The notes beneath the pieces are model-generated. The model saw only the letters and a program-made list of their open reading frames with translations. It made no database searches and was not told the origin of the DNA. A stretch of 64,000 bases of DNA from Halorubrum sp. BOL3-1 (GTDB taxonomy: Archaea > Halobacteriota > Halobacteria > Halobacteriales > Haloferacaceae): NCBI RefSeq assembly GCF_004114375.1, contig NZ_CP034692.1, forward strand, positions 1,116,001-1,180,000. The letters run 5' to 3'. The position numbers and the translations under genes are program-made. Positions 1 through 64,000 of the stretch are shown here, piece by piece (position 1 is the first letter of the stretch; every line of letters starts with the position of its first letter).

Positions 1-827
1 TCGACGCCGCCGACCTCACCGACACGGACGTGGTGACGATGATGATGGAGGAGTTCCGCCAGTTCTCGCCGGGCGGCGCGGAGGCGCTCATCGACGAGCG
101 TGACGCGTTCATCGCCCACCGGCTCGTCGCGCTCCGCGACTCCGGCTACGACGTGGTCGCCGTCGTCGGCGCCGGACATCGGGCCGGGATCGAGCGCTAC
201 CTCGCGGACCCCGCGACGCTCCCGCCCATGGCGGATCTGGTCGGCCAGGAGTCCGGTCGGGGCCTGCCGTGGAAAAAGGCGGTCGGTTACGCGGTCACGG
301 TCGGCTTCGTCGGCTTCTTCGCCCTACTAGCGCTGGGCGGAGCCGGCGACGCCTTCCTGATCCGGCTGTTCGGCGCGTGGTTCCTGATCAACGGCGTCTT
401 CGCGTTCGCGTTCGCGAAGGTCGCCGGCGCGCGGTGGCTTTCGGCCGGCGTGGGCGGCGCCGTCGCGTGGATGACCTCGATCAACCCGCTGCTCGCGCCC
501 GGCTGGTTCACCGGCTACGTCGAACTCCGGAGTCTGACGGTAAACGTGGCCGACATCGGCGCGCTCAACGACCTGCTCGGCGACGAGACGCGGTCGCCCG
601 GAGAGCTGATTTCCGCGATGCTCGACGTACCGCTGTTCCGGCTCATCGTCGTCGTCGCGATGACGAACGTCGGGAGCATCGTCGCGAGCTTCCTCTTCGC
701 GGCGTACGTCATCCCGGCGATGTTCGGCGCCGAGGTAGGCGGCGTCGAGGACGTCGGTCGGCTGCTCGTCGACGGCGCGGTCAACGGCGCCGACCTCGTC
801 CGCGGCGCCGTGGGGGGAATCGCGTGA
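1..827 (+). CDS. TraB/PrgY-family membrane protein, C-terminal part (5' end cut by window)
   Basis: The frame is open to the left edge of the window, so the N-terminus is missing. What remains begins with the end of the TraB domain (VVGAGHRAGIERYL near the start of the visible part), followed by a C-terminal half with at least four hydrophobic membrane segments separated by short loops. TraB/PrgY proteins are related to pheromone-shutdown proteins and TIKI-type proteases; their archaeal role is unknown. Its TGA overlaps the GTG of the M50 peptidase by four bases (GTGA), so the two are probably translated together. The family call rests on the glycine/histidine-rich motif and the soluble-plus-membrane layout. 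Confidence 0.8.
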   Translation, partial: DAADLTDTDVVTMMMEEFRQFSPGGAEALIDERDAFIAHRLVALRDSGYDVVAVVGAGHRAGIERYLADPATLPPMADLVGQESGRGLPWKKAVGYAVTVGFVGFFALLALGGAGDAFLIRLFGAWFLINGVFAFAFAKVAGARWLSAGVGGAVAWMTSINPLLAPGWFTGYVELRSLTVNVADIGALNDLLGDETRSPGELISAMLDVPLFRLIVVVAMTNVGSIVASFLFAAYVIPAMFGAEVGGVEDVGRLLVDGAVNGADLVRGAVGGIA

Positions 828-1498
828 GCGTCGACGTCGCGTTCAGCGGTCGCCGGATCGCGGGTCTCTACTTCAGCGGCACCGAAATAAGGGACCTCCT
901 CGTCGCGTGGCTCGCGCTCGGCGTGGCGTTCATGCTGTTCTTCGTCGGCGGGTCGGGCGGAATCGGTCGGATCGTCGACGCGGGGGTGATCGCACCGCTG
1001 TTCGTCGCGCTCGCGACCGCCGGAGTCGCCTTCCTCCTCCACGAGGTGGCCCACAAGGTCGTCGCGGTCCGCTACGACCAAGTCGCGGAGTTCCGCGCGG
1101 ACAACTCCATGCTGTTCCTCGCGGTGATGAGCTCGCTTCTGGGCTTCATCTTCGCCGCGCCGGGCGCCGTCCACCACCGCGGCCGGCTGACCCCCCGCGA
1201 ACACGGCCACATCGCGCTGGCCGGCCCGGCCGTGAACCTCGGACTGATGGTCGCGTTCGTCCCGCTGTTCGTCCTCGGCGGACTCGTCGGGAGCGACCTC
1301 GTCACGATCCTCGGCTCGCGCGGCATCGCGATCAACGCGTTCCTCGCCGCGTTCAACCTGGTCCCGTACGGTCCCCTCGACGGCAAGACCGTGATGGGCT
1401 GGAGCAAGCCGGTGTGGGCGGCCGTCTTCGTCCCCTCCGTGCTGCTCGCCGTCGGACTGGTATTCGTCGCCGGACTCGGCTTCGGCGGGCCGTTCTGA
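824..1498 (+). CDS. M50-family zinc metalloprotease (site-2 protease type)
   Basis: This is a 224-residue multi-pass membrane protein starting with GTG, chosen because that codon overlaps the stop of the upstream TraB-like gene. Residues 73-77 form HEVAH, the HExxH zinc site typical of intramembrane M50 proteases. A later NLVPYGPLDGK segment is the second M50 motif (N-x2-P-x2-P-x-DG), carrying the third zinc ligand. No PDZ or CBS domain is attached, so it is a minimal version. M50 enzymes cut transmembrane substrates inside the bilayer; the substrate here cannot be read from the sequence. The close pairing with a TraB-like protein suggests a joint membrane-protein processing role, which is inference. 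Confidence 0.85.
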   Translation: MSVDVAFSGRRIAGLYFSGTEIRDLLVAWLALGVAFMLFFVGGSGGIGRIVDAGVIAPLFVALATAGVAFLLHEVAHKVVAVRYDQVAEFRADNSMLFLAVMSSLLGFIFAAPGAVHHRGRLTPREHGHIALAGPAVNLGLMVAFVPLFVLGGLVGSDLVTILGSRGIAINAFLAAFNLVPYGPLDGKTVMGWSKPVWAAVFVPSVLLAVGLVFVAGLGFGGPF

Positions 1499-1584
1499 CG
1501 GTCGACGTCGCGGCGGCGGTTCCGGAAGGCGTCCCCGTCGCGGCGAACGGTGCGTTTTTGCTCCGCGGGCGCGGTCTCAGACAC

Positions 1585-2637
1585 ATGTCCGATGGCGACG
1601 GGAGCGACGGCGGGGAATCTGGCGATGGCGACGAACTCACCTACGCGGACGCGGGCGTCGACATCGACGCGAGCGAGGCCGCGACCGCGGCGCTGATCGG
1701 GGCGGTCGGCGGCGGCGTCGGTGAAGAGGCCGGGGAGGGAAGCGACAGCGACTACGCCGGATTACTCGACATCGGAGACCGCTACCTCGCGCTCGCGACC
1801 GACGGGGTCGGGACGAAGCTGCTCGTCGCGGAGGCGCTCAACGACTACTCGACGGTCGGGATCGACTGCATCGCGATGAACGTCAACGACCTCGTCGCGG
1901 CCGGCGTCCGCCCCGTCGCGTTCGTCGACTACCTCGCGGTCGACGAGCCGGACGAGCGGTTCGCCCGGCAGGTCGGTGAGGGCCTCTCCCGGGGCGCCGA
2001 GCTCGCGGAGATGGCGCTCGTCGGCGGCGAGACCGCGGTGATGCCCGACGTGATACGGGGACTCGACTTGGCGGGCGCCTGCGTCGGGCTCGCCCCGAAG
2101 GATGCCCTCTTCGACGGCCGGGCCGAGCCGGGCGACGCCCTCGTCGGCTGGCGCTCGTCGGGGATCCACTCGAACGGACTCACGCTGGCTCGGAAGGCCG
2201 TCACGCGAGACCACGCGTACACCGACTCCTGTCCGTTCGACGGCTACGAGACGCTCGGTGCGGCGTTACTCGAACCGACCGCGATATACGCGGCCCTGCT
2301 CGACCCGATGCGCGAACACGGCGTCCGCGGCGCGGCCCACGTCACCGGCGGCGGCTGGACGAACCTGACGCGGCTTGGCGGGCACCGATACGCCGTCGAC
2401 GACGAGTTCGACCCCCAGCCCGTCTTCGAGTTCGTCCAGTCGGAGGGAAACGTCACCGACGAGGAGATGTACCGAACGTTCAATATGGGGACCGGGTTCG
2501 TGGCCGCGCTGGACCCCGAGGCGGCCGAGGAGTTGGCGGCGGCGACCGACGGGCGCGTGATCGGGCGCGTCGAGGCCGCCGAGGGAGGGACCAGCAGCGA
2601 GGGATCGAGCGTGGCGATTCGCGGACTGGAACTCTGA
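1585..2637 (+). CDS. purM: Phosphoribosylformylglycinamidine cyclo-ligase (AIR synthetase)
   Basis: The 350-residue protein makes aminoimidazole ribotide from FGAM with ATP in de novo purine synthesis. Recognisable PurM features are LTYADAGVDI near the N-terminus, the ATP/substrate region LATDGVGTKLLVAEAL, the IDCIAMNVNDLVAAGVRPVAF block, and GWRSSGIHSNGLTLARK. The first 15 residues are an acidic Gly/Ser/Asp tail typical of haloarchaeal proteins. The ATG at 1585 is preceded by a T-rich TATA-like element (GTTTTTGC) centred about 28 bases upstream, which fits a leaderless transcript and decides the start. Confidence 0.95.
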   Translation: MSDGDGSDGGESGDGDELTYADAGVDIDASEAATAALIGAVGGGVGEEAGEGSDSDYAGLLDIGDRYLALATDGVGTKLLVAEALNDYSTVGIDCIAMNVNDLVAAGVRPVAFVDYLAVDEPDERFARQVGEGLSRGAELAEMALVGGETAVMPDVIRGLDLAGACVGLAPKDALFDGRAEPGDALVGWRSSGIHSNGLTLARKAVTRDHAYTDSCPFDGYETLGAALLEPTAIYAALLDPMREHGVRGAAHVTGGGWTNLTRLGGHRYAVDDEFDPQPVFEFVQSEGNVTDEEMYRTFNMGTGFVAALDPEAAEELAAATDGRVIGRVEAAEGGTSSEGSSVAIRGLEL

Positions 2638-2742
2638 GCGATCGCGTCGGGGGTAGCGGAGAGAATCGCGGTTTCCGGGGAGACCCGGTACGACGTGCCG
2701 TCGAGTGGCCGCTTATCTCCCTCGTCGACTTCCGTATGACCG

Positions 2743-2883
2743 ATGAGTGACGACGGAGAGTCGGACGACGGGAGCGGGAACGACGGCGATAGCGGCGACG
2801 GCTCGGACCACCTCGGCGGCGTCGAGGACGGCGCGGGCTGTGCGGAGATCTGGGAGCGGCTCTCTGAGCGACGCGAGGAGTGA
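2743..2883 (+). CDS. Small acidic haloarchaeal protein (46 aa)
   Basis: This short frame encodes an Asp/Gly/Ser-rich N-terminal tail followed by a non-repetitive C-terminus, GAGCAEIWERLSERREE. A TATA-like GCTTATC lies about 27 bases before the ATG, exactly as for the leaderless genes around it, which is the main reason to believe it. The ordered C-terminal segment with one cysteine resembles a recurring motif I remember from small unannotated haloarchaeal proteins, but I cannot name a family. It sits between purM and the convergent HTH-CBS gene, stopping 13 bases short of it. Function unknown. Confidence 0.6.
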   Translation: MSDDGESDDGSGNDGDSGDGSDHLGGVEDGAGCAEIWERLSERREE

Positions 2884-2895
2884 GGAGACGCCGGC

Positions 2896-3435
2896 CTACG
2901 ACAGCTGCCCGGCGATGTCGGCCTCGGTGATGATCCCGACCGTCTCGCCGCCGTCGGTGACCATCACGGCCTTATAATGGTCCAGCAGATTCCGGACCTC
3001 GTCGACGGTCGCGGACGGTGCCACGGTCGGGAACGACTCGCTCATCACCTCGCTAACGGGGTGGTCACCGACGTTCTCCCCGGCGTGGACGACGTCGCTC
3101 TGACTGATCGAGCCGACCGGAACGCCGTTCTGGAGCACGGGGAGCTGCGAGTACGCCTCCGCCTCCATCAGCTCGACGGACTCACTCACGGCGTCGTCGG
3201 GCGCGACGCTGATCACGGTCTCGTTCATCAGGTCGGTCGCGCGCACGACCTCGCCTTCCGCCTCTTGGAGGGCGTTGACGATGCGGCGGAGCGTCGAGAG
3301 CCGCGGGTCGACGTCGCCGCCCTCGATCCGCGCGATGAGCGGCTGGGAGACGTCGGCGGCGTCGGCAAGTTCGCTCTGGGTCAGGTCCAGCGCCGTCCGG
3401 CGCTCGCGGAGGTCCTGTGGCGTCGGCAGTTCCAT
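2896..3435 (-). CDS. XRE-type HTH transcription regulator with paired CBS domains
   Basis: The 179-residue protein has an N-terminal Cro/C1-type helix-turn-helix (about residues 7-60, including LTQSELADAADVSQPLIARIEGG) followed by two CBS domains (about 65-120 and 125-179). CBS pairs bind adenine nucleotides such as AMP, ATP or SAM, so this is probably a nucleotide-sensing DNA-binding regulator. The target is not evident. A TATA-like CTAATAACC about 27 bases upstream marks a leaderless start at the ATG used here. The arrangement is common in archaea. Confidence 0.9.
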   Translation of the reverse strand: MELPTPQDLRERRTALDLTQSELADAADVSQPLIARIEGGDVDPRLSTLRRIVNALQEAEGEVVRATDLMNETVISVAPDDAVSESVELMEAEAYSQLPVLQNGVPVGSISQSDVVHAGENVGDHPVSEVMSESFPTVAPSATVDEVRNLLDHYKAVMVTDGGETVGIITEADIAGQLS

Positions 3436-3545
3436 GGCGACTAATTACTTATGGTTATTAGAAAAGCTTTCGACACCGACCGAAATCGCGCCGCCGATGG
3501 TCGTCGGATCGGCCGACCGGGAGGCGAAGCCGATCGCGGTCGCGT

Positions 3546-3920
3546 CTATCCTGCCGCCTCTTCGTCCTCGTCGTCGGCGTCGGTCTCGAAGACGTCGATG
3601 ATTTCGAGGGGGACGTCACGGAGGGCACCGCCGACCTCGCTTTTCGCGATCCGCTCTGCGTGCTCCTCGCTGTCGGCGTTGAAGACGTCGATCTCCAGAA
3701 GGAGTCCCACGAGCGCCGTGTTCGCCGCGAGGAACGCGGCGTCGAACGGCTCGCCGCAGGCGGGACAGCCGGTGACGCCGGGTTCGACCTCGACGTACTG
3801 CTTGTCCGTCTCGTTGAGTCGCTTGCCGGCCTCGCTGACCGCGACGCCGATGGCGTCGTCGGTCTCCTCGACGTCTCGGACCAACCAGGCGGCTTCCATC
3901 GCGACTTCGTAGTTGCTCAT
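3546..3920 (-). CDS. DUF555 (UPF0212) family protein
   Basis: The 124-residue protein matches the archaeal DUF555 family along its length: MSNYEVAMEAAWLVRDVE at the start, a single CPACGEPF knuckle near residue 53, and a conserved block SEEHAERIAKSEVG. The family is widespread in Euryarchaeota and has no assigned biochemistry. The cysteine pair could form half of a metal site in a dimer. The promoter is not clear; the ATG is followed by a plausible second codon and no alternative start precedes it. It lies downstream of leuB on the same strand with an 84-base gap, so it is probably a separate unit. Confidence 0.9.
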   Translation of the reverse strand: MSNYEVAMEAAWLVRDVEETDDAIGVAVSEAGKRLNETDKQYVEVEPGVTGCPACGEPFDAAFLAANTALVGLLLEIDVFNADSEEHAERIAKSEVGGALRDVPLEIIDVFETDADDEDEEAAG

Positions 3921-4004
3921 ACCCGAGCGGAGGGTCCGCAGGGTTTCGTCTCTTGTGGTTCGCCCGCGGCCCGACCGAAGATACAGATCGCCCGCAGCGA
4001 CGGC

Positions 4005-4997
4005 TTACAGCCGGTTGACGACCGCCGCGGTGACCTCGTCGGTCGTGGCGTCGCCGCCGAGGTCACCCGTGCGTGGCCCGTCCGAGAGGACCGCCTCCAC
4101 CGCGTCGCGCACGCGCCGTCCCTCCTCGGCGTGGCCGAGGTACTCGACGAGCATGGCCGCGGAGAGGATCGCCGCGGTCGGGTTCGCGGTCCCCTCGCCG
4201 GCGATGTCGGGTGCGGTGCCGTGGACCGGCTCGAACAGCGCGTTGTCGTGGCCGACGTTCGCGGAGGGGAGCAGGCCGAGCCCGCCGACGAGTCCGGCGG
4301 CCAGATCTGAGAGCACGTCGCCCGCGAGGTTCGGACAGACGATCACGCCGTACCGGCTCGGGTCGAGCGGGAGCTTCGTCGCGAACGCGTCCATCAGCTC
4401 CTCGTCGGCGTCGACGCCGCGCTCGTCGGCCACGGACAACACCTCCTCGCGGAACCGGCCGTCCGTCTCGCGCATCACGTTCGCCTTGTGCGCGACCGTG
4501 AACCCGTCGCGGTGGTCCGGCCCTCGGCCGTCCTCGACGAACTCGCACGCGAACTCCGCGAGCTCGCGGGAGGCCGAAGAGGTTACCACCCGCGTCAGCG
4601 CCGAGAGGTCGTCGCTCAGTCGGTCCTCGTGGCCCGAGTAGACGCCCTCGGTGTTCTCGCGGAGGAAGACGACGTCCGTCTCCGGCCGGAGCGCGTCGAC
4701 ACCGGGGTACGCCTTCGCCGGACGGACGTTGACGAACGAGTCGACCGCCTCCCGCAGCGGGAGGATGACGTCGGCGGCGGTCTCGCCGGCCGCGCCGAAC
4801 AGCGTCGCGTCCGCGTCGGCCGCGAGACCGTACGTCTCGGCGGGAAGCGCCTCGCCGGTCGCCTCCTTGGTCGCGTCCCCGGCCTCGGCCGCGACGAACT
4901 CGAAGTCGACGGCGAGCGTCTCCAGTACCTCGACGGCGGCCGGGACGACCTCGCGGCCGATCCCGTCGCCCTCGATGACGACTATCTCGTCGGTCAT
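4005..4997 (-). CDS. leuB: 3-isopropylmalate dehydrogenase
   Basis: The 330-residue beta-decarboxylating dehydrogenase oxidises 3-isopropylmalate to 2-oxoisocaproate (leucine pathway). It begins with the [18 protein letters not shown] nucleotide/substrate block and has the ENTEGVYSG substrate loop in the middle. Later come the metal-binding segment [21 protein letters not shown] and the NAD-binding [15 protein letters not shown] near the C-terminus. Isocitrate and homoisocitrate dehydrogenases share this fold, but its position four bases after leuD in the leucine cluster decides the call. It is the last gene of the leuA-ilvBNC-leuCDB series. Confidence 0.93.
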
Positions 4998-5001
4998 CGA
5001 C

Positions 5002-5622
5002 TCAGTCGTCTCCCTCGACGTACGGCAGGCCGGCGACCGTTTCGTCGACCTTGCTCCGGTTCGAGTACATCAGCGCGGTCGTGTCCCAGATTCCCTCGAC
5101 GAGGGCCTCCCGCATCGCGTCGTCGACATCGACATCGATCGTCGTGTCGCCGTAGGTGACCGTCTCGCCCTCGACGTCGACCTCGATGTCTCCGTTGGGA
5201 TTCTCCTCGATCCACTCCTGTAGCCTGACGACGGTCTCGTGGTCGGTCGTGACGGCCGGGATCCCGAGCGACTTACAGTTGTCGCGGAAGATCTCGGCGT
5301 ACGACTCGCCGACGACGCCGTCGATCCCCCACCGCATCATCGCCTGCGGCGCGTGTTCGCGGGAGGAGCCGCAGCCGAAGTTGGAGTTGACGACCGCGAT
5401 CGACGCGCCCTCGAACCGGTTGAGGGGGTGGTCGTTGAACGCGCCGTCGTCGTCCCGCCGGGCGTCGTAGAAGAGGTAGTCCGCCATGTTGTCGAACGTG
5501 ACCTCCTTCATGAACTTCGCCGGGAGGATCTGGTCGGTGTCGACGTCGTCCCCGGGGATCGGCACGCCCGTGCCGGAGACCCCGGTGATGTGTTGGTCCT
5601 CGGTGCTGTCGATCGCGGGCAT
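5002..5622 (-). CDS. leuD: 3-isopropylmalate dehydratase small subunit
   Basis: The 206-residue swivel-domain subunit partners LeuC to isomerise 2-isopropylmalate to 3-isopropylmalate. The [14 protein letters not shown] segment near residue 30 and [15 protein letters not shown] near residue 80 are the expected substrate-recognition motifs. Its ATG overlaps the leuC stop by four bases (ATGA), so the two subunits are translationally coupled, as suits a 1:1 complex. Followed after four bases by leuB. Confidence 0.93.
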
Positions 5623-7082
5623 CAGTCCGCCACCTCCTCGACGCCGCCGGCACCGCCGGTCGGTCCGTCGTCCGCGTGCTCGCGCGCGTCGGCGACCTCG
5701 CCCTCGACGGCCGCGGCCGCGACCATCGCGGGACTCATCAGGACGGTACGACCGTCCTTCGACCCCTGTCGGCCGACGAAGTTACGGTTCGACGAGGACG
5801 CACACACCTCGTCGCCCTCCAAGGCGTCGTCGTTCATTGCCAGACACATCGAACACCCCGCGCGACGCCACTGGAATCCGGCGTTGATGAACACCTCGTC
5901 GATGCCGCGCTCCTCGCACTGCTGGCGCACGGTCTCCGAGCCGGGGACGGCCAGCGCGCGAACGCCCTCGTCGACCGTGTTGTCCTCCAGGATCTTCGCG
6001 GCCTCTCGGAAGTCAGAGAGCCGACCGTTCGTACAGGTCCCGAGGAACGCGACGTCGACGTCGTACCCGAGCATCGACTGCCCGGGGTCGATCTCCATGT
6101 GATCGAGCGCCTGCTCGGCCGCCTCGCGGTCGGTCCGCGCCGTGAAGTCGTCGGGATGCGGGACCGGCTCCGAGATCTCGATCACCTGTCCGGGGTTTAT
6201 TCCCCACGTGACGAGCGGGTCGAGCCCGTCGGCGTCGACGGTGACCACGTCGTCGTACTCGGCGTCCTCGTCCGACGCGACCGACTCCCAGTACGCCTTC
6301 CGCTCCTCGAACGCCTCGCCCTCGGGGACGTACTCGCGTCCCCGCAGGTACTCGTAGGTGGTCTCGTCCGGGTTGATGTACCCCGCCCGCGCGCCGCCCT
6401 CGATGGACATGTTACACACCGCGAGCCGGCCCTCCATGTCGAGCGCCTCGATCGCGGGACCGCCGTACTCGTACACGTGCCCGACGCCGCCGTCGACGCC
6501 GAGGTCCTGGATCACTTTCAGGATCACGTCTTTCGCGTAGACGCCCTCGCCGAGCTCGCCCTCGACGTTGACCCGGCGGACCTGCTGTTTGTCCGCCGCG
6601 ATACAGCCCGTCGCGAGCACGTCGCGGATCTGGCTCGTTCCGATGCCGACGCCGATGGAGCCGAACGCGCCGTGGGTCGCGGTGTGGCTGTCGCCGCAGG
6701 CGACGGTCATCCCCGGCTGGGAGAGCCCGAGTTCGGGAGCGACGACGTGGGTGATCCCCTGCTTGCCGGACTCGAAGCCGAAGAACGTGATCCCGCTCTC
6801 GCCCACGTTGCGTTCGAGCGCCGAGAGCATCTCCTCGGCCTGATCGTCGGCGAGGGGGCGCTCGCGTTTCTCGGCTTCGGTCGGCGCGATATGGTCCGTC
6901 GTCGCGAACGTCCGGTCCGGGTACGCGACGTCGAGCTCGCGCTCGCGGAGCATCCCGAACGCCTGCGGACTCGTCACCTCGTGGACGAGGTGAAGCCCGA
7001 CGAACAGCTGGTCTTGCCCGTTCGGAAGCTCCGTCACCTTGTGTCGGTCCCACACCTTGTCGTACAGGGTCCCCTCGCTCAT
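5622..7082 (-). CDS. leuC: 3-isopropylmalate dehydratase large subunit
   Basis: The 486-residue aconitase-type subunit carries a [4Fe-4S] cluster. The cluster cysteines are visible in GTCTNGRLSDF and in CSMCLAMN toward the C-terminus. The substrate motifs GDSHTATHGAFG and VSPAMVA-type ending are also present (SPAMVAAAAVEGEV). It is a little longer than the usual 470 residues because of an acidic/glycine C-terminal tail. The ATG overlaps the stop of a 22-codon frame that bridges the gap from ilvC, described separately. Confidence 0.95.
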   Translation of the reverse strand: MSEGTLYDKVWDRHKVTELPNGQDQLFVGLHLVHEVTSPQAFGMLRERELDVAYPDRTFATTDHIAPTEAEKRERPLADDQAEEMLSALERNVGESGITFFGFESGKQGITHVVAPELGLSQPGMTVACGDSHTATHGAFGSIGVGIGTSQIRDVLATGCIAADKQQVRRVNVEGELGEGVYAKDVILKVIQDLGVDGGVGHVYEYGGPAIEALDMEGRLAVCNMSIEGGARAGYINPDETTYEYLRGREYVPEGEAFEERKAYWESVASDEDAEYDDVVTVDADGLDPLVTWGINPGQVIEISEPVPHPDDFTARTDREAAEQALDHMEIDPGQSMLGYDVDVAFLGTCTNGRLSDFREAAKILEDNTVDEGVRALAVPGSETVRQQCEERGIDEVFINAGFQWRRAGCSMCLAMNDDALEGDEVCASSSNRNFVGRQGSKDGRTVLMSPAMVAAAAVEGEVADAREHADDGPTGGAGGVEEVAD

Positions 7083-7147
7083 CGGGGGTCACCCCCGGCG
7101 GTCGCGGAGACGGACGCGGACTGCCGAGTCACTCCAGCTACGCCCAT
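7079..7147 (-). CDS. Candidate 22-aa coupling ORF between ilvC and leuC
   Basis: A short frame fills the whole ilvC-leuC gap. Its ATG shares one base with the ilvC stop (TGATG) and its TGA overlaps the leuC ATG by four bases (ATGA). Translated, it gives [22 protein letters not shown], which resembles nothing I know. A ribosome finishing ilvC could reinitiate here and again at leuC. It may be a spacer kept open for translational coupling rather than a functional peptide. In GC-rich DNA a 66-base open frame is not improbable by chance. Confidence 0.35.
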   Translation of the reverse strand: MGVAGVTRQSASVSATAGGDPR

Positions 7148-8205
7148 CAGGCGGTCACCTCGGCCGACTCCTCCTCGTCCTCTTCCGCCGACTCCTCCCA
7201 CGCGAACAGCCCGCGCAGCTCCTCGCCGACGGCCTCGATCTCGTGGTTCTTCTCCGCGGTCCGCAGCTGGGTGTAGGAGGGGCGCCCCGCCTGGTTTTCT
7301 GCGATCCACTCGCGGGCGAACTGACCGTTCTGGACCTTTTCGAGCACTTCCTCCATGTTCTCGCGGGCGTGCTCGTCGACGACTACGTCGCCCTGCGTGA
7401 GCCCGCCGTACTCGGCGGTGTCGGACACCGAGTCCCACATCTCACCGAGCCCGCCCTCGTACATCAGGTCGACGATGAGCTTGAGCTCGTTGAGACACTC
7501 GAAGTACGCCATCTCCGGGGAGTATCCGGCGTCGACGAGCGTTTCGTACCCCTGTTTCACGAGGGAGGTGACGCCGCCACAGAGGACGGCCTGCTCGCCG
7601 AACAGGTCTGTCTCCGTCTCCTCGCGGAACGTCGTCTCGACGACGCCGGCGCGGGTACAGCCGATCGCGGCCGCGTACGCCAGCCCCTCGTCGTGGGCGT
7701 CGCCGGTGGCGTCCTGGTACACCGCCAGCAGGCCGGGCGTCCCCTCCCCGTTCTCGTAGTTGCGGCGCACGAGATGGCCCGGCGACTTCGGCGCGACCAT
7801 CGTCACGTCGACGTCCTCGGACGGTTCGATCTGGTTGTAGTGGATGTTGAACCCGTGCGCGAACTGGAGGGTGTCGCCCGCGTCGAGGTTCGGCTCGATC
7901 GCGTTCTCGTACACGTCCGGCTGGACCGTATCGGGGACGAGAACGCTCACGACATCGGCCTCGGCGGCCGCCTTCGCAGGCGTCGCCACCCGAAGTCCGT
8001 CGCCCTCGGCGGCGGCCCGCGAGGAACTGCCCTCGCGGAGACCGACGACCACGTCGACCCCGCTGTCCGCGAGGTTCTGCGCGTGGGCGTGACCCTGCGA
8101 GCCGTAGCCGAGGACGGCCACCGTCTCGTGGGCGATGGCTTCCTCGTCGGCGTCTTCGTCGTGGTATACTGTCGAATCGAACGTCTGCGTGTCGTCTTCG
8201 GTCAT
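7147..8205 (-). CDS. ilvC: Ketol-acid reductoisomerase (NADP+)
   Basis: The 352-residue class I enzyme performs the second common step of valine, isoleucine and leucine synthesis, with Mg2+ and NADPH. The Rossmann motif [13 protein letters not shown] is at about residues 33-45, followed by the cofactor loop [22 protein letters not shown] and the metal-binding acidic residues of the knotted C-terminal domain ([12 protein letters not shown], then [19 protein letters not shown]) complete the family pattern. An acidic glutamate-rich tail ends the protein. It follows ilvN by 27 bases. Confidence 0.96.
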
Positions 8206-8232
8206 TGTGTGGTTGGGTGTCGTGTGACTGCG

Positions 8233-8976
8233 TCAGTCGTCGTGCGTGGTCGGTTCGCCGGCCGTTCCGGGCTTCTCTCCCGGGGCCGTCGGAGTGTTGC
8301 CGCGCGCGAGGGCAGTCGGTCCCGTCCGCGCGATCTCGACGATGCCGAACCGCTCGAAGGCGCCGATCGCGTTGTCGACGTCCGTCTTGTCGCCGGTGAG
8401 TTCGACGGTGATCGTCTCCGAGCCGGCGTCGACCGTCTCGCCGTCGTACATCTCGGAGACTGCGTGGACCGCGGCCGGGTCGTCGGCTTCGACCTTCAAC
8501 AGGACCAGCTCCGAGGTGACCGCGTCGCCGGCGACCTCGCCCACCGAGATGACCGGCTTCAGCTTCGCGATCTGCTTTTCGATCTGGTCGATGCCGGGGT
8601 CCGTCTCCTCGACGACCATCGTGATCCGCGAGTGGCCCTCGACGGTCGTCGGGCCGACGGTAAGGCTCTCGATGTTGAACTGCCGGCGGGAGACGAGTCC
8701 GGAGACGCGCGTGAGCACGCCCGGCTCGTCCTCGACGAGCGCGGAGATGACGGCGCGCCGCGACTCGTGTTCGGCCTCGACGACGGGGTCGATTCGGATC
8801 CCTTCGAGGTTCCGGCGCCCCTCGGGGTGGTCGCGCTCGTCGGGACCGGGCTGCTCGCCCGGGAGAGGCCGGGAGTTCGCCTCCGGACTGCCGTCGGCGG
8901 CGGGGCCGCCGTCGGTCGCGGCTCGGGTGTCAGTCGCGTCCTCGTCCGCTCGGGAGTCGGGCGAGTCGCCGCTCAT
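8233..8976 (-). CDS. ilvN: Acetolactate synthase regulatory subunit
   Basis: The 247-residue protein carries an ACT domain (about residues 70-150: VISALVEDEPGVLTRVSGLVSRRQFNIESLTVG) and the C-terminal half typical of IlvN. It binds valine or leucine and tunes the catalytic subunit IlvB. A hydrophilic N-terminal extension of about 65 residues, rich in Asp, Gly and Pro, precedes the ACT domain and is not part of the bacterial protein. The ATG overlaps the ilvB stop by four bases (ATGA), which selects this start over longer frames. Confidence 0.92.
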   Translation of the reverse strand: MSGDSPDSRADEDATDTRAATDGGPAADGSPEANSRPLPGEQPGPDERDHPEGRRNLEGIRIDPVVEAEHESRRAVISALVEDEPGVLTRVSGLVSRRQFNIESLTVGPTTVEGHSRITMVVEETDPGIDQIEKQIAKLKPVISVGEVAGDAVTSELVLLKVEADDPAAVHAVSEMYDGETVDAGSETITVELTGDKTDVDNAIGAFERFGIVEIARTGPTALARGNTPTAPGEKPGTAGEPTTHDD

Positions 8977-10784
8977 AGCTGGTCCTCCACGGCCGCGAAA
9001 TTGCCGTTCGCACCGCCGCTCGGCACCATCGGCAGGACGTTCTCCTCGGGGTCGACGTGGAAGTCGACCACGGCCGGCCCGTCGTAGTCGAGGGCCTCCT
9101 CGACGGCGGGCGCGACCTCGTCGTAGTCGTCGACGCGCAGGCCGAGGGCGCCGAACGCCTCGGCCAGCTTGTCGAACTCGGGCATCCAGCTGTACTCGGA
9201 GGCCATGTGGCGCCCCTCGTAGAACGCGTCCTGCCACTGCCGGACCATCCCGATGTACTCGTTGTTCAACACCGCGACGGTGATGTCCAGCTCCTCGCGG
9301 ACCGCGACCGACAGCTCCTGCATCGTCATCAGGAAGGAGCCGTCGCCGTCGAAACACACCACGTCGCGGTCCTCCTCGCCCATCGTGTCGGCGGCGACGC
9401 GCGCGCCGACCGCCGCGGGCACGCCGTAGCCCATCGTCCCGAGGCCGTGCGAGGAGACCCACGTCCGCGGCTCCGAGTACGACCAGAACTGCGAGGCCCA
9501 CATCTGGTGTTGTCCGACCCCGGTCGTCACGACGGTGTCGTCGTCGGTCGCCTCGTCGAACGCCTCGACGACGAACTGCGGCTTCAGCGGCTCGTCGTCG
9601 GGGGTCGCGTACGTGAGCGGGTACGTCTCCTTCCACTCGGCGCAGCGCTCGCGCCACGCATCGGCGTCCGGCGCCTCCCGGACCGCCGCGGTCAGCTGGT
9701 CGAGGACGCGCGCCGCGTCACCGATGAGCGGGTAGTCGGCGTGGACGTTCTTGCTGATCTCCGCGGGGTCGATGTCGACGTGGACGACCTCCGCCTCCGG
9801 CGCGAAGGTGTCTATCCCGCCCGTCAGTCGGTCGTCGAACCGGGTGCCGACCGCGATCAGGCAGTCGGTGTGGGTGATCGCCATGTTCGCGTAGCCGGTG
9901 CCGTGCATCCCGGCCCACGAGAGGCAGAGGTCGTCGTCCTCGGGGAACGAGCCGATGCCCGGCATCGTCGTCGTCACCGGGACCCCGTAGCTCCGGGCGA
10001 ACGTCCGCGCCTCGTCGCTCGCGTCGGCCTTGATGACGCCGCCGCCGAACAGGCAGACGGGGCGCTCGGCCGACTCGATGGCGCGCGCCGCCTCCTCGAC
10101 CGCCTCGGCGTCCGCGTTCGGGTCGGGGTCGGTCCCCGCTGGCGGCGTCGCCGGCCCGGGCGTCTGGTCGGTCTCGTCCTGCGTCACGTCCTTCGGGAGG
10201 TCGACGAGCGTCGGACCGGGGCGCCCCGCCCGCGACAGCTCGAACGCCTCGCCGACGGTGTCGCCGACGGTGTCGGACCCGCCCGCGAAGTAGTTGTGCT
10301 TCGTGACGGGGCGGGTGACGCCGATCGTGTCGGTCTCCTGGAACGCGTCGTTGCCGACGAACTCCGTGGGGACCTGCCCGGTCAGCGCCAGCATCGCGTC
10401 CGAGTCCATGTCGGCGTCGGCGATGCCGGTGACCAGGTTCGTCGCTCCCGGGCCGGACGTGGCCATACAGAGACCGGGTTCGCCGGCGACGACGCCGTAC
10501 GCGTCGGCGGCGTGGGCGGCGCCCTGCTCGTGGGCCATCGTCACGTGCCGGATCGACGAGTCGTACAGCGCGTCGTAGACGGGCATGATCGCGCCGCCCT
10601 GAACGCCGAACGCGGTCTTCGCGCCCGCGGTTTCGAGGGCGGCGACGACCGACTCGGCGCCGGTCGAAACGGGTCTCGCGGTCTGTCCGTCGTCCGGGTC
10701 GGTCGGATCGTCGGTCGCGGTCGCCGCGGTCGAACCGTCCGAGTCGTCTCCGTCGGATCGTGGCTGAGCTGCTGTGTCGCTCAT
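8973..10784 (-). CDS. ilvB: Acetolactate synthase catalytic subunit
   Basis: The 603-residue thiamine-diphosphate enzyme condenses pyruvate with pyruvate or 2-oxobutyrate. After an acidic 40-residue extension come the N-terminal domain (TAFGVQGGAIMPVYDAL, HEQGAAHAADAYG with the catalytic glutamate) and the C-terminal ThDP motif starting GDGSFLMTMQEL and ending in NN. FAD-binding middle-domain sequence is also present. The gene follows a 382-base leader with its own promoter, a candidate leader peptide and hairpins (listed separately), so its expression is probably set independently of leuA. Confidence 0.95.
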   Translation of the reverse strand: MSDTAAQPRSDGDDSDGSTAATATDDPTDPDDGQTARPVSTGAESVVAALETAGAKTAFGVQGGAIMPVYDALYDSSIRHVTMAHEQGAAHAADAYGVVAGEPGLCMATSGPGATNLVTGIADADMDSDAMLALTGQVPTEFVGNDAFQETDTIGVTRPVTKHNYFAGGSDTVGDTVGEAFELSRAGRPGPTLVDLPKDVTQDETDQTPGPATPPAGTDPDPNADAEAVEEAARAIESAERPVCLFGGGVIKADASDEARTFARSYGVPVTTTMPGIGSFPEDDDLCLSWAGMHGTGYANMAITHTDCLIAVGTRFDDRLTGGIDTFAPEAEVVHVDIDPAEISKNVHADYPLIGDAARVLDQLTAAVREAPDADAWRERCAEWKETYPLTYATPDDEPLKPQFVVEAFDEATDDDTVVTTGVGQHQMWASQFWSYSEPRTWVSSHGLGTMGYGVPAAVGARVAADTMGEEDRDVVCFDGDGSFLMTMQELSVAVREELDITVAVLNNEYIGMVRQWQDAFYEGRHMASEYSWMPEFDKLAEAFGALGLRVDDYDEVAPAVEEALDYDGPAVVDFHVDPEENVLPMVPSGGANGNFAAVEDQL

Positions 10785-10861
10785 TGTCGTGGTGGTGTTC
10801 GGCGTGTCATCTGGCGGGTGGTGTCGGTCGCTGTGAACGCGGGACGGGCGGGGTCTCGGTT

Positions 10862-10904
10862 CCCGCGTCGGGAGCGGAGTTCCGCTCCGAGTCTGCGGGA
10901 CTCC
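10862..10904 (-). promoter_or_regulatory. Mutually exclusive hairpins in the ilvB mRNA leader
   Basis: On the minus strand a perfect inner hairpin GGAGCGGA-AC-TCCGCTCC (10889-10872) is enclosed by the stem TCCCGC/GCGGGA (10901-10896 with 10867-10862). The sequence just before it can instead fold as GAGTC-CCGCA-GACTC (10904-10890). The two outer pairings use the same bases and exclude each other, the kind of switch found in attenuators. No U-run follows, so an intrinsic terminator is not indicated; the switch would more likely act on translation or RNA stability. Confidence 0.45.
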
Positions 10905-10968
10905 ACGCGTCGGAAACGGCCCGGCCGCCGGCGTTCGGCGGTGCGTCGCGTCGGTGAGGAAGGGATGA

Positions 10969-10990
10969 TGTAGGGGATTAAACCCCTACA
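10969..10990 (-). promoter_or_regulatory. Perfect inverted repeat centred on the leader-peptide stop codon
   Basis: TGTAGGGG-TTTAAT-CCCCTACA reads as an eight-base-pair stem with a six-base loop. The TAA stop of the 24-codon leader frame occupies 10980-10978, the middle of the loop. In RNA it would be a stable hairpin that a ribosome reaching the end of the leader must open. As DNA it could also be a dimeric repressor site. The TTTAAT loop also resembles a TATA box on the minus strand, so a secondary promoter is a third reading. Confidence 0.6.
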
Positions 10991-11052
10991 ATGATCAGCG
11001 CGACGGCTGCGGGAACGTCCGCTCGCTCCGCGACCGCGGTGTGCCGTCGCAT
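10978..11052 (-). CDS. Candidate leader peptide of the ilvB operon (24 aa, branched-chain rich)
   Basis: An ATG about 29 bases after the centre of a TATAAA-type element opens 24 codons. The last eight residues are Val-Ala-Leu-Ile-Ile-Val-Gly-Val, so all three amino acids made by the downstream operon are represented (six of eight positions). The codons include CTG, ATC, ATT, GTA and GTT. The stop lies inside a perfect hairpin, and competing hairpins follow before ilvB. Bacterial ilvB and ilvGMEDA leader peptides have the same logic: ribosome stalling at Ile/Val/Leu codons decides RNA folding. I infer an analogous sensor here; nothing in the sequence proves translation. Confidence 0.55.
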   Translation of the reverse strand: MRRHTAVAERADVPAAVALIIVGV

Positions 11053-11076
11053 CTTGCTCTGAGTAACGCGGCCGGG

Positions 11077-11087
11077 GTATAAATTCC
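11077..11087 (-). promoter_or_regulatory. TATA box for the ilvB leader transcript
   Basis: On the minus strand the AT-rich element GAATTTATACC stands out in a GC-rich setting. Its TATAAA core (11079-11084) is centred about 29 bases before the leader-peptide ATG at 11052. Haloarchaeal transcripts normally start 22-28 bases after the TATA centre, so the mRNA should begin at or a few bases before that ATG. Confidence 0.65.
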
Positions 11088-11166
11088 TGTCGGGGAGCGC
11101 GAACCGACTCCTCCCGCGACCGCCCTCGCGGTCGCTCGGGGGGCGTTCGGGTCGTGGAGGCGGCCA

Positions 11167-12388
11167 TCAGACCCGGACCTCCTCCTCGCGCGCGACGTCC
11201 GCCTCCTCGGCGAACCGCTCAACGTCGCCGACGGTCACCTGCCGCTTGCCGGCGCCGTACTCCTTGACCCGCTTCGTGACCGTCCGGACCTCGCCGTCCG
11301 TCGGGTCGAAGCCGGCCTCTACCAAGTGCTTGCGCACGCTGTGGGTGCCGGTGTGTTTGCCCAACACGAACTCGCGTTCGGCGCCCACCATCTCCGGAGT
11401 CATCACGCCGGTCTCGAACGTGTCCGAGTTCTCGATGACGCCGGCGGCGTGGATACCCGACTCGTGGGCGAACGCGTTCCGTCCGGTGACGGGCTTGTTC
11501 GCCGGCACCGGGATGTCCGAGGCCTCCTCGACGATCCGGGCCAGCTTGGTTATCTGGGTCGTGTCGATGCCGGTGTCGACGCCGTACACCGATTCGACCG
11601 CCATCACGACCTCTTCGTAAGCGGCGTTACCGGCGCGCTCACCGATCCCGTTGACCGACACCTGCGCCTGCTCCGCGCCGTTCTCGAAGCCGGTGATCGC
11701 GTTGGCCGCGGCCATCCCGAAGTCGTCGTGGGTGTGGACGTCGACGCGGGCGTCGGTCGCCTCGACGACGGCCTTCACCGTCTGCCCGAAGCTGGTCGGC
11801 ATCCCGACGCCGCAGGTGTCGGGGATGTTGATCCAGTCGGTGCCCGCCTCGGAGACGGCCTCGACGATGTCGACCAGGTAGTCCGGGTCCGTCCGCGTGG
11901 CGTCCATCGGGGAGAACATACACTCGACGCCGGCGTCTTTTACCTGCTCGACGGCGTCGACGGCGCGTCCCTTCGCCTCCTCGCGGGTCGCGTGCATCGA
12001 GTCCTCCAGCTGGACGTCGCTGGTGGAGACGAACACGTGGACCATCTCGACGCCGGAGTCGATGGCGGCCTCGATGTCGCCCTCGACGACCCGCGCCAGC
12101 CCGCAGACGGTGGTGTCCGTCGCGGCGGCGATGTCGCTGACGGCCTCGAACTCCGCGTCCGAGTTGACCGGGAACCCCGCCTCGATGACGTGGGTGTTCA
12201 TGTCGTCCAGCGTCGCCGCTATGCGGCGTTTCTCGTCGTAGCTGAACGAAGTACGTGGCGACTGTTCTCCGTCTCGCAGGGTCGTGTCGAAGATCCGTAC
12301 AGGACCGATTTCGACGTTAGAAGCTATCGTGCCCTGGAAGAACTCGATCCGCCGGGGTGTCCGACGAAGCCTCCGTGATGTCTGTCAT
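11167..12388 (-). CDS. leuA: 2-isopropylmalate synthase, with an apparent N-terminal frameshift
   Basis: The enzyme condenses acetyl-CoA with 2-oxoisovalerate, the first committed leucine step. The conserved TIM-barrel begins RRIEFFQGTIASN, then VRIFDTTLRDGEQSP with the metal/catalytic residues, HTHDDFG metal ligands, and NGIGERAGNA. This frame has no ATG, GTG or TTG before MNTHVIEAGFPV at 12201, which would remove the catalytic DTTLRDGEQ segment. An in-frame TGA lies at 12387-12385. A leaderless ATG at 12388, with a TATA-like TTAAGTAC at minus 27, reads MTDITEASSDTP in another frame. Removing one base in the ACCCCGGCGG run (about 12350-12360) joins both into an intact protein. The stop is followed directly by the ilvB leader region. 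Confidence 0.8.
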
Positions 12389-12392
12389 CGAC

Positions 12393-12491
12393 TCACGACA
12401 AGACGGTCGAGTACTTAACGGTTTGGACGATCGCAAAATCGGAGTCGACCGGCAGTTGAGTGCGATGCGGGTTGAAATCGAGATATCGCAT
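12393..12491 (-). CDS. Candidate 32-aa leader ORF upstream of leuA
   Basis: An ATG at 12491 lies 26 bases after the centre of CCTTAAAG (12513-12520), the right place for a leaderless start. It opens 32 codons (MRYLDFNPHRTQLPV at the start) and ends four bases before the leuA ATG at 12388. It is not enriched in leucine and no hairpin follows, so attenuation is not indicated. It may equally be untranslated DNA, since a second TATA-like element for leuA itself lies inside it. Confidence 0.25.
   Translation of the reverse strand: MRYLDFNPHRTQLPVDSDFAIVQTVKYSTVLS
12411..12418 (-). promoter_or_regulatory. TATA element of leuA
   Basis: TTAAGTAC on the minus strand is centred about 27 bases before the ATG at 12388, the standard distance for a leaderless haloarchaeal mRNA. 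This supports 12388 as the true translation start of leuA and thereby exposes the frame break described for that gene. Confidence 0.55.
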
Positions 12492-12728
12492 GACTGCGTC
12501 GATGTCAATACACTTTAAGGAAGTAATACACACACCCGATACTCTGCGTGTATTCCGATTCGGAAGCCAGTTAATAAGTGGTATCGACGTTCGTTTCTTT
12601 CGGAGTGCGGGCGACCCGCGGTTCGCGCGCGGGCCAAGTCATCGACCCGAACGGCGGTCCGCTCCCGACCCGCACTGTGGTCTCCTCTCGGTCTACGCCC
12701 TGATCGAGTCGACGGGGCGAAAACGTCG

Positions 12729-13481
12729 CTACCGCCCGAGCGCGTCCGTTACGTCGCGCCGGAGCGCCACCAGGTCGGGGTCCGCCCGCTCGCGGGGGCG
12801 GTCGATGTCGACGTCGACGACGGACGCCACCGTCCCGGGCTGGCCGCCGAGGACGACGACGCGGTCCGCGAGGTAGACGGCCTCCTCGACGTCGTGGGTG
12901 ACGAGGACCACGGTCGTTCCACGTTCTCCCCACACGTCGAGCAGGTGGTCCTGCTGGTCCGCCTTCGTCAGCCGGTCGAGCGCCGAGAACGGCTCGTCGA
13001 GCAGCAGCACGGAGGGGTCGTACGCAAGCCCGCGCGCGAGCGACACGCGCTGGGCCATCCCCCCGGAGAGCTCGCCCGGGCGGCTCCCCGCGAACCCGTC
13101 GAGTCCGACGGTCTCGATCAGGTCGTCGACGCGCTCGCGGGCGGTCGGCGCGTCCGGGTCGACGTCGGCCGGAAGCCCGACGGCGACGTTCTCGCGCACG
13201 TCCGCCCAGCCGAGCAGCCGCGGCTCCTGGAACACCATGCCGACGTCGTCGCTGCCGCCGTCGCGGACGTCGGTTCCGTCGACCGCGACGCGCCCGGAGA
13301 ACCGCGGTTCGAGGCCGGAGAACACGCGCAGCAGCGTCGACTTCCCGCAGCCCGAGGGACCGACGACGGCGACGAACTCGCCGTCCGCGACCGCGAGGTC
13401 CACGCCGTCGAGCGCGACGGTGTCGCCGTATCGCTTCCGCAGCCCCTCGACGGAGAGGACGGAGTCAGCGGTCGACGACAC
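12729..13481 (-). CDS. ABC importer ATP-binding protein (NitT/TauT type)
   Basis: The 250-residue ATPase has Walker A GPSGCGKST (residues 41-49), Q-loop VFQEPRLL, signature LSGGMAQR, Walker B LLLDEPFSALD and switch histidine in VTHDVEE. The QEPRLLGW segment and the overall sequence are typical of nitrate/sulfonate/taurine/pyrimidine-precursor importers. Its start lies inside the end of the permease gene (17-base overlap), and the lipoprotein-binding protein is upstream, giving a complete three-gene importer. The substrate cannot be assigned from the ATPase. Confidence 0.92.
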   Translation of the reverse strand: MSSTADSVLSVEGLRKRYGDTVALDGVDLAVADGEFVAVVGPSGCGKSTLLRVFSGLEPRFSGRVAVDGTDVRDGGSDDVGMVFQEPRLLGWADVRENVAVGLPADVDPDAPTARERVDDLIETVGLDGFAGSRPGELSGGMAQRVSLARGLAYDPSVLLLDEPFSALDRLTKADQQDHLLDVWGERGTTVVLVTHDVEEAVYLADRVVVLGGQPGTVASVVDVDIDRPRERADPDLVALRRDVTDALGR

Positions 13482-14265
13482 GGTTTTCCACCTCCTTGAC
13501 GGCCAGGTCGGAGAGGTTCCCGAAGAACGCGAAAAGCAGGATCGAACCCACGACGATGTCGGGTCGCGCGAGGGTCCGTCCGTCGCTCAACAGGAACCCG
13601 ATCCCCTGGCTCGCCGCGATCAGCTCGGCGGCGACGACGAACATCCACGCCAGCCCGACGCCGCCGCGGATCCCCACGAACAGGCCCGGGAGGGCGGCCG
13701 GGAAGGTGACCCGGCGCAGCGACTCGATCCGTCCGAGGTCGTACACCTCCGCGACCTCCAACAGCTCCTCGTCGACGTTCGCGACGGCGGTCGAGAGGTT
13801 GAGGTAGACGGGGAAGAACGCGCCGACGGCGATGAGCAGCACCTTCGCGGTCTCTCCGATGCCGAACCACAGCAGGAACAGCGGCACCCACGCCAGCGAC
13901 GGGATGTTCTTCAGGCTCTGGAACAGGGGGTCAAGCAGGTCGTTCGAGGTCTCGGACAGCCCCGTGACCGTTCCGAGGACGGTTCCGACGGCGATTCCGA
14001 GGCCGGCGCCGAGGAGGACGCGCTGGACCGTGATCGCGACGTGGCCCCACAGCTCGCCGGAGGCGCCCATCGCGTAGAGCGTCTCCGCGACGCGCAGCGG
14101 CGCCGGGAGCTGGTACGCCGCGACGACGCCGGTCGCGACGAGGAGGTGCCAGACGGCGACGAGCGCCGTCGGGACGACGAGTCCGAGCAGCCATCGGAAG
14201 CGGTCCACAGACGGGACCGCGACCGGACCGACCGTTCGGGGCTCGGTTCGCGCGTCGGTCGCCAT
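13465..14265 (-). CDS. ABC importer permease (NitT/TauT type)
   Basis: The 266-residue protein has about six membrane helices and the EAA-loop for ATPase contact, LRRVTFPAALPGLFVGIRGGVGLAW, near residues 190-215. This is the BPD_transp_1 family. A positively charged N-terminal tail precedes the first helix. It follows the binding-protein gene by one base and overlaps the ATPase gene, so the operon order is binding protein, permease, ATPase. Confidence 0.92.
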   Translation of the reverse strand: MATDARTEPRTVGPVAVPSVDRFRWLLGLVVPTALVAVWHLLVATGVVAAYQLPAPLRVAETLYAMGASGELWGHVAITVQRVLLGAGLGIAVGTVLGTVTGLSETSNDLLDPLFQSLKNIPSLAWVPLFLLWFGIGETAKVLLIAVGAFFPVYLNLSTAVANVDEELLEVAEVYDLGRIESLRRVTFPAALPGLFVGIRGGVGLAWMFVVAAELIAASQGIGFLLSDGRTLARPDIVVGSILLFAFFGNLSDLAVKEVENRVVDR

Positions 14266-14266
14266 C

Positions 14267-15277
14267 TCAGACGACCTCGCTCGCGAACTCGGAGTCGATC
14301 AGCTCGTCGACGTTCCCGGCAGGGTCGGCGTCGCCGGTCACCAGCCCCTCGCGTTCGAGTATCGGCGAGAGGTCCGACAGCAGTTCGCGGTGCGGGTCGC
14401 CCGGGATCGGCCGAGAGAGGTCGTTCCGCTGGGTGAACACGCGCTCCGCGACCGGCTCGGACATCTCGGAGGCGTCCGCGAGGATCCCAGCGGTCTCCTC
14501 GGGGTTCTCGACCGCCCACTTGCGACCGCGCTCGTAGGTCTCGATCACGCGGCGCGCGTCCTCGGGACGGTCCGCGAGGAACCCGTCGAGGAAGTTGAGG
14601 AAGCCGTAGGTGTTGTACCGCGGCTCGCGGAAGAACAGCTCCGCGCCGTCGTATTCGAGCTCCAGTTCGGCCATGTGCGGGTCGAGTCCGGCCCACGCGT
14701 CGACCTCGCCGCGGACCAGGGCGGACTGCCCCTCCGGGTGCTGGAGGTTGACGACCTCGACGTCCCCCTCGCTCAGGCCAGCCTCGTCGAGCGCCTGAAG
14801 CAAGAAGAAGTACGGGTCGGTCCCCCGAGTCGCGGCGACGCGGCTCCCTTCGAGGTCGGCCACCGACTCGATACCGGTCCCCTCGAAGGTGACGAGCGCG
14901 GTCCACTCCGGCTCCGAGTAGACGTACGGCGTCGTGATCGGCACGCCGTTCGTGCGGGCCATCAGCGCCGCGATTCCCGCGGTCGAGGAGACGTCGGCCT
15001 CGCCGCTCTGGGCGTACTCGTTCGCCTGGTTGCTGCCGAGGCTCAACACCCACTCGACGTCGGTGTCGGCGTCCGCGAATGCCTCACCGAGCCAGCCCTT
15101 CTCGCGCAACACGAGGCTGACCGGGTTGTAGTACGCGTAGTCGACCGTCACCGTCCCCGATTCGCCGCCGTTCCCCGCGCAGCCGGCGAGCAGCGAGCCG
15201 CCGTTCCCCGCGCAGCCGGCGAGCAGCGAGCCGCCGATCGCCGCGCCGGTGCCGCGCAGGAACTGTCTTCGCTCCAT
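14267..15277 (-). CDS. ABC importer substrate-binding lipoprotein with duplicated lipobox
   Basis: The 336-residue binding protein belongs to the NMT1/TauA-like group. It starts MERRQFLRGTG, a twin-arginine signal, followed by lipobox LLAGC (Cys22) repeated eleven residues later (Cys33) because of a perfect 33-base tandem duplication. After the signal, the mature domain includes DYAYYNPVSLVLREKGWL and a hinge region with DPHMAELELEYDGAELFF. A longer GTG start at 15298 is possible, but the ATG at 15277 puts the Arg pair at the right place. The substrate is unknown; candidates for this group are sulfonates, nitrate or thiamine-pyrimidine precursors. Confidence 0.88.
   Translation of the reverse strand: MERRQFLRGTGAAIGGSLLAGCAGNGGSLLAGCAGNGGESGTVTVDYAYYNPVSLVLREKGWLGEAFADADTDVEWVLSLGSNQANEYAQSGEADVSSTAGIAALMARTNGVPITTPYVYSEPEWTALVTFEGTGIESVADLEGSRVAATRGTDPYFFLLQALDEAGLSEGDVEVVNLQHPEGQSALVRGEVDAWAGLDPHMAELELEYDGAELFFREPRYNTYGFLNFLDGFLADRPEDARRVIETYERGRKWAVENPEETAGILADASEMSEPVAERVFTQRNDLSRPIPGDPHRELLSDLSPILEREGLVTGDADPAGNVDELIDSEFASEVV
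15165..15230. repeat. Perfect 33-bp tandem duplication in the lipoprotein signal
   Basis: Positions 15165-15197 and 15198-15230 are identical. The repeat length is a multiple of three, so the frame is kept and the peptide GGSLLAGCAGN is present twice. Identity of both copies, including third codon positions, indicates a recent event. Confidence 0.95.
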
Positions 15278-15530
15278 ACGCTCCCTCACCGGTCCCACTC
15301 ATAAGCCGATATGGCTAATGAGAATATTCAACTGCGACTATGATGCTCTCAGGTTATCTATTTTTGAGCGTGGGCGTCGTTCGCACGGAGTTCGATCGCC
15401 GTTACACGACCGCTACCGACCGATAGAGAACTCGCGACCGGCTTCCGCCGGGCATCGAAGCCGTTCGGGTCGCGTTCGGGGTAGCGGACCATGTTGCTGG
15501 TTAGTCGGCGTCGAGACGTCGACGGCGCGG

Positions 15531-15809
15531 CTACATTCCCATATCTGCGCCGGCGTCCGGCACCGGGAGGTCCGGGACGGTGACCCCGAGCAGCTCCGCG
15601 GCGTGGTCGAGCGCCATGTCGAACCCGTAGTACCGCTCCAGTTCGTCGCCGTCGGGACCGGGACGGAGCTTCAGCATGGCGTACCCCTCGACGTTCTGCG
15701 CGACTGTCGCCTCGCGGCCGTCCCGCGAGAAGGTGAGTTGCCGCTCGCCGTCGGTCTCCTCGTACCGCGCCGCGATGCCGTTCGCCGACGCGGTCTCCGT
15801 GTCGGTCAT
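15531..15809 (-). CDS. Conserved haloarchaeal protein (92 aa, possibly DUF7111)
   Basis: The protein has a two-part layout: a beta-rich N-terminal half (ARYEETDGERQLTFSRDGREATVAQNVEGYAMLKLRP) and a helical C-terminal half (YYGFDMALDHAAELLGV), ending with a short Asp/Met tail. I recognise it as a small uncharacterised haloarchaeal family, probably DUF7111. It is transcribed divergently from menA across a 166-base region that contains phased 10-bp repeats. Confidence 0.75.
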   Translation of the reverse strand: MTDTETASANGIAARYEETDGERQLTFSRDGREATVAQNVEGYAMLKLRPGPDGDELERYYGFDMALDHAAELLGVTVPDLPVPDAGADMGM

Positions 15810-15870
15810 ACGCGCGATACGGGCCGGTCCCTGTCGAATCTGTCGGTCGGCTCGCCGGCGTCAATCCCGG

Positions 15871-15940
15871 TCCGCGACGGTCCACGACGACCGGCGCCGG
15901 TCCACGACGGTCCACGGCGAACAACGGCAGTCCGCGATGG
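15871..15940. repeat. Helically phased 10-bp repeats upstream of menA
   Basis: The motif TCCRCGRYGR occurs at 15871, 15881, 15901, 15911 and 15931, always at multiples of ten bases. The perfect palindrome CCGGCGCCGG fills the 15891 slot. Spacing of one helical turn puts every copy on the same DNA face, as expected for cooperative protein binding. The array ends four bases before the menA TATA-like palindrome CCTTAAGG (15944-15951). Confidence 0.55.
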
Positions 15941-15975
15941 TAACCTTAAGGGACGGCACGCACCAATCGACGGCA

Positions 15976-16905
15976 ATGAGTACCGAGGTGACCCGTCGGC
16001 GGGCGTGGGTGATCGCCGCCCGACCCCAGACGCTTCCCGCCGCGGCCGCGCCGGTGGTCGTCGGCGTCGGGCTGGCGCTCGACTCCGGGGTGTTCGCCCC
16101 GCTACCCGCCCTCGCAGCGCTCGTCGGCGCGGCGCTGATTCAGGTCGGCACGAACTTCGCGAACGACTACTACGACGCGATCCAGGGGGCCGACACCGAC
16201 GACCGCGAGGGGTTCACGCGCGTCGTCGCCAGCGGCCTCATCGAGCCGGCCGAAGTCAAGCGAGCGATGTGGCTCACGTTCGCGGCCGCGATCGGCGTCG
16301 GCACCTACCTCGTCGCCGTCGGTGGCGTCCCGATCGTCGTGATCGGCCTCGCCTCCGTCGCGGCCGGGATCGCCTACACCGGCGGACCGTACCCGCTCGG
16401 CTACCACGGACTGGGCGACCCCTTCGTGTTCGTCTTCTTCGGCGTGATCGCGGTGACGGGGACTTACTACGTCCAGGCCGCCGCGCTCCTCTCGGGACCG
16501 TTCCCGGTCGGAATCCCTGACGGGACCGTCGCGCTCGCGGCGGTCGTCGCGAGCCTTCCGATCGCCGCGCTCTCGACGAACATCCTCGTCGTCAACAACC
16601 TCCGCGACCGCGAGGAGGACGCCTCGACCGGCAAGCGCACGCTCGCGGTCCGGTTCGGCTACTGGTTCGCCCGCGCCGAGTACCTCGCGATGCTCGCGGT
16701 GGCGTACCTCGTCCCGCTCTGGTTCGTCGCGCGCGGCGACGGTGTCGCGACCCTCCTCCCCCTCGTCACCCTGCCGCTGGCGGCGACCGTCACCCGGACG
16801 GTGCTGACCGAGACGTCCGGCGAGGCACTCAACCCCGCGCTCGAATCGACCGGCAAACTGCTCGCGGCGTACGCCGTCGCGTTCGCGGTCGGCCTGGCGG
16901 CGTGA
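15976..16905 (+). CDS. menA: 1,4-dihydroxy-2-naphthoate octaprenyltransferase
   Basis: The 309-residue UbiA-family enzyme attaches the isoprenoid tail during menaquinone synthesis. The two aspartate motifs are visible: NDYYDAIQGADTDD at about residue 60 and NNLRDREEDASTGKRTLAV at about residue 215. Eight or nine membrane helices are apparent. The palindrome CCTTAAGG, 28 bases before the ATG, gives a leaderless start. The stop overlaps the menC GTG by four bases, so the pair forms an operon. Confidence 0.93.
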   Translation: MSTEVTRRRAWVIAARPQTLPAAAAPVVVGVGLALDSGVFAPLPALAALVGAALIQVGTNFANDYYDAIQGADTDDREGFTRVVASGLIEPAEVKRAMWLTFAAAIGVGTYLVAVGGVPIVVIGLASVAAGIAYTGGPYPLGYHGLGDPFVFVFFGVIAVTGTYYVQAAALLSGPFPVGIPDGTVALAAVVASLPIAALSTNILVVNNLRDREEDASTGKRTLAVRFGYWFARAEYLAMLAVAYLVPLWFVARGDGVATLLPLVTLPLAATVTRTVLTETSGEALNPALESTGKLLAAYAVAFAVGLAA

Positions 16906-18017
16906 CCGACGACCGACCCCGCGGCGGGACACCGCCTCTCGCGGTGCGACACCGGCCGTTCGAACTCGTCCTGACCCGTCCGCTCGGCACCGCTCGCGGC
17001 GAGATACGGAACCGAGAGGGGTTCGTGATCGCGGTCGAGCGCGGGACCGGGGACTGCGCTACGGTCGGTCTGGGCGAGGCGACCCCGCTCCCGGGGTGGA
17101 CGGAGTCGCGCGAGGCCTGCGCGGCGGCACTGGACGGACTGTCGACTCCCGCCAGCGACGAGGCGGTAAACGACGCCCTCGACGCCGAGACGACGCCCGC
17201 CGCCCGACACGGCGTCTCCCTCGCGCTTGCCGACGCCGCGGCTCGCGGTTCGGGAGAGCGGCTCTCGGACCGGCTCGCGGTCGAGGCCGGCGTCGACGCG
17301 GCGCCCGCGGACGCCGTCCCGGTCAACGCGACCGTCGGGGACGTCGACCCGGCCGAGACCGCCGCAGAGGCGGAGCGAGCGGCGGACGACGGGTTCGACT
17401 GCCTCAAACTGAAGGTCGGCGCGCGAGGCGTCGAGGGCGACGTCGAGCGCGTCCGCGCCGTCCGCGAGGCGGTGGGCGACTCGGTCGCGCTCCGCGTCGA
17501 CGCGAACGGGGCGTGGGACCGAGCGACCGCGCGTCGCGCGCTCGACGCGCTGGGCGCGTTCGACCTCGCGTACGCCGAGCAGCCGCTTCCGGCGGACGAC
17601 CTCGAAGGGCTGGCGGCGCTTCGCGGGGCCGGCGGCGCGGGGGTCCCGATCGCGGTCGACGAGTCGGTCGCGGCCCGCGGGATCGACGCCGTCGTAGAGG
17701 CCGGCGCCGCCGACGCGGCGGTCCTCAAGCCGATGGCGCTCGGCGGTCCCGACCGCGCGCTGGCGACCGCGCTCCGAGCGCGGTCGGCCGGGGTCGACCC
17801 GGTCGTCACTACCACGGTCGATGCGGTCGTCGCGCGCACCGCCGCCGTCCACGTCGCGGCCGCGATCCCCGACGTGTCGCCCTGCGGGCTCGCGACCGGG
17901 CCGCTGCTCGACGGGGACCTGGCGCCCGATCCCTGTCCGGTCGCGGGCGGACGGATGCCGGTCCCGTCCGGTCCGGGGCTCGCGGGCGACGCGTTCGACG
18001 AGCTGCGGCGTTCGTAG
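16902..18017 (+). CDS. menC: o-Succinylbenzoate synthase
   Basis: The 371-residue enolase-superfamily enzyme dehydrates SHCHC to o-succinylbenzoate. The active-site pattern is present in order: LKLKVG (catalytic lysine), RVDANGAWD (metal Asp), YAEQPL (metal Glu), AVDES (metal Asp/Glu) and LKPMALGG (second lysine). The superfamily also contains muconate cycloisomerases and dipeptide epimerases, but the GTGA-coupled position after menA decides for MenC. It begins with GTG. Confidence 0.9.
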   Translation: MTDDRPRGGTPPLAVRHRPFELVLTRPLGTARGEIRNREGFVIAVERGTGDCATVGLGEATPLPGWTESREACAAALDGLSTPASDEAVNDALDAETTPAARHGVSLALADAAARGSGERLSDRLAVEAGVDAAPADAVPVNATVGDVDPAETAAEAERAADDGFDCLKLKVGARGVEGDVERVRAVREAVGDSVALRVDANGAWDRATARRALDALGAFDLAYAEQPLPADDLEGLAALRGAGGAGVPIAVDESVAARGIDAVVEAGAADAAVLKPMALGGPDRALATALRARSAGVDPVVTTTVDAVVARTAAVHVAAAIPDVSPCGLATGPLLDGDLAPDPCPVAGGRMPVPSGPGLAGDAFDELRRS

Positions 18018-18068
18018 CGGCTGCGACCGGCGTTCTCGGTCAGTCGGCCGGCGGGGACGAAGGGCGGC

Positions 18069-18503
18069 TCAGTCGTCGCCCGCCGAGACGGCCTCGACGC
18101 TGCCGCGCATTCCGCGGGTCTGGTGGGGGGTACAGACGTACTCGTGCGTTCCCGTCGCTTCGAACTCGCGTTCGAAGGTGTGTCCTTCCTCGGCCACGAG
18201 GTCGGACTCGAACGACCCGTCGACCGCGTACACGTTGTGTCCGCCGCCTTTCCCCGTCCACACCCACCTGACGGTCGTCCCGACGTCGACTCGGACGTTC
18301 GCCGGCGCGTACGAGAACCCGCCGTCGGCGCCGACGGCGACGTCGACGGTCGCCCCGCCGGTCCGGTCGGCTCGTTCGCCGGCCGACGCCCCGGCGGCGT
18401 CGCTTCCCGAGCCGGGGAGGACGGCGTCGGTACAGCCCGCGAGGGCGGTCGCGCCCGCGGTCCCCGCGGCGGCGAGGAGGGCGCGGCGGCTGCTGTCTCT
18501 CAT
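18069..18503 (-). CDS. Halocyanin-type blue copper lipoprotein
   Basis: The 144-residue protein has a twin-arginine signal (SSRRALLAAAGTAG) and lipobox LAGC at about residue 23, then a Gly/Ser/Ala linker. A plastocyanin-like domain of about 90 residues follows. The copper ligands are visible: His in GGGHNVYAV, then Cys, His and Met in EYVCTPHQTRGMRG. It carries electrons on the outer face of the membrane, probably between the bc-like complex and terminal oxidases. TGTTTAGAC, about 27 bases upstream, sets the leaderless start. Confidence 0.92.
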   Translation of the reverse strand: MRDSSRRALLAAAGTAGATALAGCTDAVLPGSGSDAAGASAGERADRTGGATVDVAVGADGGFSYAPANVRVDVGTTVRWVWTGKGGGHNVYAVDGSFESDLVAEEGHTFEREFEATGTHEYVCTPHQTRGMRGSVEAVSAGDD

Positions 18504-18628
18504 GTGACAATTGAGGGCGCCCGGCGTCTAAACACCTCCGCGTCGTCTCTCGGCCCGGGAATCGGTCCGCGGCCGACGGGTCGCCACGGGGAGACGGACT
18601 TTTCCCCGCGACCGTCGAACGAGGGCGT

Positions 18629-19081
18629 ATGAGCGAGTGGACCGACGCCATCGTCGGCGAGCGGATGACCGTCGACAACCAGTTCAACGAGCGCGTCGCG
18701 GCGTCGCGCTTCTCCAGCCAAGAGTGGGGACTGATCATGACCGCCACCGACTTCGAGATCGAGAACGCCGATGACCAGGAGGCCGCTCGGGTCGTGGCGG
18801 ACACGTCGAGCCTCCCGGCTATCATGCCCGAACTGGAGAGCCTCCGGTCGCAGATGGCCGGGATGGGCGGCGCTCCCGGCGGCGGGGGCGGGGGATCGGG
18901 CGGCGGCCTCGTCGACTCGATCAAGGGCGCGCTCGGTCTCGGCGGGGGCGGTGGCGGAGGGGCCTCGGACGAGGAGTTGGAGGCAGCGGAGCGGCTGGTA
19001 CAGGAGTACGCCGACGAGCTACAGGCCCACTTAGAGGAGGTCGGCAAGTGGGAGCAGGTCCGCGTCGCGTATCGGGAATAA
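18629..19081 (+). CDS. DUF5799 family protein
   Basis: The 150-residue haloarchaeal protein has a conserved N-terminal part (MSEWTDAIVGERMTVDNQF and SSQEWGLIMTATDFEIENADDQEAARVVADT). Two glycine-rich linkers flank a short helix, and the C-terminal helix contains EYADELQAHLEEVGKWEQVRVAYR. The function is unknown. A TATA-like ACTTTTCC lies about 27 bases upstream. The glycine tracts suggest a flexible adaptor between two folded ends. Confidence 0.85.
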   Translation: MSEWTDAIVGERMTVDNQFNERVAASRFSSQEWGLIMTATDFEIENADDQEAARVVADTSSLPAIMPELESLRSQMAGMGGAPGGGGGGSGGGLVDSIKGALGLGGGGGGGASDEELEAAERLVQEYADELQAHLEEVGKWEQVRVAYRE

Positions 19082-19123
19082 CGGGGCGGCCGGTGCCGCC
19101 GCGGACCGCTCACCGGCTCGGCG

Positions 19124-19273
19124 TCAGTCCAAGTCGCTACCGCGGAACAGCGTGAGCTCCTCCGCCTCGTAGATGTTGACGAGTTCGCTGACGATCTCGT
19201 CGTACTCCTCGTCGTCGACGCGGAGCGCGTCGAGGCGTTCGACCGTCTCCTCGTCGATGTGTATCTGAGGCAT
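19124..19273 (-). CDS. Small DUF7557-like protein (49 aa), VapB-antitoxin-like
   Basis: The product starts MPQIHIDEETVERLDALRVDDE and ends with a helix carrying NIYEAEELTLFRG. The beginning resembles a ribbon-helix-helix strand and helix as in VapB/antitoxin-like proteins; no toxin gene is adjacent. TTTTTTATT, about 27 bases before the ATG, is one of the best TATA boxes in the window. I believe this is the haloarchaeal DUF7557 family. It may be a small DNA-binding regulator. Confidence 0.75.
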   Translation of the reverse strand: MPQIHIDEETVERLDALRVDDEEYDEIVSELVNIYEAEELTLFRGSDLD

Positions 19274-19354
19274 ATGCGGCGATTCATCGTCGGGGAAATA
19301 AAAAATGCCGGTGGGTAGGGGAACGTCGGTCGCGCCGTTGACGACCTCCGCGGC

Positions 19355-21484
19355 TCAGTCCTGACGCCGTGATTCGGCGTCCGGTTCTGTCTCGGACGCT
19401 TCCGAGAGCGCTTTGCGGGCGAACGCTTCGATGTCCTCGGCGGTGAGGTCGTCGCTTTTGAAGACGAGGTTGTCCGGGAGTCGGAAGACGGCCGACCTCT
19501 CACGGTGGAGAGAGCGGATCTCAGACCCCCCCATTTGTCCCACCTCGCGCTCCGGCGCGCCGACGAGGGCGGTCTTCGAGTCCAGATTCTCGGTGGCCAG
19601 TCTGATTTCCATCCCCGATAGGATCTCGGTCGAGAGGTGCGACCGATACAGGATCGGGAACGAGTTCGGCTCGACAGCTCGACAGGAGAGCAACTGGAAC
19701 GGGAGTCCACGATCGGTCGCGACGCTCGCGGCCGGATCGCCGACGAACCGCGCGTTCACCCTTGTGTCATCGAAAGCGAGGCTAACCGCCACGGAAACGG
19801 GGGACCCCGTCACGAGCAACGCGACGAGATCCCGAATCTGATCGGAGTGAGCGGTGCCATCGAGAGAGATCCCAGCCGTCCCGCCCCGATCAACAGAGGT
19901 GGCGGCGGCCGTGACCGTTCGGGCGTTTTCGAAGACGGACAGCGCCGGCGCGTTCGGACTGTCGGCCGGGGGAAGCGCCGTAAGATCGACCGGGTCAGTA
20001 GCTGACTCGACGAGTCGATCGCTCACCGGGAGCCCGCAAAACGCGATGTCGAGGGCGGGGTTCGACAGCACTTCTGTGACCTCCTCGCGGTTCGGTCTGA
20101 GAGACACCGACCACGAGCTGATACCGTCCGGTGCCGCGGGGCCCGCCAGTAGCTCCCGAACGGATCGCGCCCGTTCGGGGTCGTCGAAGAGGAACGCGAC
20201 CGCGACCTCTCCGCGGGCGGTCAGATCCCGTTCCAGTCGGTTCTCGTACGCCCCGGGGGTCATCACAGACACACCGGGAGGTATGGGGTCCGCGTCGGGA
20301 CTGGGAACCGGATCGGCCTCCACTCTTGACCCCGCTGGTCCGAGGTCGGTCTGCGGCGACCTCGCGAGCGCGACGGGAGCGTCGGGAGCGGACGGCTCGG
20401 CCGCTCCGCGGACTCGCACCGGCGCGAGGAGGTGTGCGAGGTGCGGGAGCAGCTCGGCCGCCTCGGGCGCCGGTCGCAGGACCGCCTCGGTCGCCCACGC
20501 CGGCGCGTACGGTTCGACCGTCTTCGCGTCGACCTCCGAGTACTCCATGAGTCGCTCGCTCATCGAGCTGTCCGCGAGGTTCGGCGGGTAGAAGGGCAGC
20601 TCCGCGCCGACCTGCTCGTACTCGTACCGGTCCGACGGAACGTACCCCTCGGTCCGCGCGAGCGTGTCGAGGAAGAACCACGTCCGGAGCAGCTCCTCGG
20701 CCCGGCGTTCGAGCGCGGGCCCCTCCGCGGGAAGCCGCTCCTCGTACCCGTTGTCGAGCCGGATCGCCGGCGTCTCGCCCGTGACCATCCGCGCACCGAG
20801 GTAGTACGACAGCGTCGAGAGGCGGTAGATATCGGCGTACGTCGGCCGAACCACGACTTCGACGCCCGTGTCCGGGACGGTCAGCGGACTGGGGACGTCG
20901 AGTTCGTCGCCCCGCTCGATCCGCGGCGGGTAGCCGCGGAGCGTCGGCCAGGACCGCTCCGGCGAGAACTCGCTGATCGACGACCCGAGCACCGACACCG
21001 CCTCCGTCAGCGCGGCCGGATCGTCCGGGACCGTGACCGTCGCCTCGGGGCGCGTGTGGAACGACCGTCCCCCGACCGTCACCGTGGTCTGACGGTCGAA
21101 GCTGAGTTCGACGGGCTCCGGCCCGGCCATTCCGGTCGCCGTTATCTCCGCGTTCTCGACTCGCAGGAGGGCCTTCGTCACGCCGCTGATCTCGACGCAG
21201 TAGTCGCCGCGCGGGAACTCAGCGGACTCGTCGAGCTGCGCGAGGAAGTCGCCGTTGAGGCGCCGGACGGTTATTGTCGAGTACTCCGCGACCGAGACCG
21301 ACTCGGCCTCGAAGCTGACCGCGCGGTCCACCGGGAGCGGAAACAGCTCCGGCATCGCCGGCGAGAGCGCCGGCTCGCGGTCCGTTCGAAGGTCGAGCCG
21401 AGTGCCCTCGACGACATCGCGGACGCCGAGCGTCCGCCCGTCGACCTCGAACCCGATACGTCCGTCAGATGACCCGTCTTTCAC
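19355..21484 (-). CDS. Unidentified 709-residue soluble haloarchaeal protein
   Basis: I do not recognise this protein. It starts with GTG and has no signal peptide or membrane segment. The N-terminal 200 residues look beta-rich (carbohydrate- or FHA-like alternation). The middle contains VVVRPTYADIYRLSTLSYYLGARMV and a proline/alanine-rich linker around residue 375. The C-terminal 300 residues contain TAHSDQIRDLVALLVTGSPVSVAVSLAF, which faintly recalls the layout of CHAT/caspase-like domains, but I cannot point to a catalytic His-Cys pair. Codon usage is slightly less GC-biased toward the C-terminal end than in the neighbours. It stands alone between DUF7557 and the divergent phosphotransferase. 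Confidence 0.8.
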   Translation of the reverse strand: MKDGSSDGRIGFEVDGRTLGVRDVVEGTRLDLRTDREPALSPAMPELFPLPVDRAVSFEAESVSVAEYSTITVRRLNGDFLAQLDESAEFPRGDYCVEISGVTKALLRVENAEITATGMAGPEPVELSFDRQTTVTVGGRSFHTRPEATVTVPDDPAALTEAVSVLGSSISEFSPERSWPTLRGYPPRIERGDELDVPSPLTVPDTGVEVVVRPTYADIYRLSTLSYYLGARMVTGETPAIRLDNGYEERLPAEGPALERRAEELLRTWFFLDTLARTEGYVPSDRYEYEQVGAELPFYPPNLADSSMSERLMEYSEVDAKTVEPYAPAWATEAVLRPAPEAAELLPHLAHLLAPVRVRGAAEPSAPDAPVALARSPQTDLGPAGSRVEADPVPSPDADPIPPGVSVMTPGAYENRLERDLTARGEVAVAFLFDDPERARSVRELLAGPAAPDGISSWSVSLRPNREEVTEVLSNPALDIAFCGLPVSDRLVESATDPVDLTALPPADSPNAPALSVFENARTVTAAATSVDRGGTAGISLDGTAHSDQIRDLVALLVTGSPVSVAVSLAFDDTRVNARFVGDPAASVATDRGLPFQLLSCRAVEPNSFPILYRSHLSTEILSGMEIRLATENLDSKTALVGAPEREVGQMGGSEIRSLHRERSAVFRLPDNLVFKSDDLTAEDIEAFARKALSEASETEPDAESRRQD

Positions 21485-21629
21485 TTGACTATTATTGATT
21501 CGTCGACACGTATGAGGGTATCGGTGAAAATCTCAGTCCGAGAAACTGGTGCGTGTCGCGAGGTTTCACGTGACACGAGGGGGCGGCGACGACAGCAATC
21601 TTAACATCGATCGCGGCGGACTGGAAGGT

Positions 21630-22694
21630 ATGGATGCCGTCGGATCGGAGCCGATATCCCGGGGCCTCGCCGCGGCGTTTCCCGACCGCGCCGTCAAACG
21701 GCTGACCGGAGTCGGACCCTCGTGGAACGGCGCTAACGAGACCGTTGGGGTGGTCTTCGTGGACGGTGACCGCGCGTTCCTCAAGGTCGCCGTCACCGAC
21801 GAGAGCCGTCGGATCGCCCGCGAACGCGCGGTCCTCCGGTACGTCGACGCGCACGACTTGGTCCCGGTCCCGGAGGTGCTGGCGGCCGATCCGAACGGGA
21901 ACCCCCCGCACCTCGCGACGGCGCCGGCGCCCGGTCGGGGACTGCTCGACGCCTACGCGGCCGCGAGCGACGAGGAACGCGAACGTCTCCTCCGTCGCGT
22001 CGGCGCCGCGCTCGCCGCGCTCCACGCCGACCGCTTTCCGGACCACGGCGAGATCGTCGGGTCGGGAAGGGAAACCGGAACGGCCGTCGACGGGCGAGAA
22101 GTTGCGGAGAGCGACCCGCCGACCGGACTCTCGATAGAGTTCGCGCCGTGGACCGACGTGCTGCTCGCGACGGTCGAGCGGACCCGCGAGATCGGCACGT
22201 CGGAGCGGCTCGCGGGCCACTACGACGCGGTGACCGACTGCGTACGCGCGAACCGAGACCTCCTCGACGGTGCCCCGGCGGCGCTGCTCCACGGCGACGT
22301 GACCAAGCCGAACCTCTTCGCGGCGGCCGAGGCGAACCGAACGGGGACGAACGAAGCGACCGCCGCGCGCGGACCGGGGATCGCGCCGATCGACTGGGAG
22401 CTGTCCCACGTCGGCGACCCCGCCCGAGACCTGGTACGCGCGGAAGACCAGCTGCTCAACGGGTTCGACTCGACCGGGCCGGACCGGTTCGCGGCGGCCC
22501 TCCGAGGGGGCTACCGCGAGCGCGCCGGCGGGCTTCCGGACGGGTTCGAGCGCCGGCGGCCGGTGTACGAGGTCGTCAGGGTCCTCGGCCGGTCGGGGTT
22601 CGTCGACCAGTGGGCGACGTACCTCGACGAGCCGGTCGACGCCGTCGTCGAGCGTGCGGACGCCGCGCTACGAGCGCGGTTCGACGCGGTCTGA
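21630..22694 (+). CDS. Aminoglycoside phosphotransferase-fold kinase
   Basis: The 354-residue protein has the APH/choline kinase fold. The catalytic loop is LLHGDVTKPNLF near residue 230 and the metal-binding Asp follows in IDWELSHVGDPARDL. An N-terminal lysine is in FLKVAVTDESRRIARERAVLRYV. The substrate is unknown; such genes phosphorylate small hydroxyl compounds or sugars in archaea. ATCTTAACATC, 27 bases before the ATG at 21630, selects this start over an upstream one that would add 27 residues. Confidence 0.85.
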   Translation: MDAVGSEPISRGLAAAFPDRAVKRLTGVGPSWNGANETVGVVFVDGDRAFLKVAVTDESRRIARERAVLRYVDAHDLVPVPEVLAADPNGNPPHLATAPAPGRGLLDAYAAASDEERERLLRRVGAALAALHADRFPDHGEIVGSGRETGTAVDGREVAESDPPTGLSIEFAPWTDVLLATVERTREIGTSERLAGHYDAVTDCVRANRDLLDGAPAALLHGDVTKPNLFAAAEANRTGTNEATAARGPGIAPIDWELSHVGDPARDLVRAEDQLLNGFDSTGPDRFAAALRGGYRERAGGLPDGFERRRPVYEVVRVLGRSGFVDQWATYLDEPVDAVVERADAALRARFDAV

Positions 22695-22748
22695 TCGCGC
22701 GATTCGGGCGACTCGGGTGCCCGGCACCCGGGCAGCGGCGGCGTCCTC

Positions 22749-23546
22749 TCAGCGGTTCCACGCGGCGTCGTCGGGGTCGATCTGGCGGTCTCCGGAGTCG
22801 AGCGCGTCGACGGCGTCGAGGTCCGCGTCGGGCGGGTCGACGTCGACCGCGCGCAGGTTCTCTCGCACGTGGTCGCCGCGGGCTTTCGGGATGGGGACGA
22901 TCCCGCGGTCGACCGCCCACGCGAGCGCGACGACCGCCGGCGAGAGGTCGTTTCGCGCCGCGATCTCCGCGATCGCCGGATCGCCGAGGATCTCGCCGCG
23001 ACCGAGCGGGGAGTAGCCGACGAGGTCGTGGTCGAACTCGTCCGCGAGGGCCCGCAGTTCCGGCTGCCGGAACCGCGGGTGACACTCGACTTGGTGGGCC
23101 GCGATCGGCGCGTCGAGGATCTCGTCGGCCTCCCGCAGCAGCTCGGGAGTAAAGTTCGAGACGCCGACGTGGTCGGCGAGTCCCGCCTCGCGGAGGTCGT
23201 CGAAGGCGGGCAGCGTCCGCTCCGCATCGTACGCCCGGATCGGCCAGTGGACGTACAGCAGGTCGACGCGGTCGAGTCCGAGCCGGTCGAGGCTCTCGCG
23301 CGCCGTCTCGCGGACGTCGTCGGGCGCGAGGTTCTCGGGGTGGACCTTCGTGGCGACGACGACGTCGTCGCGGTCGACGTCGCTCTCCGCGATCCCCGCG
23401 CCGACCGCCGCCTCGTTGTCGTACATCTGCGCGGTGTCGACGTGGCGGTAGCCGGTCTCTAACGCCGTCGCGACGGTATCGGTACAGGTCCGGGGATCGT
23501 CGAGTCCGGACGTTCCGAGTCCGATCGAGAGGTCGAGCGGTGGCAT
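22749..23546 (-). CDS. Aldo/keto reductase
   Basis: The 265-residue NAD(P)H-dependent reductase has the catalytic tetrad in order: Asp and Tyr in RHVDTAQMYDNE, Lys in VATKVHPENL, and His in YVHWPI. The cofactor-binding end VPIPKARGDHVRENL matches the AKR superfamily (IPK-G/S motif). The substrate is not predictable from sequence. TTTTTCAATCC, about 27 bases upstream, gives a leaderless start. It is convergent with the phosphotransferase and divergent from the TbsP-like regulator. Confidence 0.92.
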   Translation of the reverse strand: MPPLDLSIGLGTSGLDDPRTCTDTVATALETGYRHVDTAQMYDNEAAVGAGIAESDVDRDDVVVATKVHPENLAPDDVRETARESLDRLGLDRVDLLYVHWPIRAYDAERTLPAFDDLREAGLADHVGVSNFTPELLREADEILDAPIAAHQVECHPRFRQPELRALADEFDHDLVGYSPLGRGEILGDPAIAEIAARNDLSPAVVALAWAVDRGIVPIPKARGDHVRENLRAVDVDPPDADLDAVDALDSGDRQIDPDDAAWNR

Positions 23547-23647
23547 ACCGTCGCGTTCCTCGCGCGGATTGAAAAAGGCGCGCGAGCCGGAATCCCGCGG
23601 TCCCGGCGTCCCACACTCTTAATCCGTCGCGCTCGTAGGGTCGCCCG

Positions 23648-24592
23648 ATGGCGACCGGTCCCGCGTTTCCCCTGCTCCCGCAGCCGGTTCCGCTCGGGGA
23701 TTTCTCCGACCCGCTCCTCGTCGGCCCCGAGCCGCGGCTGCTCCGCGCCGTCGTCGAGACGTATCGCGAGGCCGCGCCGGCGCTCGTCGATCCGACCGCC
23801 GGGGACCTCGCGAGCGGAGAGAGCGAAGAGAGCGAGGAAGGTTACCCGACGCCGGCCGGGGACCTCCCGAGGCTGAGCGTGCTCGCGGGCGAGTCGACGG
23901 TCGACGCCGCGACCGCGGGGTTCAGGCCTGCGAGTCGGCTCGCGGCGCTGCTCGACGTCGACGCGATCGGCCTTCGCGTCCTCGAAGCACCGCAGCCGAA
24001 CTCGGTGCTGGCGGGCGGCGAGACGGGATTCGCGCTGATCGGGGGCGAGCGCGACGGGACGAGTAATCGGGACGGCGCGACCGAGGAGAACCGCCGGTGG
24101 CACCCCGTCGGAGACGACGCCTCGCTCCGCGACCGCTACGCGTCGCGGTTCGCGGCCGCCGATCCGTACCGACTCCGGACGCCGAGCAGGCGGCGGGTGT
24201 ACGAGGGGTTCGCGTCGCGGTGCGACGAGACGGTCGCCGCCGCGGTGCTCCGCGCGCTCGACGTGCCGGCCGCGCCGGTCGAGCCGGACGACTCGCACGT
24301 GTCGACCGCCGGTCCCGCCCCCGAGGAGACCCGGATCCGCACCTACGCGGTCGGGGCTCGCGAGGGCGTCCTCGACCGTACGCTCCGGCGGGCCTGTGAG
24401 GACGCGAGACTGGGCAGCCCCTCGACGTTCACGCGGATAAAACGGCTCCTGCGGGAGGCCGAACTGATCGGGACGACTTCGGAGTCGCAGCCGGTGGGAC
24501 GCCCGCGGGAGCGGCTCGTCGCCCGCGGCGCGCTCGCGGCGGCCGAGACCCCCGACGAGACGGCCGCGGCGGTTCGGAGCGTCATGGAGTGA
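23648..24592 (+). CDS. TbsP-like transcription regulator (DUF5821 family)
   Basis: The 314-residue protein has the two-part layout I associate with the haloarchaeal DUF5821/TbsP group. The N-terminal 210 residues form a domain with an acidic insertion. A C-terminal winged-helix-like segment (VGAREGVLDRTLRRACEDARLGSPSTFTRIKRLLREAELI) is followed by a basic PVGRPRERLV tail that could contact DNA. TbsP was described in Haloferax as linked to the TrmB glucose regulator; that role here is inference. CTCTTAATCC, 27 bases before the ATG, marks a leaderless start. Confidence 0.75.
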   Translation: MATGPAFPLLPQPVPLGDFSDPLLVGPEPRLLRAVVETYREAAPALVDPTAGDLASGESEESEEGYPTPAGDLPRLSVLAGESTVDAATAGFRPASRLAALLDVDAIGLRVLEAPQPNSVLAGGETGFALIGGERDGTSNRDGATEENRRWHPVGDDASLRDRYASRFAAADPYRLRTPSRRRVYEGFASRCDETVAAAVLRALDVPAAPVEPDDSHVSTAGPAPEETRIRTYAVGAREGVLDRTLRRACEDARLGSPSTFTRIKRLLREAELIGTTSESQPVGRPRERLVARGALAAAETPDETAAAVRSVME

Positions 24593-24659
24593 CGCGGGGG
24601 GAACGGTCCGCGTCCGGTCCGTCGTTCCTTGTCTCCTGTCTGTCGTCCTCTATTTCCTA

Positions 24660-26180
24660 TCAGTCGTCCTTCGTCTTGATGTCGGCCGAGAGTCCCTGCG
24701 CCATCTCGATCTCCGTCGAGTTGTTCAGGGTCCACGCGGTGCGGTCGGTGACGGCCTCGATCGCCTCCCGAGCGGAGGGATAGCCGTTGCCGGACTTCTT
24801 GACCCCGCCGAAGGGGAGCTGGACCTCCGCGCCGATACACGGGAGGTTCCCGTACGCGAGCCCCAGCTCGGCGCGGTCGCGGTAGTAGTTGATCTGTCGG
24901 TAGTCCTCGGAGACGACCGCGCCCGCAAGGCCGTAGTCGACGTCGTTCTGGATCTCGACGGCGCGCTCGATCCCGCCCTCGTACTCCAAGAGCGCGACGT
25001 GGGGGCCGAACACCTCCTCGTGAGTACACCGCAGGTCCGCGTCGGGGTCGGCCTCGTAGACGAACGGCCCGACCCAGTACCCGTCCTCGTGACCGTCGGG
25101 GACCTCGGCGGGGTCGAGCTCGGTCCGGTCGACGAGGACGTTCACGCCCTCCTCGCGGGCGAGCTCGTTGTACTCGGTGACCTTCTCGCGGTGTTCCGCC
25201 TCGATCAGCGGTCCCATGAACGTGTCCTCGTCGAGTGGGTCCCCGACCGCGACCGACTCCGCGACCTCGACGAACCGCTCTTTGAACTCGTCGTACACGT
25301 CCGCGTGGACGATCAGTCGCTCGGAGGAGACGCAGCGCTGGCCGGTCGTCTTGAACGAGGACATCACCGCGGAGTGGACCGCGACGTCGAGGTCGGCCGC
25401 CTCCGTGACCACGACCGCGTTCTTCCCGCCCATCTCGCAGGCCGCCCGCCTGCCGGGCACGCCGCCGAGCTTGTCCTGGATGCGGTGGCCGACCTCGGCC
25501 GAGCCGGTGAAGATGACCGTCTCGACGTCGTCGTTCTCGACGATCGCGTTGCCGGCGTCGCCGTATCCCTGGACAGTGTTGAACACGCCGTCCGGGACGC
25601 CAGCGTCGTCGAATATCTCCGCGACGATCTGCGCGCACCACGGCGTCTGTTCGGCGGGCTTGAACACGACCGTGTTCCCCTCGACCAGCGCGATGGCCAT
25701 GTGCCAGTACGGGATCGCGACCGGGAAGTTCCACGGCGTGATACAGCCCGTGACGCCGCGGGGCTTCCGCCGCATGTACGCGTCCTTCGAGGGGATCTCC
25801 GAGGGGACGATGTCGCCCTCCGGGTGCCGGGCGTCGCCCGCGGCCCACTCGACCATGTGCGCGGCCTCGACCACGTCGGCTTTGCCCTCCGAGATCTCCT
25901 TGCCGCACTCCTTCGAGACGATAGCGCCCAGCTCCTCCGTGCGCTCGCGGAGCTCGTGGTACACGTCCCAGAGGTACTCCGCGCGTTCGATCCGGGAGAG
26001 CTCGCGCCACTCCTCGAACGCCGCGTCCGCGGCGTCGACAGCGCGGTCGACATCGTCGGGAGTCCCGCGGTGGAACTCTCCGAGCGACTCGCCCGTCGCG
26101 GGGTTCTCGCTCTCGAACGTCTCCGAGCCGTCGCCGTCGACCCACTCGCCGTCGATATAGTGTTGGTACGGCTGCGCCAT
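24660..26180 (-). CDS. NAD(P)+-dependent aldehyde dehydrogenase
   Basis: The 506-residue ALDH has the catalytic cysteine in TTGQRCVSSERL, the general-base glutamate in ACEMGGKNAVVV, the NAD-binding FTGSAEVGHRIQ and the C-terminal LPFGGVKKSGNGYPSA. WNFPVAIPYWHMAIALVEGN is the usual PWNFP block. It oxidises an unidentified aldehyde; the sequence resembles the group with 2-oxoglutarate semialdehyde and related dehydrogenases. The ATG at 26180 (reading MAQPYQHYIDGEWV) is preferred over one eight codons upstream, because the element TTTTTTATT lies 27 bases before it. Confidence 0.93.
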   Translation of the reverse strand: MAQPYQHYIDGEWVDGDGSETFESENPATGESLGEFHRGTPDDVDRAVDAADAAFEEWRELSRIERAEYLWDVYHELRERTEELGAIVSKECGKEISEGKADVVEAAHMVEWAAGDARHPEGDIVPSEIPSKDAYMRRKPRGVTGCITPWNFPVAIPYWHMAIALVEGNTVVFKPAEQTPWCAQIVAEIFDDAGVPDGVFNTVQGYGDAGNAIVENDDVETVIFTGSAEVGHRIQDKLGGVPGRRAACEMGGKNAVVVTEAADLDVAVHSAVMSSFKTTGQRCVSSERLIVHADVYDEFKERFVEVAESVAVGDPLDEDTFMGPLIEAEHREKVTEYNELAREEGVNVLVDRTELDPAEVPDGHEDGYWVGPFVYEADPDADLRCTHEEVFGPHVALLEYEGGIERAVEIQNDVDYGLAGAVVSEDYRQINYYRDRAELGLAYGNLPCIGAEVQLPFGGVKKSGNGYPSAREAIEAVTDRTAWTLNNSTEIEMAQGLSADIKTKDD

Positions 26181-26242
26181 GGTCGCAACATTTGCGTGTC
26201 CCAATAAAAAATCACCCCTCCGTCGGCGCGACCCCGTGCCGA

Positions 26243-27076
26243 TCAGCCCGCGCGCGGCCCGCCCTCGGATCGCCGCTCGCCGTCGGCCCGTTTGTCCAGT
26301 TCGCCCTTTAATTCGGCCGCGTCGAACTCGTGGTCGGGGCGGATCGCGACGAAGCCGAGGAACCGCTCGGCCGCCAGCAGCTCGTCGGCGTCGTAGTTCC
26401 CCAGCGCGGCGTCGACCGTCTCGGCCGCGCCGATCAGCGGCTCCAGCGCCGCGAGCGCGCTCGCGATGTCGTACGCCCGCGCGGACTCCCGGCCGTCTCC
26501 GCTCACCCGAGTCGCGTCGATGACGTAGAGGCCGCCGTCCTCGACGAGGACGTTCTCGGCGCGGAGGTCGCCGTGCGCGAGGCCGGCGTCGTGGACCGTC
26601 CGCAGCGTCTCGAACAGTTCGGGCGCGAGCCGGGCGACGGTCTCCCGGTCGATCTCACCGAGGGTGCGGAACTCGGGGAGGTACTCCAACACGAGGACGC
26701 CGAGGTCACCGACTTCGAACGCCTCGACCGGCTCCGGGGCGTTTATCCCGAGTTCGCGGACCCGTCGGGTCGCCTCCAGCTCGTGGCGCGCCATCTCGTA
26801 GGGCGTCTCGTGGCGCTCGAAGAACCCGCCGGTGCCGGCCGAGACGGCGCCGATGTTCCGACCGGTGGTGAACAGCGCGTGGACGAGCGTGTTCTGGCGG
26901 GTGATCACCTTCACGAAGAGGTCGTCGTCGACGACCATCGGGGTCGACAGCCAGTTGTCGGCGTCGAGGAACCGGACCCGCATTCCGGCGCGGTCGTACC
27001 GATCGGCCAGCTCGCGCGCGACCCGTTCGAGGTCGGGCCAGTCGACGCGGCCGCGGACGAGCTCCCGGAACTCCAT
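26243..27076 (-). CDS. Protein-kinase-fold protein (RIO/InaA-like)
   Basis: The 277-residue protein has a kinase catalytic loop HGDLRAENVLVEDGG and metal-binding Asp in LYVIDATRV. A hydrophobic hinge (LGVLVLEYLPEFRTL) and the N-lobe lysine in DDDLFVKVITRQN are also present. It lacks the glycine-rich loop of classical eukaryotic kinases, as in RIO and lipopolysaccharide-kinase-type families. The target is unknown. GACTTATGAG, about 27 bases before the ATG at 27076, selects the start. It is divergent from the acyl-CoA dehydrogenase with a 120-base gap. Confidence 0.82.
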   Translation of the reverse strand: MEFRELVRGRVDWPDLERVARELADRYDRAGMRVRFLDADNWLSTPMVVDDDLFVKVITRQNTLVHALFTTGRNIGAVSAGTGGFFERHETPYEMARHELEATRRVRELGINAPEPVEAFEVGDLGVLVLEYLPEFRTLGEIDRETVARLAPELFETLRTVHDAGLAHGDLRAENVLVEDGGLYVIDATRVSGDGRESARAYDIASALAALEPLIGAAETVDAALGNYDADELLAAERFLGFVAIRPDHEFDAAELKGELDKRADGERRSEGGPRAG

Positions 27077-27196
27077 ACCGGCGGAACGGGGTGATGACTC
27101 ATAAGTCGTCGGCTCGCGAGCGTGACCCGCCGAGACGCGAGCCGGTCTATCACGGACGTTCGCATCGTTTATGTCCGCGGGTCGCAATTCTTGCGC

Positions 27197-28345
27197 ATGG
27201 ACTTCGAGGTACCCGCCGAACACCGGATGATACGTGACACCGTCCGGGACTTTTGCGAGTCGGAGATCGCGCCCGTCGCCCAAGAGATCGAGGACGAACA
27301 CCGCTTCCCCGACGAGGTGTTCGACTCCCTCGCGGACCTCGATATGATGGGCGTGCCGGTCTCCGAGGAGTACGGCGGACTGGGCGGCGACCAGCTGATG
27401 TACGCCTTGGTGACGGAGGAACTCGGTCGCGTCTCCGGCGGGATCGGACTCTCGTTCGCGGCGCACACGTCGCTGGGCGCGAAGCCGATCGAGCTGTTCG
27501 GCACCGACGAACAGAAGGCGGAGTGGCTCCGCCCGCTCGCGGCGGGCGAGGGGCTCGGCGCGTGGGCGCTCACGGAGCCGGGCAGCGGCTCCGACGCCTC
27601 GGACATGGACACGACGGCCGAGTACGACGCCGACGCGGGCGAGTACGTGCTGAACGGCACCAAGCAGTTCATCACGAACGCGAACGTCGCGAACTCGGTG
27701 CTGGTGAAGGCCGTCACCGACCCCGGGGCGGGCTACGACGGCATCTCGACGTTCATCGTCGACCCGGAGAACGACGACGGGTTCGAGGTGACGACCGTCT
27801 GGGACAAGATGGGACTCAACAGCTCACCGACCTGCGAGATCAACTTCGACGACGTGCGAGTCCCGGAAGACCGGCTGCTCGGAGAGGAGGGCGACGGCTG
27901 GGAACAGACGATGAAGACGCTCGACGGCGGCCGGATCTCCATCGCCGCGCTCTCGGTCGGACTCGCGCAGGGGGCCTACGAGGCCGCAAAGGGGTACGCG
28001 GGCGAGCGCGAGCAGTTCGGCAAGCCGATCGCGAAGTTCGACGCGGTCCGCGACAAGGTCGTTCACATGCACCGGCAGACCGAGCGCGCGCGGCTCCTGA
28101 CACACCGCGCGGCCGCGAAGTACGACGCTGGCGAGTCGGTCACCCGCGAGTCGGCGCTGGCGAAGCTCGACGCCAGCGAGGCGGCCCGCGAGGTGGCCGA
28201 GGAGGCGGTCCAGACGCTCGGCGGCTACGGCTACACGACCGACTTCGCCCCGCAGCGCTTCTACCGCGACGCGAAGCTGATGGAGATCGGCGAGGGGACC
28301 AGCGAGATCCAACACGTCGTCATCGGCCGCGAGCTGGGTCTCTGA
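27197..28345 (+). CDS. Acyl-CoA dehydrogenase
   Basis: The 382-residue flavoenzyme has the expected motifs: [15 protein letters not shown] for FAD/substrate, then [34 protein letters not shown]. The C-terminal [34 protein letters not shown] contains the likely catalytic glutamate. It takes part in fatty acid or branched-chain acyl-CoA oxidation. The start is at 27197, 27 bases after CGTTTATGTC. A second paralogue lies at 50115-51260. Confidence 0.93.
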
Positions 28346-28397
28346 GCGGCGGGCGCGCAGCGCGGCTCGCGGTACGTCTCGCCACCTCGCGGCGAAC

Positions 28398-28988
28398 TCA
28401 TCCGAACTCGACGAGGTCGTCGTCGACGGCGCGCAGGCTCTCCGCGAGCCGCGACCCTTCGGGTACCGCCCGGAGGAACGGCGCCGACCCGAAGCCGACC
28501 TCGCCGTTGACGGGCACCAGGCCCAAGTCCTCGGGGTCGCCGTCGAGTCCCGTGAGGAACGCGACGGTGCGGACGGCGGGCACGTCGCCGGTCTGCGCGT
28601 CGGGGTCGACGGAGCCGTACAGGGTGCGGTTGACCGCGACGTGGTGGACGCAGGTCGGCGTCGGCGCGAAACACAGCAGGTAGCGGGCGCCCGGCTCGGT
28701 GCGCCCGAGCTTGGGGCGGAGGGCGTGGCGGTCGTCGGCGTGGAAGTACCGCTCCATCCGACGGTACTGTCTGAGGACCTCGTTCGCGCCGGTGGCTCGG
28801 CGGACCGCGGCGTCGGCCTTGAGTTCGATCACGCGGTCGACCGCCTCGGGGGTCCGCGTCCGAACGAAGAGGTCCACGACTCCCTCCCGTCCGTCGGCGT
28901 CGTACGGCTCTTCGACCCGGACCGCCGGGTCGTCCCCCGTCGTCTCGTAGTGTTCGACGAGCCGGGTCGCCAGCGCGTCTTCGCGCAT
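28398..28988 (-). CDS. Haloarchaeal protein with PD-(D/E)XK nuclease-like core
   Basis: The 196-residue protein has no family name I can give. Residues 35-70 read REGVVDLFVRTRTPEAVDRVIELKAD, where an Asp after a hydrophobic strand and the ELK triplet after a second strand match the D-x(n)-E-x-K signature. A following helix (ANEVLRQYRRMERYF) is also typical of the PD-(D/E)XK fold. A C-terminal domain of about 80 residues with CVHHVAVNRTLYG follows. The start at 28988 is supported by GGATTTATCG about 27 bases upstream. It could be a nuclease for DNA maintenance, or a degenerate structural relative. Confidence 0.75.
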   Translation of the reverse strand: MREDALATRLVEHYETTGDDPAVRVEEPYDADGREGVVDLFVRTRTPEAVDRVIELKADAAVRRATGANEVLRQYRRMERYFHADDRHALRPKLGRTEPGARYLLCFAPTPTCVHHVAVNRTLYGSVDPDAQTGDVPAVRTVAFLTGLDGDPEDLGLVPVNGEVGFGSAPFLRAVPEGSRLAESLRAVDDDLVEFG

Positions 28989-29143
28989 GTCCCTCCGGAC
29001 GGGGCGAGGGGCGATAAATCCGACTTTCGGTACCCGCACGGCGGGCGGCGCTCCGGAGCGGGTCGGTCGCGCCCCGAGGCGAGGCGCATTCCCGCGAACC
29101 GAGAGCTATCACGGGTTTTGTAAGGCTGCGGCCGCTACTGCTG

Positions 29144-29659
29144 ATGATGTCAGATAGACTGTCAAGACGGCGGTATCTCGCCGGAACCGGAGCCGCGTTG
29201 ACCATCGGAACGCTCGCCGGCTGTTCCGGCGGCGGGGACGGCTCTGACGGCGGGGACGGCTCTGACGGATCCGACGGTGGCGACGGCGGCGACGTGCCGG
29301 GCGAGATCGACGACTACCTCGCCGACGCCAACCAGTACGACGGGACCATCGAGGACCTCACCGGCCAGGATCAGGTCACGGTCGAGGTCGGGACCGGCGA
29401 CGTCGGGTTCGGCTTCTCGCCGGCTGCGGTCCGGGTCGACTCCAGTACGACCGTCGTCTGGGAGTGGACCGGGAACGGCGGCGGGCACAACGTGGCCTCG
29501 GTGGAGGGCTCCGAATCCGACTTTGACAACGGGGAGACCATCGCCGAGGCGGGGTACACCTTCGAGCAGTCGTTCGACAACACGGGGGTCCAGCTGTACC
29601 AGTGTACGCCTCACAAGGCGAACGGGATGCTCGGCGCGATCGAAGTCGTCGAGGCCTGA
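29144..29659 (+). CDS. Halocyanin-type blue copper lipoprotein (second copy)
   Basis: The 171-residue protein has the twin-arginine signal SRRRYLAGTGAAL, lipobox LAGC, and a 25-residue Gly/Asp/Ser linker built from short DNA repeats. The copper domain has His in GGGHNVASVEG and Cys, His, Met in LYQCTPHKANGMLG. It is more similar to classical halocyanin than the copy at 18069-18503. It acts as an electron carrier anchored outside the membrane. TTTTGTAAGG is 27 bases before the first of two adjacent ATGs. It lies near the small oxidase subunit. Confidence 0.92.
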   Translation: MMSDRLSRRRYLAGTGAALTIGTLAGCSGGGDGSDGGDGSDGSDGGDGGDVPGEIDDYLADANQYDGTIEDLTGQDQVTVEVGTGDVGFGFSPAAVRVDSSTTVVWEWTGNGGGHNVASVEGSESDFDNGETIAEAGYTFEQSFDNTGVQLYQCTPHKANGMLGAIEVVEA

Positions 29660-29719
29660 GCCGCTCGACGCGGACCGCTTCGGAACCCGAATCGAAGTTT
29701 TTCGACGGTGCGACGAGGC

Positions 29720-30238
29720 TCACGAGAGGAACGACCAGCGAACGTCGACGAGCCGATCGTGTTCGCCCGTGACTGTCGGCCGCGCGAGGTGGTCGTTGGC
29801 GTCGGCGCCGGCGTCCGCCAAGCGGGCGAGCGCCTCGTCGAACGTGCGGTCCGAGCGCTCTACGCTGGCGTCGCGCTCGTAGGGCGCGTCGACCGGGTTC
29901 GCCCGGGAGTTCGAGACCTCGATCGCGTCGGTGAGGTCGCGACCGATCGCGTGCGGCGGCTGGTGGAAGTGCCAGTCTCCGACCGTGAGAAATAGCCACA
30001 CGTCGCCGTCGATCGCGTGGTACTCGCCGGTGACCCGCTCCGCGTCGTACGCGACGATCCGGGAGAGGACGACGGTCTTGAGCCGGTAGAGCGCGTCCTT
30101 CCGGGCCGAGCGGACGTTGCTCTCGGTGATGTCGCCGCGCTCGTAGGCGGCGGTGGCCTCGTCGGCGAGCTGCTTTGCGACCTTGTTGACGACGTACAGC
30201 GATTCGAGCAGGTCGTCGGTCGGTTCGAGGGGGGTCAC
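29720..30238 (-). CDS. Conserved haloarchaeal hypothetical protein (172 aa)
   Basis: I do not recognise a named family. The protein starts with GTG and has a helical N-terminal region, SLYVVNKVAKQLADEATAAYERGDITESNVRSARKDALYRLK, that could bind nucleic acid or protein. A central block, VWLFLTVGDWHFHQPPHAIG, and a mobile acidic C-terminus follow. No signal peptide or membrane segment is visible. Composition and codon use are normal for the genome, so it is likely a real gene. No clear promoter is seen. Confidence 0.7.
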   Translation of the reverse strand: MTPLEPTDDLLESLYVVNKVAKQLADEATAAYERGDITESNVRSARKDALYRLKTVVLSRIVAYDAERVTGEYHAIDGDVWLFLTVGDWHFHQPPHAIGRDLTDAIEVSNSRANPVDAPYERDASVERSDRTFDEALARLADAGADANDHLARPTVTGEHDRLVDVRWSFLS

Positions 30239-30392
30239 GGCGGGATACCGGTCGTGTACTGCGACCGCCCGATGGTCCGACCGTCGCGGTCATAGGCGTT
30301 TCGGGATCCGAGACCTCGCGCCCGCTCGGCGTCGACTCAGGAAACCCCCGGATGGTTACTTCTTTATGCGCAGGGACGAAGAGGGTAGCAAG

Positions 30393-30668
30393 ATGGCGCA
30401 CGACTCCGTGAAACTGTACTCGGCGATATACGTCGCCCTCCTCGCGGCGGCGACGCTGAACTTCCTTCTCTTCGAGTCGACGTTCGTCGAGTTCACGTAC
30501 GCGCAGGCGGTCGGCGGCACGCTGCTGATCGCGACGATCAAGACGCTGCTCATCGTCGCGTACTTCCAGCACCTCCGGTGGGAGAACCGCTCGCTGACCT
30601 ACCTGATGGGAATAGCGCTCGCGCTCACCATGCTGCTGATGGCGGCCGCGACGTACTCCATCTCGTAG
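30393..30668 (+). CDS. Cytochrome c oxidase subunit IV-type membrane protein
   Basis: The 91-residue protein has three membrane helices: AIYVALLAAATLNFLLFE, a second from AVGGTLLIATIKTLLIVAYFQ, and a third from LMGIALALTMLLMAAATY. The FQHLRWENRSLTYL link is the hallmark of the prokaryotic COX4/CtaF family. It is an accessory subunit of haem-copper oxidases. It stands 3.5 kb from the main oxidase genes (coxAC, coxB) and on the opposite strand. TTCTTTATGC, 27 bases before the ATG, gives a leaderless start. Confidence 0.85.
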   Translation: MAHDSVKLYSAIYVALLAAATLNFLLFESTFVEFTYAQAVGGTLLIATIKTLLIVAYFQHLRWENRSLTYLMGIALALTMLLMAAATYSIS

Positions 30669-30806
30669 CGACCCTGCGACGTTCGGTTTCCCGTCGAATT
30701 TCTCCTCGAAGTCTCGCCTCCGCGAGAGCGACGGCGCCTCGTCTCATCTCGTCTTGGTTCGTCCCGTCCGCGATCCGCGGGTGCTTGAGCGAGGCTTCCC
30801 AGACGG

Positions 30807-30839
30807 TATATAAACAAGTGATATTAATTAGTTATAAAA
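30807..30839 (+). promoter_or_regulatory. Double TATA promoter of tenA
   Basis: TATATAAA (30807-30814) and TTATAAAA (30832-30839) lie in a 33-base AT-rich island in very GC-rich DNA. The second is about 29 bases before the tenA ATG (leaderless start). The first would give a 25-30-base leader. Two promoters or an overlapping repressor site could let thiamine status change the start point; this is inference. Confidence 0.5.
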
Positions 30840-30864
30840 CGGCGAAAAACGAGGAACCGACGAG

Positions 30865-31524
30865 ATGGGATTCAGTGACCGACTCCTCGACGCCGGATCG
30901 GACGTCTGGGACGCACAGAAGGAACACCCGTTCGTCGTCGAACTCGCGGACGGCAGCCTCGACGAGGCGGCGTTCCGACACTGGGTGCGACAGGACTACC
31001 GGTACCTGCTCGACTACGCCCGCGTCTTCGCGCTCGCGGGGGCGACGGCGGACGACGAGGAGACAATGCGACGGCTGACGGGGACCGCCCACGCCACCCT
31101 CGCGGACGAGATGGAGCTTCACCGGTCGTTCGCCGCCGAGTACGGGCTCTCGGCCGCGGACCTCGAGGCCGTCGAGAAGGCGCCGACCTGTGCCGCGTAC
31201 ACCGACTTCCTCGTGCGGACGGCCCACGAGGGATCGATCGCGGAGGTCGCGGCCGCCGTCTACCCGTGCGGACAGGGCTACCTCGACGTCGCGGACCACA
31301 TGGCCGCCCTCGCGACCGAGGACCACCGGTACACCCCGTTCATCGAGAAGTACACGAGCGACGAGTTCCGCGAAACGGTCTCGTGGATGCGCGGGCTCGT
31401 CGACCGGTACGGCGAGGAGCACCCCGGCGAGCGCGACGCCATGCGGGCGGCGTTCCTGCGGAGCGCCAGGCTCGAACACGCGTTCTGGGAGATGTGCTAC
31501 AGTCGGGAGGAGCGACCGGTGTGA
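30865..31524 (+). CDS. tenA: TenA-family thiaminase II / aminopyrimidine aminohydrolase
   Basis: The 219-residue all-helical protein has the catalytic cysteine in AVYPCGQGYLD, an active-site Glu in RLEHAFWEM and the Asp/Tyr residues of RQDYRYLLDYARVF. TenA salvages thiamine degradation products by hydrolysing aminopyrimidines to HMP. Some TenA proteins instead degrade thiamine. The gene stands alone with its own AT-rich promoter; I see no TPP riboswitch in the short leader. Confidence 0.92.
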   Translation: MGFSDRLLDAGSDVWDAQKEHPFVVELADGSLDEAAFRHWVRQDYRYLLDYARVFALAGATADDEETMRRLTGTAHATLADEMELHRSFAAEYGLSAADLEAVEKAPTCAAYTDFLVRTAHEGSIAEVAAAVYPCGQGYLDVADHMAALATEDHRYTPFIEKYTSDEFRETVSWMRGLVDRYGEEHPGERDAMRAAFLRSARLEHAFWEMCYSREERPV

Positions 31525-31586
31525 GGCCGTGCCGGCGGGACGAAATCCCGACCGAGTTTTTTGTAGTCGGAGCGAGACCTACCAAT

Positions 31587-32336
31587 ATGAACCTGCGCGC
31601 CGCAACCCCCGCCGACATCGACGCGGTCCGATCGGTCGCCCGCGAATCGCTCGTGGCGTCGTACGGACACGCCGTCGACGGGGAGCTGTTGGACGAGGCG
31701 GTCGAGGAGTGGTACGACGCCGCCGACCTCGGGGACGACGTCGACAACGACGACGCGGTGTTCCCCGTCGCCCTCGTGGACGGGGTCGTCGTCGGCTTCG
31801 CGGAGAGCTACGTCGTCGGGCGCCGCGAGCGCGTCGGCGAGATCGACTGGCTCCACGTCCACCCCGACCACAGGGGGTCAGGGATCGGCTCCGCGCTGCT
31901 CGAACGCGTCGAGTCCGCCCTCCGCTCGGCGGACGTCGACCGGATCGAGGCGCGCGTCCTCGTCGACAACGAGGCGGGGATGGAGTTCTACGAGCGCGAG
32001 GGGTACGAGTTCGTGGGCGAGCGCGACGTCGATATCGGCGGAGAGACGTTCGCGGAACGGGAGTGCCGGAAACAGGTCGGCCGGCTCGCCGGGATCTCCG
32101 AGGCCGTCTACGAGACCGAGGAGAGAGAGACCGTCCACGTCGCGTTCGACGAGAGCGACCGCGGGTCACAGGCGCCGTTCTACGTCGCGTACGCCGACCC
32201 GGACCACGAGCGGCGGTACGGCTACCTCTGCGGCAACTGCGAGGGGACCGACATCGCGATAGACACGATGGACCGGATGGAGTGTCGCGACTGCGGGAAC
32301 CGACGGAAGCCGACGCGCTGGGACGCGGCGTACTGA
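31587..32336 (+). CDS. GNAT acetyltransferase fused to a C-terminal zinc ribbon (DUF5816-like)
   Basis: The 249-residue protein has a GNAT domain at residues 1-155. The acetyl-CoA loop is VHPDHRGSGIGSALLERV, and NEAGMEFYEREGYEFVGERDV is the usual second motif. An 85-residue C-terminal domain ends with paired cysteines (LCGNCEG and CRDCGN), which would bind one zinc. I associate the C-terminal part with the haloarchaeal DUF5816 family, not with certainty. The ribbon may select the protein substrate. TTTTTTGTAG, about 27 bases upstream, sets the start. Confidence 0.85.
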   Translation: MNLRAATPADIDAVRSVARESLVASYGHAVDGELLDEAVEEWYDAADLGDDVDNDDAVFPVALVDGVVVGFAESYVVGRRERVGEIDWLHVHPDHRGSGIGSALLERVESALRSADVDRIEARVLVDNEAGMEFYEREGYEFVGERDVDIGGETFAERECRKQVGRLAGISEAVYETEERETVHVAFDESDRGSQAPFYVAYADPDHERRYGYLCGNCEGTDIAIDTMDRMECRDCGNRRKPTRWDAAY

Positions 32337-32365
32337 CTCCGGCGCAGCGGTCGGGGACCGCCACC

Positions 32366-33358
32366 TCAGAGCGTCTCCTTGACCCCGATGACGCGCTCCT
32401 CGGCCTCGCGGCCGGGGTCCCACTCGCTCCCGTCGCGGTCCGACTCGCGATGTTCCGTCACGGTCCGTTCCATCGCCTCGTCGACCGGCGTCGACTCCCA
32501 GCCGAGGTCCGCGAGCGCGCAGGTGTCGAGCAGGTGCGGGTACTCGCGGTAGAGGGTGAAGTCGTCGGGTTCGAGTTCGCCGGCCGCGAGCGCGTCGGCG
32601 TCCGCCGGGACGACCTCGACATCTTCCCCGGCCGCGTCGGCGATCGTCTCCAGCGTCTCTTCGAGTGTCAACGCTCGTCGATCACCGACGTTGTACGCCG
32701 CACCCGGTTCGCCGCGCTCAGCGACGACTCGCAGCGCGCTCGCGACGTCCTCGACGTACGCCCGGTGCCAGAGGTTCTGCCCGTCACCGGGGATCACCAC
32801 GCGGTCGTGCGTGAGCACGCGGTCGATCCAGTAGTCGATCCGCTCCGTGTAGTCGTGCGGGCCGTAGACGATACACGGGCGGACCGCTGCGGCCGCGACG
32901 CCCTCATCGGCGGCCGCGAAGACCGCCCGGTCCCCCTCTGCTTTCCGGTTGCCGTACGTCTCGTGGGAGTCGTCGGTCGCCTGCTCGTCGGTACACGGCT
33001 CCAGCGGCGTCTCTCCCTCCCGTTTGGGTATCTCCTCGGCGGCGTAGCTGGCCCCCGACGAGACGTACACGTAGCCGTCGACGTCGGCGAATATCTCCGC
33101 GGCCGTCTCCACGTCGGCCGGGTGGTAGGCGACGCAGTCGATCACGATGTCGGGTTCGACCGAGAGCTTCGCGGCGCGCAGCGCGGTCTCGTCTTTCCGG
33201 TCGCCCTCGACGTGAGTCACGCGGTCGTTCTCCGCGAAGGGATTCTCGTGGTTGCCCCGGTTGAATATCGTGACCTCGTAGTCGTGTGCCAGCAGTTCCC
33301 CGACGGCGTGTCGACCGATGAAACGGGTCCCGCCGACGACGAGCGCAGTGTCCGTCAT
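32366..33358 (-). CDS. NAD-dependent epimerase/dehydratase
   Basis: The 330-residue extended short-chain dehydrogenase has the Rossmann motif VVGGTRFIGRHAVGELL at the N-terminus, which is the atypical extended SDR pattern. A catalytic Tyr-Lys pair is in ETYGNRKAEGD near residue 145, and RPCIVYGPHDYTERIDYW follows. Such enzymes act on nucleotide sugars or reduce isoprenoid-like substrates. The substrate is unassigned. CGTTTTTTATG, about 27 bases before the ATG at 33358, marks a leaderless start. Confidence 0.88.
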   Translation of the reverse strand: MTDTALVVGGTRFIGRHAVGELLAHDYEVTIFNRGNHENPFAENDRVTHVEGDRKDETALRAAKLSVEPDIVIDCVAYHPADVETAAEIFADVDGYVYVSSGASYAAEEIPKREGETPLEPCTDEQATDDSHETYGNRKAEGDRAVFAAADEGVAAAAVRPCIVYGPHDYTERIDYWIDRVLTHDRVVIPGDGQNLWHRAYVEDVASALRVVAERGEPGAAYNVGDRRALTLEETLETIADAAGEDVEVVPADADALAAGELEPDDFTLYREYPHLLDTCALADLGWESTPVDEAMERTVTEHRESDRDGSEWDPGREAEERVIGVKETL

Positions 33359-33438
33359 ATCCGAGATAGAACGAGCGACATAAAAAACGTGGCCGAATCG
33401 GACATCGGGCCGTCGGCCGCCGACGGGGACGGCGTCGC

Positions 33439-33576
33439 CTACTCCCCTTGGGGACCGTCGCCGCGCCACCGACGGTATAGGAGGTACGCGACGCCGAGAC
33501 CGATTCCCCACGTCCCGACGCCGAACGCCGCGATCGCGATTCCGCCGAGGAACTCGCCGGTCGGCAGGCCGAACAT
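33439..33576 (-). CDS. Small membrane protein (45 aa)
   Basis: A short frame encodes MFGLPTGEFLGGIAIAAFG, then a glycine-rich hydrophobic segment (GTWGIGLGVAYLLY) and a basic-acidic tail (RRWRGDGPQGE). It would span the membrane once, or form a helical hairpin. GTGTTTATGT, about 27 bases before the ATG, is a canonical leaderless promoter, which argues that the gene is real. It lies between the epimerase and the divergent zinc-ribbon membrane protein. Function unknown. Confidence 0.65.
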   Translation of the reverse strand: MFGLPTGEFLGGIAIAAFGVGTWGIGLGVAYLLYRRWRGDGPQGE

Positions 33577-33653
33577 ACCCGAGTTCGGCGCGTCCGCTAC
33601 ATAAACACTCCGAGAGGGGTAGCTTCTCGGGGAGGGGGACCCTACGGCCGCCT

Positions 33654-34130
33654 ATGTCTGACCGCTCTCTGCGTCGACCCTGGCTCGCCGCGCTGCTCGC
33701 GCTCGTCGTCTCCGGACTCGGCCACGCGTACCTCCGTCGGTGGGCCCGCGCGCTCGGCTGGTACGTGGCGGTCGCCGCGGCGGTCGTCCTGTTCGTTCCC
33801 GAGTCCGCGATCTCCGCCGCGTTCACCGGGAACCCCCCGTCGATCCGCGACCTCGCGCCCGCCGCGGCGGTGGTCGCCGCCAGCGTGATCGACGCGTACG
33901 TCGTGGCCCGCCGAAACAACCGAGCGTACGAGCGAGAACGCGACGCGGCCCGGGACTCCGGCGTTCCGGCGGACGCCGAGGGAGCGGTCAGCGACCCGGA
34001 CGCGACGTCCACGGACGCGGCGGACACCGACGGAAACGTGCGCTGCCCGGAGTGCGGCAAGGAGACGGATCCGACGGTCGACTTCTGTCAGTGGTGCGCG
34101 GAGCCGCTCGGAGGAGAGGACGCGTCGTGA
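33654..34130 (+). CDS. Membrane protein with C-terminal zinc ribbon (DUF7575-like)
   Basis: The 158-residue protein has an N-terminal membrane part (three hydrophobic segments, including ALLALVVSGLGHAYLRRW and ALGWYVAVAAAVVLFV). A hydrophilic alanine/aspartate linker and a C-terminal ribbon (RCPECGKETDPTVDFCQWCAEPL) with two CxxC pairs follow. This layout is common in haloarchaea, where I believe the ribbon is called DUF7575. It is convergent with coxAC, stopping 34 bases before it. Confidence 0.75.
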   Translation: MSDRSLRRPWLAALLALVVSGLGHAYLRRWARALGWYVAVAAAVVLFVPESAISAAFTGNPPSIRDLAPAAAVVAASVIDAYVVARRNNRAYERERDAARDSGVPADAEGAVSDPDATSTDAADTDGNVRCPECGKETDPTVDFCQWCAEPLGGEDAS

Positions 34131-34164
34131 CGTGACGAAACAAAAAACGGGACCGTAGACCGCC

Positions 34165-36663
34165 TCAGAAGAGGTAGAACAGCGGGAAAATGAACACCCA
34201 GACGATGTCGACGAAGTGCCAGTAGAGGCCGAAGTACTCGATCGGCCGCTCGTCGTCGAGGTAGTGACCTTGGTACACCCTGACGAACAGGAAGATGGCT
34301 ATCACTAAGCCGAGCAGCACGTGGATCCCGTGAAGCCCGGTGGTGACGTAGTAGATCGACGCCTGGATCGGGTCGCCGTGGGCGTTCGCGGAGATGGTCA
34401 CGCCGCGGTCGAATATCTCGTGGTTCCACTCCCACAGCTTGATGCTCATGAACGTGAACCCGAGCAGGATTGTCGCGCCGAGCGTCGCGAGGAGTCCCTG
34501 CCGGCTCTTCCGGCGGGCCGCGACCAGCGCGAGGATGACGGTGAACGACGACGTGATCAGCACGAAGGTGTTGATGAGTCCCGGCAGCGACTCGGTCAGC
34601 GGCTCCCACGTCATCCAGCCCGCGTTGTACCGGATGAAGATTGCCGCCGACAGCAGCGCGCCGAAGACGAGCACGTCGGACGCCAAGAAGAACCACATCC
34701 CCAGCTTGACCTTCTCGACGCCGTTGAACGGCCAGCGCTCGGCGAACTCGGTCGGCGGGGCGTAGAAGTCCTCGGTTCCCCACTTCACGCCGGTGTAGAG
34801 GAGTCCGCCGATCCCGGCTACGATTGCGGTCGGGTGGAGCAGGTTGGAAACGACCACGTCGCTCTGGAGCGCCGTCTCGCCCAGCTCAACGGTGACGGAG
34901 TCGGCGAAGCCGGAGAGGCCGAACAACAGGACCCCGAGGGCGAGCGACAGCGCGAACGGCCAGATGCTCGCGTGACTCGGCTGTTTGTCCCAGTGATCGT
35001 ATCTCGAGATGTGCGTCGAGTGACTGTTGCCGCCGTCCGTCGCGACGTCGCCGTCGTCGTCGGTCTTCATCGCAGGACCGCCGTCCGGCACGAAGTCCTT
35101 GACGAACTCCAGCTTTCCGGAGGCGTATGACGGCCGATTCGGCCAGTTCTCCAGCGGCGGCGGCGAGGAAACTGCCCACTCCGCCGTCCGCGAGTAATCC
35201 CACGGGTTGTCGCCGGCCGGCTCGCCGGAGACGTAAGATTTTGCCAGGTTGTAGAACATGATCAAAAAGGAGAATCCGAGCACGAACGCCCCGATCGTCC
35301 CGAACTGGTGGTAGATCTGGAACTCCGGATTGTATTCGAACACCCGACGCGGGGTCTCCCAAGCGAGGAACATCGAGAAGTAGACGGCGTTGAAACCGAA
35401 GAAGAACGCGATGAAGTGGAGCTTGCCGAGGAACTCGTCGTACATCTTGCCGGTCACTTTCGGGAACCAGTAGTAGATCCCGCCGACGAGTGCGGTCGCT
35501 CCGCCGAACATCACGTAGTGGAAGTGCGCGACCACCCAGTAAGTGCCGCGGAACTCGTAGTCGAGGACGATGGCACCGAGGAAGACGCCCGTGATGCCGC
35601 CGAGAATGAACAGCAGGAGCGAGCCGAACGCAAACAGGAACGGCGTCGTGAGCTGGATGCGTCCCTTGATCAGCGTGTAGATCAGCGAGAACACGATCAG
35701 ATCAAAGGGGAGCGAGATCCCGATGGTAGTCGCCATCATCAGCGTCTTGATCTCCAGGTTGATCGTCGTCAGGAACATGTGGTGCATCCACACGAGGAAC
35801 GACTGGACGGCGATCAGGCAGATAGCGATGATGACCCACTTGCGACCGACGAGGCGGCGGCCGGAGAACGTCTGAAAGATCTCCAGCATGACGCCGAGCG
35901 CCGGGAAGAAGACGATGTACACCTCCGGGTGTCCGAAGAACCACCAGAGATGACTCCACAACAGGGCGCCGCCCTCAGTCGCGGAGAAGTAGACGCTCCC
36001 GAGTACTCGGTCGGAACCGAGGAGCAACAGTGCACCGAGCAGCGCCGCGAACGCGAACAACATCATCCACACCGTCGCGAGGATCGACCACGAAAACAGT
36101 GGCATATCCATTATGCCCATCCCTTCGGCGCGGGAATGGTGGATAGATGTGAGGAAGTTCACCGTGGACGCGGTAACACCGATGATAAACATCGTGAGCG
36201 CTAGTATCGCACCGGTCGACCCGATACCCGGCGTGTACATCGGCACGTTGAGCGGCGCGTACATCGTCCATCCGGCGGTTAACGTTCCTCCCTGGAAGAA
36301 GCTGATCCCAAGCAGTGTGCCCGAGAACAGGTATAGCCAATACGAGAGCGCGTTTAGCCGCGGGAACGCAAGGTCGTCTGCTCCGATCTGAAGCGGGACG
36401 AAGTAGTTCGCGAACCCGAACGCGAACGGAGAGAGGAACCAGAACACCATGATCAGCCCATGGGCGGTAACGGCCTCGTTGTACGCCATCCCGGAGAGGA
36501 TCTGGCTCGTCGGGTCCCACAGCTGAAGTCGGATAAGCAGTGCCATCACCCCGCCGAACAGCAGGAAGAACAGCGCGGTGATGGTGTAAAGGATCCCGAT
36601 GTCCTTGTGATTAGTCGTGACGAGCCACCGCTTGACCGAGGTCGTCGGCGGGAGTTCGCTCAT
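34165..36663 (-). CDS. coxAC: Cytochrome c oxidase subunit I+III fusion
   Basis: This 832-residue protein joins two oxidase subunits. Residues 1-560 are subunit I, with twelve helices: haem ligand His in TAHGLIMVFWF, Cu-B and haem ligands in WWFFGHPEVYIVFFPALG (including the cross-linked Tyr region and the E of the D-channel end), HHMF, and AHFHYVMFGG. Residues 640-832 are subunit III, with GLHGIHVLLGLVIAI and a C-terminal LYWHFVDIVWVFIFPLFYL. An acidic linker (KTDDDGDVATDGGN) lies between. I+III fusions occur in several archaea and Thermus. It reduces oxygen to water and pumps protons. The start overlaps the coxB stop. Confidence 0.95.
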   Translation of the reverse strand: MSELPPTTSVKRWLVTTNHKDIGILYTITALFFLLFGGVMALLIRLQLWDPTSQILSGMAYNEAVTAHGLIMVFWFLSPFAFGFANYFVPLQIGADDLAFPRLNALSYWLYLFSGTLLGISFFQGGTLTAGWTMYAPLNVPMYTPGIGSTGAILALTMFIIGVTASTVNFLTSIHHSRAEGMGIMDMPLFSWSILATVWMMLFAFAALLGALLLLGSDRVLGSVYFSATEGGALLWSHLWWFFGHPEVYIVFFPALGVMLEIFQTFSGRRLVGRKWVIIAICLIAVQSFLVWMHHMFLTTINLEIKTLMMATTIGISLPFDLIVFSLIYTLIKGRIQLTTPFLFAFGSLLLFILGGITGVFLGAIVLDYEFRGTYWVVAHFHYVMFGGATALVGGIYYWFPKVTGKMYDEFLGKLHFIAFFFGFNAVYFSMFLAWETPRRVFEYNPEFQIYHQFGTIGAFVLGFSFLIMFYNLAKSYVSGEPAGDNPWDYSRTAEWAVSSPPPLENWPNRPSYASGKLEFVKDFVPDGGPAMKTDDDGDVATDGGNSHSTHISRYDHWDKQPSHASIWPFALSLALGVLLFGLSGFADSVTVELGETALQSDVVVSNLLHPTAIVAGIGGLLYTGVKWGTEDFYAPPTEFAERWPFNGVEKVKLGMWFFLASDVLVFGALLSAAIFIRYNAGWMTWEPLTESLPGLINTFVLITSSFTVILALVAARRKSRQGLLATLGATILLGFTFMSIKLWEWNHEIFDRGVTISANAHGDPIQASIYYVTTGLHGIHVLLGLVIAIFLFVRVYQGHYLDDERPIEYFGLYWHFVDIVWVFIFPLFYLF

Positions 36664-37442
36664 GCGCTCACCCCGCTCGGCGCGGCGACGCCGGCCGCTT
36701 CGATGTCAGAGCTGTTACCGGCGCTCGCGGAGCTGTCTCCGGTGCCAGCGTACCACTCTTCCCACTCGTCTTGGGGGATGACGGTGATCTGGCTCTCCAT
36801 CTGGGAGTGACCCGGACCGCACAGCTCGAAGCACTCGACGGCGTACGTTGCCTCACCGCCTTGCGCCTCAACCTCCTCGGAACTCACGGAGAACCAGTTC
36901 TCGTTGTGGTCACCGGGAATGGCGTCGGTCTTTATTCGCAAGTCCGACGAGCCGAAGTTGTGCCAGACATCCCTCGACGTCACGTTGATGTCGATCCGCT
37001 GGTCGGCCGGCACGATCAGTTCACCCCGTTCGGTGTGGCCGTTCGGGTACTCGTACGCCCAGCCGTACTGGTATCCCTCGACCATGATCTCGATATCTCC
37101 CTCCTCTTGGACGCTCGGCCCCTCCTCAACGTAGAGGAGCAGGCCGTACGCGTACACGACGAGGCTGATGACGACGATCGCGCTCAGTCCGAACGAGAGG
37201 AAGAGCTTCTTGGCTTTCGGACCGCCCTGTCCCGTCGGGAGCTCGCCGACGACCGGCGCGTCGAAGTCCTCGTCGGACCGGTTTCCGTCGTCGCGGTACT
37301 TGTACACGTTCCACAGCGTGTACGCAACGACGATGGTGCCGACGAGGGTACCGAGCGCGAGGAAGACGAAGAAGATCTCGTCGAAGACCTCCGCCTGTGC
37401 GCGCCAGTCACTCCCCTGTTGTAGGATTACTGGATCTATCAT
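36660..37442 (-). CDS. coxB: Cytochrome c oxidase subunit II
   Basis: The 260-residue protein has two N-terminal membrane helices (FFVFLALGTLVGTIVVAYTLW and LFLSFGLSAIVVISLVVYAYG), followed by an extracellular cupredoxin domain. The binuclear Cu-A ligands are present: His in DVWHNFGS and the loop ECFELCGPGHSQM with two Cys, Glu, His and Met. It accepts electrons, probably from halocyanin. The ATG at 37442 (MIDPVILQQGSDW) is preferred over a GTG fourteen codons upstream. coxAC follows with a four-base overlap. Confidence 0.95.
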   Translation of the reverse strand: MIDPVILQQGSDWRAQAEVFDEIFFVFLALGTLVGTIVVAYTLWNVYKYRDDGNRSDEDFDAPVVGELPTGQGGPKAKKLFLSFGLSAIVVISLVVYAYGLLLYVEEGPSVQEEGDIEIMVEGYQYGWAYEYPNGHTERGELIVPADQRIDINVTSRDVWHNFGSSDLRIKTDAIPGDHNENWFSVSSEEVEAQGGEATYAVECFELCGPGHSQMESQITVIPQDEWEEWYAGTGDSSASAGNSSDIEAAGVAAPSGVSA

Positions 37443-37591
37443 GTTCGTCTGTCTGCTCTTGTCTCCCTCTTGGGGATGGTACACTTATCTCTTGTGTAGC
37501 GGGGCGGACAATCGGAGATCGAAGACGTTTCATGCCCGGACTGACCCCCCGGGTCCCCGGTCCGAACGCGGAGATGCGAGCGCCGAAATCG

Positions 37592-37638
37592 GGCCGAAGC
37601 ACGCGCGTCGAAGACGGCCGAAGCACGCGCGTCGAAGG
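37592..37638. repeat. 24-bp tandem repeat upstream of the divergent cox genes
   Basis: GGCCGAAGCACGCGCGTCGA and its following bases occur at 37592-37615 and again at 37616-37638, with only the last positions differing. The repeat lies in the 236-base region between coxB (minus) and the membrane gene at 37679 (plus), next to the AT-rich element TATTTGTAC. It may be a doubled regulator site. Confidence 0.7.
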
Positions 37639-37678
37639 GTATTTGTACGCGCGAACGGAGGCCCTAACAACGGATATC

Positions 37679-38134
37679 ATGACATCACTCACCCTCTTGA
37701 GTACGGGTCTGATGGGCCTGCTCGTCGTCGCCACGTTCGTCGCAATCGCCGAGATCGGAGGAAAGCGGACCGCTCCCGGTAGCGGCGAGACTGAGGGACG
37801 CTACGAGGCGACCGTCGCGACGCTCGGTGAGATCGTTCGGACGCCGGTCGTGTGGGCGGTCTCGTTCGTCGGCGTCACCGTCCTCGTCGGCGGAAGCATC
37901 CTGCTCGGCGTCGGGAGCTTCGGCGTCCCCGAGGGGCTCGCCGGCACGCTGGTGAACGTCGCGTACCTAGTCTTCGGACTACTGCTCGTCGGCTTCGTCT
38001 TCCTCGGCGCCTACTTCGCGACGCGGAGCCGCGGACTCGGCAACGCCCACGGGGTCGCCGCCGGGACCCTCGCCACCGGCGCCGCGTTCCTCGTCCTCGT
38101 CACGGTCCAGCTGGTCGTCGGCGTCGTCGGCTGA
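37679..38134 (+). CDS. Four-helix membrane protein beside the oxidase genes
   Basis: The 151-residue protein has four hydrophobic helices: LMGLLVVATFVAIAEI, then VWAVSFVGVTVLVGGSILLGV, VNVAYLVFGLLLVGFVFLGAYF, and GTLATGAAFLVLVTVQLVVGVV. I do not recognise a named family. Divergence from coxB with a shared regulatory region suggests a role in oxidase assembly or electron supply; this is inference. GGAGG lies 17 bases before the ATG, and TATTTGTAC is about 35 bases before it. Confidence 0.75.
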   Translation: MTSLTLLSTGLMGLLVVATFVAIAEIGGKRTAPGSGETEGRYEATVATLGEIVRTPVVWAVSFVGVTVLVGGSILLGVGSFGVPEGLAGTLVNVAYLVFGLLLVGFVFLGAYFATRSRGLGNAHGVAAGTLATGAAFLVLVTVQLVVGVVG

Positions 38135-38192
38135 TCTCTCCCGTCGTATCTCCCTCGTCGACGACTTCTGAGGCTCGAAAACGGCTCCGTCG

Positions 38193-40691
38193 TCAGCGCC
38201 TGCCTCGGGCGCCCGACCCTCGAATCCCGTCGTCGAGACCGAGTCCGACGACGCCGCCGTACCGGTCCCACACGACGACGAGCGACGGGACGAGCAGGAT
38301 CGAGCAGAGGTACGCGTAGAACACGCCCAGCGCGAGCAGGACGCCGAAGTCGCGTAACAGGGGGATCACCGCGAGCCACAGGACGCCCAGCCCGGAGACC
38401 GTGGTGAGCATGCTGCCGGTGAGCGCGCCGCCCGTTCCGGCGATTGTGACATCGAGCGCCTCGTCGACCGGGAGGCCCGACTTGTACTCGTCGACGAACC
38501 GGTGGACGAAGTGGACGGTGTAGTCGACACCGAGCCCGATGGAGACGGAGAGGATCGGGGCGTTGATCGGCGTCAGCGGAATCTCGAACAGCCGCATCGA
38601 CCCGACGAGCAGGCCGACCGTGACGAGGACCGGAACGAGGTTCAACAGGCCGTAGACGGCTCTTCCTTCGAGGTATGCGTATGACAGCGCCAGGAACAGC
38701 GCCGTGAGTCCGAAGGCGGCGAAGAGGCTCCGGATCGCGGACTCGGTCAGCAGGTCGATCACCGCTTCGTTGACCACGAGGGAGCCGGTCGGCGCGGCTT
38801 CGAGCGGGGTGCGCTCGGCGAGGTCGCGCACGTCCGCGACCGCCTCGGAGTTGTCGACGCCCGGCCGGATCGTGTAGTCGATCCGCGCGCTGCCGCGGTC
38901 GGCAGCCAGGTAACCGCGCGCCTGCGTCTCGGCCGGCGAGTCGAGGAGCGCGTCGTACACCTCGTCGACGTTGCGGTCGGGTACGCCCGTGCCGAGGCGG
39001 TCGTTGCGCTCGACGAGGGCCGCGAACTCGGGGTCCCGTTCGGCTCGGTCCTCGATCACGGTGACGACGCTCGTCGCGGCCGCGCGGCGCTCGTCGGTCG
39101 TCTCGAAGGAGTCCGGCGGGTTCCGCGTGGTCCGGTCGATCAGCTCTAAGGCGTCGTCGTCTCTGACCGACTGGTCGACGTACAGCGTCACCGACCCGCC
39201 GAAGTTCTGTTCGAACTCCTCTTCGAACAGCGTCAGCACGTCGAGGAAGGTGTACTCGGTCGGCGCGAACGGCTCCGGGAGGTCGGCGTACGTCTCCAGC
39301 CGGTCCTGATCGGGGAAGAACGCCTCATCCGAGAACTCCGTGTTCACGCCGGTTCCGTAGGCGCCGCCGACCGCACCGCCGACGAGGAGGAGGGCGACGA
39401 CGGCGACCGGGGCGATCCGGGAGAGATCGACGCCGACGTGGAGGAGCCGTGCGAGCCGCGACCCGCCGGAGCCGAGCGCGGACGTCCCGAACTTCGGGAG
39501 GGAGAGCCGCTCCCGCCACCGATCGGCCAGCACCTTCGCGGCCGGGAGGTAGACGCCGAAGACGACGAGCGTGAACGTGATCCCGGCGGCCGCGACGATC
39601 CCGAAGTCGCGGTTGGGGTCGAACGGGCTGACCACGTTGGAGACGAGTCCGAACACCGTGGTGATCGTCACGAGCAGGAAGGCGATGAGCAGTTGATCGG
39701 TCGTGGTCCGCATCGACGTCCCGATGTCGGTCCCGGTCGCGCGCTCCTCGCGGTAGCGGTTGACGATGTGGATCCCGAAGTCGATCCCGACCGCGAGCAG
39801 GAGCGGGAAGACGGTCACGAGCGAGTCCGAGAAGGGGATCCCGGCGTAGCCCATGAAGCCGAAGGTCCAGAGGAGCGAAATGAGCAGCGCCGAGATGCCG
39901 ATCGCCATGTCGATCGGGTCGCGGTACGCGAATATCAGGAACCCGACGATGAGGATCAGCGCCGCCGGGAAGACGATGATCGCGGTGTCGGTCAACAGCG
40001 CGGTGATCTCCGACTGGAGGACCCCGTCACCGAAGAGGATCGCGTTCTCGCCGGCCTCGTTGCCCGGGACGGAGTCGACGATGTCGACGCTGCGGGTCTG
40101 AAGCTCCGTCACCCGCGCCGTCGTCGCCGCGTCCGGCACGTCGTACGTGATCCCCACGATGGCGGTGTCGGCCCGCTGTGCGGTGGGGTTGTAATCGACG
40201 GACACCTGCGGCGCGACCGCGCCCGCCGCGTCCGCGTCGGCGACGGCGGTCCGGAGTTCGGCGGGCGTCGCCTCGGCCACGGCGTCGCGTCGCTCGGCGG
40301 CGTTCCCGGCGGTCGGGTCCAGTCGTCGCGCGATCGCGTCCGCGTGGCTCGACGTCGACGCGACCCGGAGCGTGGAGCGCGACTCCAACCGGTGTTGGGT
40401 CTCCAAGGTCCGAACCAGCGCGTCGCGGGAGAGGACGTTATCGTCGGAGACGATCACTTGCGCCGAGGTCGCGGAGCCGCCGATCGAGGTCTCGAACTCC
40501 TCGTCGATGTCGTCGAGCGCCCGCTGGGCGGGGATGTCCTGCGTGAACTGGTCCGCGCCCGCGCTGGTCTCGATGCCGGTCAGGCCGCCCCCGAAGGCGA
40601 CGGTAACGAGGAGGAAGACCGCCAAGATCGCCAGCGGTCGCTCCGTGACGAGGCGGTCGATCCGCTCGATGAAGCGGTCGGCTGCGGTCAC
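38193..40691 (-). CDS. RND/MMPL-family exporter
   Basis: The 832-residue protein shows the two-fold repeat of MMPL/RND transporters. One membrane helix precedes a large extracellular loop (residues 40-215), then come five to six helices with LLLAVGIDFGIHIVNRYREE. The pattern repeats, with a second loop and SIGLGVDYTVHFVHRFVDE. The paired GxD(F/Y) motifs inside helices are the proton-relay sites. It starts with GTG, overlapped by the stop of a 30-codon frame. It is in one operon with the COG1361-like gene and next to a divergent TetR gene, so it probably exports lipids or hydrophobic drugs under TetR control. Confidence 0.92.
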   Translation of the reverse strand: MTAADRFIERIDRLVTERPLAILAVFLLVTVAFGGGLTGIETSAGADQFTQDIPAQRALDDIDEEFETSIGGSATSAQVIVSDDNVLSRDALVRTLETQHRLESRSTLRVASTSSHADAIARRLDPTAGNAAERRDAVAEATPAELRTAVADADAAGAVAPQVSVDYNPTAQRADTAIVGITYDVPDAATTARVTELQTRSVDIVDSVPGNEAGENAILFGDGVLQSEITALLTDTAIIVFPAALILIVGFLIFAYRDPIDMAIGISALLISLLWTFGFMGYAGIPFSDSLVTVFPLLLAVGIDFGIHIVNRYREERATGTDIGTSMRTTTDQLLIAFLLVTITTVFGLVSNVVSPFDPNRDFGIVAAAGITFTLVVFGVYLPAAKVLADRWRERLSLPKFGTSALGSGGSRLARLLHVGVDLSRIAPVAVVALLLVGGAVGGAYGTGVNTEFSDEAFFPDQDRLETYADLPEPFAPTEYTFLDVLTLFEEEFEQNFGGSVTLYVDQSVRDDDALELIDRTTRNPPDSFETTDERRAAATSVVTVIEDRAERDPEFAALVERNDRLGTGVPDRNVDEVYDALLDSPAETQARGYLAADRGSARIDYTIRPGVDNSEAVADVRDLAERTPLEAAPTGSLVVNEAVIDLLTESAIRSLFAAFGLTALFLALSYAYLEGRAVYGLLNLVPVLVTVGLLVGSMRLFEIPLTPINAPILSVSIGLGVDYTVHFVHRFVDEYKSGLPVDEALDVTIAGTGGALTGSMLTTVSGLGVLWLAVIPLLRDFGVLLALGVFYAYLCSILLVPSLVVVWDRYGGVVGLGLDDGIRGSGARGRR

Positions 40692-40780
40692 CGGCGCCCC
40701 GCTGTCGGTCGGTTACGGGCGGTCGACGGCGGGCGAAGCCGGCGTCGGAGCATCGCGCGGCCGGTAGCGTGTCCCGTCAT
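40688..40780 (-). CDS. Candidate 30-aa coupling ORF before the RND exporter
   Basis: An ATG five bases after the end of the COG1361-like gene opens 30 codons (MTGHATGRAMLRRRLRPPS at the start). They end in a TGA that overlaps the exporter's GTG by four bases (GTGA). The peptide is arginine-rich, unlike normal haloarchaeal proteins, so the peptide itself is probably unimportant. The frame could carry ribosomes across the 93-base gap to a weak GTG start. Confidence 0.35.
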   Translation of the reverse strand: MTGHATGRAMLRRRLRPPSTARNRPTAGRR

Positions 40781-40784
40781 TCGA

Positions 40785-42491
40785 TCACCGCCGTCGGTAC
40801 CAGACGGCGCCGCCGACCGCGGCGACGACGACCAGGGCGACGACGGCGATCAGCCCGGTCGGCGTACCACCGTCGTCGACTGCGGCGGTCACCGACACCG
40901 GGACCTGCGTGACGTCCGAGATTCGGTCGTTGCCCTGCTCGTCGTCGTAGCGGAAGTCCAGTTCGATCGGGTGGTCCTCGACGCTCGCACCCGACGCGGC
41001 CGACACTTCGAACCAGACGTTCGTCGATTCGCCCGGCTCCAGCTCGTCGACAAACGCCTCGTCGTTGACCGCCGTCAGCGGGCTTTCGGCGTAGAGACCG
41101 GCGTTGATCGACGACAGCGTCTCCGGTCGCCGGTTCGTGATCTCCACGTCGATCCGCCGGGTCTCGCCGGCGGGGACCGTGGCGTTGTCGACAGCGAGCT
41201 CGAACTCGGGCTGTCGCGGCGCGACCTCAACGCGGCGGGTCTCCTCGACGGCGACCGTCGCGTCGCCGCTGTCGTACTCGGTAGTGAAGCGGAACTGCCG
41301 GGGTCCGGGGTCGGCGCCCCCGCTCACGTCGGCGTCGAACGAGAACGCCGCGGACTCGCCGGCCGGGATCGTCGGAAGCGCGTACCGGCTTTCACCGAGG
41401 CTCACGCGGTCGCTCCCCGAGTCGGCCACGAGGACCGCGTCCTCGACGTCGAGCGGCCCCTCGTTCGTGAGCGTGCCGGAGACCGTGCCGGAGTAGCCGA
41501 CTTCGAGCGTTCCCGAAACGTCGCCCAGCGAGAACGACTGCTCCGGGATCGGAACGACGCCGGCGCGCGCGGCGGCCGCGGTCGCGTCGACCCCGTTCGG
41601 GTCGCGGTAGTTGACGGTCGAGGAGAGCGCGTACGCCCCGGAGCCGAACGTCTCCCCGACGGTCGAGTCGAACGTCACGGTTCGGTTCTCGCCGGGCGCC
41701 CAGTCACCGACGAACGACTGGCCGCCCCCGCCGGACCCGAGCCGAACGCCCGGGCTGGTCGTCGTTCCCGAGACGACGGCGTCGCGGGCGGTCTCGTCGC
41801 CCACGTTCGCCATCGTGACGGTCACGTCGCCGCTGCCGCCCACCTGCGCGTCGGTGTCCGTTTCGAGGACCGCGAAGCGCGCGCCGTCGTCGACGACGAT
41901 GCTCAGGTCGAAGTCGTCGATCCCCCGGCGGTCCTTATGATCGTTGAACTCGGGGATGACCTCGAAGGTGTACCGGTACCGGGCTGTCGCCTCCACCTCG
42001 TACGTTCCGTCCGGCACGTCGTCGGGCACGGTCACGTCGAGCGGGACGGAGACCGGGCTGGCGTCGGTCCGCACGTCACCGACCGGAATCCGGCCGTCCT
42101 CGACGTCGATCGGCACGTCGCCGTCGTCGATCTCGAGGGTGAGTCCGCGGGCGGTGGTGACCTTGGAGTCGAGCTCGTTCCCGATCTCCATCTCGCCGGT
42201 GTTGACGATGTCGACCGTGACGGTCGACTCGGCACCGCTGGACACCGATCGCTGCGAGACGAAGAGGTCCAACACCGGGGACCCGCGGATCTGTCTGTCG
42301 GTCGGAGTGCCCGCCTGCGCGACGGCACCGTCGGCAACCGGTCCGTCGGTCCCGGAGAGCGCGGCGTAGTCGCCCCCGGACGCCGTCCCCGGGCTCGGCG
42401 CCGCGGCGCCGGCGAGCGAGACGCCGACGAGCAGCGCGCTCGCAGCGACGACGGCGAGCGCGGCCGCTGCGAGCCGCGTCGACCGGCTCAT
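40785..42491 (-). CDS. Secreted COG1361-like surface protein with CARDB-type repeats
   Basis: The 568-residue protein has a Sec signal (LAAAALAVVAASALLVGVSLAG) and about four beta-sandwich repeats with NTGEMEIG-, NVGDETARDAVV-, NEGPLDVEDAV- and NRRPETLSS-type motifs. A C-terminal membrane anchor ends in Tyr-Arg-Arg-Arg. This is the COG1361/CARDB S-layer-like domain architecture that is regularly paired with RND/MMPL exporters in haloarchaea. It may act as the extracellular partner of the exporter encoded next. Its ATG overlaps the stop of a 27-codon leaderless frame. Confidence 0.88.
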   Translation of the reverse strand: MSRSTRLAAAALAVVAASALLVGVSLAGAAAPSPGTASGGDYAALSGTDGPVADGAVAQAGTPTDRQIRGSPVLDLFVSQRSVSSGAESTVTVDIVNTGEMEIGNELDSKVTTARGLTLEIDDGDVPIDVEDGRIPVGDVRTDASPVSVPLDVTVPDDVPDGTYEVEATARYRYTFEVIPEFNDHKDRRGIDDFDLSIVVDDGARFAVLETDTDAQVGGSGDVTVTMANVGDETARDAVVSGTTTSPGVRLGSGGGGQSFVGDWAPGENRTVTFDSTVGETFGSGAYALSSTVNYRDPNGVDATAAAARAGVVPIPEQSFSLGDVSGTLEVGYSGTVSGTLTNEGPLDVEDAVLVADSGSDRVSLGESRYALPTIPAGESAAFSFDADVSGGADPGPRQFRFTTEYDSGDATVAVEETRRVEVAPRQPEFELAVDNATVPAGETRRIDVEITNRRPETLSSINAGLYAESPLTAVNDEAFVDELEPGESTNVWFEVSAASGASVEDHPIELDFRYDDEQGNDRISDVTQVPVSVTAAVDDGGTPTGLIAVVALVVVAAVGGAVWYRRR

Positions 42492-42571
42492 CGGTTCTCT
42501 CCGTCGGTCCTCCGGGCGGGCTTGGCCGCGCGGAGCGACCGGTCGTACCGTGACGCGTCGGAACGAGTCAT
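42488..42571 (-). CDS. Candidate leaderless 27-aa leader ORF before the COG1361-like gene
   Basis: The TATA-like GCTTAT (42596-42601) is centred 27 bases before the ATG at 42571, not before the COG1361-like start 80 bases further on. From 42571 a 27-codon frame (starting MTRSDASRYDRSLRAAKPARR) runs to a TGA that overlaps the next ATG by four bases. A leaderless ribosome would therefore begin here and could reach the secreted protein by reinitiation. The peptide is basic and unlike any family I know. Confidence 0.5.
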   Translation of the reverse strand: MTRSDASRYDRSLRAAKPARRTDGENR

Positions 42572-42595
42572 ACGGTACACTCGGTCTCCCGGGGA

Positions 42596-42635
42596 ATAAG
42601 CGTGTTGAATGAACGTTCAATCAGGAGAGATATAC
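42596..42635. promoter_or_regulatory. Divergent promoters with TetR-type operator
   Basis: The imperfect palindrome TTGAATGAACGTTCAA (42605-42620), containing the perfect TGAACGTTCA, lies between the minus-strand TATA (42596-42601) and the plus-strand TATA ATATAC (42630-42635). The TetR gene starts 27 bases after the latter. A TetR dimer bound here would cover the upstream elements of both promoters and block its own gene and the exporter operon. Confidence 0.65.
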
Positions 42636-42658
42636 GGCGCACCCGCCTACGGGTCCGT

Positions 42659-43438
42659 ATGGACGACCCGTTCGCGGAGCCGGCGGACACCCGAGAGGCC
42701 ATCCTCGGCGCGGCGTTTCGCGCGCTCCGTGAACACGGGTACGCGAGCGTCACGATCCAGCGGATCGGCGACGAGTTCGACAAGAGCCCGTCGCTGGTGT
42801 ATCACCACTACGACGGGAAAGACGACCTCCTCTTGGACCTCCTCGGGTTCCTTCTCGACGCGTTCGAGGCGTCGCTCGCGGCGTCGGCGGAGGATGGTGA
42901 GGTGCCGGTCAAGGAGAGTGGAGCGAACCCGTCGACGGGAACCGACGAGACGGACATCCCGGAGGGGGCGATCGAGTCGGCGGCGTTCGACCGGTCCGCC
43001 CGGGACCAGCTTGACGCCTACCTCGCGGCTGCGACAGAGCCGGGCTCGCTCGACGACGAGTACGCCCCCGACGCGCAGTTCGTCACGGTGATGACCGAGC
43101 TCCGAGCACAGGCCGCAAGCGACGCCGCGTACCGGGACCACTTCGACCGCAGCGACCGCGTCTTCGGTGCGTACCTCGAAGACCTCGTCCGCGAGGCCGC
43201 GACCGAGGCGCGGCGCGACGACGAGTCGACGGAGACCGCCGGAGCGGGCGGCGAGTCGGTCGACCCCGGCGAGGTGGCCGCGACGCTCCAGACGTTCGCG
43301 ACCGGCGGGATGTTCCGGTGGGCGACCACCGGTGACGAGGGATGGGCGACGCCGTCGCGGACGGGGATCGACCGGTACCTCGAGAGGGTGTTACCGCGCG
43401 TCGATCCGGACGCAGACAAGGCGGGCGACGAGAGCTGA
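42659..43438 (+). CDS. TetR-family transcription repressor
   Basis: The 259-residue protein starts MDDPFAEPADTREAILGAAFRAL. The helix-turn-helix at residues 30-55 contains YASVTIQRIGDEFDKSPSLVYHHYDGKDDLLL, the classical TetR pattern. The larger ligand-binding half has an acidic insertion around residues 80-105. The start is chosen by the ATATAC element 27 bases upstream; a frame beginning 19 codons earlier would put the TATA inside the gene. Its likely targets are itself and the COG1361-exporter operon. Confidence 0.93.
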   Translation: MDDPFAEPADTREAILGAAFRALREHGYASVTIQRIGDEFDKSPSLVYHHYDGKDDLLLDLLGFLLDAFEASLAASAEDGEVPVKESGANPSTGTDETDIPEGAIESAAFDRSARDQLDAYLAAATEPGSLDDEYAPDAQFVTVMTELRAQAASDAAYRDHFDRSDRVFGAYLEDLVREAATEARRDDESTETAGAGGESVDPGEVAATLQTFATGGMFRWATTGDEGWATPSRTGIDRYLERVLPRVDPDADKAGDES

Positions 43439-43443
43439 GGGGG

Positions 43444-44136
43444 TCAGCGGTCGGTGACGCCCTCGGAGTCCATCCGGGAAACCTCTTCCTCGAGCCACTC
43501 GCGGATCCACTTCACGCGCTTGATGCGCTGGTGTGCGATGCTCTCGGCCGTTTCGGAGACGACGCGCTCCGTGTGGTCGGACGCGCGCTGAAGCACGCGG
43601 TCGACCATCTTCGCGGAGTCCATGTGGGTCCGCGACTCGTACCCCATCCGCAACACCATGAGGACGGCGCCGTTGGCGCCCACCTTGTCGAGCACGTCGG
43701 CCTCGATCAGACACCGGCTCTCTAAGGGCACGGCCGCCAGGTCGCCGGTGTACGAGTGGTCGACGACCGCCCCGCACACCTCCTCGATGAACGACTCCGG
43801 GTAGTTGCCGCGGCTCTGGAGGTACTCGCGAGTGACGCGCGCGCCGGCCTCCGCGTGAACGTCCTGTTCGGCCTCCAGCTTTGCGACGTCGTGAAAGACG
43901 GCGGCGACCCGGACCACGTCGACATCGGCGCCCTCCGCCTCGGCGATCTCGGTCGCGAGGTCGACGACGTTGAGAATGTGGTTGAAGCGGTACGACGACG
44001 AGTGCCACGGGTACCAGCGCATGCGGCCGCCGTCCTCCTCGCTCTCGACGCTGGCCGCGAGGTAGTCGCGGACGAACCCCTTCATTTCCTCGAAATCCTC
44101 GTCGCTCACCTCCGTTTGCTTAATTTCGACGCCCAC
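43444..44136 (-). CDS. HD-domain phosphohydrolase
   Basis: The 230-residue protein has the HD metal sites in order: His in RFNHILNVVDLA, the His-Asp doublet in VAAVFHDVAKLEAE, His in VHAEAGARV and a later Asp in VDHSYTGDL. It is of the type acting on nucleotides or cyclic nucleotides. Two GTG starts are possible; the one at 44136 (reading MGVEIKQTEV) lies 27 bases after ATCTTTTCT and is preferred over 44145. It is convergent with the TetR gene, five bases apart. Confidence 0.85.
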   Translation of the reverse strand: MGVEIKQTEVSDEDFEEMKGFVRDYLAASVESEEDGGRMRWYPWHSSSYRFNHILNVVDLATEIAEAEGADVDVVRVAAVFHDVAKLEAEQDVHAEAGARVTREYLQSRGNYPESFIEEVCGAVVDHSYTGDLAAVPLESRCLIEADVLDKVGANGAVLMVLRMGYESRTHMDSAKMVDRVLQRASDHTERVVSETAESIAHQRIKRVKWIREWLEEEVSRMDSEGVTDR

Positions 44137-44352
44137 GGGGACCACCTCGGGAGAAAAGATCGTGATTCATTACCGTATCCGAGGAGCGTTTCGGTCTTAG
44201 TCGTTACGACGGAGTCTTTAGCCGGGGACGGCGTCGACGGCCGCGGACGCGAGGGACGATTCGGAACGCCGCGACGCCGACCGGCGACGCGAGGTCTCCG
44301 AACGGCGCCGCGACGCGGGACGCTTAACAGGGTCGCGGGCACATCGGCGTTC

Positions 44353-45261
44353 ATGCCGAGTCTCTGGGGGAGCGACGACCGCGCCCGGTTCCAGCGGGTG
44401 GCGGCGGTGAACGTCGCGGGCAACGCGGTGAAGATCGCGGTCGAGGGCGCGGCGGGGCTCGCGTTCGGCAGCGTCGCCCTGGTGGCCGACGCGGCCCACT
44501 CCGTCGCCGACCTCGTCGCCAGCGCGGTCGTGTTCGTCTGGGGGGGATCGCGGTACGAGAGCGCCGACGAGACCCACCCGCACGGCCACCAGCGGATCGA
44601 GCCGCTGACGGCGCTCTTCGTCGGCACGACGATCGCGATCCTCGGTCTCCTCCTCGTTCGGGAGGCCGTGCTCGGGTTCGTCGGTCCGGTCGACGTGACC
44701 GCCAGCCCGGTCCTCGTCGCCGCGCTGTTGTTCGCGATGGTCGACATGTACCTGCTGTACCGGTACACGGAGCTGGTGAACGCGGACCTCGGGTCGACCG
44801 CGCTCGACGCCCTCGCGGTCGACAGTCTCAACGACATCTACACCACGATCGCCGCCTTGGTCGGCGTGTTCGGCGTGTTGCTGAACGTCCCGGTCCTCGA
44901 TCCGGTCGCGGGGGCGCTCGTCAGCGCCCTCGTCGTGTATCAGGGGGTCGAGATCGGTCGCGAGAACGTCACGTACCTCGTCGGGGGAGCGCCGCCGCCG
45001 GGCGACCGCGACCGCGTCGTCGCCGCCCTCCGCGACCACGCCGCCGTCGAAGGGGTCCACGACCTCACCGTGTTCTACGACGGGACGGAGTTGGAGGTCG
45101 AGGTCCACGTCGAGGTCGACGGGACGATGACCCTCCGAGAGGCCCACGACATCGAGACGGAACTGGTCACGAGCCTCCGCGCGCTGGAGGATATCGGCGA
45201 CGTCCACGTCCACCTCGACCCCTCCGGACTGGGGGAGTGGAAGGACGCGCCGGAGGCGTGA
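44353..45261 (+). CDS. Cation diffusion facilitator (CDF) family exporter
   Basis: The 302-residue protein has six helices and the paired metal motifs of Zn/Mn/Fe exporters: ALVADAAHSVADL in helix II and ALAVDSLNDIYTT in helix V (the second has N instead of the usual His/Asp). A C-terminal cytoplasmic ferredoxin-like domain follows, VEGVHDLTVFYDGTELEVEVHVEVDG. The altered second motif leaves metal specificity open. GCTTAACAGG, 27 bases upstream, gives the leaderless start. Confidence 0.92.
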   Translation: MPSLWGSDDRARFQRVAAVNVAGNAVKIAVEGAAGLAFGSVALVADAAHSVADLVASAVVFVWGGSRYESADETHPHGHQRIEPLTALFVGTTIAILGLLLVREAVLGFVGPVDVTASPVLVAALLFAMVDMYLLYRYTELVNADLGSTALDALAVDSLNDIYTTIAALVGVFGVLLNVPVLDPVAGALVSALVVYQGVEIGRENVTYLVGGAPPPGDRDRVVAALRDHAAVEGVHDLTVFYDGTELEVEVHVEVDGTMTLREAHDIETELVTSLRALEDIGDVHVHLDPSGLGEWKDAPEA

Positions 45262-45367
45262 GACGCGCCCCCGGAGTAACCGTGCGCCGACCGGAACGCG
45301 GCGATGCGCCTCGGCCCGAGACCGCCGGCGGCGTGCGGGTTTTGCCCCTCGACCCCGTAGGGTTGGT

Positions 45368-46108
45368 ATGCCCGGCCGCCGCTGGTTAGAGATGACGTGG
45401 CGGGACGGACTGTTCGCCCACTGGCCAGTCGACCCGGAGGTCGTCGCCGCGTCGCTGCCCGAGGGGCTGTCGGTCGCGACCCACGATGGCGACGCGTATC
45501 TCGGGGTCGTCCCGTTCGTGATGGACGACATCCGTCCGCGGGGGGTACCGATGGGGCTGTCGTTCCCCGAACTCAACCTCCGGACGTACGTCGAGGGACC
45601 GAACGGGTCCGGCGTGTACTTCCACAGCCTCGACGCCGACGACCGGCTCGGCGTCGCGGTCGCCCGGGGACTGTTCCGGCTGCCCTACTACCGGGCAGAG
45701 ACCGACGTCCGGCGCATCGAAGCGGATGGCGGAGCCGACGCCGCGGGCGTCGACGCCGACGCGACCGACGACCGTTCGGTTCGGTTCGCGAGCCGGCGGG
45801 TCCACGAGGACGTTCCGCACGCCCGATTCGACGCGACCTACGCGCCGGCCGGCGAGGCGTTCACGCCCGAGTCGGGGTCGTTGCCGGCGTTCCTCCTGGA
45901 GAACTACCGCTTCTACACTGCGGGGGAAAGCGGTCGGCTGTACGTCGGCGCGATCGATCACGACCCGTGGACGCTGCGTCCGGCGACGGCAGAGATCAGT
46001 GCGGACACGCTGTTCGCGGCCAACGGGTTCGACCGGCCCGACGGCGACCCGCTACTCCACTACGCCGAGCCGATCGACGTCACCGCGGACCGGATCAAGC
46101 GGGTCTGA
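45368..46108 (+). CDS. DUF2071 (YqjF-like) family protein
   Basis: The 246-residue protein matches DUF2071: RRWLEMTWRDGLFAHWPVDP at the start, the block YLGVVPFVMDDIRPRGVP, ELNLRTYVEG, and the C-terminal ENYRFYTAGESGRLYVGAIDHDPW. Members resemble acetoacetate decarboxylase-like folds; no activity is established. The haloarchaeal version has an acidic insertion around residue 125. GGTTTTGCC is about 28 bases before the ATG. Confidence 0.9.
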   Translation: MPGRRWLEMTWRDGLFAHWPVDPEVVAASLPEGLSVATHDGDAYLGVVPFVMDDIRPRGVPMGLSFPELNLRTYVEGPNGSGVYFHSLDADDRLGVAVARGLFRLPYYRAETDVRRIEADGGADAAGVDADATDDRSVRFASRRVHEDVPHARFDATYAPAGEAFTPESGSLPAFLLENYRFYTAGESGRLYVGAIDHDPWTLRPATAEISADTLFAANGFDRPDGDPLLHYAEPIDVTADRIKRV

Positions 46109-46147
46109 CGTCCGCGGAGTCGGACGCGGAGAACGCGAGCGACCGCG

Positions 46148-47437
46148 TCACGGGAACAGCCCGCGGTACTCGTGGGCCTTCGCCGTGCGCTCCAAGGCGA
46201 GCGTGTACGCGGCGGTCCGCAGGTCGGGGAGCTCCTTGGTGTCGTACTGCTCGACAGTCTTGTCGAACGCGTCGCCGATACGGCGCTCCAGCTCAGCGTT
46301 GACCGTCTCCAGGGGCCACGAGAACTCCTGCGCGTTCTGGACCCACTCCAGGTACGAGACGATGACGCCGCCCGCGTTCGCGAGGATGTCCGGCACGACC
46401 TGAACGTCGCGCTCGGTGAGCGCCTCGTCGGCCGCGACGGTCGTCGGGCCATTGGCGGCCTCGACGATCGCCGACGCCCGGAGGTCGTCGACGTTGTCGG
46501 CGGTGATCACGCCCTCGACGGCGGCCGGGATGAGCACGTCGACGTCGAGGGTCAGCAGCTCCGCGTTGGTGATCGCGTCCGGGTCGTCCCAGCGGGAGCG
46601 ATCGGCGCTGCCCTTGAGATCGCCCGCGACGTACTCGGAGACGAGGCCGCCGGCGTCGACGTGCGCGCCGAGCGCCGCCACGTCGAGTCCGTCGGGGTCG
46701 TAGGCGGCCCCCGACACGTCCGAGGTCGCGACCACGTTTGCGCCCGCCTCGTCGAGGAGTCGGGCCGCGTTCGACCCGACGTTTCCGAACCCCTGAATCG
46801 CGACCGCCGCGTCGGAGAGGTCGCGGTCGAGGTACTCGAAGAGCCGCTCCGTGACGAGCGAGACCCCGCGCCCGGTCGCCTCGACGCGACCGGGCGTCCC
46901 GCCGATCTCCAGCGGCTTCCCGGTGACGACCCGCGGGACGGAGTGGCCCTCGTACATCGAGTAGGTGTCCATCATCCACGCCATCGTCTGCGGGTCCGTG
47001 TTCATGTCCGGCGCGGGTACGTCGGTGTCCGGGCCGATCATCCGGCGGATCCCCTCGGTGTAGCGTCGGGTGAGTCGTTCGAGGTCTCGGTCGGTGAGCT
47101 CCTTCGGCTCGCAGATCACGCCGCCCTTCGCGCCGCCGTACGGGAGATCCACCAGTGCGGTCTTCCAGGTCATCCAGCCGGCGAGCGCCTCAACTTCGCC
47201 TTGAGTCACCGACGGGTGGAACCGGACGCCGCCCTTGAACGGCCCGCGCGCACTGTCGAACTGGCACCTGTACCCCTCGAACACCTCGACATCGCCCGAC
47301 TCCAGCTCGACCGGGAGCGTCACCTTGAGCGTTCGCTCCGGGTGTTTAAGCCGCTCGAACACCCCGTGATCCACGTCCGCGTACTCCTCGGCTCGGTCCA
47401 TCTGGGCGAGCATGTTCTCGAACGGATCGTCGGCCAT
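46148..47437 (-). CDS. gdhA: Glutamate dehydrogenase
   Basis: The 429-residue hexameric-type enzyme interconverts glutamate and 2-oxoglutarate. The substrate-binding segment GYRCQFDSARGPFKGGVRFHP, the catalytic lysine block LPYGGAKGGVICEP and the Rossmann motif AIQGFGNVGSNAARLL are clear. Later, NGPTTVAADE and ILANAGGVIVSYLEWVQN fit the family. Cofactor preference cannot be read safely. The ATG at 47437 follows ATATTAC by 27 bases. Confidence 0.95.
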   Translation of the reverse strand: MADDPFENMLAQMDRAEEYADVDHGVFERLKHPERTLKVTLPVELESGDVEVFEGYRCQFDSARGPFKGGVRFHPSVTQGEVEALAGWMTWKTALVDLPYGGAKGGVICEPKELTDRDLERLTRRYTEGIRRMIGPDTDVPAPDMNTDPQTMAWMMDTYSMYEGHSVPRVVTGKPLEIGGTPGRVEATGRGVSLVTERLFEYLDRDLSDAAVAIQGFGNVGSNAARLLDEAGANVVATSDVSGAAYDPDGLDVAALGAHVDAGGLVSEYVAGDLKGSADRSRWDDPDAITNAELLTLDVDVLIPAAVEGVITADNVDDLRASAIVEAANGPTTVAADEALTERDVQVVPDILANAGGVIVSYLEWVQNAQEFSWPLETVNAELERRIGDAFDKTVEQYDTKELPDLRTAAYTLALERTAKAHEYRGLFP

Positions 47438-47577
47438 AGCCGGCACGACTCGATCGCACGTAATATCGGTTTCGGCAAGTATCGCCTCAGTCAGGGAGTA
47501 TCTAACATGGATTTCGGGTGGGATTCTCGGGGTCGGTTCCGACCGGACTTATACGTGGGGACCGTCAACCGCCGACC

Positions 47578-47613
47578 ATGATACACGGACGTGCGACGGG
47601 GGACCGTCGATGA
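47578..47613 (+). CDS. Candidate leaderless 11-aa leader ORF before the PH-domain pair
   Basis: TTATAC (47549-47554) is centred 27 bases before the ATG at 47578, where transcription should start. The frame encodes MIHGRATGDRR and stops in a TGA that overlaps the PH-protein ATG at 47610 by four bases. The main gene itself has no promoter at the leaderless distance. A ribosome loading on the 5' end would therefore first translate these eleven codons. Confidence 0.55.
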   Translation: MIHGRATGDRR

Positions 47614-48074
47614 CGGCACAGACGCTTCACCCCCGAGTCCAGGTCGTGTGGGTCCTCCGCGCGGTGCTGCTGTCGGCGCTCGTCACCGCCCCGTTCGTCG
47701 GCGGCGTGTACTTCGAGTACCTCCCGGAGTGGGTGCCGGTGGCCGTCGGGGCCGCGGTCGCGACGCTCACCGTCGCGCACGCGCTGCTCCGGTACCGGCG
47801 CTGGAGCTACGAGATCCGCGAGGACGCGATCTACCTCGACCGCGGCGTGATCACGCAGGTGCGGACCACGGTGCCGCTGGTACGGATCCAGCACGTCGAC
47901 TCCCGGCGCGGCCCGATCGAGCGGACCGCCGGACTCGCGTCCTGCGTGGTGTACACCGCCGGGTCGCGGGGCGCGGACGTGCGGATCCCGGGACTCACGC
48001 CGGACGGGGCGAGCGACCTCCGCGAGGAGCTGAAGCGACTGGCGATCCGCGCCGACGGGGAGGACGCGGTGTGA
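47610..48074 (+). CDS. PH-domain membrane protein, YdbS-like
   Basis: The 154-residue protein has two N-terminal helices (VLRAVLLSALVTAPFVGGVYF and VPVAVGAAVATLTVAHALL) and a bacterial-type PH domain (bPH2): YRRWSYEIREDAIYLDRGVITQVRTTVPLVRIQHVDSRRGPIER. It corresponds to YdbS in the Bacillus YdbS-YdbT pair. Its stop overlaps the GTG of the second PH gene (GTGA). The role is unknown; in bacteria the pair contributes to resistance to certain antimicrobial peptides. Confidence 0.88.
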   Translation: MTAQTLHPRVQVVWVLRAVLLSALVTAPFVGGVYFEYLPEWVPVAVGAAVATLTVAHALLRYRRWSYEIREDAIYLDRGVITQVRTTVPLVRIQHVDSRRGPIERTAGLASCVVYTAGSRGADVRIPGLTPDGASDLREELKRLAIRADGEDAV

Positions 48075-50098
48075 AGTTAGCGCCGCAGTCGGTCCCGTAC
48101 CGCGCGCTCCAGAAGGCGGCCGGGACCGCCGTCGGGCTGTTCGTCATCGTGAACAGCGGCGGGTTCGGTCTCCCGCTGGCGGCCGGCGGCGGCGTCGCGA
48201 TCCTCGTCGCGATGCTCGCCTACGAGGTCGCGTACTACCGCCGGTTCGAGTACGTCCTCACCGGGGACACGCTCGACATCTCCTCCGGCGTCATCTCCCG
48301 GCGCGAGCGGGAGATCCCGTACCGGCGGATCCAGAACGTCGACGTGAGCCGGGGCGTGATCCAGCGCGCGATCGGCGTCGCCGCGGTCGACTTGGAGACC
48401 GCCGGCGGCTCCAGCACGGAGGGGTCGATCCGGTTCGTCACGCCCGACGAGGCGACCCGGCTCCAGCGCGAGGTCCAGCGCCGGAAGTCCGCGGTCGACC
48501 GCCCGGACGAGGCCGGCGAGCGGACCGACGCCGAGGCCGCCGGGGTCGACCGCGGGCGCGACGACGCGTTCGCCCCGGAGGAGGAGGAGCTGTTCGCCAT
48601 CTCTCCCGGCGAGCTCGCCTTAGTCGGGGCGCTGTCGTTCGACGGGCGCCTGATCGGGCTGTTGGCGTTCCTCAGCTCCGGATCGTTCCCGGTGCTGTCG
48701 AGCTTCCTGCCGGAGACGTCGGCCGCCGCGCTCACCGCGACGGCGATCGTCGGCGTGGCGGCCCTGTTCGTCGCCTCGTGGCTCATCGGCGCGGGCGTCG
48801 CCTTCTCGAACTACTACGGGTTCCGGCTCTCCCGAGCGGGCGACGAGCTGCGCTACGAGCGCGGGCTGTTCCGGCGGTACAGCGGGTCGATCCCGACGGA
48901 GAAGGTCCAGACGCTGCGGGTCACCGACAACCCGGCGAAGCGCGCGCTCGGCTACGCGAGCCTCTCGATCGAGACCGCGGGGTACGCGCCCGGACAGGGT
49001 GGCGAGTCCGGCAACCAGTCCGCCGTGCCGATCGCCGCGACCGACCGCGTCTACCGGCTCGCCCGCGAAATCGAGTCGTTCGGGACGCCGGAGTTCGAGC
49101 GCCCGCCGAAGCGGATCCGGTGGCGGTACGTCGTCCGGTACGCGATGGCCGTCGGCGTGCTCGTCGGAATCGCGTACGGCGTGAACCGGTACCTCGCGGA
49201 GTCGCTCCCGTGGTACGGGGTCGCCGCGCTCCTCCTCGCCGTGCCGCCCGCAGCTCACCTGAAGTGGAAGCACCGCGGCTACTGGCTCGGTGAGGACCAC
49301 CTGCTCACCCGGAACGGGTTCTGGGGTCGCACCGTCGCGGTCGTCCCGTACTACCGGATCCAGAACGTGATCGACAGCCGCACCGCCTTCCAGCGTCGAT
49401 GGGGCGTCGCGACGATCGTCGCCGACACGGCGGGGACCGGGTCGCTGACGGGGAGCGACGCCGCCGCCGTCGACTTCGAGATAGCGGAGGCCGAGGCGCT
49501 GAAGGAGACGCTCACCGAGCGCCTCGCGACCGCCGTCGCGGAGCGGCGGACCGAGGGGACCGACCGCTTCGAGTGGGTCGATGAGGGCGACGGAGTCGGC
49601 GCGAAACCGGACGCGACGACGGAGGAGTCGGAATCCGCCGCGGAGACGACGGCCGAGCCGGTGGGTACCGAGACCGGTTCCGACGCGCCGTCCGACGGTC
49701 CGGAAGCCGACGACGTGGCCGCGGACCGCGAAGCGACCGGCGACGGGTCAGCCGATGATGCTCCTGACGTCCCCGACGACGGCGTCGTCCGCCCGGACTT
49801 CTCTCCGGGCGACCGCGACTACTCGGAGCCGGCGGAGCGAGTCGACACGGGAGAGTACGCCGTCGATCAGCGCGCCTCCGACGCGGACGTGCCGTTCGGT
49901 CCCGGTCGCGGCGACGAGAGCGAGGACGGAGGGTCCGAGAACGGCGACAGAGGGTCCGAGAACGGTGACGGAGGCCACGAGAACGGTGACGGAGGCCCCG
50001 AGAGCAGTGACGGCGAGCGCGGCGCGGACAAGGCGGAAGGGACCGACGCCGACGAGCGGCTCGAGTCGGGACGGCCCGACTCGGATCGCTCCGAGTGA
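48071..50098 (+). CDS. Multi-PH-domain membrane protein, YdbT-like, with repetitive acidic tail
   Basis: The 675-residue protein has three bPH2 units, each preceded by a helical hairpin. Their hallmark segments are EREIPYRRIQNVDVSRGVIQR, YSGSIPTEKVQTLRVTDNPAKR and VAVVPYYRIQNVIDSRTAFQRR. After residue 490 comes a 185-residue acidic, disordered tail absent from the bacterial protein, including four 7-residue repeats. The GTG start at 48071 overlaps the upstream stop. It probably forms a membrane complex with the YdbS-like partner. Confidence 0.88.
   Translation: MKLAPQSVPYRALQKAAGTAVGLFVIVNSGGFGLPLAAGGGVAILVAMLAYEVAYYRRFEYVLTGDTLDISSGVISRREREIPYRRIQNVDVSRGVIQRAIGVAAVDLETAGGSSTEGSIRFVTPDEATRLQREVQRRKSAVDRPDEAGERTDAEAAGVDRGRDDAFAPEEEELFAISPGELALVGALSFDGRLIGLLAFLSSGSFPVLSSFLPETSAAALTATAIVGVAALFVASWLIGAGVAFSNYYGFRLSRAGDELRYERGLFRRYSGSIPTEKVQTLRVTDNPAKRALGYASLSIETAGYAPGQGGESGNQSAVPIAATDRVYRLAREIESFGTPEFERPPKRIRWRYVVRYAMAVGVLVGIAYGVNRYLAESLPWYGVAALLLAVPPAAHLKWKHRGYWLGEDHLLTRNGFWGRTVAVVPYYRIQNVIDSRTAFQRRWGVATIVADTAGTGSLTGSDAAAVDFEIAEAEALKETLTERLATAVAERRTEGTDRFEWVDEGDGVGAKPDATTEESESAAETTAEPVGTETGSDAPSDGPEADDVAADREATGDGSADDAPDVPDDGVVRPDFSPGDRDYSEPAERVDTGEYAVDQRASDADVPFGPGRGDESEDGGSENGDRGSENGDGGHENGDGGPESSDGERGADKAEGTDADERLESGRPDSDRSE
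49925..50008 (+). repeat. Four 21-bp in-frame tandem repeats in the PH-protein tail
   Basis: Units of 21 bases begin at 49925, 49946, 49967 and 49988 and encode Asp-Gly/Arg-Gly-x-Glu-Asn-Gly-type heptads. The first three are closely alike, the fourth has diverged (PESS). The repeats extend a disordered acidic tail and are a likely site of length variation between strains. Confidence 0.9.
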
Positions 50099-50114
50099 CT
50101 CGTCCGGATCGGCT

Positions 50115-51260
50115 TTACTCGTCGAGCAGCTGTTGGGCAATCGTGTTCCGCAGCACTTCGCTCGTCCCCTCGTATATCTCCGAGAGCTTCGCGTCGCGGT
50201 AGAAGCGCTCGGCGGGGAAGTCCTTGGTGTAGCCGTAGCCGCCGTGGATCTGGATCCCCTCGTTGGCGACCTCGCGGGCGATCTCGGAGGCGTACAGCTT
50301 CGCCTGCGCGGCCTCCTTGATGTAGTCGCCGTCGCGAATCTTCAGGTCCGCCGCCTCGTGCATCAGCAGCTCCGCGGCGCGGGCCTTCGTGTCCATGTCC
50401 GCGAGCTTGTGCTGGATCGCCTGGAAGTCGGAGATGGGGCGGTCGAACTGCTCGCGCTGTTGCGCGTAGGACTTCGCCTCGTCGAGCGCGGCGCGCGCGA
50501 TCCCGACCGACCGGGCCGCGATCGTGATCCGGCCGCCGTTGAGCGTCTTCAGCGCGTGTACGAACCCTTCGCCCTCCTCGCCGAGCCGGCGTTCCTCGGG
50601 GATCCACATGTCGTCGAAGCGGAGTTCGGCGGTCGGACACCCCTTGTCGCCGAGCTTGTCCTCGGTCCCCTCGACGACGAACCCGTCGTCCTCCTCCGGG
50701 CGCACGACGAACGAGGAGATACCCTTCCGGCCGGCGTCGGGGTCGGTCTTCGCGAACAGCGTGACCGTGTCCGCGACGGAGCCGTTGGAGATCCAGAGCT
50801 TTCCGCCGTTGACGAGGTAGCCGTCGCCGTCGCGCTCCGCGGCCGTCGACATGGCGGGCACGTCGGAGCCGGCCTCGGCCTCCGAGAGCGCGAAGGCGCC
50901 GATGTCGTCGGCGGTGTTCAACGCGGTGAGATACTCCTCTTTCTGCGCCTCGTCACCGAACTCGTACAGCATGTTGCCGGCCAGCGACGTGTGGGCAGCG
51001 ACGACCGTTCCGAGTCCGCCGGAGCCGCGGGATATCTCTTCGAGTCCGATCGCGTAGCTGTGGTAGTCGAGGCCCGCGCCCTCGTACTCGACCGGGAAGG
51101 GCATTCCCATGAGACCGAGGTCGGCCATCTCGTCGACCAGGTCGGCCGGGAACTCGTCCGTCTCGTCGATCTCGGCCGCGCGCGGGACGACCTCGTCGTC
51201 AACGAACTCCGCGACCGTGTCGCGGATCTGACGCTGCTCTCCGCTGAGCGTGAAGTCCAT
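50115..51260 (-). CDS. Acyl-CoA dehydrogenase (second paralogue)
   Basis: The 381-residue flavoenzyme has FALSEAEAGSDVPAM for FAD/substrate binding, then LNGGRITIAARSVGIARAALDEAKSYAQQREQF. The C-terminal [32 protein letters not shown] contains the catalytic glutamate in the canonical YEGTSE position. It is closer to short/branched-chain acyl-CoA dehydrogenases than the copy at 27197-28345. The promoter overlaps the small palindrome GGCTAAcTTAGCC about 25 bases upstream. Confidence 0.93.
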   Translation of the reverse strand: MDFTLSGEQRQIRDTVAEFVDDEVVPRAAEIDETDEFPADLVDEMADLGLMGMPFPVEYEGAGLDYHSYAIGLEEISRGSGGLGTVVAAHTSLAGNMLYEFGDEAQKEEYLTALNTADDIGAFALSEAEAGSDVPAMSTAAERDGDGYLVNGGKLWISNGSVADTVTLFAKTDPDAGRKGISSFVVRPEEDDGFVVEGTEDKLGDKGCPTAELRFDDMWIPEERRLGEEGEGFVHALKTLNGGRITIAARSVGIARAALDEAKSYAQQREQFDRPISDFQAIQHKLADMDTKARAAELLMHEAADLKIRDGDYIKEAAQAKLYASEIAREVANEGIQIHGGYGYTKDFPAERFYRDAKLSEIYEGTSEVLRNTIAQQLLDE

Positions 51261-51277
51261 ATCGAGACGTTCGGCCG

Positions 51278-51290
51278 GGCTAACTTAGCC
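51278..51290. promoter_or_regulatory. Palindrome overlapping the acyl-CoA dehydrogenase promoter
   Basis: GGCTAACTTAGCC is a perfect inverted repeat around one central base. Its AT-rich centre is about 24 bases before the acyl-CoA dehydrogenase ATG, where the TATA box should be. A repressor binding here would exclude the TATA-binding protein. A fatty-acid-responsive regulator is conceivable, which is inference. Confidence 0.45.
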
Positions 51291-51437
51291 GTTTCCACAC
51301 GGTTGTACACGGGTCGTCGGTTCGTCGGCGCGAGTGGCGGCGGAGTCGTTCGATTTCGAGGCTCCGTACGACGAGGGACGGCCGGCCGCCGTTCCACGAG
51401 GCTTTTTATGCGTTGTGCCGTAAGGACTGGCAACTGA

Positions 51438-52499
51438 ATGAGCGGACGAGAACACGGCCCCGGCGAGGCCGACCTCGCGTGGTGTCACGAGGCGGTCCAA
51501 GGGGTCTCGCGGACCTTCGCGCTGACCGTCGACGTGTTAGAGGAGCCGATGGCCTCCCAGATCTGCGTCGGCTACCTCCTCTGTCGGGTCGCCGACACCG
51601 TGGAGGACGCCGGCCACATCCCACCGGAAACCCAGTGCGACGTGCTGCGAACGTATCGGCGCGCGATCGACCCGGACGACGAGACCGACATCGGGGCGTT
51701 CCGCGAGGCGGTCGACGAGTGGCTGCCCGAGGAACTGGACGACGACTGGACCGTCGTCGCGGAGGCGCCCACGATCGCCGCGACGTTCGAAGAACTCGAT
51801 TCGGAGGCGCAAGAGGCCATCGTTCCCCCGGTGTTGGAGATGGTCGAGGGGATGGCGATGTTCGTCGACCGCCACGCCACCGAGGGCGGACTTCGCATCG
51901 ACGACCGAGACGAGTTGGAGCAGTACTGCTACTACGCGGCCGGGACCGTCGGCAACCTCATCACGAACCTGCTCACCCGCGGCGACGTCGCCGAGGAGCG
52001 CGCCGACCGGCTGCGCGAGACCGCCGAGGAGTTCGGGCTCCTCTTACAGCTCGTGAACGTCTCGAAGGACGTCTACGACGACTACACCGAGGAGAACAAC
52101 GTCTACCTCCCCGCGGAGTGGCTCGATGCCGAGGGTGTCGACCAGGAGCGGGTCGTCCACCCCGAGAACCGCGAGTCGTCCGCTCGCGTGGTCGACCGGA
52201 CCGCCGACTACGCCCGGTCGTTCCTCGACGACGCGCAGGCGTACCTGGAGACGATGCCGCTCTCGAACGGGAACACGATGGAGGCGTGGACGGTCCCGTA
52301 CCTGCTCGCGGTCGGAACCCTTCGAGAGATCAACTCGCGCCCCGAGGACGCGCTCACCGAGACCGGTGTGAAGGTCTCCAGACAGGAGGTGTTCGCGGTG
52401 ATGTCCGCCGCGAGCGACGTCGGCCGCGACTCGCTGGCGGAACTGCGACAGACCATCGCTCGGACCCCGTTCCACCGGACGGTCGGGTCGGCGGACTGA
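51438..52499 (+). CDS. Squalene/phytoene synthase family protein
   Basis: The 353-residue head-to-head prenyl transferase has both aspartate-rich motifs: LCRVADTVEDAG (first DxxxD) and LVNVSKDVYDDY (second DxxxD). FAEEFGLLLQ-type sequence and a tyrosine-containing YCYYAAGTVGNLITNLL block match the squalene-synthase branch better than phytoene synthase. It condenses two prenyl diphosphates, giving squalene or phytoene for carotenoid and menaquinone-associated lipids. GCTTTTTATGC, 27 bases upstream, marks the leaderless start. Confidence 0.9.
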   Translation: MSGREHGPGEADLAWCHEAVQGVSRTFALTVDVLEEPMASQICVGYLLCRVADTVEDAGHIPPETQCDVLRTYRRAIDPDDETDIGAFREAVDEWLPEELDDDWTVVAEAPTIAATFEELDSEAQEAIVPPVLEMVEGMAMFVDRHATEGGLRIDDRDELEQYCYYAAGTVGNLITNLLTRGDVAEERADRLRETAEEFGLLLQLVNVSKDVYDDYTEENNVYLPAEWLDAEGVDQERVVHPENRESSARVVDRTADYARSFLDDAQAYLETMPLSNGNTMEAWTVPYLLAVGTLREINSRPEDALTETGVKVSRQEVFAVMSAASDVGRDSLAELRQTIARTPFHRTVGSAD

Positions 52500-52538
52500 C
52501 GGTCGACGCCGGATCTCCGCGCCGAATTTCTCGCCTTC

Positions 52539-54509
52539 TCACAGCCGTGACCGCGCCCGCGACACCGCGGGAACGCGCACGCCGGTCGTCTCCCCGAGCG
52601 CCTCCGCCGCGCTCAACAGCCACTCCGCGCGCTCGACCCGCGAGTCCAGGTCGCCCGGACCGATCCGGTAGCGCTCGACCAGCTCCTCGACGGTTACGCC
52701 ACCGGTCCACTCGTCTAAGATGCGCGCCGTCTTCACCGACTCCAGCCACCCCTCGAAGTCGTCCGGGTCGGTCATGCCCGTCGTCAGGTGGGCGGCGTTG
52801 CTCCGCGCGAACCGGTAGATGTCGGCGCGCTCGGCGTTTCCGAGGTAGGTGTCTTGCATGTCCGGCGTGTCACAGACCACCTCGAAGGCGGTGAGCGTCG
52901 TCGCGTCGGACAGGCCGGCCGCCGCGCGGAGGCCGGCGACGATCCGCTCGCCCGTCTCGGGGCGGACGTACTGCTTCGAGGTCGTCTCCCCGACGGCCGT
53001 CGCGACGAGCCGGTAGTCCTCGACGCCGCCCGTCTCCCGGGCGACCATCCCGGCCGCGACGAGGTCGTCGACCGCGACGGCGACCGCGTCCGCGAGGCCG
53101 CCGGCGCCAGTCTCCCGGGCGTAGAACGTCCCCTCGAAGACGTCGAGTATCTCGGTCTCGGTCGCCGCGAACCCCGTCGCGACCGCCGCGAGGACGTGCG
53201 TTCGGAGCGCCCCCGGGTCGGCCAACTTCGACTCGACGGCCTCCGGTTCGCCCTCGACGTACCGCTCGCGTACTTCCGCTCGGGTGTCGGCGGCGGCGAC
53301 GAGGACGGCCTCGCCGTGCGGGTCGAGTCCGGGACGCCCCGCCCGCCCGCACATCTGGTGGACTTCGAGCGTCGGGATCCACTCCATGCCGCCCTCCGCG
53401 TACCGTCGCTGGTCGCGGACGACGACGCGCCGTGCCGGGACGTTGACGCCGGCCGCCAGCGTGGGCGTGGCGCAGATACAGGCGACGTCGCGGTCGCGGA
53501 ACGCCGACTCGACGACCGACCGGTGGCCCGACCGGAGTCCGGCGTGGTGGAACGCGACGCCGGCGCGCAGACACTCCGCGAGCTGCTGACCGGTGAGCGT
53601 CCCGTCGACGTCGGTGGCCTCGTCCGCCGCCGTGGCGGCCGCGTCCTCGATCCCGAGCGCTCCCGCGAGCCCGTCACCCGCGAGCCGCTCCGCGAGGTCG
53701 ACCGCCTCGCGGCGAGAGCGGACGAACGCGAGGCACTGACCGCCGTCCGCGACGGTGTCAGCGACCAAGGCGGCGGTGACCTCGGTGGGGTCCGCCTCGT
53801 CGTCGGGGTCAGCGGTCCCGCTCTCGTCGGCGTCTTCGGTGGCGACGACGTCGACCGTGCGGGTCGTGTCGTCGAAGGAAACGTCGCCACCGACCGCGAC
53901 GCCGGTCCGGAGTTCCACTGGTCGCCACTCGGACTCGACGAGGGCGGCGTCGAGCCAGTCCGCGATCGCCTCGGGGTTGTCGACGGTCGCTGACAGCGCG
54001 ACCGTCTGGAGGTCGGGGTTCCGCCGTCGGAGCGTCGCCAACGTCACTTCGAGGGTCGGCCCGCGTCGCTTCGCGCCGAGCAGGTGGACCTCGTCAACGA
54101 CGACGCAGGCCAGCTCGTCGACCCACGAGGCGCCGTTGCGGATCGCGGAGTCGACCTTCTCGCTCGTGGCGACGACGACGTCGTTGCCAGCGAGCTCCTC
54201 GCCCGTCGCGTCAAAGTCGCCGGTCGAGATACCGACATCGACGCCGGGCAGCGCCGCGAACGTCTCGTACTTCTCGCGAGCGAGCGCGCGGAGCGGACAG
54301 ACGTACAGGCCGGGACCGTCCGCGGTCAGCAGCGCGAGCTGCGCGACGAACGTCTTCCCCGACGCGGTCGGCACCGCCGCGACGACGTTCGCGCCGTCAC
54401 AGACGCCCGCGTCGACCGCCGCGCGCTGCGGCGGGTACAGCTCGCGGACGCCGCGCTCGGAGAAGTGACCGACGACGGACTGCGGGAGCGGTAGGTCCCG
54501 GACACGCAT
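52539..54509 (-). CDS. Hel308-like superfamily 2 DNA helicase
   Basis: The 656-residue helicase has Q-motif-like LYPPQRAAVDAG, Walker A AVPTASGKT, motif II DEVH, motif III ALSATVDNPEA, motif IV CLAFVRSRREAVD, motif V ATPTLAAGVNVPAR and motif VI QMCGRAGRPG. A winged-helix and ratchet domain follow. Hel308 unwinds lagging strands at stalled forks. An acidic insertion (ADPDDEADPTE) lies between the RecA domains, and the C-terminal part is shorter than in the best-studied Hel308, so it may be the second haloarchaeal type. CTTTATTACC, 27 bases before the ATG, decides the start. Confidence 0.88.
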   Translation of the reverse strand: MRVRDLPLPQSVVGHFSERGVRELYPPQRAAVDAGVCDGANVVAAVPTASGKTFVAQLALLTADGPGLYVCPLRALAREKYETFAALPGVDVGISTGDFDATGEELAGNDVVVATSEKVDSAIRNGASWVDELACVVVDEVHLLGAKRRGPTLEVTLATLRRRNPDLQTVALSATVDNPEAIADWLDAALVESEWRPVELRTGVAVGGDVSFDDTTRTVDVVATEDADESGTADPDDEADPTEVTAALVADTVADGGQCLAFVRSRREAVDLAERLAGDGLAGALGIEDAAATAADEATDVDGTLTGQQLAECLRAGVAFHHAGLRSGHRSVVESAFRDRDVACICATPTLAAGVNVPARRVVVRDQRRYAEGGMEWIPTLEVHQMCGRAGRPGLDPHGEAVLVAAADTRAEVRERYVEGEPEAVESKLADPGALRTHVLAAVATGFAATETEILDVFEGTFYARETGAGGLADAVAVAVDDLVAAGMVARETGGVEDYRLVATAVGETTSKQYVRPETGERIVAGLRAAAGLSDATTLTAFEVVCDTPDMQDTYLGNAERADIYRFARSNAAHLTTGMTDPDDFEGWLESVKTARILDEWTGGVTVEELVERYRIGPGDLDSRVERAEWLLSAAEALGETTGVRVPAVSRARSRL

Positions 54510-54575
54510 ACGAACACGGGTTCGGCCGGATCGGTAATAAAGAGTCGGCGGACTCCCCCTCAAGCGGGTCGGGCG

Positions 54576-55163
54576 TCACGCGCCGGTGTCGAAGTCTTGG
54601 AAGAGCTTCGCGTAGTCGTCGTCGTCGGCCGCGACCGCGTCGCGCGACTCGTCTGCCCGCTCGCGGAGCTCGTCGATCCGGTCGGTGAGTTCCTGGTATT
54701 CCGCGTTGTCCGCGAGGTCGCTCGCGCTCTTTTCGGACTCCAGCATCGCCTTCTTCGAGGTCAGCGAGAACAGTTCCTGAACCTCCGAGTCGTACTCGCC
54801 GCGCCGCAGCAGCCCATCGACGGTGTCCCGGAGCGTGTCGCTGGTGACGGGCTTGACGAGGTAATCGTCGAACCCCATCTCCAAGATGTCGAAGTCCGGC
54901 TCGACTGCGGTGACCATCGCGACCCGGCAGTTGATGCCGCGGTCGCGGACGGCCGTGAGTACCTCGTCGCCGGAGAGTCCGGGCATCCGTCGGTCGAGGA
55001 GGACCGCGTCGACCTCGTCGTCGACCTCGTCAAGCTGCTCGAGGGCCTCGTGGCCACCGTACGCGGTCCGAACGCGGTACTCGTCGCCCAGCCAAGCGGC
55101 GTACAGGTCGGCCAAGTCAGGTTCGTCCTCGACCACGAGGACCAGCGGCGGTTGCTCACTCAT
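54576..55163 (-). CDS. HalX-domain response regulator
   Basis: The 195-residue protein has a receiver domain (residues 7-118) with the acidic pair Glu12-Asp13, the phospho-acceptor Asp57 in VLLDRRMPG, and Lys in YLVKPV. The C-terminal HalX domain (about 125-185, including KKAMLESEKSASDL and YQELTDRIDELRERADES) forms a helical coiled segment. HalX is specific to haloarchaea and of unknown output. No histidine kinase is adjacent. Its ATG is overlapped by a 12-codon frame that begins at the leaderless position. Confidence 0.92.
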   Translation of the reverse strand: MSEQPPLVLVVEDEPDLADLYAAWLGDEYRVRTAYGGHEALEQLDEVDDEVDAVLLDRRMPGLSGDEVLTAVRDRGINCRVAMVTAVEPDFDILEMGFDDYLVKPVTSDTLRDTVDGLLRRGEYDSEVQELFSLTSKKAMLESEKSASDLADNAEYQELTDRIDELRERADESRDAVAADDDDYAKLFQDFDTGA

Positions 55164-55194
55164 GGATGACGGGAGCGAGGGGGTGTTCGCTCAC
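55156..55194 (-). CDS. Candidate leaderless 12-aa leader ORF before the HalX regulator
   Basis: TTTAATATAG (55216-55226) is a strong TATA element, centred 27 bases before a GTG at 55194. That frame encodes MSEHPLAPVIHE and ends in a TGA eight bases inside the regulator's coding sequence (ATGAGTGA). The regulator's own ATG is 58 bases from the TATA, too far for a leaderless start. Translation of the regulator may therefore depend on reinitiation after this short frame. Confidence 0.5.
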   Translation of the reverse strand: MSEHPLAPVIHE

Positions 55195-55215
55195 ACGTTT
55201 CGTCTCGCCGCTGGC

Positions 55216-55226
55216 TATATTAAAAT
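55216..55226 (-). promoter_or_regulatory. TATA box upstream of the HalX regulator
   Basis: TTTAATATAG on the minus strand is one of the most AT-rich elements of the region. Expected transcription start is about 55194, which is the GTG of the short leader frame and 31 bases before the regulator's ATG. Confidence 0.6.
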
Positions 55227-55333
55227 ACCTCTTCGGGAATCGGCTCCGACCGGCCGATCGATCCCGTTCGCTCGGAGGAACGCCGAACCGCCCGCGGGGT
55301 CAGCGCCGAGCGTTGGCTCGGGCTCCCGAGGGG

Positions 55334-56818
55334 CTACTCGCTCGGACTGTAGTTGGGCGCCTCGTCCGTGATCATCACGTCGTGCGGGTGGCTCTCGCTC
55401 TGTCCCGCGGTCGAGACCCGGACGAACTCCGCGCGCTCGTGGAGGTCGGGAAGCGTCTCCGCGCCGACGTAGCCCATCCCGGAGCGCATCCCGCCCGTGA
55501 GCTGGTAGAGTTCCGATCCGAGGCTCCCCTTGTATGGGGTCGCCGCCTCGACGCCCTCGGGGACGAACTCCTCGTCTTCGTCCTCCTCTTTGAGGTAGCG
55601 GTCGCCGCCGCCGGACTTCATCGCGCCGACCGAGCCCATCCCGCGGTACTGCTTGTACTTTTTGCCGTTCATCGTGATGACGCGGCCGGGTGCCTCGTCG
55701 GTACCGGCGAAGTACGACCCGAGCATGACGGCGTCGGCGCCCGCCGCGAGCGCCTTGATCGCGTCGCCGGAGTAGCGGATACCGCCGTCCGCGATCACGG
55801 GGACATCGTGTTCGCTCGCGACGTCCGCGACCTCGGCGACCGCGGTCATCTGGGGCATCCCCGCGCCGCTGACGACGCGGGTAGTACAGATCGATCCCGG
55901 GCCGATACCGACCTTCAGCCCGTCGGCGAAGTCGACCGCGGCCTCGGCGGCCTCGCGCGTTCCGACGTTCCCGACGACCACGTCTGCGTCGACGGTCGCT
56001 TTGATCGCCTCCGCGGAGTCGAGGACGTCGAGGTTGTGCGCGTGCGCGCAGTCGATGAAAATCACGTCGACGCCGGCCTCGTCGGCCGCGACGGCGCGCT
56101 CCTCCTCGAAGGGACCGACCGCGACGCCGGCCAGCAGGCGCCCCCTCTCGTCGCGGGCAGCCTCCTCGTGTTCGCGGCGCTGTAAGATCCCCTGCATCGT
56201 CACCAGCCCGACGAGCCGATCGTCGTCGACGATCGGGACACGCTCGATCTTGTGGTCGTACATCAGTTCGAGCGCCTCGCGCGCCCCTACGTCCTCCGGC
56301 GCGGTGATGACCTCGTCCGTCATCGCCTCACGGACCGCGTCGTCCTCACCGACCTCCAGGTAGGGCCGGATGTCCGTCCCGGAGATGATCCCGAGAACGG
56401 TGTCGTCGTCGGCGACGACGGGAGCGCCGGAGACGCCCTCGCGCTCCATCAGTCGGTCGGCCTCCCGAACCGTGTCGTCCGGTGAGACGGTGACGACGTT
56501 CTCGCGGCGGATGACGAGTTCGTGCGCGCGCTTGACGCGCTCGACCTCGGCGGCCGTCTCCTCGACGGTCATGTTGCGGTGAAGGACGCCGAGCCCGCCC
56601 TCGCGCGCCATCGCGATCGCGAGGTCGCTCTCGGTGACGGTGTCCATCGCGGCCGACAGCACCGGAACGGTCAGTTCGGCGTTCTTCGAAACGCGCGTGC
56701 TCAGGTCCGCTTCGTCGGGTTCGACGCGGCTCTCCTTGGGTCGGAGCAGCACGTCGTCGAAGGTCAACGCCTCCGGAACCTCGAGTTTCGTCGAGAATCG
56801 GCCAGAATCTGTCGCCAT
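55334..56818 (-). CDS. guaB: Inosine-5'-monophosphate dehydrogenase
   Basis: The 494-residue enzyme oxidises IMP to XMP, the committed step to GMP. The catalytic Cys is in GPGSICTTRVVSGAG, the IMP-binding region is IADGGIRYSGDAIKALAAGADAVMLGS, and the flap is near YRGMGSVGAM. Two CBS domains (about residues 95-215) are inserted in the TIM barrel and carry VTVSPDDTVREADRLMEREGVSGAPVV. The ATG at 56818 follows CTTTTCATC by 27 bases, which is preferred over a longer frame. Confidence 0.95.
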   Translation of the reverse strand: MATDSGRFSTKLEVPEALTFDDVLLRPKESRVEPDEADLSTRVSKNAELTVPVLSAAMDTVTESDLAIAMAREGGLGVLHRNMTVEETAAEVERVKRAHELVIRRENVVTVSPDDTVREADRLMEREGVSGAPVVADDDTVLGIISGTDIRPYLEVGEDDAVREAMTDEVITAPEDVGAREALELMYDHKIERVPIVDDDRLVGLVTMQGILQRREHEEAARDERGRLLAGVAVGPFEEERAVAADEAGVDVIFIDCAHAHNLDVLDSAEAIKATVDADVVVGNVGTREAAEAAVDFADGLKVGIGPGSICTTRVVSGAGMPQMTAVAEVADVASEHDVPVIADGGIRYSGDAIKALAAGADAVMLGSYFAGTDEAPGRVITMNGKKYKQYRGMGSVGAMKSGGGDRYLKEEDEDEEFVPEGVEAATPYKGSLGSELYQLTGGMRSGMGYVGAETLPDLHERAEFVRVSTAGQSESHPHDVMITDEAPNYSPSE

Positions 56819-57141
56819 ATAATTCGTCACGAACGGCCGATGAAAAGCGTTGCGAGATGGCACAGACGTGGAGGTTGTTCACATCCAAATCCGTGTTGTA
56901 TCCGCGATCATGAGTATATTTCGGAGAACGCGATCGCCGCGAGAGCGCTCCACCCGTACGGCCGCCCGAGGGTGATCGTGAGCAAAGCGCCCGTAGCGGT
57001 TTCGAAAGCCGAAGAATGATCGGGCAACGCCGAGAAGTATCGACGTATCGTCGTCGAAGACCGGCTTTTACCGTAGATTCTTCGTGTCGTGCGGACACGT
57101 CTCACACAACCTTTAACGCGACCGAAACACATATATCTGGT
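56819..57141. other. Intergenic region between guaB and the DUF5794 unit
   Basis: The region holds the guaB promoter on its left and, on the right, the TATA-like CCTTTAACG (57111-57119), 27 bases before the ATG at 57142. In between it is moderately AT-rich (AGTATATTTCGG near 56912), without a reading frame or repeat I would call a feature. Confidence 0.5.
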
Positions 57142-57348
57142 ATGGACTCCGACAGTCCCGTGAACGCGCGCATCGCCGGCCAGCCGACGTCCGATATCGG
57201 CGTCCGCTTTACAGCCGGCAATCCGCGCAAACCCTTTACATGGGCTCGTCGGACCTCCCGCGGCGTGGGCTCCGCGTGCTGGTCCTCAGACCATCGCGAG
57301 TCGCACGCATCCCACCGCCGCCCCGTCGGTCAGGGCTATCGTCTCTAG
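57142..57348 (+). CDS. Candidate 68-aa ORF abutting DUF5794
   Basis: A frame opening 27 bases after CCTTTAACG runs 68 codons and ends in a TAG immediately followed by the DUF5794 ATG. The product starts MDSDSPVNARIAGQPTSDIG and is rich in Arg, Ser and His, unlike the acidic proteome. A real conserved protein is therefore doubtful. Two further TTTACA elements (near 57207 and 57233) lie inside it and may be the real promoters of DUF5794. It is either a long leader frame or chance. Confidence 0.25.
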   Translation: MDSDSPVNARIAGQPTSDIGVRFTAGNPRKPFTWARRTSRGVGSACWSSDHRESHASHRRPVGQGYRL

Positions 57349-58359
57349 ATGAGCAGTTCACGCCACCCGGTCGCCCTGCGATTAGAACGGCAGGTCGGGA
57401 GCGCGACGAAGCTGCTCGCGACCGTGATGGCGCTCCCGCTCGTCGACGGCATCTTCCCCGCCTTGGTCGTCGCCGGCGTGCTCGGTTCGGCTACCGGCGT
57501 CGTCGAGACGGGTATCCTGATCTTCGGCGGCTCCGCGACCGCCGCGGTAATCCTCGCGGAGATGGACGGCTCTCGTCGACAGATGGTCACGTCCGTGCTG
57601 CTGATCGGCGCGGTTATCGTTCCGATCGCCGCCGTCGAGGCCGCCCTCGCGCCGACCCTCCAGGGGCTCCTGAATCTACCCATCTTCGAGCGGTTCGCCG
57701 GGCTGGTGATACTGACGATCGCCGCCAAGACCGCCAGCTCCGAGATCGGTGAGTACCTGCCGAGTCCGGGCGTTATCATCGGTCTCGGTCTCGTCGCGAG
57801 CTTCGACCCGTCGGGATTCGCGTTGGAGACGTCGACCGAGTACGTGGTCAACGGGACCGCGGCCGCCGCCGTCGGCGTGGCGTTCGCGCTGTCGATCGCG
57901 GTGCTGTCGCCGCACCTCCGCGGCCGCGTCGACATCGATCGGTTCCGGTTCGGCTCGGCGGTCGCGCTGGGAGTGCTCGCGCTGCCGATCCTGCTCGGGC
58001 CGTTCGACCTCATGCAGACGGAGGCCCCGGTCGCGCTCGCGGTGCTCGCGGTGACGACGCTGTTCGCGTACGACCCGGAGGCGGGCGGGCAGGAAGGGGT
58101 CACTGACGACGACACACCGGACGGCGGAGACGAGCCCGCAGCGGCCGACGGATCGGCGGACACGGACGCGACCGATACCGGCGACGAGCCCGCCGGGGAT
58201 GCGCCGAGCGAACCTCCGCTCGACGCCCCGCCGGAGGGACCGTCCCCCGTCGTCGACGACGACGTCGCTGTCCTCGCGAACGGCGGCGAGGGGCGGGAGA
58301 CCGACGACGAGGGGACGGACCCGTTCACGGACGACGACTCCCGCGCGCCGTGGCTGTGA
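57349..58359 (+). CDS. DUF5794 family membrane protein
   Basis: The 336-residue haloarchaeal protein starts with MSSSRHPVALRLERQVGSATKLLATVM. It has about seven hydrophobic segments to residue 240, including ALPLVDGIFPALVVAGVLGSATGVVETGILIFGG. A long acidic cytoplasmic or external tail ends in DDDSRAPWL, which I remember as conserved in this family. The function is unknown. The TAG of the upstream frame directly abuts its ATG. Confidence 0.85.
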   Translation: MSSSRHPVALRLERQVGSATKLLATVMALPLVDGIFPALVVAGVLGSATGVVETGILIFGGSATAAVILAEMDGSRRQMVTSVLLIGAVIVPIAAVEAALAPTLQGLLNLPIFERFAGLVILTIAAKTASSEIGEYLPSPGVIIGLGLVASFDPSGFALETSTEYVVNGTAAAAVGVAFALSIAVLSPHLRGRVDIDRFRFGSAVALGVLALPILLGPFDLMQTEAPVALAVLAVTTLFAYDPEAGGQEGVTDDDTPDGGDEPAAADGSADTDATDTGDEPAGDAPSEPPLDAPPEGPSPVVDDDVAVLANGGEGRETDDEGTDPFTDDDSRAPWL

Positions 58360-58468
58360 TTCGAGCGTCGCCGCTCGCAGGCTCCCTCCGTCTCCGACGC
58401 CGCCTCGGTCGTCGCCCCCGCCACGAGCGTGTCGCCGGGGTTTAGGTACTCGACACCGAACGACCGGT

Positions 58469-58693
58469 ATGTCGAACCGCGTCGTTCAGGGGCGGATGGT
58501 GACGCCCGAAAAGCTCGCAGAGCTGGTCGAAGAGGAGTCGGTGCTGGAAGCCGAGCCGATTGACGACGCCGACCGCGACTGTCCGGACTGCGGCGGCAAC
58601 GTCATCTCCGTCGGCTACATGCCGACCGTGACCGAGTTCGTCACCGGCTACAAGTGTCAGGACTGCGACTGGAGCGACGACGACCGAACGTAG
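58469..58693 (+). CDS. DUF5795 family zinc-ribbon protein
   Basis: The 74-residue protein starts MSNRVVQGRMVTPEKLAELV and has a CxxC pair in RDCPDCGGNVI and another in YKCQDCDWSD, which make a zinc ribbon. The VISVGYMPTVTEFVTGYK segment between them is characteristic of the family. The role is unknown. GGTTTAGGTA, 27 bases before the ATG, fits a leaderless start. Confidence 0.85.
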   Translation: MSNRVVQGRMVTPEKLAELVEEESVLEAEPIDDADRDCPDCGGNVISVGYMPTVTEFVTGYKCQDCDWSDDDRT

Positions 58694-58830
58694 TTCGCGT
58701 GTGCGCTCTCGCAGCCGAGCGGCAGTAGCGGCCGATTCCGGATGGACGCGGAGCCGTCGCTGTCCACCGATCGGCTTCGATCGAAACCCCTTTATTTGCG
58801 TTTCGGGAATGTTTGGTTGCGAGATCACGC

Positions 58831-59005
58831 GGGGCTGTGGCCAAGCCAGGCATGGCGACTGACTCCAGAGGCTTGCGCCCGGGACGACACTCCAGACTGA
58901 TATACCGAGCGGCCGACTGATCATCGGTCGTGTTGACGACCCTCTGGAGTTCCGAGGCGCACCGGAGATATCAGTCGATCGGGGGTTCAAATCCCTCCGG
59001 CCCCA
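58831..59005 (+). tRNA. tRNA-Trp (CCA) with a 101-nt intron
   Basis: The acceptor stem GGGGCTG pairs with CGGCCCC and the discriminator is A; the 3' CCA is not encoded. The mature anticodon arm is ACTGA-CTCCAGA-TCAGT with anticodon CCA (58865-58867). The intron (58869-58969) lies between positions 37 and 38. It contains two guide elements. CCTCTGGAGT (58941-58950) pairs with the anticodon loop and 5' splice site, so the fifth base before the box at 58952 faces C34. ACTGATAT (58896-58903) pairs across the 3' splice site, so the fifth base before the box at 58905 faces U39. This matches the known haloarchaeal intron-encoded C/D guide for Cm34 and Um39. A TATA box CCTTTATTTG is near 58790-58799. 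Confidence 0.93.
58869..58969 (+). ncRNA. Box C/D-type guide RNA within the tRNA-Trp intron
   Basis: The order is box C-like GACGAC (58883-58888), D' guide, D' box CCGA (58905-58908), C' box TGACGAC (58934-58940), D guide, D box CCGA (58952-58955). Both D boxes read CCGA instead of the usual CUGA, and the C boxes are similarly C-substituted. Each guide is followed after two bases or fewer by its box and obeys the five-nucleotide rule for C34 and U39. Confidence 0.8.
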
Positions 59006-59040
59006 CTTTCTGCCGTCGCGAGCAACATCGGGAGCGACGG
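58994..59040 (+). repeat. Direct repeat, copy A, at the tRNA-Trp 3' end
   Basis: CCTCCGGCCCCAC covers the 3' end of the tRNA gene, and TGCCGTCGCGAGCAAC follows after a few bases. The same two blocks recur about 104 bases downstream. The 3' end of a tRNA gene is a common integration site, so this may be an attachment-site relic. Confidence 0.6.
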
Positions 59041-59097
59041 TGGCAGGACGGCAGAGAGATTTGAATCGGGGGGCGTCAGCGACCGTGATTCACGATT

Positions 59098-59143
59098 CCT
59101 CCGGCCCCACCATTGCTGTCGCGAGCAACGTCGCGAGCGGCGG
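59098..59143 (+). repeat. Direct repeat, copy B, downstream of tRNA-Trp
   Basis: The 13-base CCTCCGGCCCCAC is identical to the tRNA 3' end. The block at 59114-59143 matches 26 of 30 bases with 59011-59040. Between the copies lie about 90 bases without a gene. The copy is not part of another tRNA. Confidence 0.6.
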
Positions 59144-59174
59144 CAAGACGTTCGGGAAACCCCTCGATCCGGCG

Positions 59175-59375
59175 TCAGCGACGCGACACGATTCGCCCGG
59201 CTAAAACGCCGACAAATGCGATCATCCCCGCCATCGCGAGGTACAGCGCTACCCCCGCCGTCTCGCCGTTCGCGCCGTTTAATCCTGCGAGGAGCAGGAA
59301 GGCGACGGCGATAACCACGTGGAGCGCGAACACGCCGGACGGGACATTCGCTCCGAGGTCGAACCCGATTTCCAT
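59175..59375 (-). CDS. Small two-helix membrane protein (66 aa)
   Basis: The protein starts MEIGFDLGANVPSG and has two helices (VFALHVVIAVAFLLLAGLNG and AGVALYLAMAGMIAFVGVLAG), ending with Arg-Ile-Val-Ser-Arg-Arg. I do not recognise a family. The start at 59375 is supported by ACTTTTTCC about 27 bases upstream; a frame starting 39 codons earlier is unlikely. It sits just past the tRNA-associated repeat. Confidence 0.7.
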   Translation of the reverse strand: MEIGFDLGANVPSGVFALHVVIAVAFLLLAGLNGANGETAGVALYLAMAGMIAFVGVLAGRIVSRR

Positions 59376-59566
59376 ACTAGCAGTTCGGCCACCGTCGGAA
59401 AAAGTCGTCCGGTCGGAGCGCGCGGCTTCAACCGGGACCGCCCCCGTGACCGGCTGTTCCTCACGGGACGGTCCGCCGGACGACGGCGTCAACCCGCTCC
59501 CGTCATCGGTGGTACCACCGAAAGGCGATTCTCCGGGTGTGGAGCGGTTCAGCGGGTCGCGAACGC

Positions 59567-59764
59567 TTACAGCACGTCGCCGATCCGAACCGGTTCGCCG
59601 CCCAAGTCCGGGTCCTCAGCGACGATTGTCAGGACTTCGTGGTCGGTGACATCGCGGTACGACTTCCCGGTCGCCTCCTCTATCAGCGTCTTTTCCAACT
59701 CGAACTCGGTCCCCTCGTAGACGACGTCGACGCCGTGGTCGGTAAACGTCAGATCGGTACTCAT
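59567..59764 (-). CDS. DUF5800 family protein
   Basis: The 65-residue haloarchaeal protein reads MSTDLTFTDHGVDVVYEGTE at the start, followed by FELEKTLIEEATGKSYRDV and a C-terminal DLGGEPVRIGDVL. This matches DUF5800 along its whole length. The fold looks like a small alpha-beta unit. The function is unknown. Confidence 0.85.
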   Translation of the reverse strand: MSTDLTFTDHGVDVVYEGTEFELEKTLIEEATGKSYRDVTDHEVLTIVAEDPDLGGEPVRIGDVL

Positions 59765-59872
59765 ACCGCGGCGTAAACGGTGTGTCTGTAAAAGGAGCGC
59801 GACACGGATCGGTCGTCGTCGTGGGGTGTCGTGCTAGCGGATGATCCGTTGTCCGCGGCCTCCCGCCGTCGA

Positions 59873-60052
59873 CTACTCCTCGTCGTCGTCGCGCATCTCC
59901 GAGAGGCGGCCGACGAGGTCGTCGGTGTCGGTGTCTCCCTCGATGGAGACGTCGCCGTCGTGGTCATTTTCGTGAACGTTCACCGCGTCGTCGTCGTTGG
60001 TGTCGACGTCCTGATCCTTCTGTTCGCTCTCGTCGTACGATCCGAATCCCAT
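59873..60052 (-). CDS. DUF5786 family protein
   Basis: The 59-residue very acidic protein starts MGFGSYDESEQKDQD, the hallmark of DUF5786, and ends with DDLVGRLSEMRDDDEE. The middle is low-complexity Asp/Asn/His. It is probably intrinsically disordered, with a short C-terminal helix as the ordered part. GCTTTTCAG is about 27 bases before the ATG. It is divergent from the bactofilin gene. Confidence 0.85.
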   Translation of the reverse strand: MGFGSYDESEQKDQDVDTNDDDAVNVHENDHDGDVSIEGDTDTDDLVGRLSEMRDDDEE

Positions 60053-60120
60053 AGCGATACTTCTAGCGGCGCACTGAAAAGCGCAGCGGCATCCGGAGCG
60101 TTCGAGGGGGAGTCGCACTC

Positions 60121-60138
60121 GTCCGACGCTCGTCGGAC
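60121..60138. promoter_or_regulatory. Perfect inverted repeat upstream of the bactofilin gene
   Basis: GTCCGACG-CT-CGTCGGAC is an 8+2+8 palindrome, ending nine bases before the bactofilin TATA element GTTTATATC (60149-60157). The position over the upstream promoter element and between two divergent genes suggests an operator. Confidence 0.5.
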
Positions 60139-60178
60139 GCCCCACACCGTTTATATCCGCAGGGCGACTGCTCCCGGT

Positions 60179-61363
60179 GTGTCGCTGCGAGGAGACGGCC
60201 CGGTCGAAGAGCTCGCGATCCCCTCGGGGACGACCGTCGAGGAACACGACCTCGTGGTCGACGGCGACGTGCTCGTGGGCGGGCAGTCAACGGTCGAACT
60301 GGGCGTTCGCGGCCGCAACGTCGCGATCGGTGAGCGCGTGAACGTCGCCAACGACATCGAGGCCGAAGGGGACTGCCGGCTCGACACCTGGTGTTCCGTC
60401 GACGGGAACGTCTTGGTCGGGGAGGACGCGTACATCGGTGAGCGGGTGACCGTCACCGGTCACCTGATGGTCTCGGGCGATCTGGACATCGGCGACGACG
60501 TGACGATCGAGGACGGGTTCGAGGCCAACGGCTGGATCGTCATCCGTAATCCCGTGCCGACGATCGTCTTCTACTTCATCGTCCTCTCGCAGCTGCTGCG
60601 CGTCGACGAGACCGACGCCGCCGACGAGTTGGCGGCCGCGCTCGCTGACGGCGACGATGTCCGTGATCCCCTCCTCGTGCCGCGGAGCGCAGAGATCTCG
60701 GACGACGCGTGGCGCGTGTCGACGCCGGCGACCGTCGGCGACGACTGCCGGCTTCACGGTAACCTCCGGGCGGAGTCGATCCAGGTCGGCGAGCGCAACG
60801 AGGTGTTCGGCTCGCTGCGCGCCCGCGACGACGTCACCGTCGGCGCTGACACCGTCATCCACGGCGACGTGACAACCCGCGGTGGAACTGTGACTATCGA
60901 GGCCGACGCCCGCATACTCGGTGACGTGTCGGCCGGCGACCTCGTGGTGTACGACGGCGCCGAGATTCAGGGTACTCTCCGGGCGCGAGGCGAAATGAAA
61001 CTGATTCAGGAGGCAAATCGGGGGACCGAAGACGAGGGCGGCGTCGAGTCCGGCGATCCCGACGACACCGCGGACGGTGACACCGACCCCGACGGCGACA
61101 CCGATCCCAACGACGACGAAGATTCCGAACCCGACGACGGCGCCGACTCGGACGAGGGTGCCAACCCTGACGACGGCTCCGCGTCCGGCGAGGACGGCGA
61201 GTCCGACGACGACCCCGCGGGCGAGGAAACCGGGTCCGACGACGACAGCGAGCCCGGCGCCGCTCCCGTCGACGCGAGCGTCGCGGAAGCGACCGGAGAG
61301 ACCGCGACAGTGGAACCCGACACGGGGACGGGAGCCGCCGACTCAGTCGACCGCGAGCCCTGA
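60179..61363 (+). CDS. Bactofilin-type polymer-forming cytoskeletal protein
   Basis: The 394-residue protein has two blocks of right-handed beta-helix turns (hydrophobic residues every other position, e.g. NVLVGEDAYIGERVTVTGHLMVSGDLDIGDDV and EVFGSLRARDDVTVGADTVIHGDV). They are interrupted near residue 120 by a hydrophobic insertion, PTIVFYFIVLSQLL, that could attach the polymer to the membrane. After residue 285 comes an Asp/Glu/Pro/Gly tail of about 110 residues. It resembles the haloarchaeal bactofilin homologues linked to cell shape (halofilins). The GTG start lies 27 bases after GTTTATATC, so the message is leaderless. Confidence 0.85.
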   Translation: MSLRGDGPVEELAIPSGTTVEEHDLVVDGDVLVGGQSTVELGVRGRNVAIGERVNVANDIEAEGDCRLDTWCSVDGNVLVGEDAYIGERVTVTGHLMVSGDLDIGDDVTIEDGFEANGWIVIRNPVPTIVFYFIVLSQLLRVDETDAADELAAALADGDDVRDPLLVPRSAEISDDAWRVSTPATVGDDCRLHGNLRAESIQVGERNEVFGSLRARDDVTVGADTVIHGDVTTRGGTVTIEADARILGDVSAGDLVVYDGAEIQGTLRARGEMKLIQEANRGTEDEGGVESGDPDDTADGDTDPDGDTDPNDDEDSEPDDGADSDEGANPDDGSASGEDGESDDDPAGEETGSDDDSEPGAAPVDASVAEATGETATVEPDTGTGAADSVDREP

Positions 61364-61440
61364 TCGCGGGGAGTCGCGGCGATCGGTGCGAACAGTTCTT
61401 CGATCGGACTTGATGGGCCTAACACGGCGTTTTTCGACCG

Positions 61441-61569
61441 ATGAACGTTCGTTTTACCGGAGAAAGGTCGCGGAACATAAAAACGATTTTACTCGGGTTA
61501 ATTTCATTTATACTATTAACGGACACAAGACATTTACAACGAGCGGGGATACCCCAGACTGCGTCATGA
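61441..61569 (+). CDS. Candidate 42-aa hydrophobic leader ORF before the secreted propeller
   Basis: In an AT-rich stretch, an ATG opens 42 codons encoding MNVRFTGERSRN, then a hydrophobic run (TILLGLISFILL), and ending in a TGA that overlaps the next ATG by four bases. A stop-free frame of this length is less expected in AT-rich DNA. However, the secreted gene also has its own TATA-like ATTTACA at minus 27, and no clear promoter precedes the ATG at 61441. It may be a small membrane peptide or simply promoter DNA. Confidence 0.35.
   Translation: MNVRFTGERSRNIKTILLGLISFILLTDTRHLQRAGIPQTAS
61497..61520. promoter_or_regulatory. AT-rich inverted repeat before the propeller gene
   Basis: GTTAAT (61497-61502) and ATTAAC (61515-61520) form an inverted repeat with a 12-base AT-rich spacer containing TTTATACT. 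It lies just upstream of the TATA element for the gene at 61566 and is a candidate regulator site. Confidence 0.4.
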
Positions 61570-62519
61570 GCCGACACGTTACTGCGACCCGCCGCACCGT
61601 GATGGCGGGACTGGGCGCGATCGTCGCAACGGGCAGCGTGGGTACGGCAGCCGCAGCCGCGGAGAGCGAGTGGACCGTCGAACCGGTTGAGACGGACAGC
61701 ACGCTCCACGACGTCGTGTCCGCGAACGCCGGTCGCTTCGCCGTCGGCGGTGGCGGGGTCCTCACCGCGCCCGGACCGGACGGCTGGCGGACGCTCCGGG
61801 CTGGCGGGCCGACGGGTAACGGTAACGACCTCTACGGCGCGTCCGTCACCGACGACGGCGAGCGCGTCTGGTTCGTCGGTGCGAGCGGCGGGATCGGTGA
61901 GTACGTCCCCGCGACGGACACGCTCGTCGACCACTCCGCGCCGCTGGACAACACGAACAACTACAACGACGTCGCCGTCGCGGGGACTGCGGGCGAGGCG
62001 AACGTCTTCGTCGCCGGCGACTCCGGGAAGATCTACTACAGCTTCGAGAACGGCGCGGACCAGACCTGGGACTACGTGACGCCGGGCAGCGGCTCCGCGC
62101 TCCCCGCGATCGACTTCCACGGCCCGAAGAGCGGCCACGCGATCGACACGAACGGCCGCGTGTTCGCGACCGACGACGGCGTCACGTGGACGGCGATCGG
62201 CATCGAGGACGCCGACGTGACGTTCTACGGGCTCGACAGCGACGCGGAAGACGACATCACCGTCTCCGGCGGCAACGGCTCAGTGTTCACCTACGACGGG
62301 GGCCAGTGGACGCCCGACGTCCTCGGTGACGCCGACCTGACCGACGTCGAGACCGACGGGGAATCCGGCCCCACCGTCGGTAACGGCGGCGTGATCCAGG
62401 AACTGACCTCAGAGGACCGGTACCTGCTCCAGACGCCGACCGGCGAGAACCTGAACGCCGTGGACGTCGACGACAACGCGGTCGTCGTCGGGTCGAGCGG
62501 CACCGTCCTCCGCCGATAG
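61566..62519 (+). CDS. Tat-secreted beta-propeller protein (Ycf48/BNR-like)
   Basis: The 317-residue protein has a twin-arginine signal (TATRRTVMAGLGAIVATGSVGTAAAAA) without a lipobox, so the mature protein may be released. It is followed by six or seven repeats of about 40 residues with VWFVGASGGIGEY, VFVAGDSGKIYYS, GHAIDTNGRVFATDDGVTW and AVVVGSSGTVLRR. The GxxGxI/VY pattern matches photosystem assembly factor Ycf48/BNR-type propellers. It probably binds other exported proteins or sugars. TTTACA, 27 bases upstream, marks a possible leaderless start. Confidence 0.85.
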   Translation: MSRHVTATRRTVMAGLGAIVATGSVGTAAAAAESEWTVEPVETDSTLHDVVSANAGRFAVGGGGVLTAPGPDGWRTLRAGGPTGNGNDLYGASVTDDGERVWFVGASGGIGEYVPATDTLVDHSAPLDNTNNYNDVAVAGTAGEANVFVAGDSGKIYYSFENGADQTWDYVTPGSGSALPAIDFHGPKSGHAIDTNGRVFATDDGVTWTAIGIEDADVTFYGLDSDAEDDITVSGGNGSVFTYDGGQWTPDVLGDADLTDVETDGESGPTVGNGGVIQELTSEDRYLLQTPTGENLNAVDVDDNAVVVGSSGTVLRR

Positions 62520-62667
62520 GCGTCTCGACGTCGGTTCCGACCCGACACCGATCTCGACCCACCTGTGGCATCGACCCGTCGGCGGACCGACTCGCCTGCG
62601 AGTCGGCGGATCCCTCTCTTCCGGTTCGACCGCTGGCCTCACTTTTGTCCGACGCGACCGGGAGCGG

Positions 62668-63441
62668 TCAGTTCGTCGCGTGCTCCTCGGACGGGTCCAC
62701 GAACACCTCGTCGTCAAGCGCCTCGCAGACGACGTCCGCGAGCGCCCGGAGGTTCACCGCGTCCTCGCGGTTGTACGAGACGAGCGTCTCCAGGGCCGTC
62801 TCGTCCCCGCGCTCGTACTCGCGCCACAGGCGGACCGCGTCGCGACCGGAGATATCGGGGCGGTCGCGCTCGATCCCCAGCTCCGTCTCTATCGGCTTCA
62901 GCCCGCCCGAGAGACCGATCCGCTTCGCGGGGTACATCAGATCGAGGTGGGGCGTGTCGATTTCGAGGTCGAAGGAGGTCTCCAGGAAGGGGACATCGAA
63001 GCGCGCGCCGTTGAACGTCGCGAGCAGGCTCGCGTCCGCGAACTGCTCGTTGAGCCGCCGTGCGGTGAGGTCGTCGCCGGCGACGAGCGTCGTCGTCTCT
63101 CCGTCTCGGTGGAAGCTCACCGTCGTCACTCGGTCCCGCCGCTCGTCGAGACCGGTCGTCTCGATGTCGAAAAAGCAGGTCTCCTCGCGGAAGTTCTCGT
63201 AGAGCCGCCAGCGCTCGCCCGAGGGGAACTCCCGGTCGAAGTAGGCGGAGTCGCCGTCGTCGAGCCGCGAGAGCGCCTCCGCGATGAACGACTCGATCCG
63301 GTCCGCGGTCGTCGCGCCCACCCCGGCGACGTCAACCGCGGGATCGAACTCGTCCCACGTCGTGACCCCCCTCTCCCAGAGGCGCCGTTCGGTCGTCTCG
63401 CCCACCCCCTCGACTGGGATGAAGCTGTTCTCGATGCGCAT
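62668..63441 (-). CDS. DEDDy-type ribonuclease H-like exonuclease with helix-hairpin-helix
   Basis: The 257-residue protein begins with a helix-hairpin-helix-like region (FIPVEGVGETTERRLWERGVTTWDEF and VGATTADRIESF). It then shows the DEDDy nuclease motifs: DIETTGLD (exo I), TFNGARFDVPFL (exo II) and YNREDAVNLRAL (exo III, Tyr four residues before Asp). It resembles the YprB/TM0106 exonuclease group. It is probably a 3'-5' exonuclease on single-stranded DNA or RNA. The gene is convergent with the secreted propeller. Confidence 0.88.
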   Translation of the reverse strand: MRIENSFIPVEGVGETTERRLWERGVTTWDEFDPAVDVAGVGATTADRIESFIAEALSRLDDGDSAYFDREFPSGERWRLYENFREETCFFDIETTGLDERRDRVTTVSFHRDGETTTLVAGDDLTARRLNEQFADASLLATFNGARFDVPFLETSFDLEIDTPHLDLMYPAKRIGLSGGLKPIETELGIERDRPDISGRDAVRLWREYERGDETALETLVSYNREDAVNLRALADVVCEALDDEVFVDPSEEHATN

Positions 63442-63540
63442 GTCCGTCCCCGAGCGACGCTGGGGTAAAAAGTCGGCGGGAGCGACGACTCGGTCGAGAG
63501 CAGGCGAACAGCTAACACGGTCCGGCCCAGAGACGAGGAC

Positions 63541-63591
63541 GTGACCGACCGATCGAGGGAGCGGACCGTGAGCGGGGAAGGGACCGCGTGA
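63541..63591 (+). CDS. Candidate 16-aa coupling ORF before the GDPD gene
   Basis: A GTG opens 16 codons ending in a TGA that shares its last base with the GDPD ATG (TGATG). A weak CTAACAC element is centred 27 bases before the GTG. Evidence is limited to this geometry; the peptide is arginine- and threonine-rich. Confidence 0.25.
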   Translation: MTDRSRERTVSGEGTA

Positions 63592-64000
63592 TGAGCCGAA
63601 AAGCGTCGGACGAAGTCGCGCTGATCGGCCACCGGGGCTGTGCCGGCCAGTACGCCGAGAACACGATCGAGGCGATCGAGCGCGCGTCGCCGCACGTCGA
63701 CGCCGTCGAGATCGACGTGCGCCGGTGCGCGAGCGGCGAACTCGTCGTCTTCCACGACGCGGAACTCGACCGGCTGACCGAGGCCTCCGGCCGCGTCGCG
63801 GACGCCGACTGGGACGAACTGCGGACTCTGACGGTCCCCGATTCCGGCGAGCCGATCCCGCGGCTCGACGAGGTGTTCGCGGTCGCGCCCGACGAGGTCG
63901 ACGTCAACGTCGAGATCAAAGGCCGGAACGTCGCGGTCGACGCGGTCGACGCCGCGAACCGGGCGGCAAACGACGTGTTGTTCTCGTCGTTTCACCCGGA
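63591..64000 (+). CDS. Glycerophosphodiester phosphodiesterase, N-terminal part (cut by window)
   Basis: About 136 residues are visible before the window ends. Motifs of the GDPD family are intact: IGHRGCAGQYAENTIEAIERA (catalytic His-Arg and Glu-Asn), VEIDVRRCASGELVVFHD (metal Glu/Asp and second His) and VNVEIKG (metal Glu). The enzyme hydrolyses deacylated phospholipids to glycerol phosphate and alcohol. The protein has no signal peptide, so it acts in the cytoplasm. Confidence 0.92.
   Translation, partial: MSRKASDEVALIGHRGCAGQYAENTIEAIERASPHVDAVEIDVRRCASGELVVFHDAELDRLTEASGRVADADWDELRTLTVPDSGEPIPRLDEVFAVAPDEVDVNVEIKGRNVAVDAVDAANRAANDVLFSSFHP

Follow-up and report, generated by a model that had tools for sequence, protein, structure and literature searches.

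The DNA considered in this work is a stretch of 64,000 nucleotides from Halorubrum sp. BOL3-1 (contig NZ_CP034692.1, positions 1,116,001 to 1,180,000), referred to below as the window. On its minus strand, the genes are arranged in the order leuA, an interval, ilvB, ilvN and ilvC, with leuC, leuD and leuB lying further on; except for leuA, ilvB and leuC, these names are based on sequence resemblance only and no dedicated search underlies them. The features of the leuA-ilvB interval are listed in Table 1. The preliminary description of this DNA had reported a TATA box, a 24-codon frame beginning with ATG (viz. uORF1) and a branched-chain C-terminus reading Val-Ala-Leu-Ile-Ile-Val-Gly-Val, and these coordinates proved to be exact, with 31 nt between the start of the TATA box and the ATG. 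Its placement of the stop codon of this frame within a perfect 8-bp hairpin (10990-10969) is likewise borne out by the sequence. Given this TATA-to-ATG spacing, the leader mRNA should be leaderless, the transcription start being inferred here and not mapped.

Table 1. Positions of the leader and of the neighbouring features in the window (Halorubrum sp. BOL3-1)
Feature	Position	Strand	Remarks
leuA-type gene	11167..12201	-	HMGL-like and HCS_D2 domains, no LeuA_dimer allosteric domain; true start may be further upstream
ORF2, 128-codon frame from leuA stop (TGATG) to ilvB start (ATGA)	10781..11167	-	Frame conserved, protein sequence not
TATA box TTTATA, internal promoter within the leuA-ilvB interval	11078..11083	-	TATA start to ATG, 31 nt
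uORF1, leader peptide MRRHTAVAERADVPAAVALIIVGV, 24 codons + TAA	10978..11052	-	ATG at 11052-11050, TAA at 10980-10978; covariance-model matches in 382/391 Halobacteria
Control codons ATC-ATT-GTA (Ile20-Ile21-Val22)	10987..10995	-	Position 21 ATT or ATC; GTA invariant
Hairpin TGTAGGGG-TTTAAT-CCCCTACA, uORF1 stop in loop	10969..10990	-	Perfect 8 bp
G-free pyrimidine-rich tract TCATCCCTTCCTCACC, 3' of hairpin	10953..10968	-	Base composition, 79 loci
uORF2 (MTRRTPPRQ), internal ATG of ORF2 frame, stop overlaps ilvB start	10781..10810	-	ATG frames 68:5:2
ilvB, acetolactate synthase large subunit, first gene 3' of leader	8973..10784	-	Three TPP-enzyme domains

A search with IlvB led to 80 named haloarchaeal loci, in which leuA is found upstream wherever the contig reaches that far, and 79 of the intervals were readable. 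The kinship among these 79 loci was not corrected for and no tree stands behind the counts. Across these relatives, a TATA-like box is present about 30-34 nt upstream of the leader ATG, and of the ATGs that come first behind this box, 63 of 64 share the reading frame of the control codons, which is more than expected by chance. The codons for IVG(A/V/G) are found in 78 of the 79 intervals while the N-terminal part of the peptide is free to vary, as is expected if the codons matter and not the fold of the peptide, and leaders of very different length share the same end. The nucleotide sequence AT(T/C)GTAGGGG is also present in 78/79 intervals, the exception being locus L048 (GTCGTAGTAGGGG), which reads R-V-V-V-G-A-V. 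The fixed Ile codon varies only by a T/C wobble (53 ATT and 25 ATC). The codons employed are rare ones, as GTA accounts for 2.3% of the Val codons and ATT for 0/87 of the Ile codons in eight ORFs of the window.

Further, a covariance model built from 60 of the 79 intervals was used to search one genome per species, and it matched all but nine of the Halobacteria genomes (382/391; 83/86 genera), usually once per genome. Outside the class, only 4 of about 206 genomes from the rest of the phylum were matched, with marginal E-values. The nine Halobacteria genomes without a match include two g28 genomes with a diverged copy, in which S-I-R-V-R-A is encoded together with GGGCC/GGCCC, one g17 genome with a diverged GTAGGGG copy and another in which the hairpin at the stop codon is a different one; the interval is lacking in three f11 genomes and an ilvB match in the remaining two. 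The leader is also possessed by Haloferax species. The preliminary description had proposed the leuA-ilvB intervals of relatives as the place to check its reading, and in these both the C-terminus of the peptide and the stop hairpin are conserved throughout the Halobacteria, so that the lack of conservation which it had named as a ground for refutation is not observed. As a separate observation, an orphan leader copy, ending in RLIVGV and carrying the same hairpin, is located at L125 (G123:C2:397900-397955), where only a short ORF and T-runs but no recognised gene follow downstream, and this is possibly a small RNA unit.

For the segment containing the hairpin, the median folding z relative to mononucleotide shuffles is -3.95, with values below -2 in 75/75 relatives with a usable interval. 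GTAGGGG(N)CCCC is found beside the IVG(A/V/G) codons in 78/79 intervals, and the length of the loop is variable among relatives. A covariation test of the 8-bp hairpin gave no significant result; however, as GGGG:CCCC is nearly invariant, this test is uninformative. The two g28 genomes (L313, L314) have a shifted GGGCC/GGCCC stem in which Gly is changed to Arg with the GTA codon and the hairpin retained, but this is a single such case. In the tract 3' of the hairpin (79 loci), G makes up 1-3% of the first 15 nt versus about 30% further on, and T shows a peak of 41% at +10 to +14, although the longest T-run is mostly 2-3. The earlier statement that no U-run follows the hairpins is right for the window, but the T-enriched, G-free tract is conserved at this place in relatives. 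A T-rich tract is not obvious behind the hairpins of pheS and trpS2 described below. The mutually exclusive hairpins suggested earlier for positions 10862-10904 could not be upheld, as in an alignment of close Halorubrum relatives this sequence is missing or replaced. A search of the leader against Rfam gave no family above the gathering score and only two chance-level matches, which are on the opposite strand. Hairpins of the form GGGGC(N1-8)GCCCC are rare genome-wide (35 places in G000 versus 162 for the pattern read backwards), and a scan of the window's own genome for more leaders with GGGGC..GCCCC hairpins yielded no candidate that was taken further.

The conservation of uORF1 at ilvB needs to be interpreted with caution, as uORF1 lies inside ORF2. 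The ORF2 frame is open in 79/79 upstream segments and in 69/75 downstream segments, and it extends from the leuA stop to the ilvB ATGA in 66/75. Its ATG is on or beside the leuA stop in 77/79 loci, with the phase kept in 77/77, and in most clades insertions and deletions 5' of the leader almost always have a length divisible by three. Due to this, the uORF1 frame at ilvB does not constitute independent evidence, as it could be frozen by the frame of ORF2. The openness and constant phase of this frame could even be taken to indicate that ORF2 is a real gene and that the conservation of uORF1 is only apparent. However, the codon positions of ORF2 evolve alike, with no third-position excess outside the leader, whereas the N-terminus of ilvB does show such an excess; the composition of ORF2 is Arg/Pro-rich; and at valS a leader is found without any ORF2. 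In view of these results, we regard a real ORF2 gene as very improbable. From its sequence, ORF2 looks like a translated spacer, which may be selected for its open frame only and would couple leuA to ilvB. The alternation of T and C in the third position of the fixed Ile codon, which is synonymous in uORF1 but exchanges Cys and Arg in the ORF2 frame, also points to uORF1. Frameshifting from uORF1 into ORF2 was also considered and set aside, as ORF2 is likewise open upstream of uORF1 to leuA at 79/79 loci.

A control for this confounding effect of ORF2 is provided by valS, upstream of which weaker second matches of the ilv-leader covariance model are located in several families, although not in Halorubrum and its close relatives, whose valS has no such leader. 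The valS leader frame starts about 30 nt behind an AT-rich box and ends in V-F-V-G-A, V-V-G-A or similar. ORF2 is absent at these loci and the distance from the motif to the gene start is random modulo 3 (7:7:7), yet 27 upstream ATGs share the frame of the control codons and only 3 do not. Ile is present in the last six residues of 76/79 ilvB leaders versus 0/13 valS leaders. Upstream of pheS and trpS, short frames behind an AT-rich box were scanned for with the residues ignored, and in the later detailed work frames were selected by their residue patterns. Leaderless frames ending in GFGFFF are found upstream of pheS in many families, in many cases with their stop codon at a hairpin (loci L190-L214), and W-R-W frames occur in many families upstream of trpS2, the second trpS, where a strong hairpin (CCGCTC..GAGCGG, followed by GGACAG) holds WRW or WRWW in its loop (L218-L229, L327, L328). 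The pheS and trpS2 leaders show the same layout as that of ilvB, with hairpins of their own and no shared sequence. Many genomes lack the pheS or trpS2 leaders, and no pheS leader was found in the window's own genome. The same scan upstream of ileS (29 loci), leuS (7) and trpC (29) revealed no cognate frames. The codon content of these frames follows the downstream gene at four families (viz. ilvB, valS, pheS and trpS2), and the cognate-codon leaders of the latter three provide independent support for interpreting the leader as an attenuator.

An uORF of 23 aa and 2743 Da in the 5'-UTR of H. volcanii trpS was found earlier through TSS mapping (Babski et al., PMC4983044). The 23-aa WRW peptides upstream of the same trpS gene in H. 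mediterranei (MVSTSHANCWRWHAFREVDSIAV) and H. larsenii (MVSTSRATCWRWRSTWEVDSIAV) have masses of 2703 and 2728 Da, and the reported uORF thus agrees with them in length and closely in mass. The uORF reported there for H. volcanii pheS (26 aa, pI 5.9) is unlike the basic GFGFFF peptides, and its identity with them is unproven. In the portions of that paper available to us, only lengths, pI and mass are given for these uORFs and neither cognate codons nor regulation are mentioned.

Based on these results, we consider it quite probable that the ilvB leader is a ribosome-mediated attenuator sensing the charging of tRNA-Val and tRNA-Ile, and often of tRNA-Leu as well, although there are no TSS, footprint or expression data for it. 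The proposal that a branched-chain leader peptide acts as an attenuator was made already in the preliminary description, and it is now strengthened by the class-wide conservation and by the cognate leaders of valS, pheS and trpS2. In the proposed mechanism, RNA polymerase would start within the leuA-ilvB interval at the ATG of the leader, as inferred from the TATA spacing, and a ribosome would begin on the leaderless uORF1. When amino acids are ample, the ribosome would pass Ile-Ile-Val, end at the stop and leave, and the GTAGGGG/CCCC hairpin is predicted to form. This hairpin and the G-free pyrimidine tract would then stop most transcripts before ilvB, either by termination or by the loading of a termination factor, which is an inference and the least certain step. 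Under starvation, the ribosome would stall with Ile or Val in its A site, covering the 5' arm and blocking the hairpin, so that ilvB would be expressed together with the genes that follow. In those relatives that have one, the valS leader would operate with the same hairpin and Val codons only, and those of pheS and trpS2 with Phe or Trp codons.

The step at which such a leader would act can be inferred only indirectly. The free leader RNA is predicted to form the stop hairpin, and in the stalled state the 5' arm is covered by construction when the A site of the ribosome is at Ile or Val. The predicted accessibility of the ilvB start is 0.59 in the free and 0.62 in the stalled state (mean change 0.026), and once the 5' arm is blocked, the median probability of pairing elsewhere is 0.04 for the 3' arm. 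As the accessibility is unchanged and the 3' arm has no other partner, classical refolding is unlikely, and masking of the start site by refolding is not supported. For the same reason, the translational or RNA-stability switch preferred in the preliminary description is not favoured, the predicted accessibility of the ilvB start being independent of the position of the ribosome. Hairpins of haloarchaea can terminate transcription without a T-run, the H. volcanii hairpin S12 giving 59% termination in vivo, and T-stretches with a C at their end bring about termination in H. volcanii (PMC7237163). The unchanged accessibility, the G-free and T-enriched tract and this reported termination at hairpins and T-stretches lead us to lean somewhat towards premature termination, perhaps factor-assisted, over a translational or stability output, but the output is inferred and not shown. 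The absence from the window of both a U-run and an antiterminator hairpin speaks against our main interpretation. It remains possible, although we think it rather unlikely, that the same sensor has another output, with the hairpin or the position of the ribosome governing the access of ribosomes to uORF2 and, through the ATGA coupling, to ilvB, or else attack by a nuclease. Such an output would suit the lack of a U-run in the window and the presence of uORF2 with its ATGA overlap, which is intact at ilvB in 59/75 relatives and found at 16/21 valS loci; however, the small predicted change in accessibility does not favour it, and several Halorubrum lineages lack uORF2 yet retain the leader.

Two other explanations dispense with the sensing of tRNA charging, and we regard both of them as improbable. 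The palindrome could be the binding site of a repressor or RNA-binding protein, with the short frame being incidental, and GTAGGGG..CCCC is indeed much more strictly conserved than would be necessary for a hairpin as such. However, the spacing of the arms and the distance to the promoter vary widely, the frame is conserved at valS, cognate codons are found at four gene families, and what pheS and trpS2 have in common is the layout but not the sequence. The fixed C-terminal IVGA/IVGV of the ilvB leaders could likewise be understood if the nascent chain were an arrest peptide sensing the free amino acid in the exit tunnel. It is difficult to reconcile this with the N-terminal and middle residues, which would line the tunnel, varying freely while only the last few codons are fixed, with SIRVRA replacing IVGA in the g28 genomes, or with the presence of the same end on leaders of very different length.

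A further observation concerns LeuA itself. In the lineages without a leader (L320-L323; families f5 and f11), leuA extends up to ilvB, and in those tested (L320 and L321; one f5 and one f11 genome) LeuA retains the LeuA_dimer allosteric domain (PF08502), whereas LeuA of the leader-bearing lineages, including that of the window, lacks this domain. It is tempting to infer from this that RNA-level control has replaced protein feedback, but the genomes are few. In the widest reading, for and against which we find the case evenly balanced, haloarchaea possess a multi-gene regulon of leaderless leaders responding to tRNA charging (Val/Ile at ilvB, Val at valS, Phe at pheS and Trp at trpS2), which would be the first archaeal ribosome-mediated attenuation, and which at ilvB occupies the place where the LeuA allosteric domain is found in other lineages and is threaded by a frame-conserved but sequence-free ORF carrying ribosomes from leuA to ilvB. 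From the leaders of the branched-chain and tRNA-synthetase genes together, it is probable that archaea employ a stalled-ribosome sensor so far known from bacteria only. If this is true, archaeal transcription and translation are coupled tightly enough for gene regulation, single-hairpin attenuation without an antiterminator exists, and the regulation of several archaeal genes for tRNA synthetases becomes understandable. Since Haloferax has the leader and H. volcanii is genetically tractable and grows in defined medium, the claim lends itself to a direct test.

In bacteria, attenuation by a stalled ribosome is a textbook mode of regulation. In the leader-peptide attenuators of the enterobacterial ilv, leu, trp, phe and his operons, the biosynthetic genes are preceded by a hairpin and by a short ORF that has cognate codons close to its end, and pheS of E. 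coli is also subject to attenuation. The haloarchaeal leader resembles these in having cognate codons near the end of its ORF, a hairpin in the control region and a biosynthetic operon downstream. However, it differs from them in that its ORF is leaderless, there is one hairpin over the stop with no antiterminator partner, and in the window no U-run is present. Of the features that define the trp/ilv type, a short leader ORF with regulatory codons for the product of the operon is present, as judged from sequence and conservation with translation inferred, but mutually exclusive antiterminator and terminator hairpins are not, in view of the low probability of alternative pairing for the 3' arm and the lack of conservation of the downstream hairpins. 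To our knowledge, there is no archaeal case of ribosome-mediated attenuation, and the open-access literature searched, which leaves out most subscription papers, contained none and nothing on HVO_1509. Branched-chain codons in a leader, described as the ilvB-II motif or uORF, regulate the ilvBNC operon of Corynebacterium (PMC10272879, PMC11857589). That leader differs in being bacterial and in following a three-hairpin model, but it is similar to the haloarchaeal leader in that an uORF with branched-chain codons is located upstream of ilvB.
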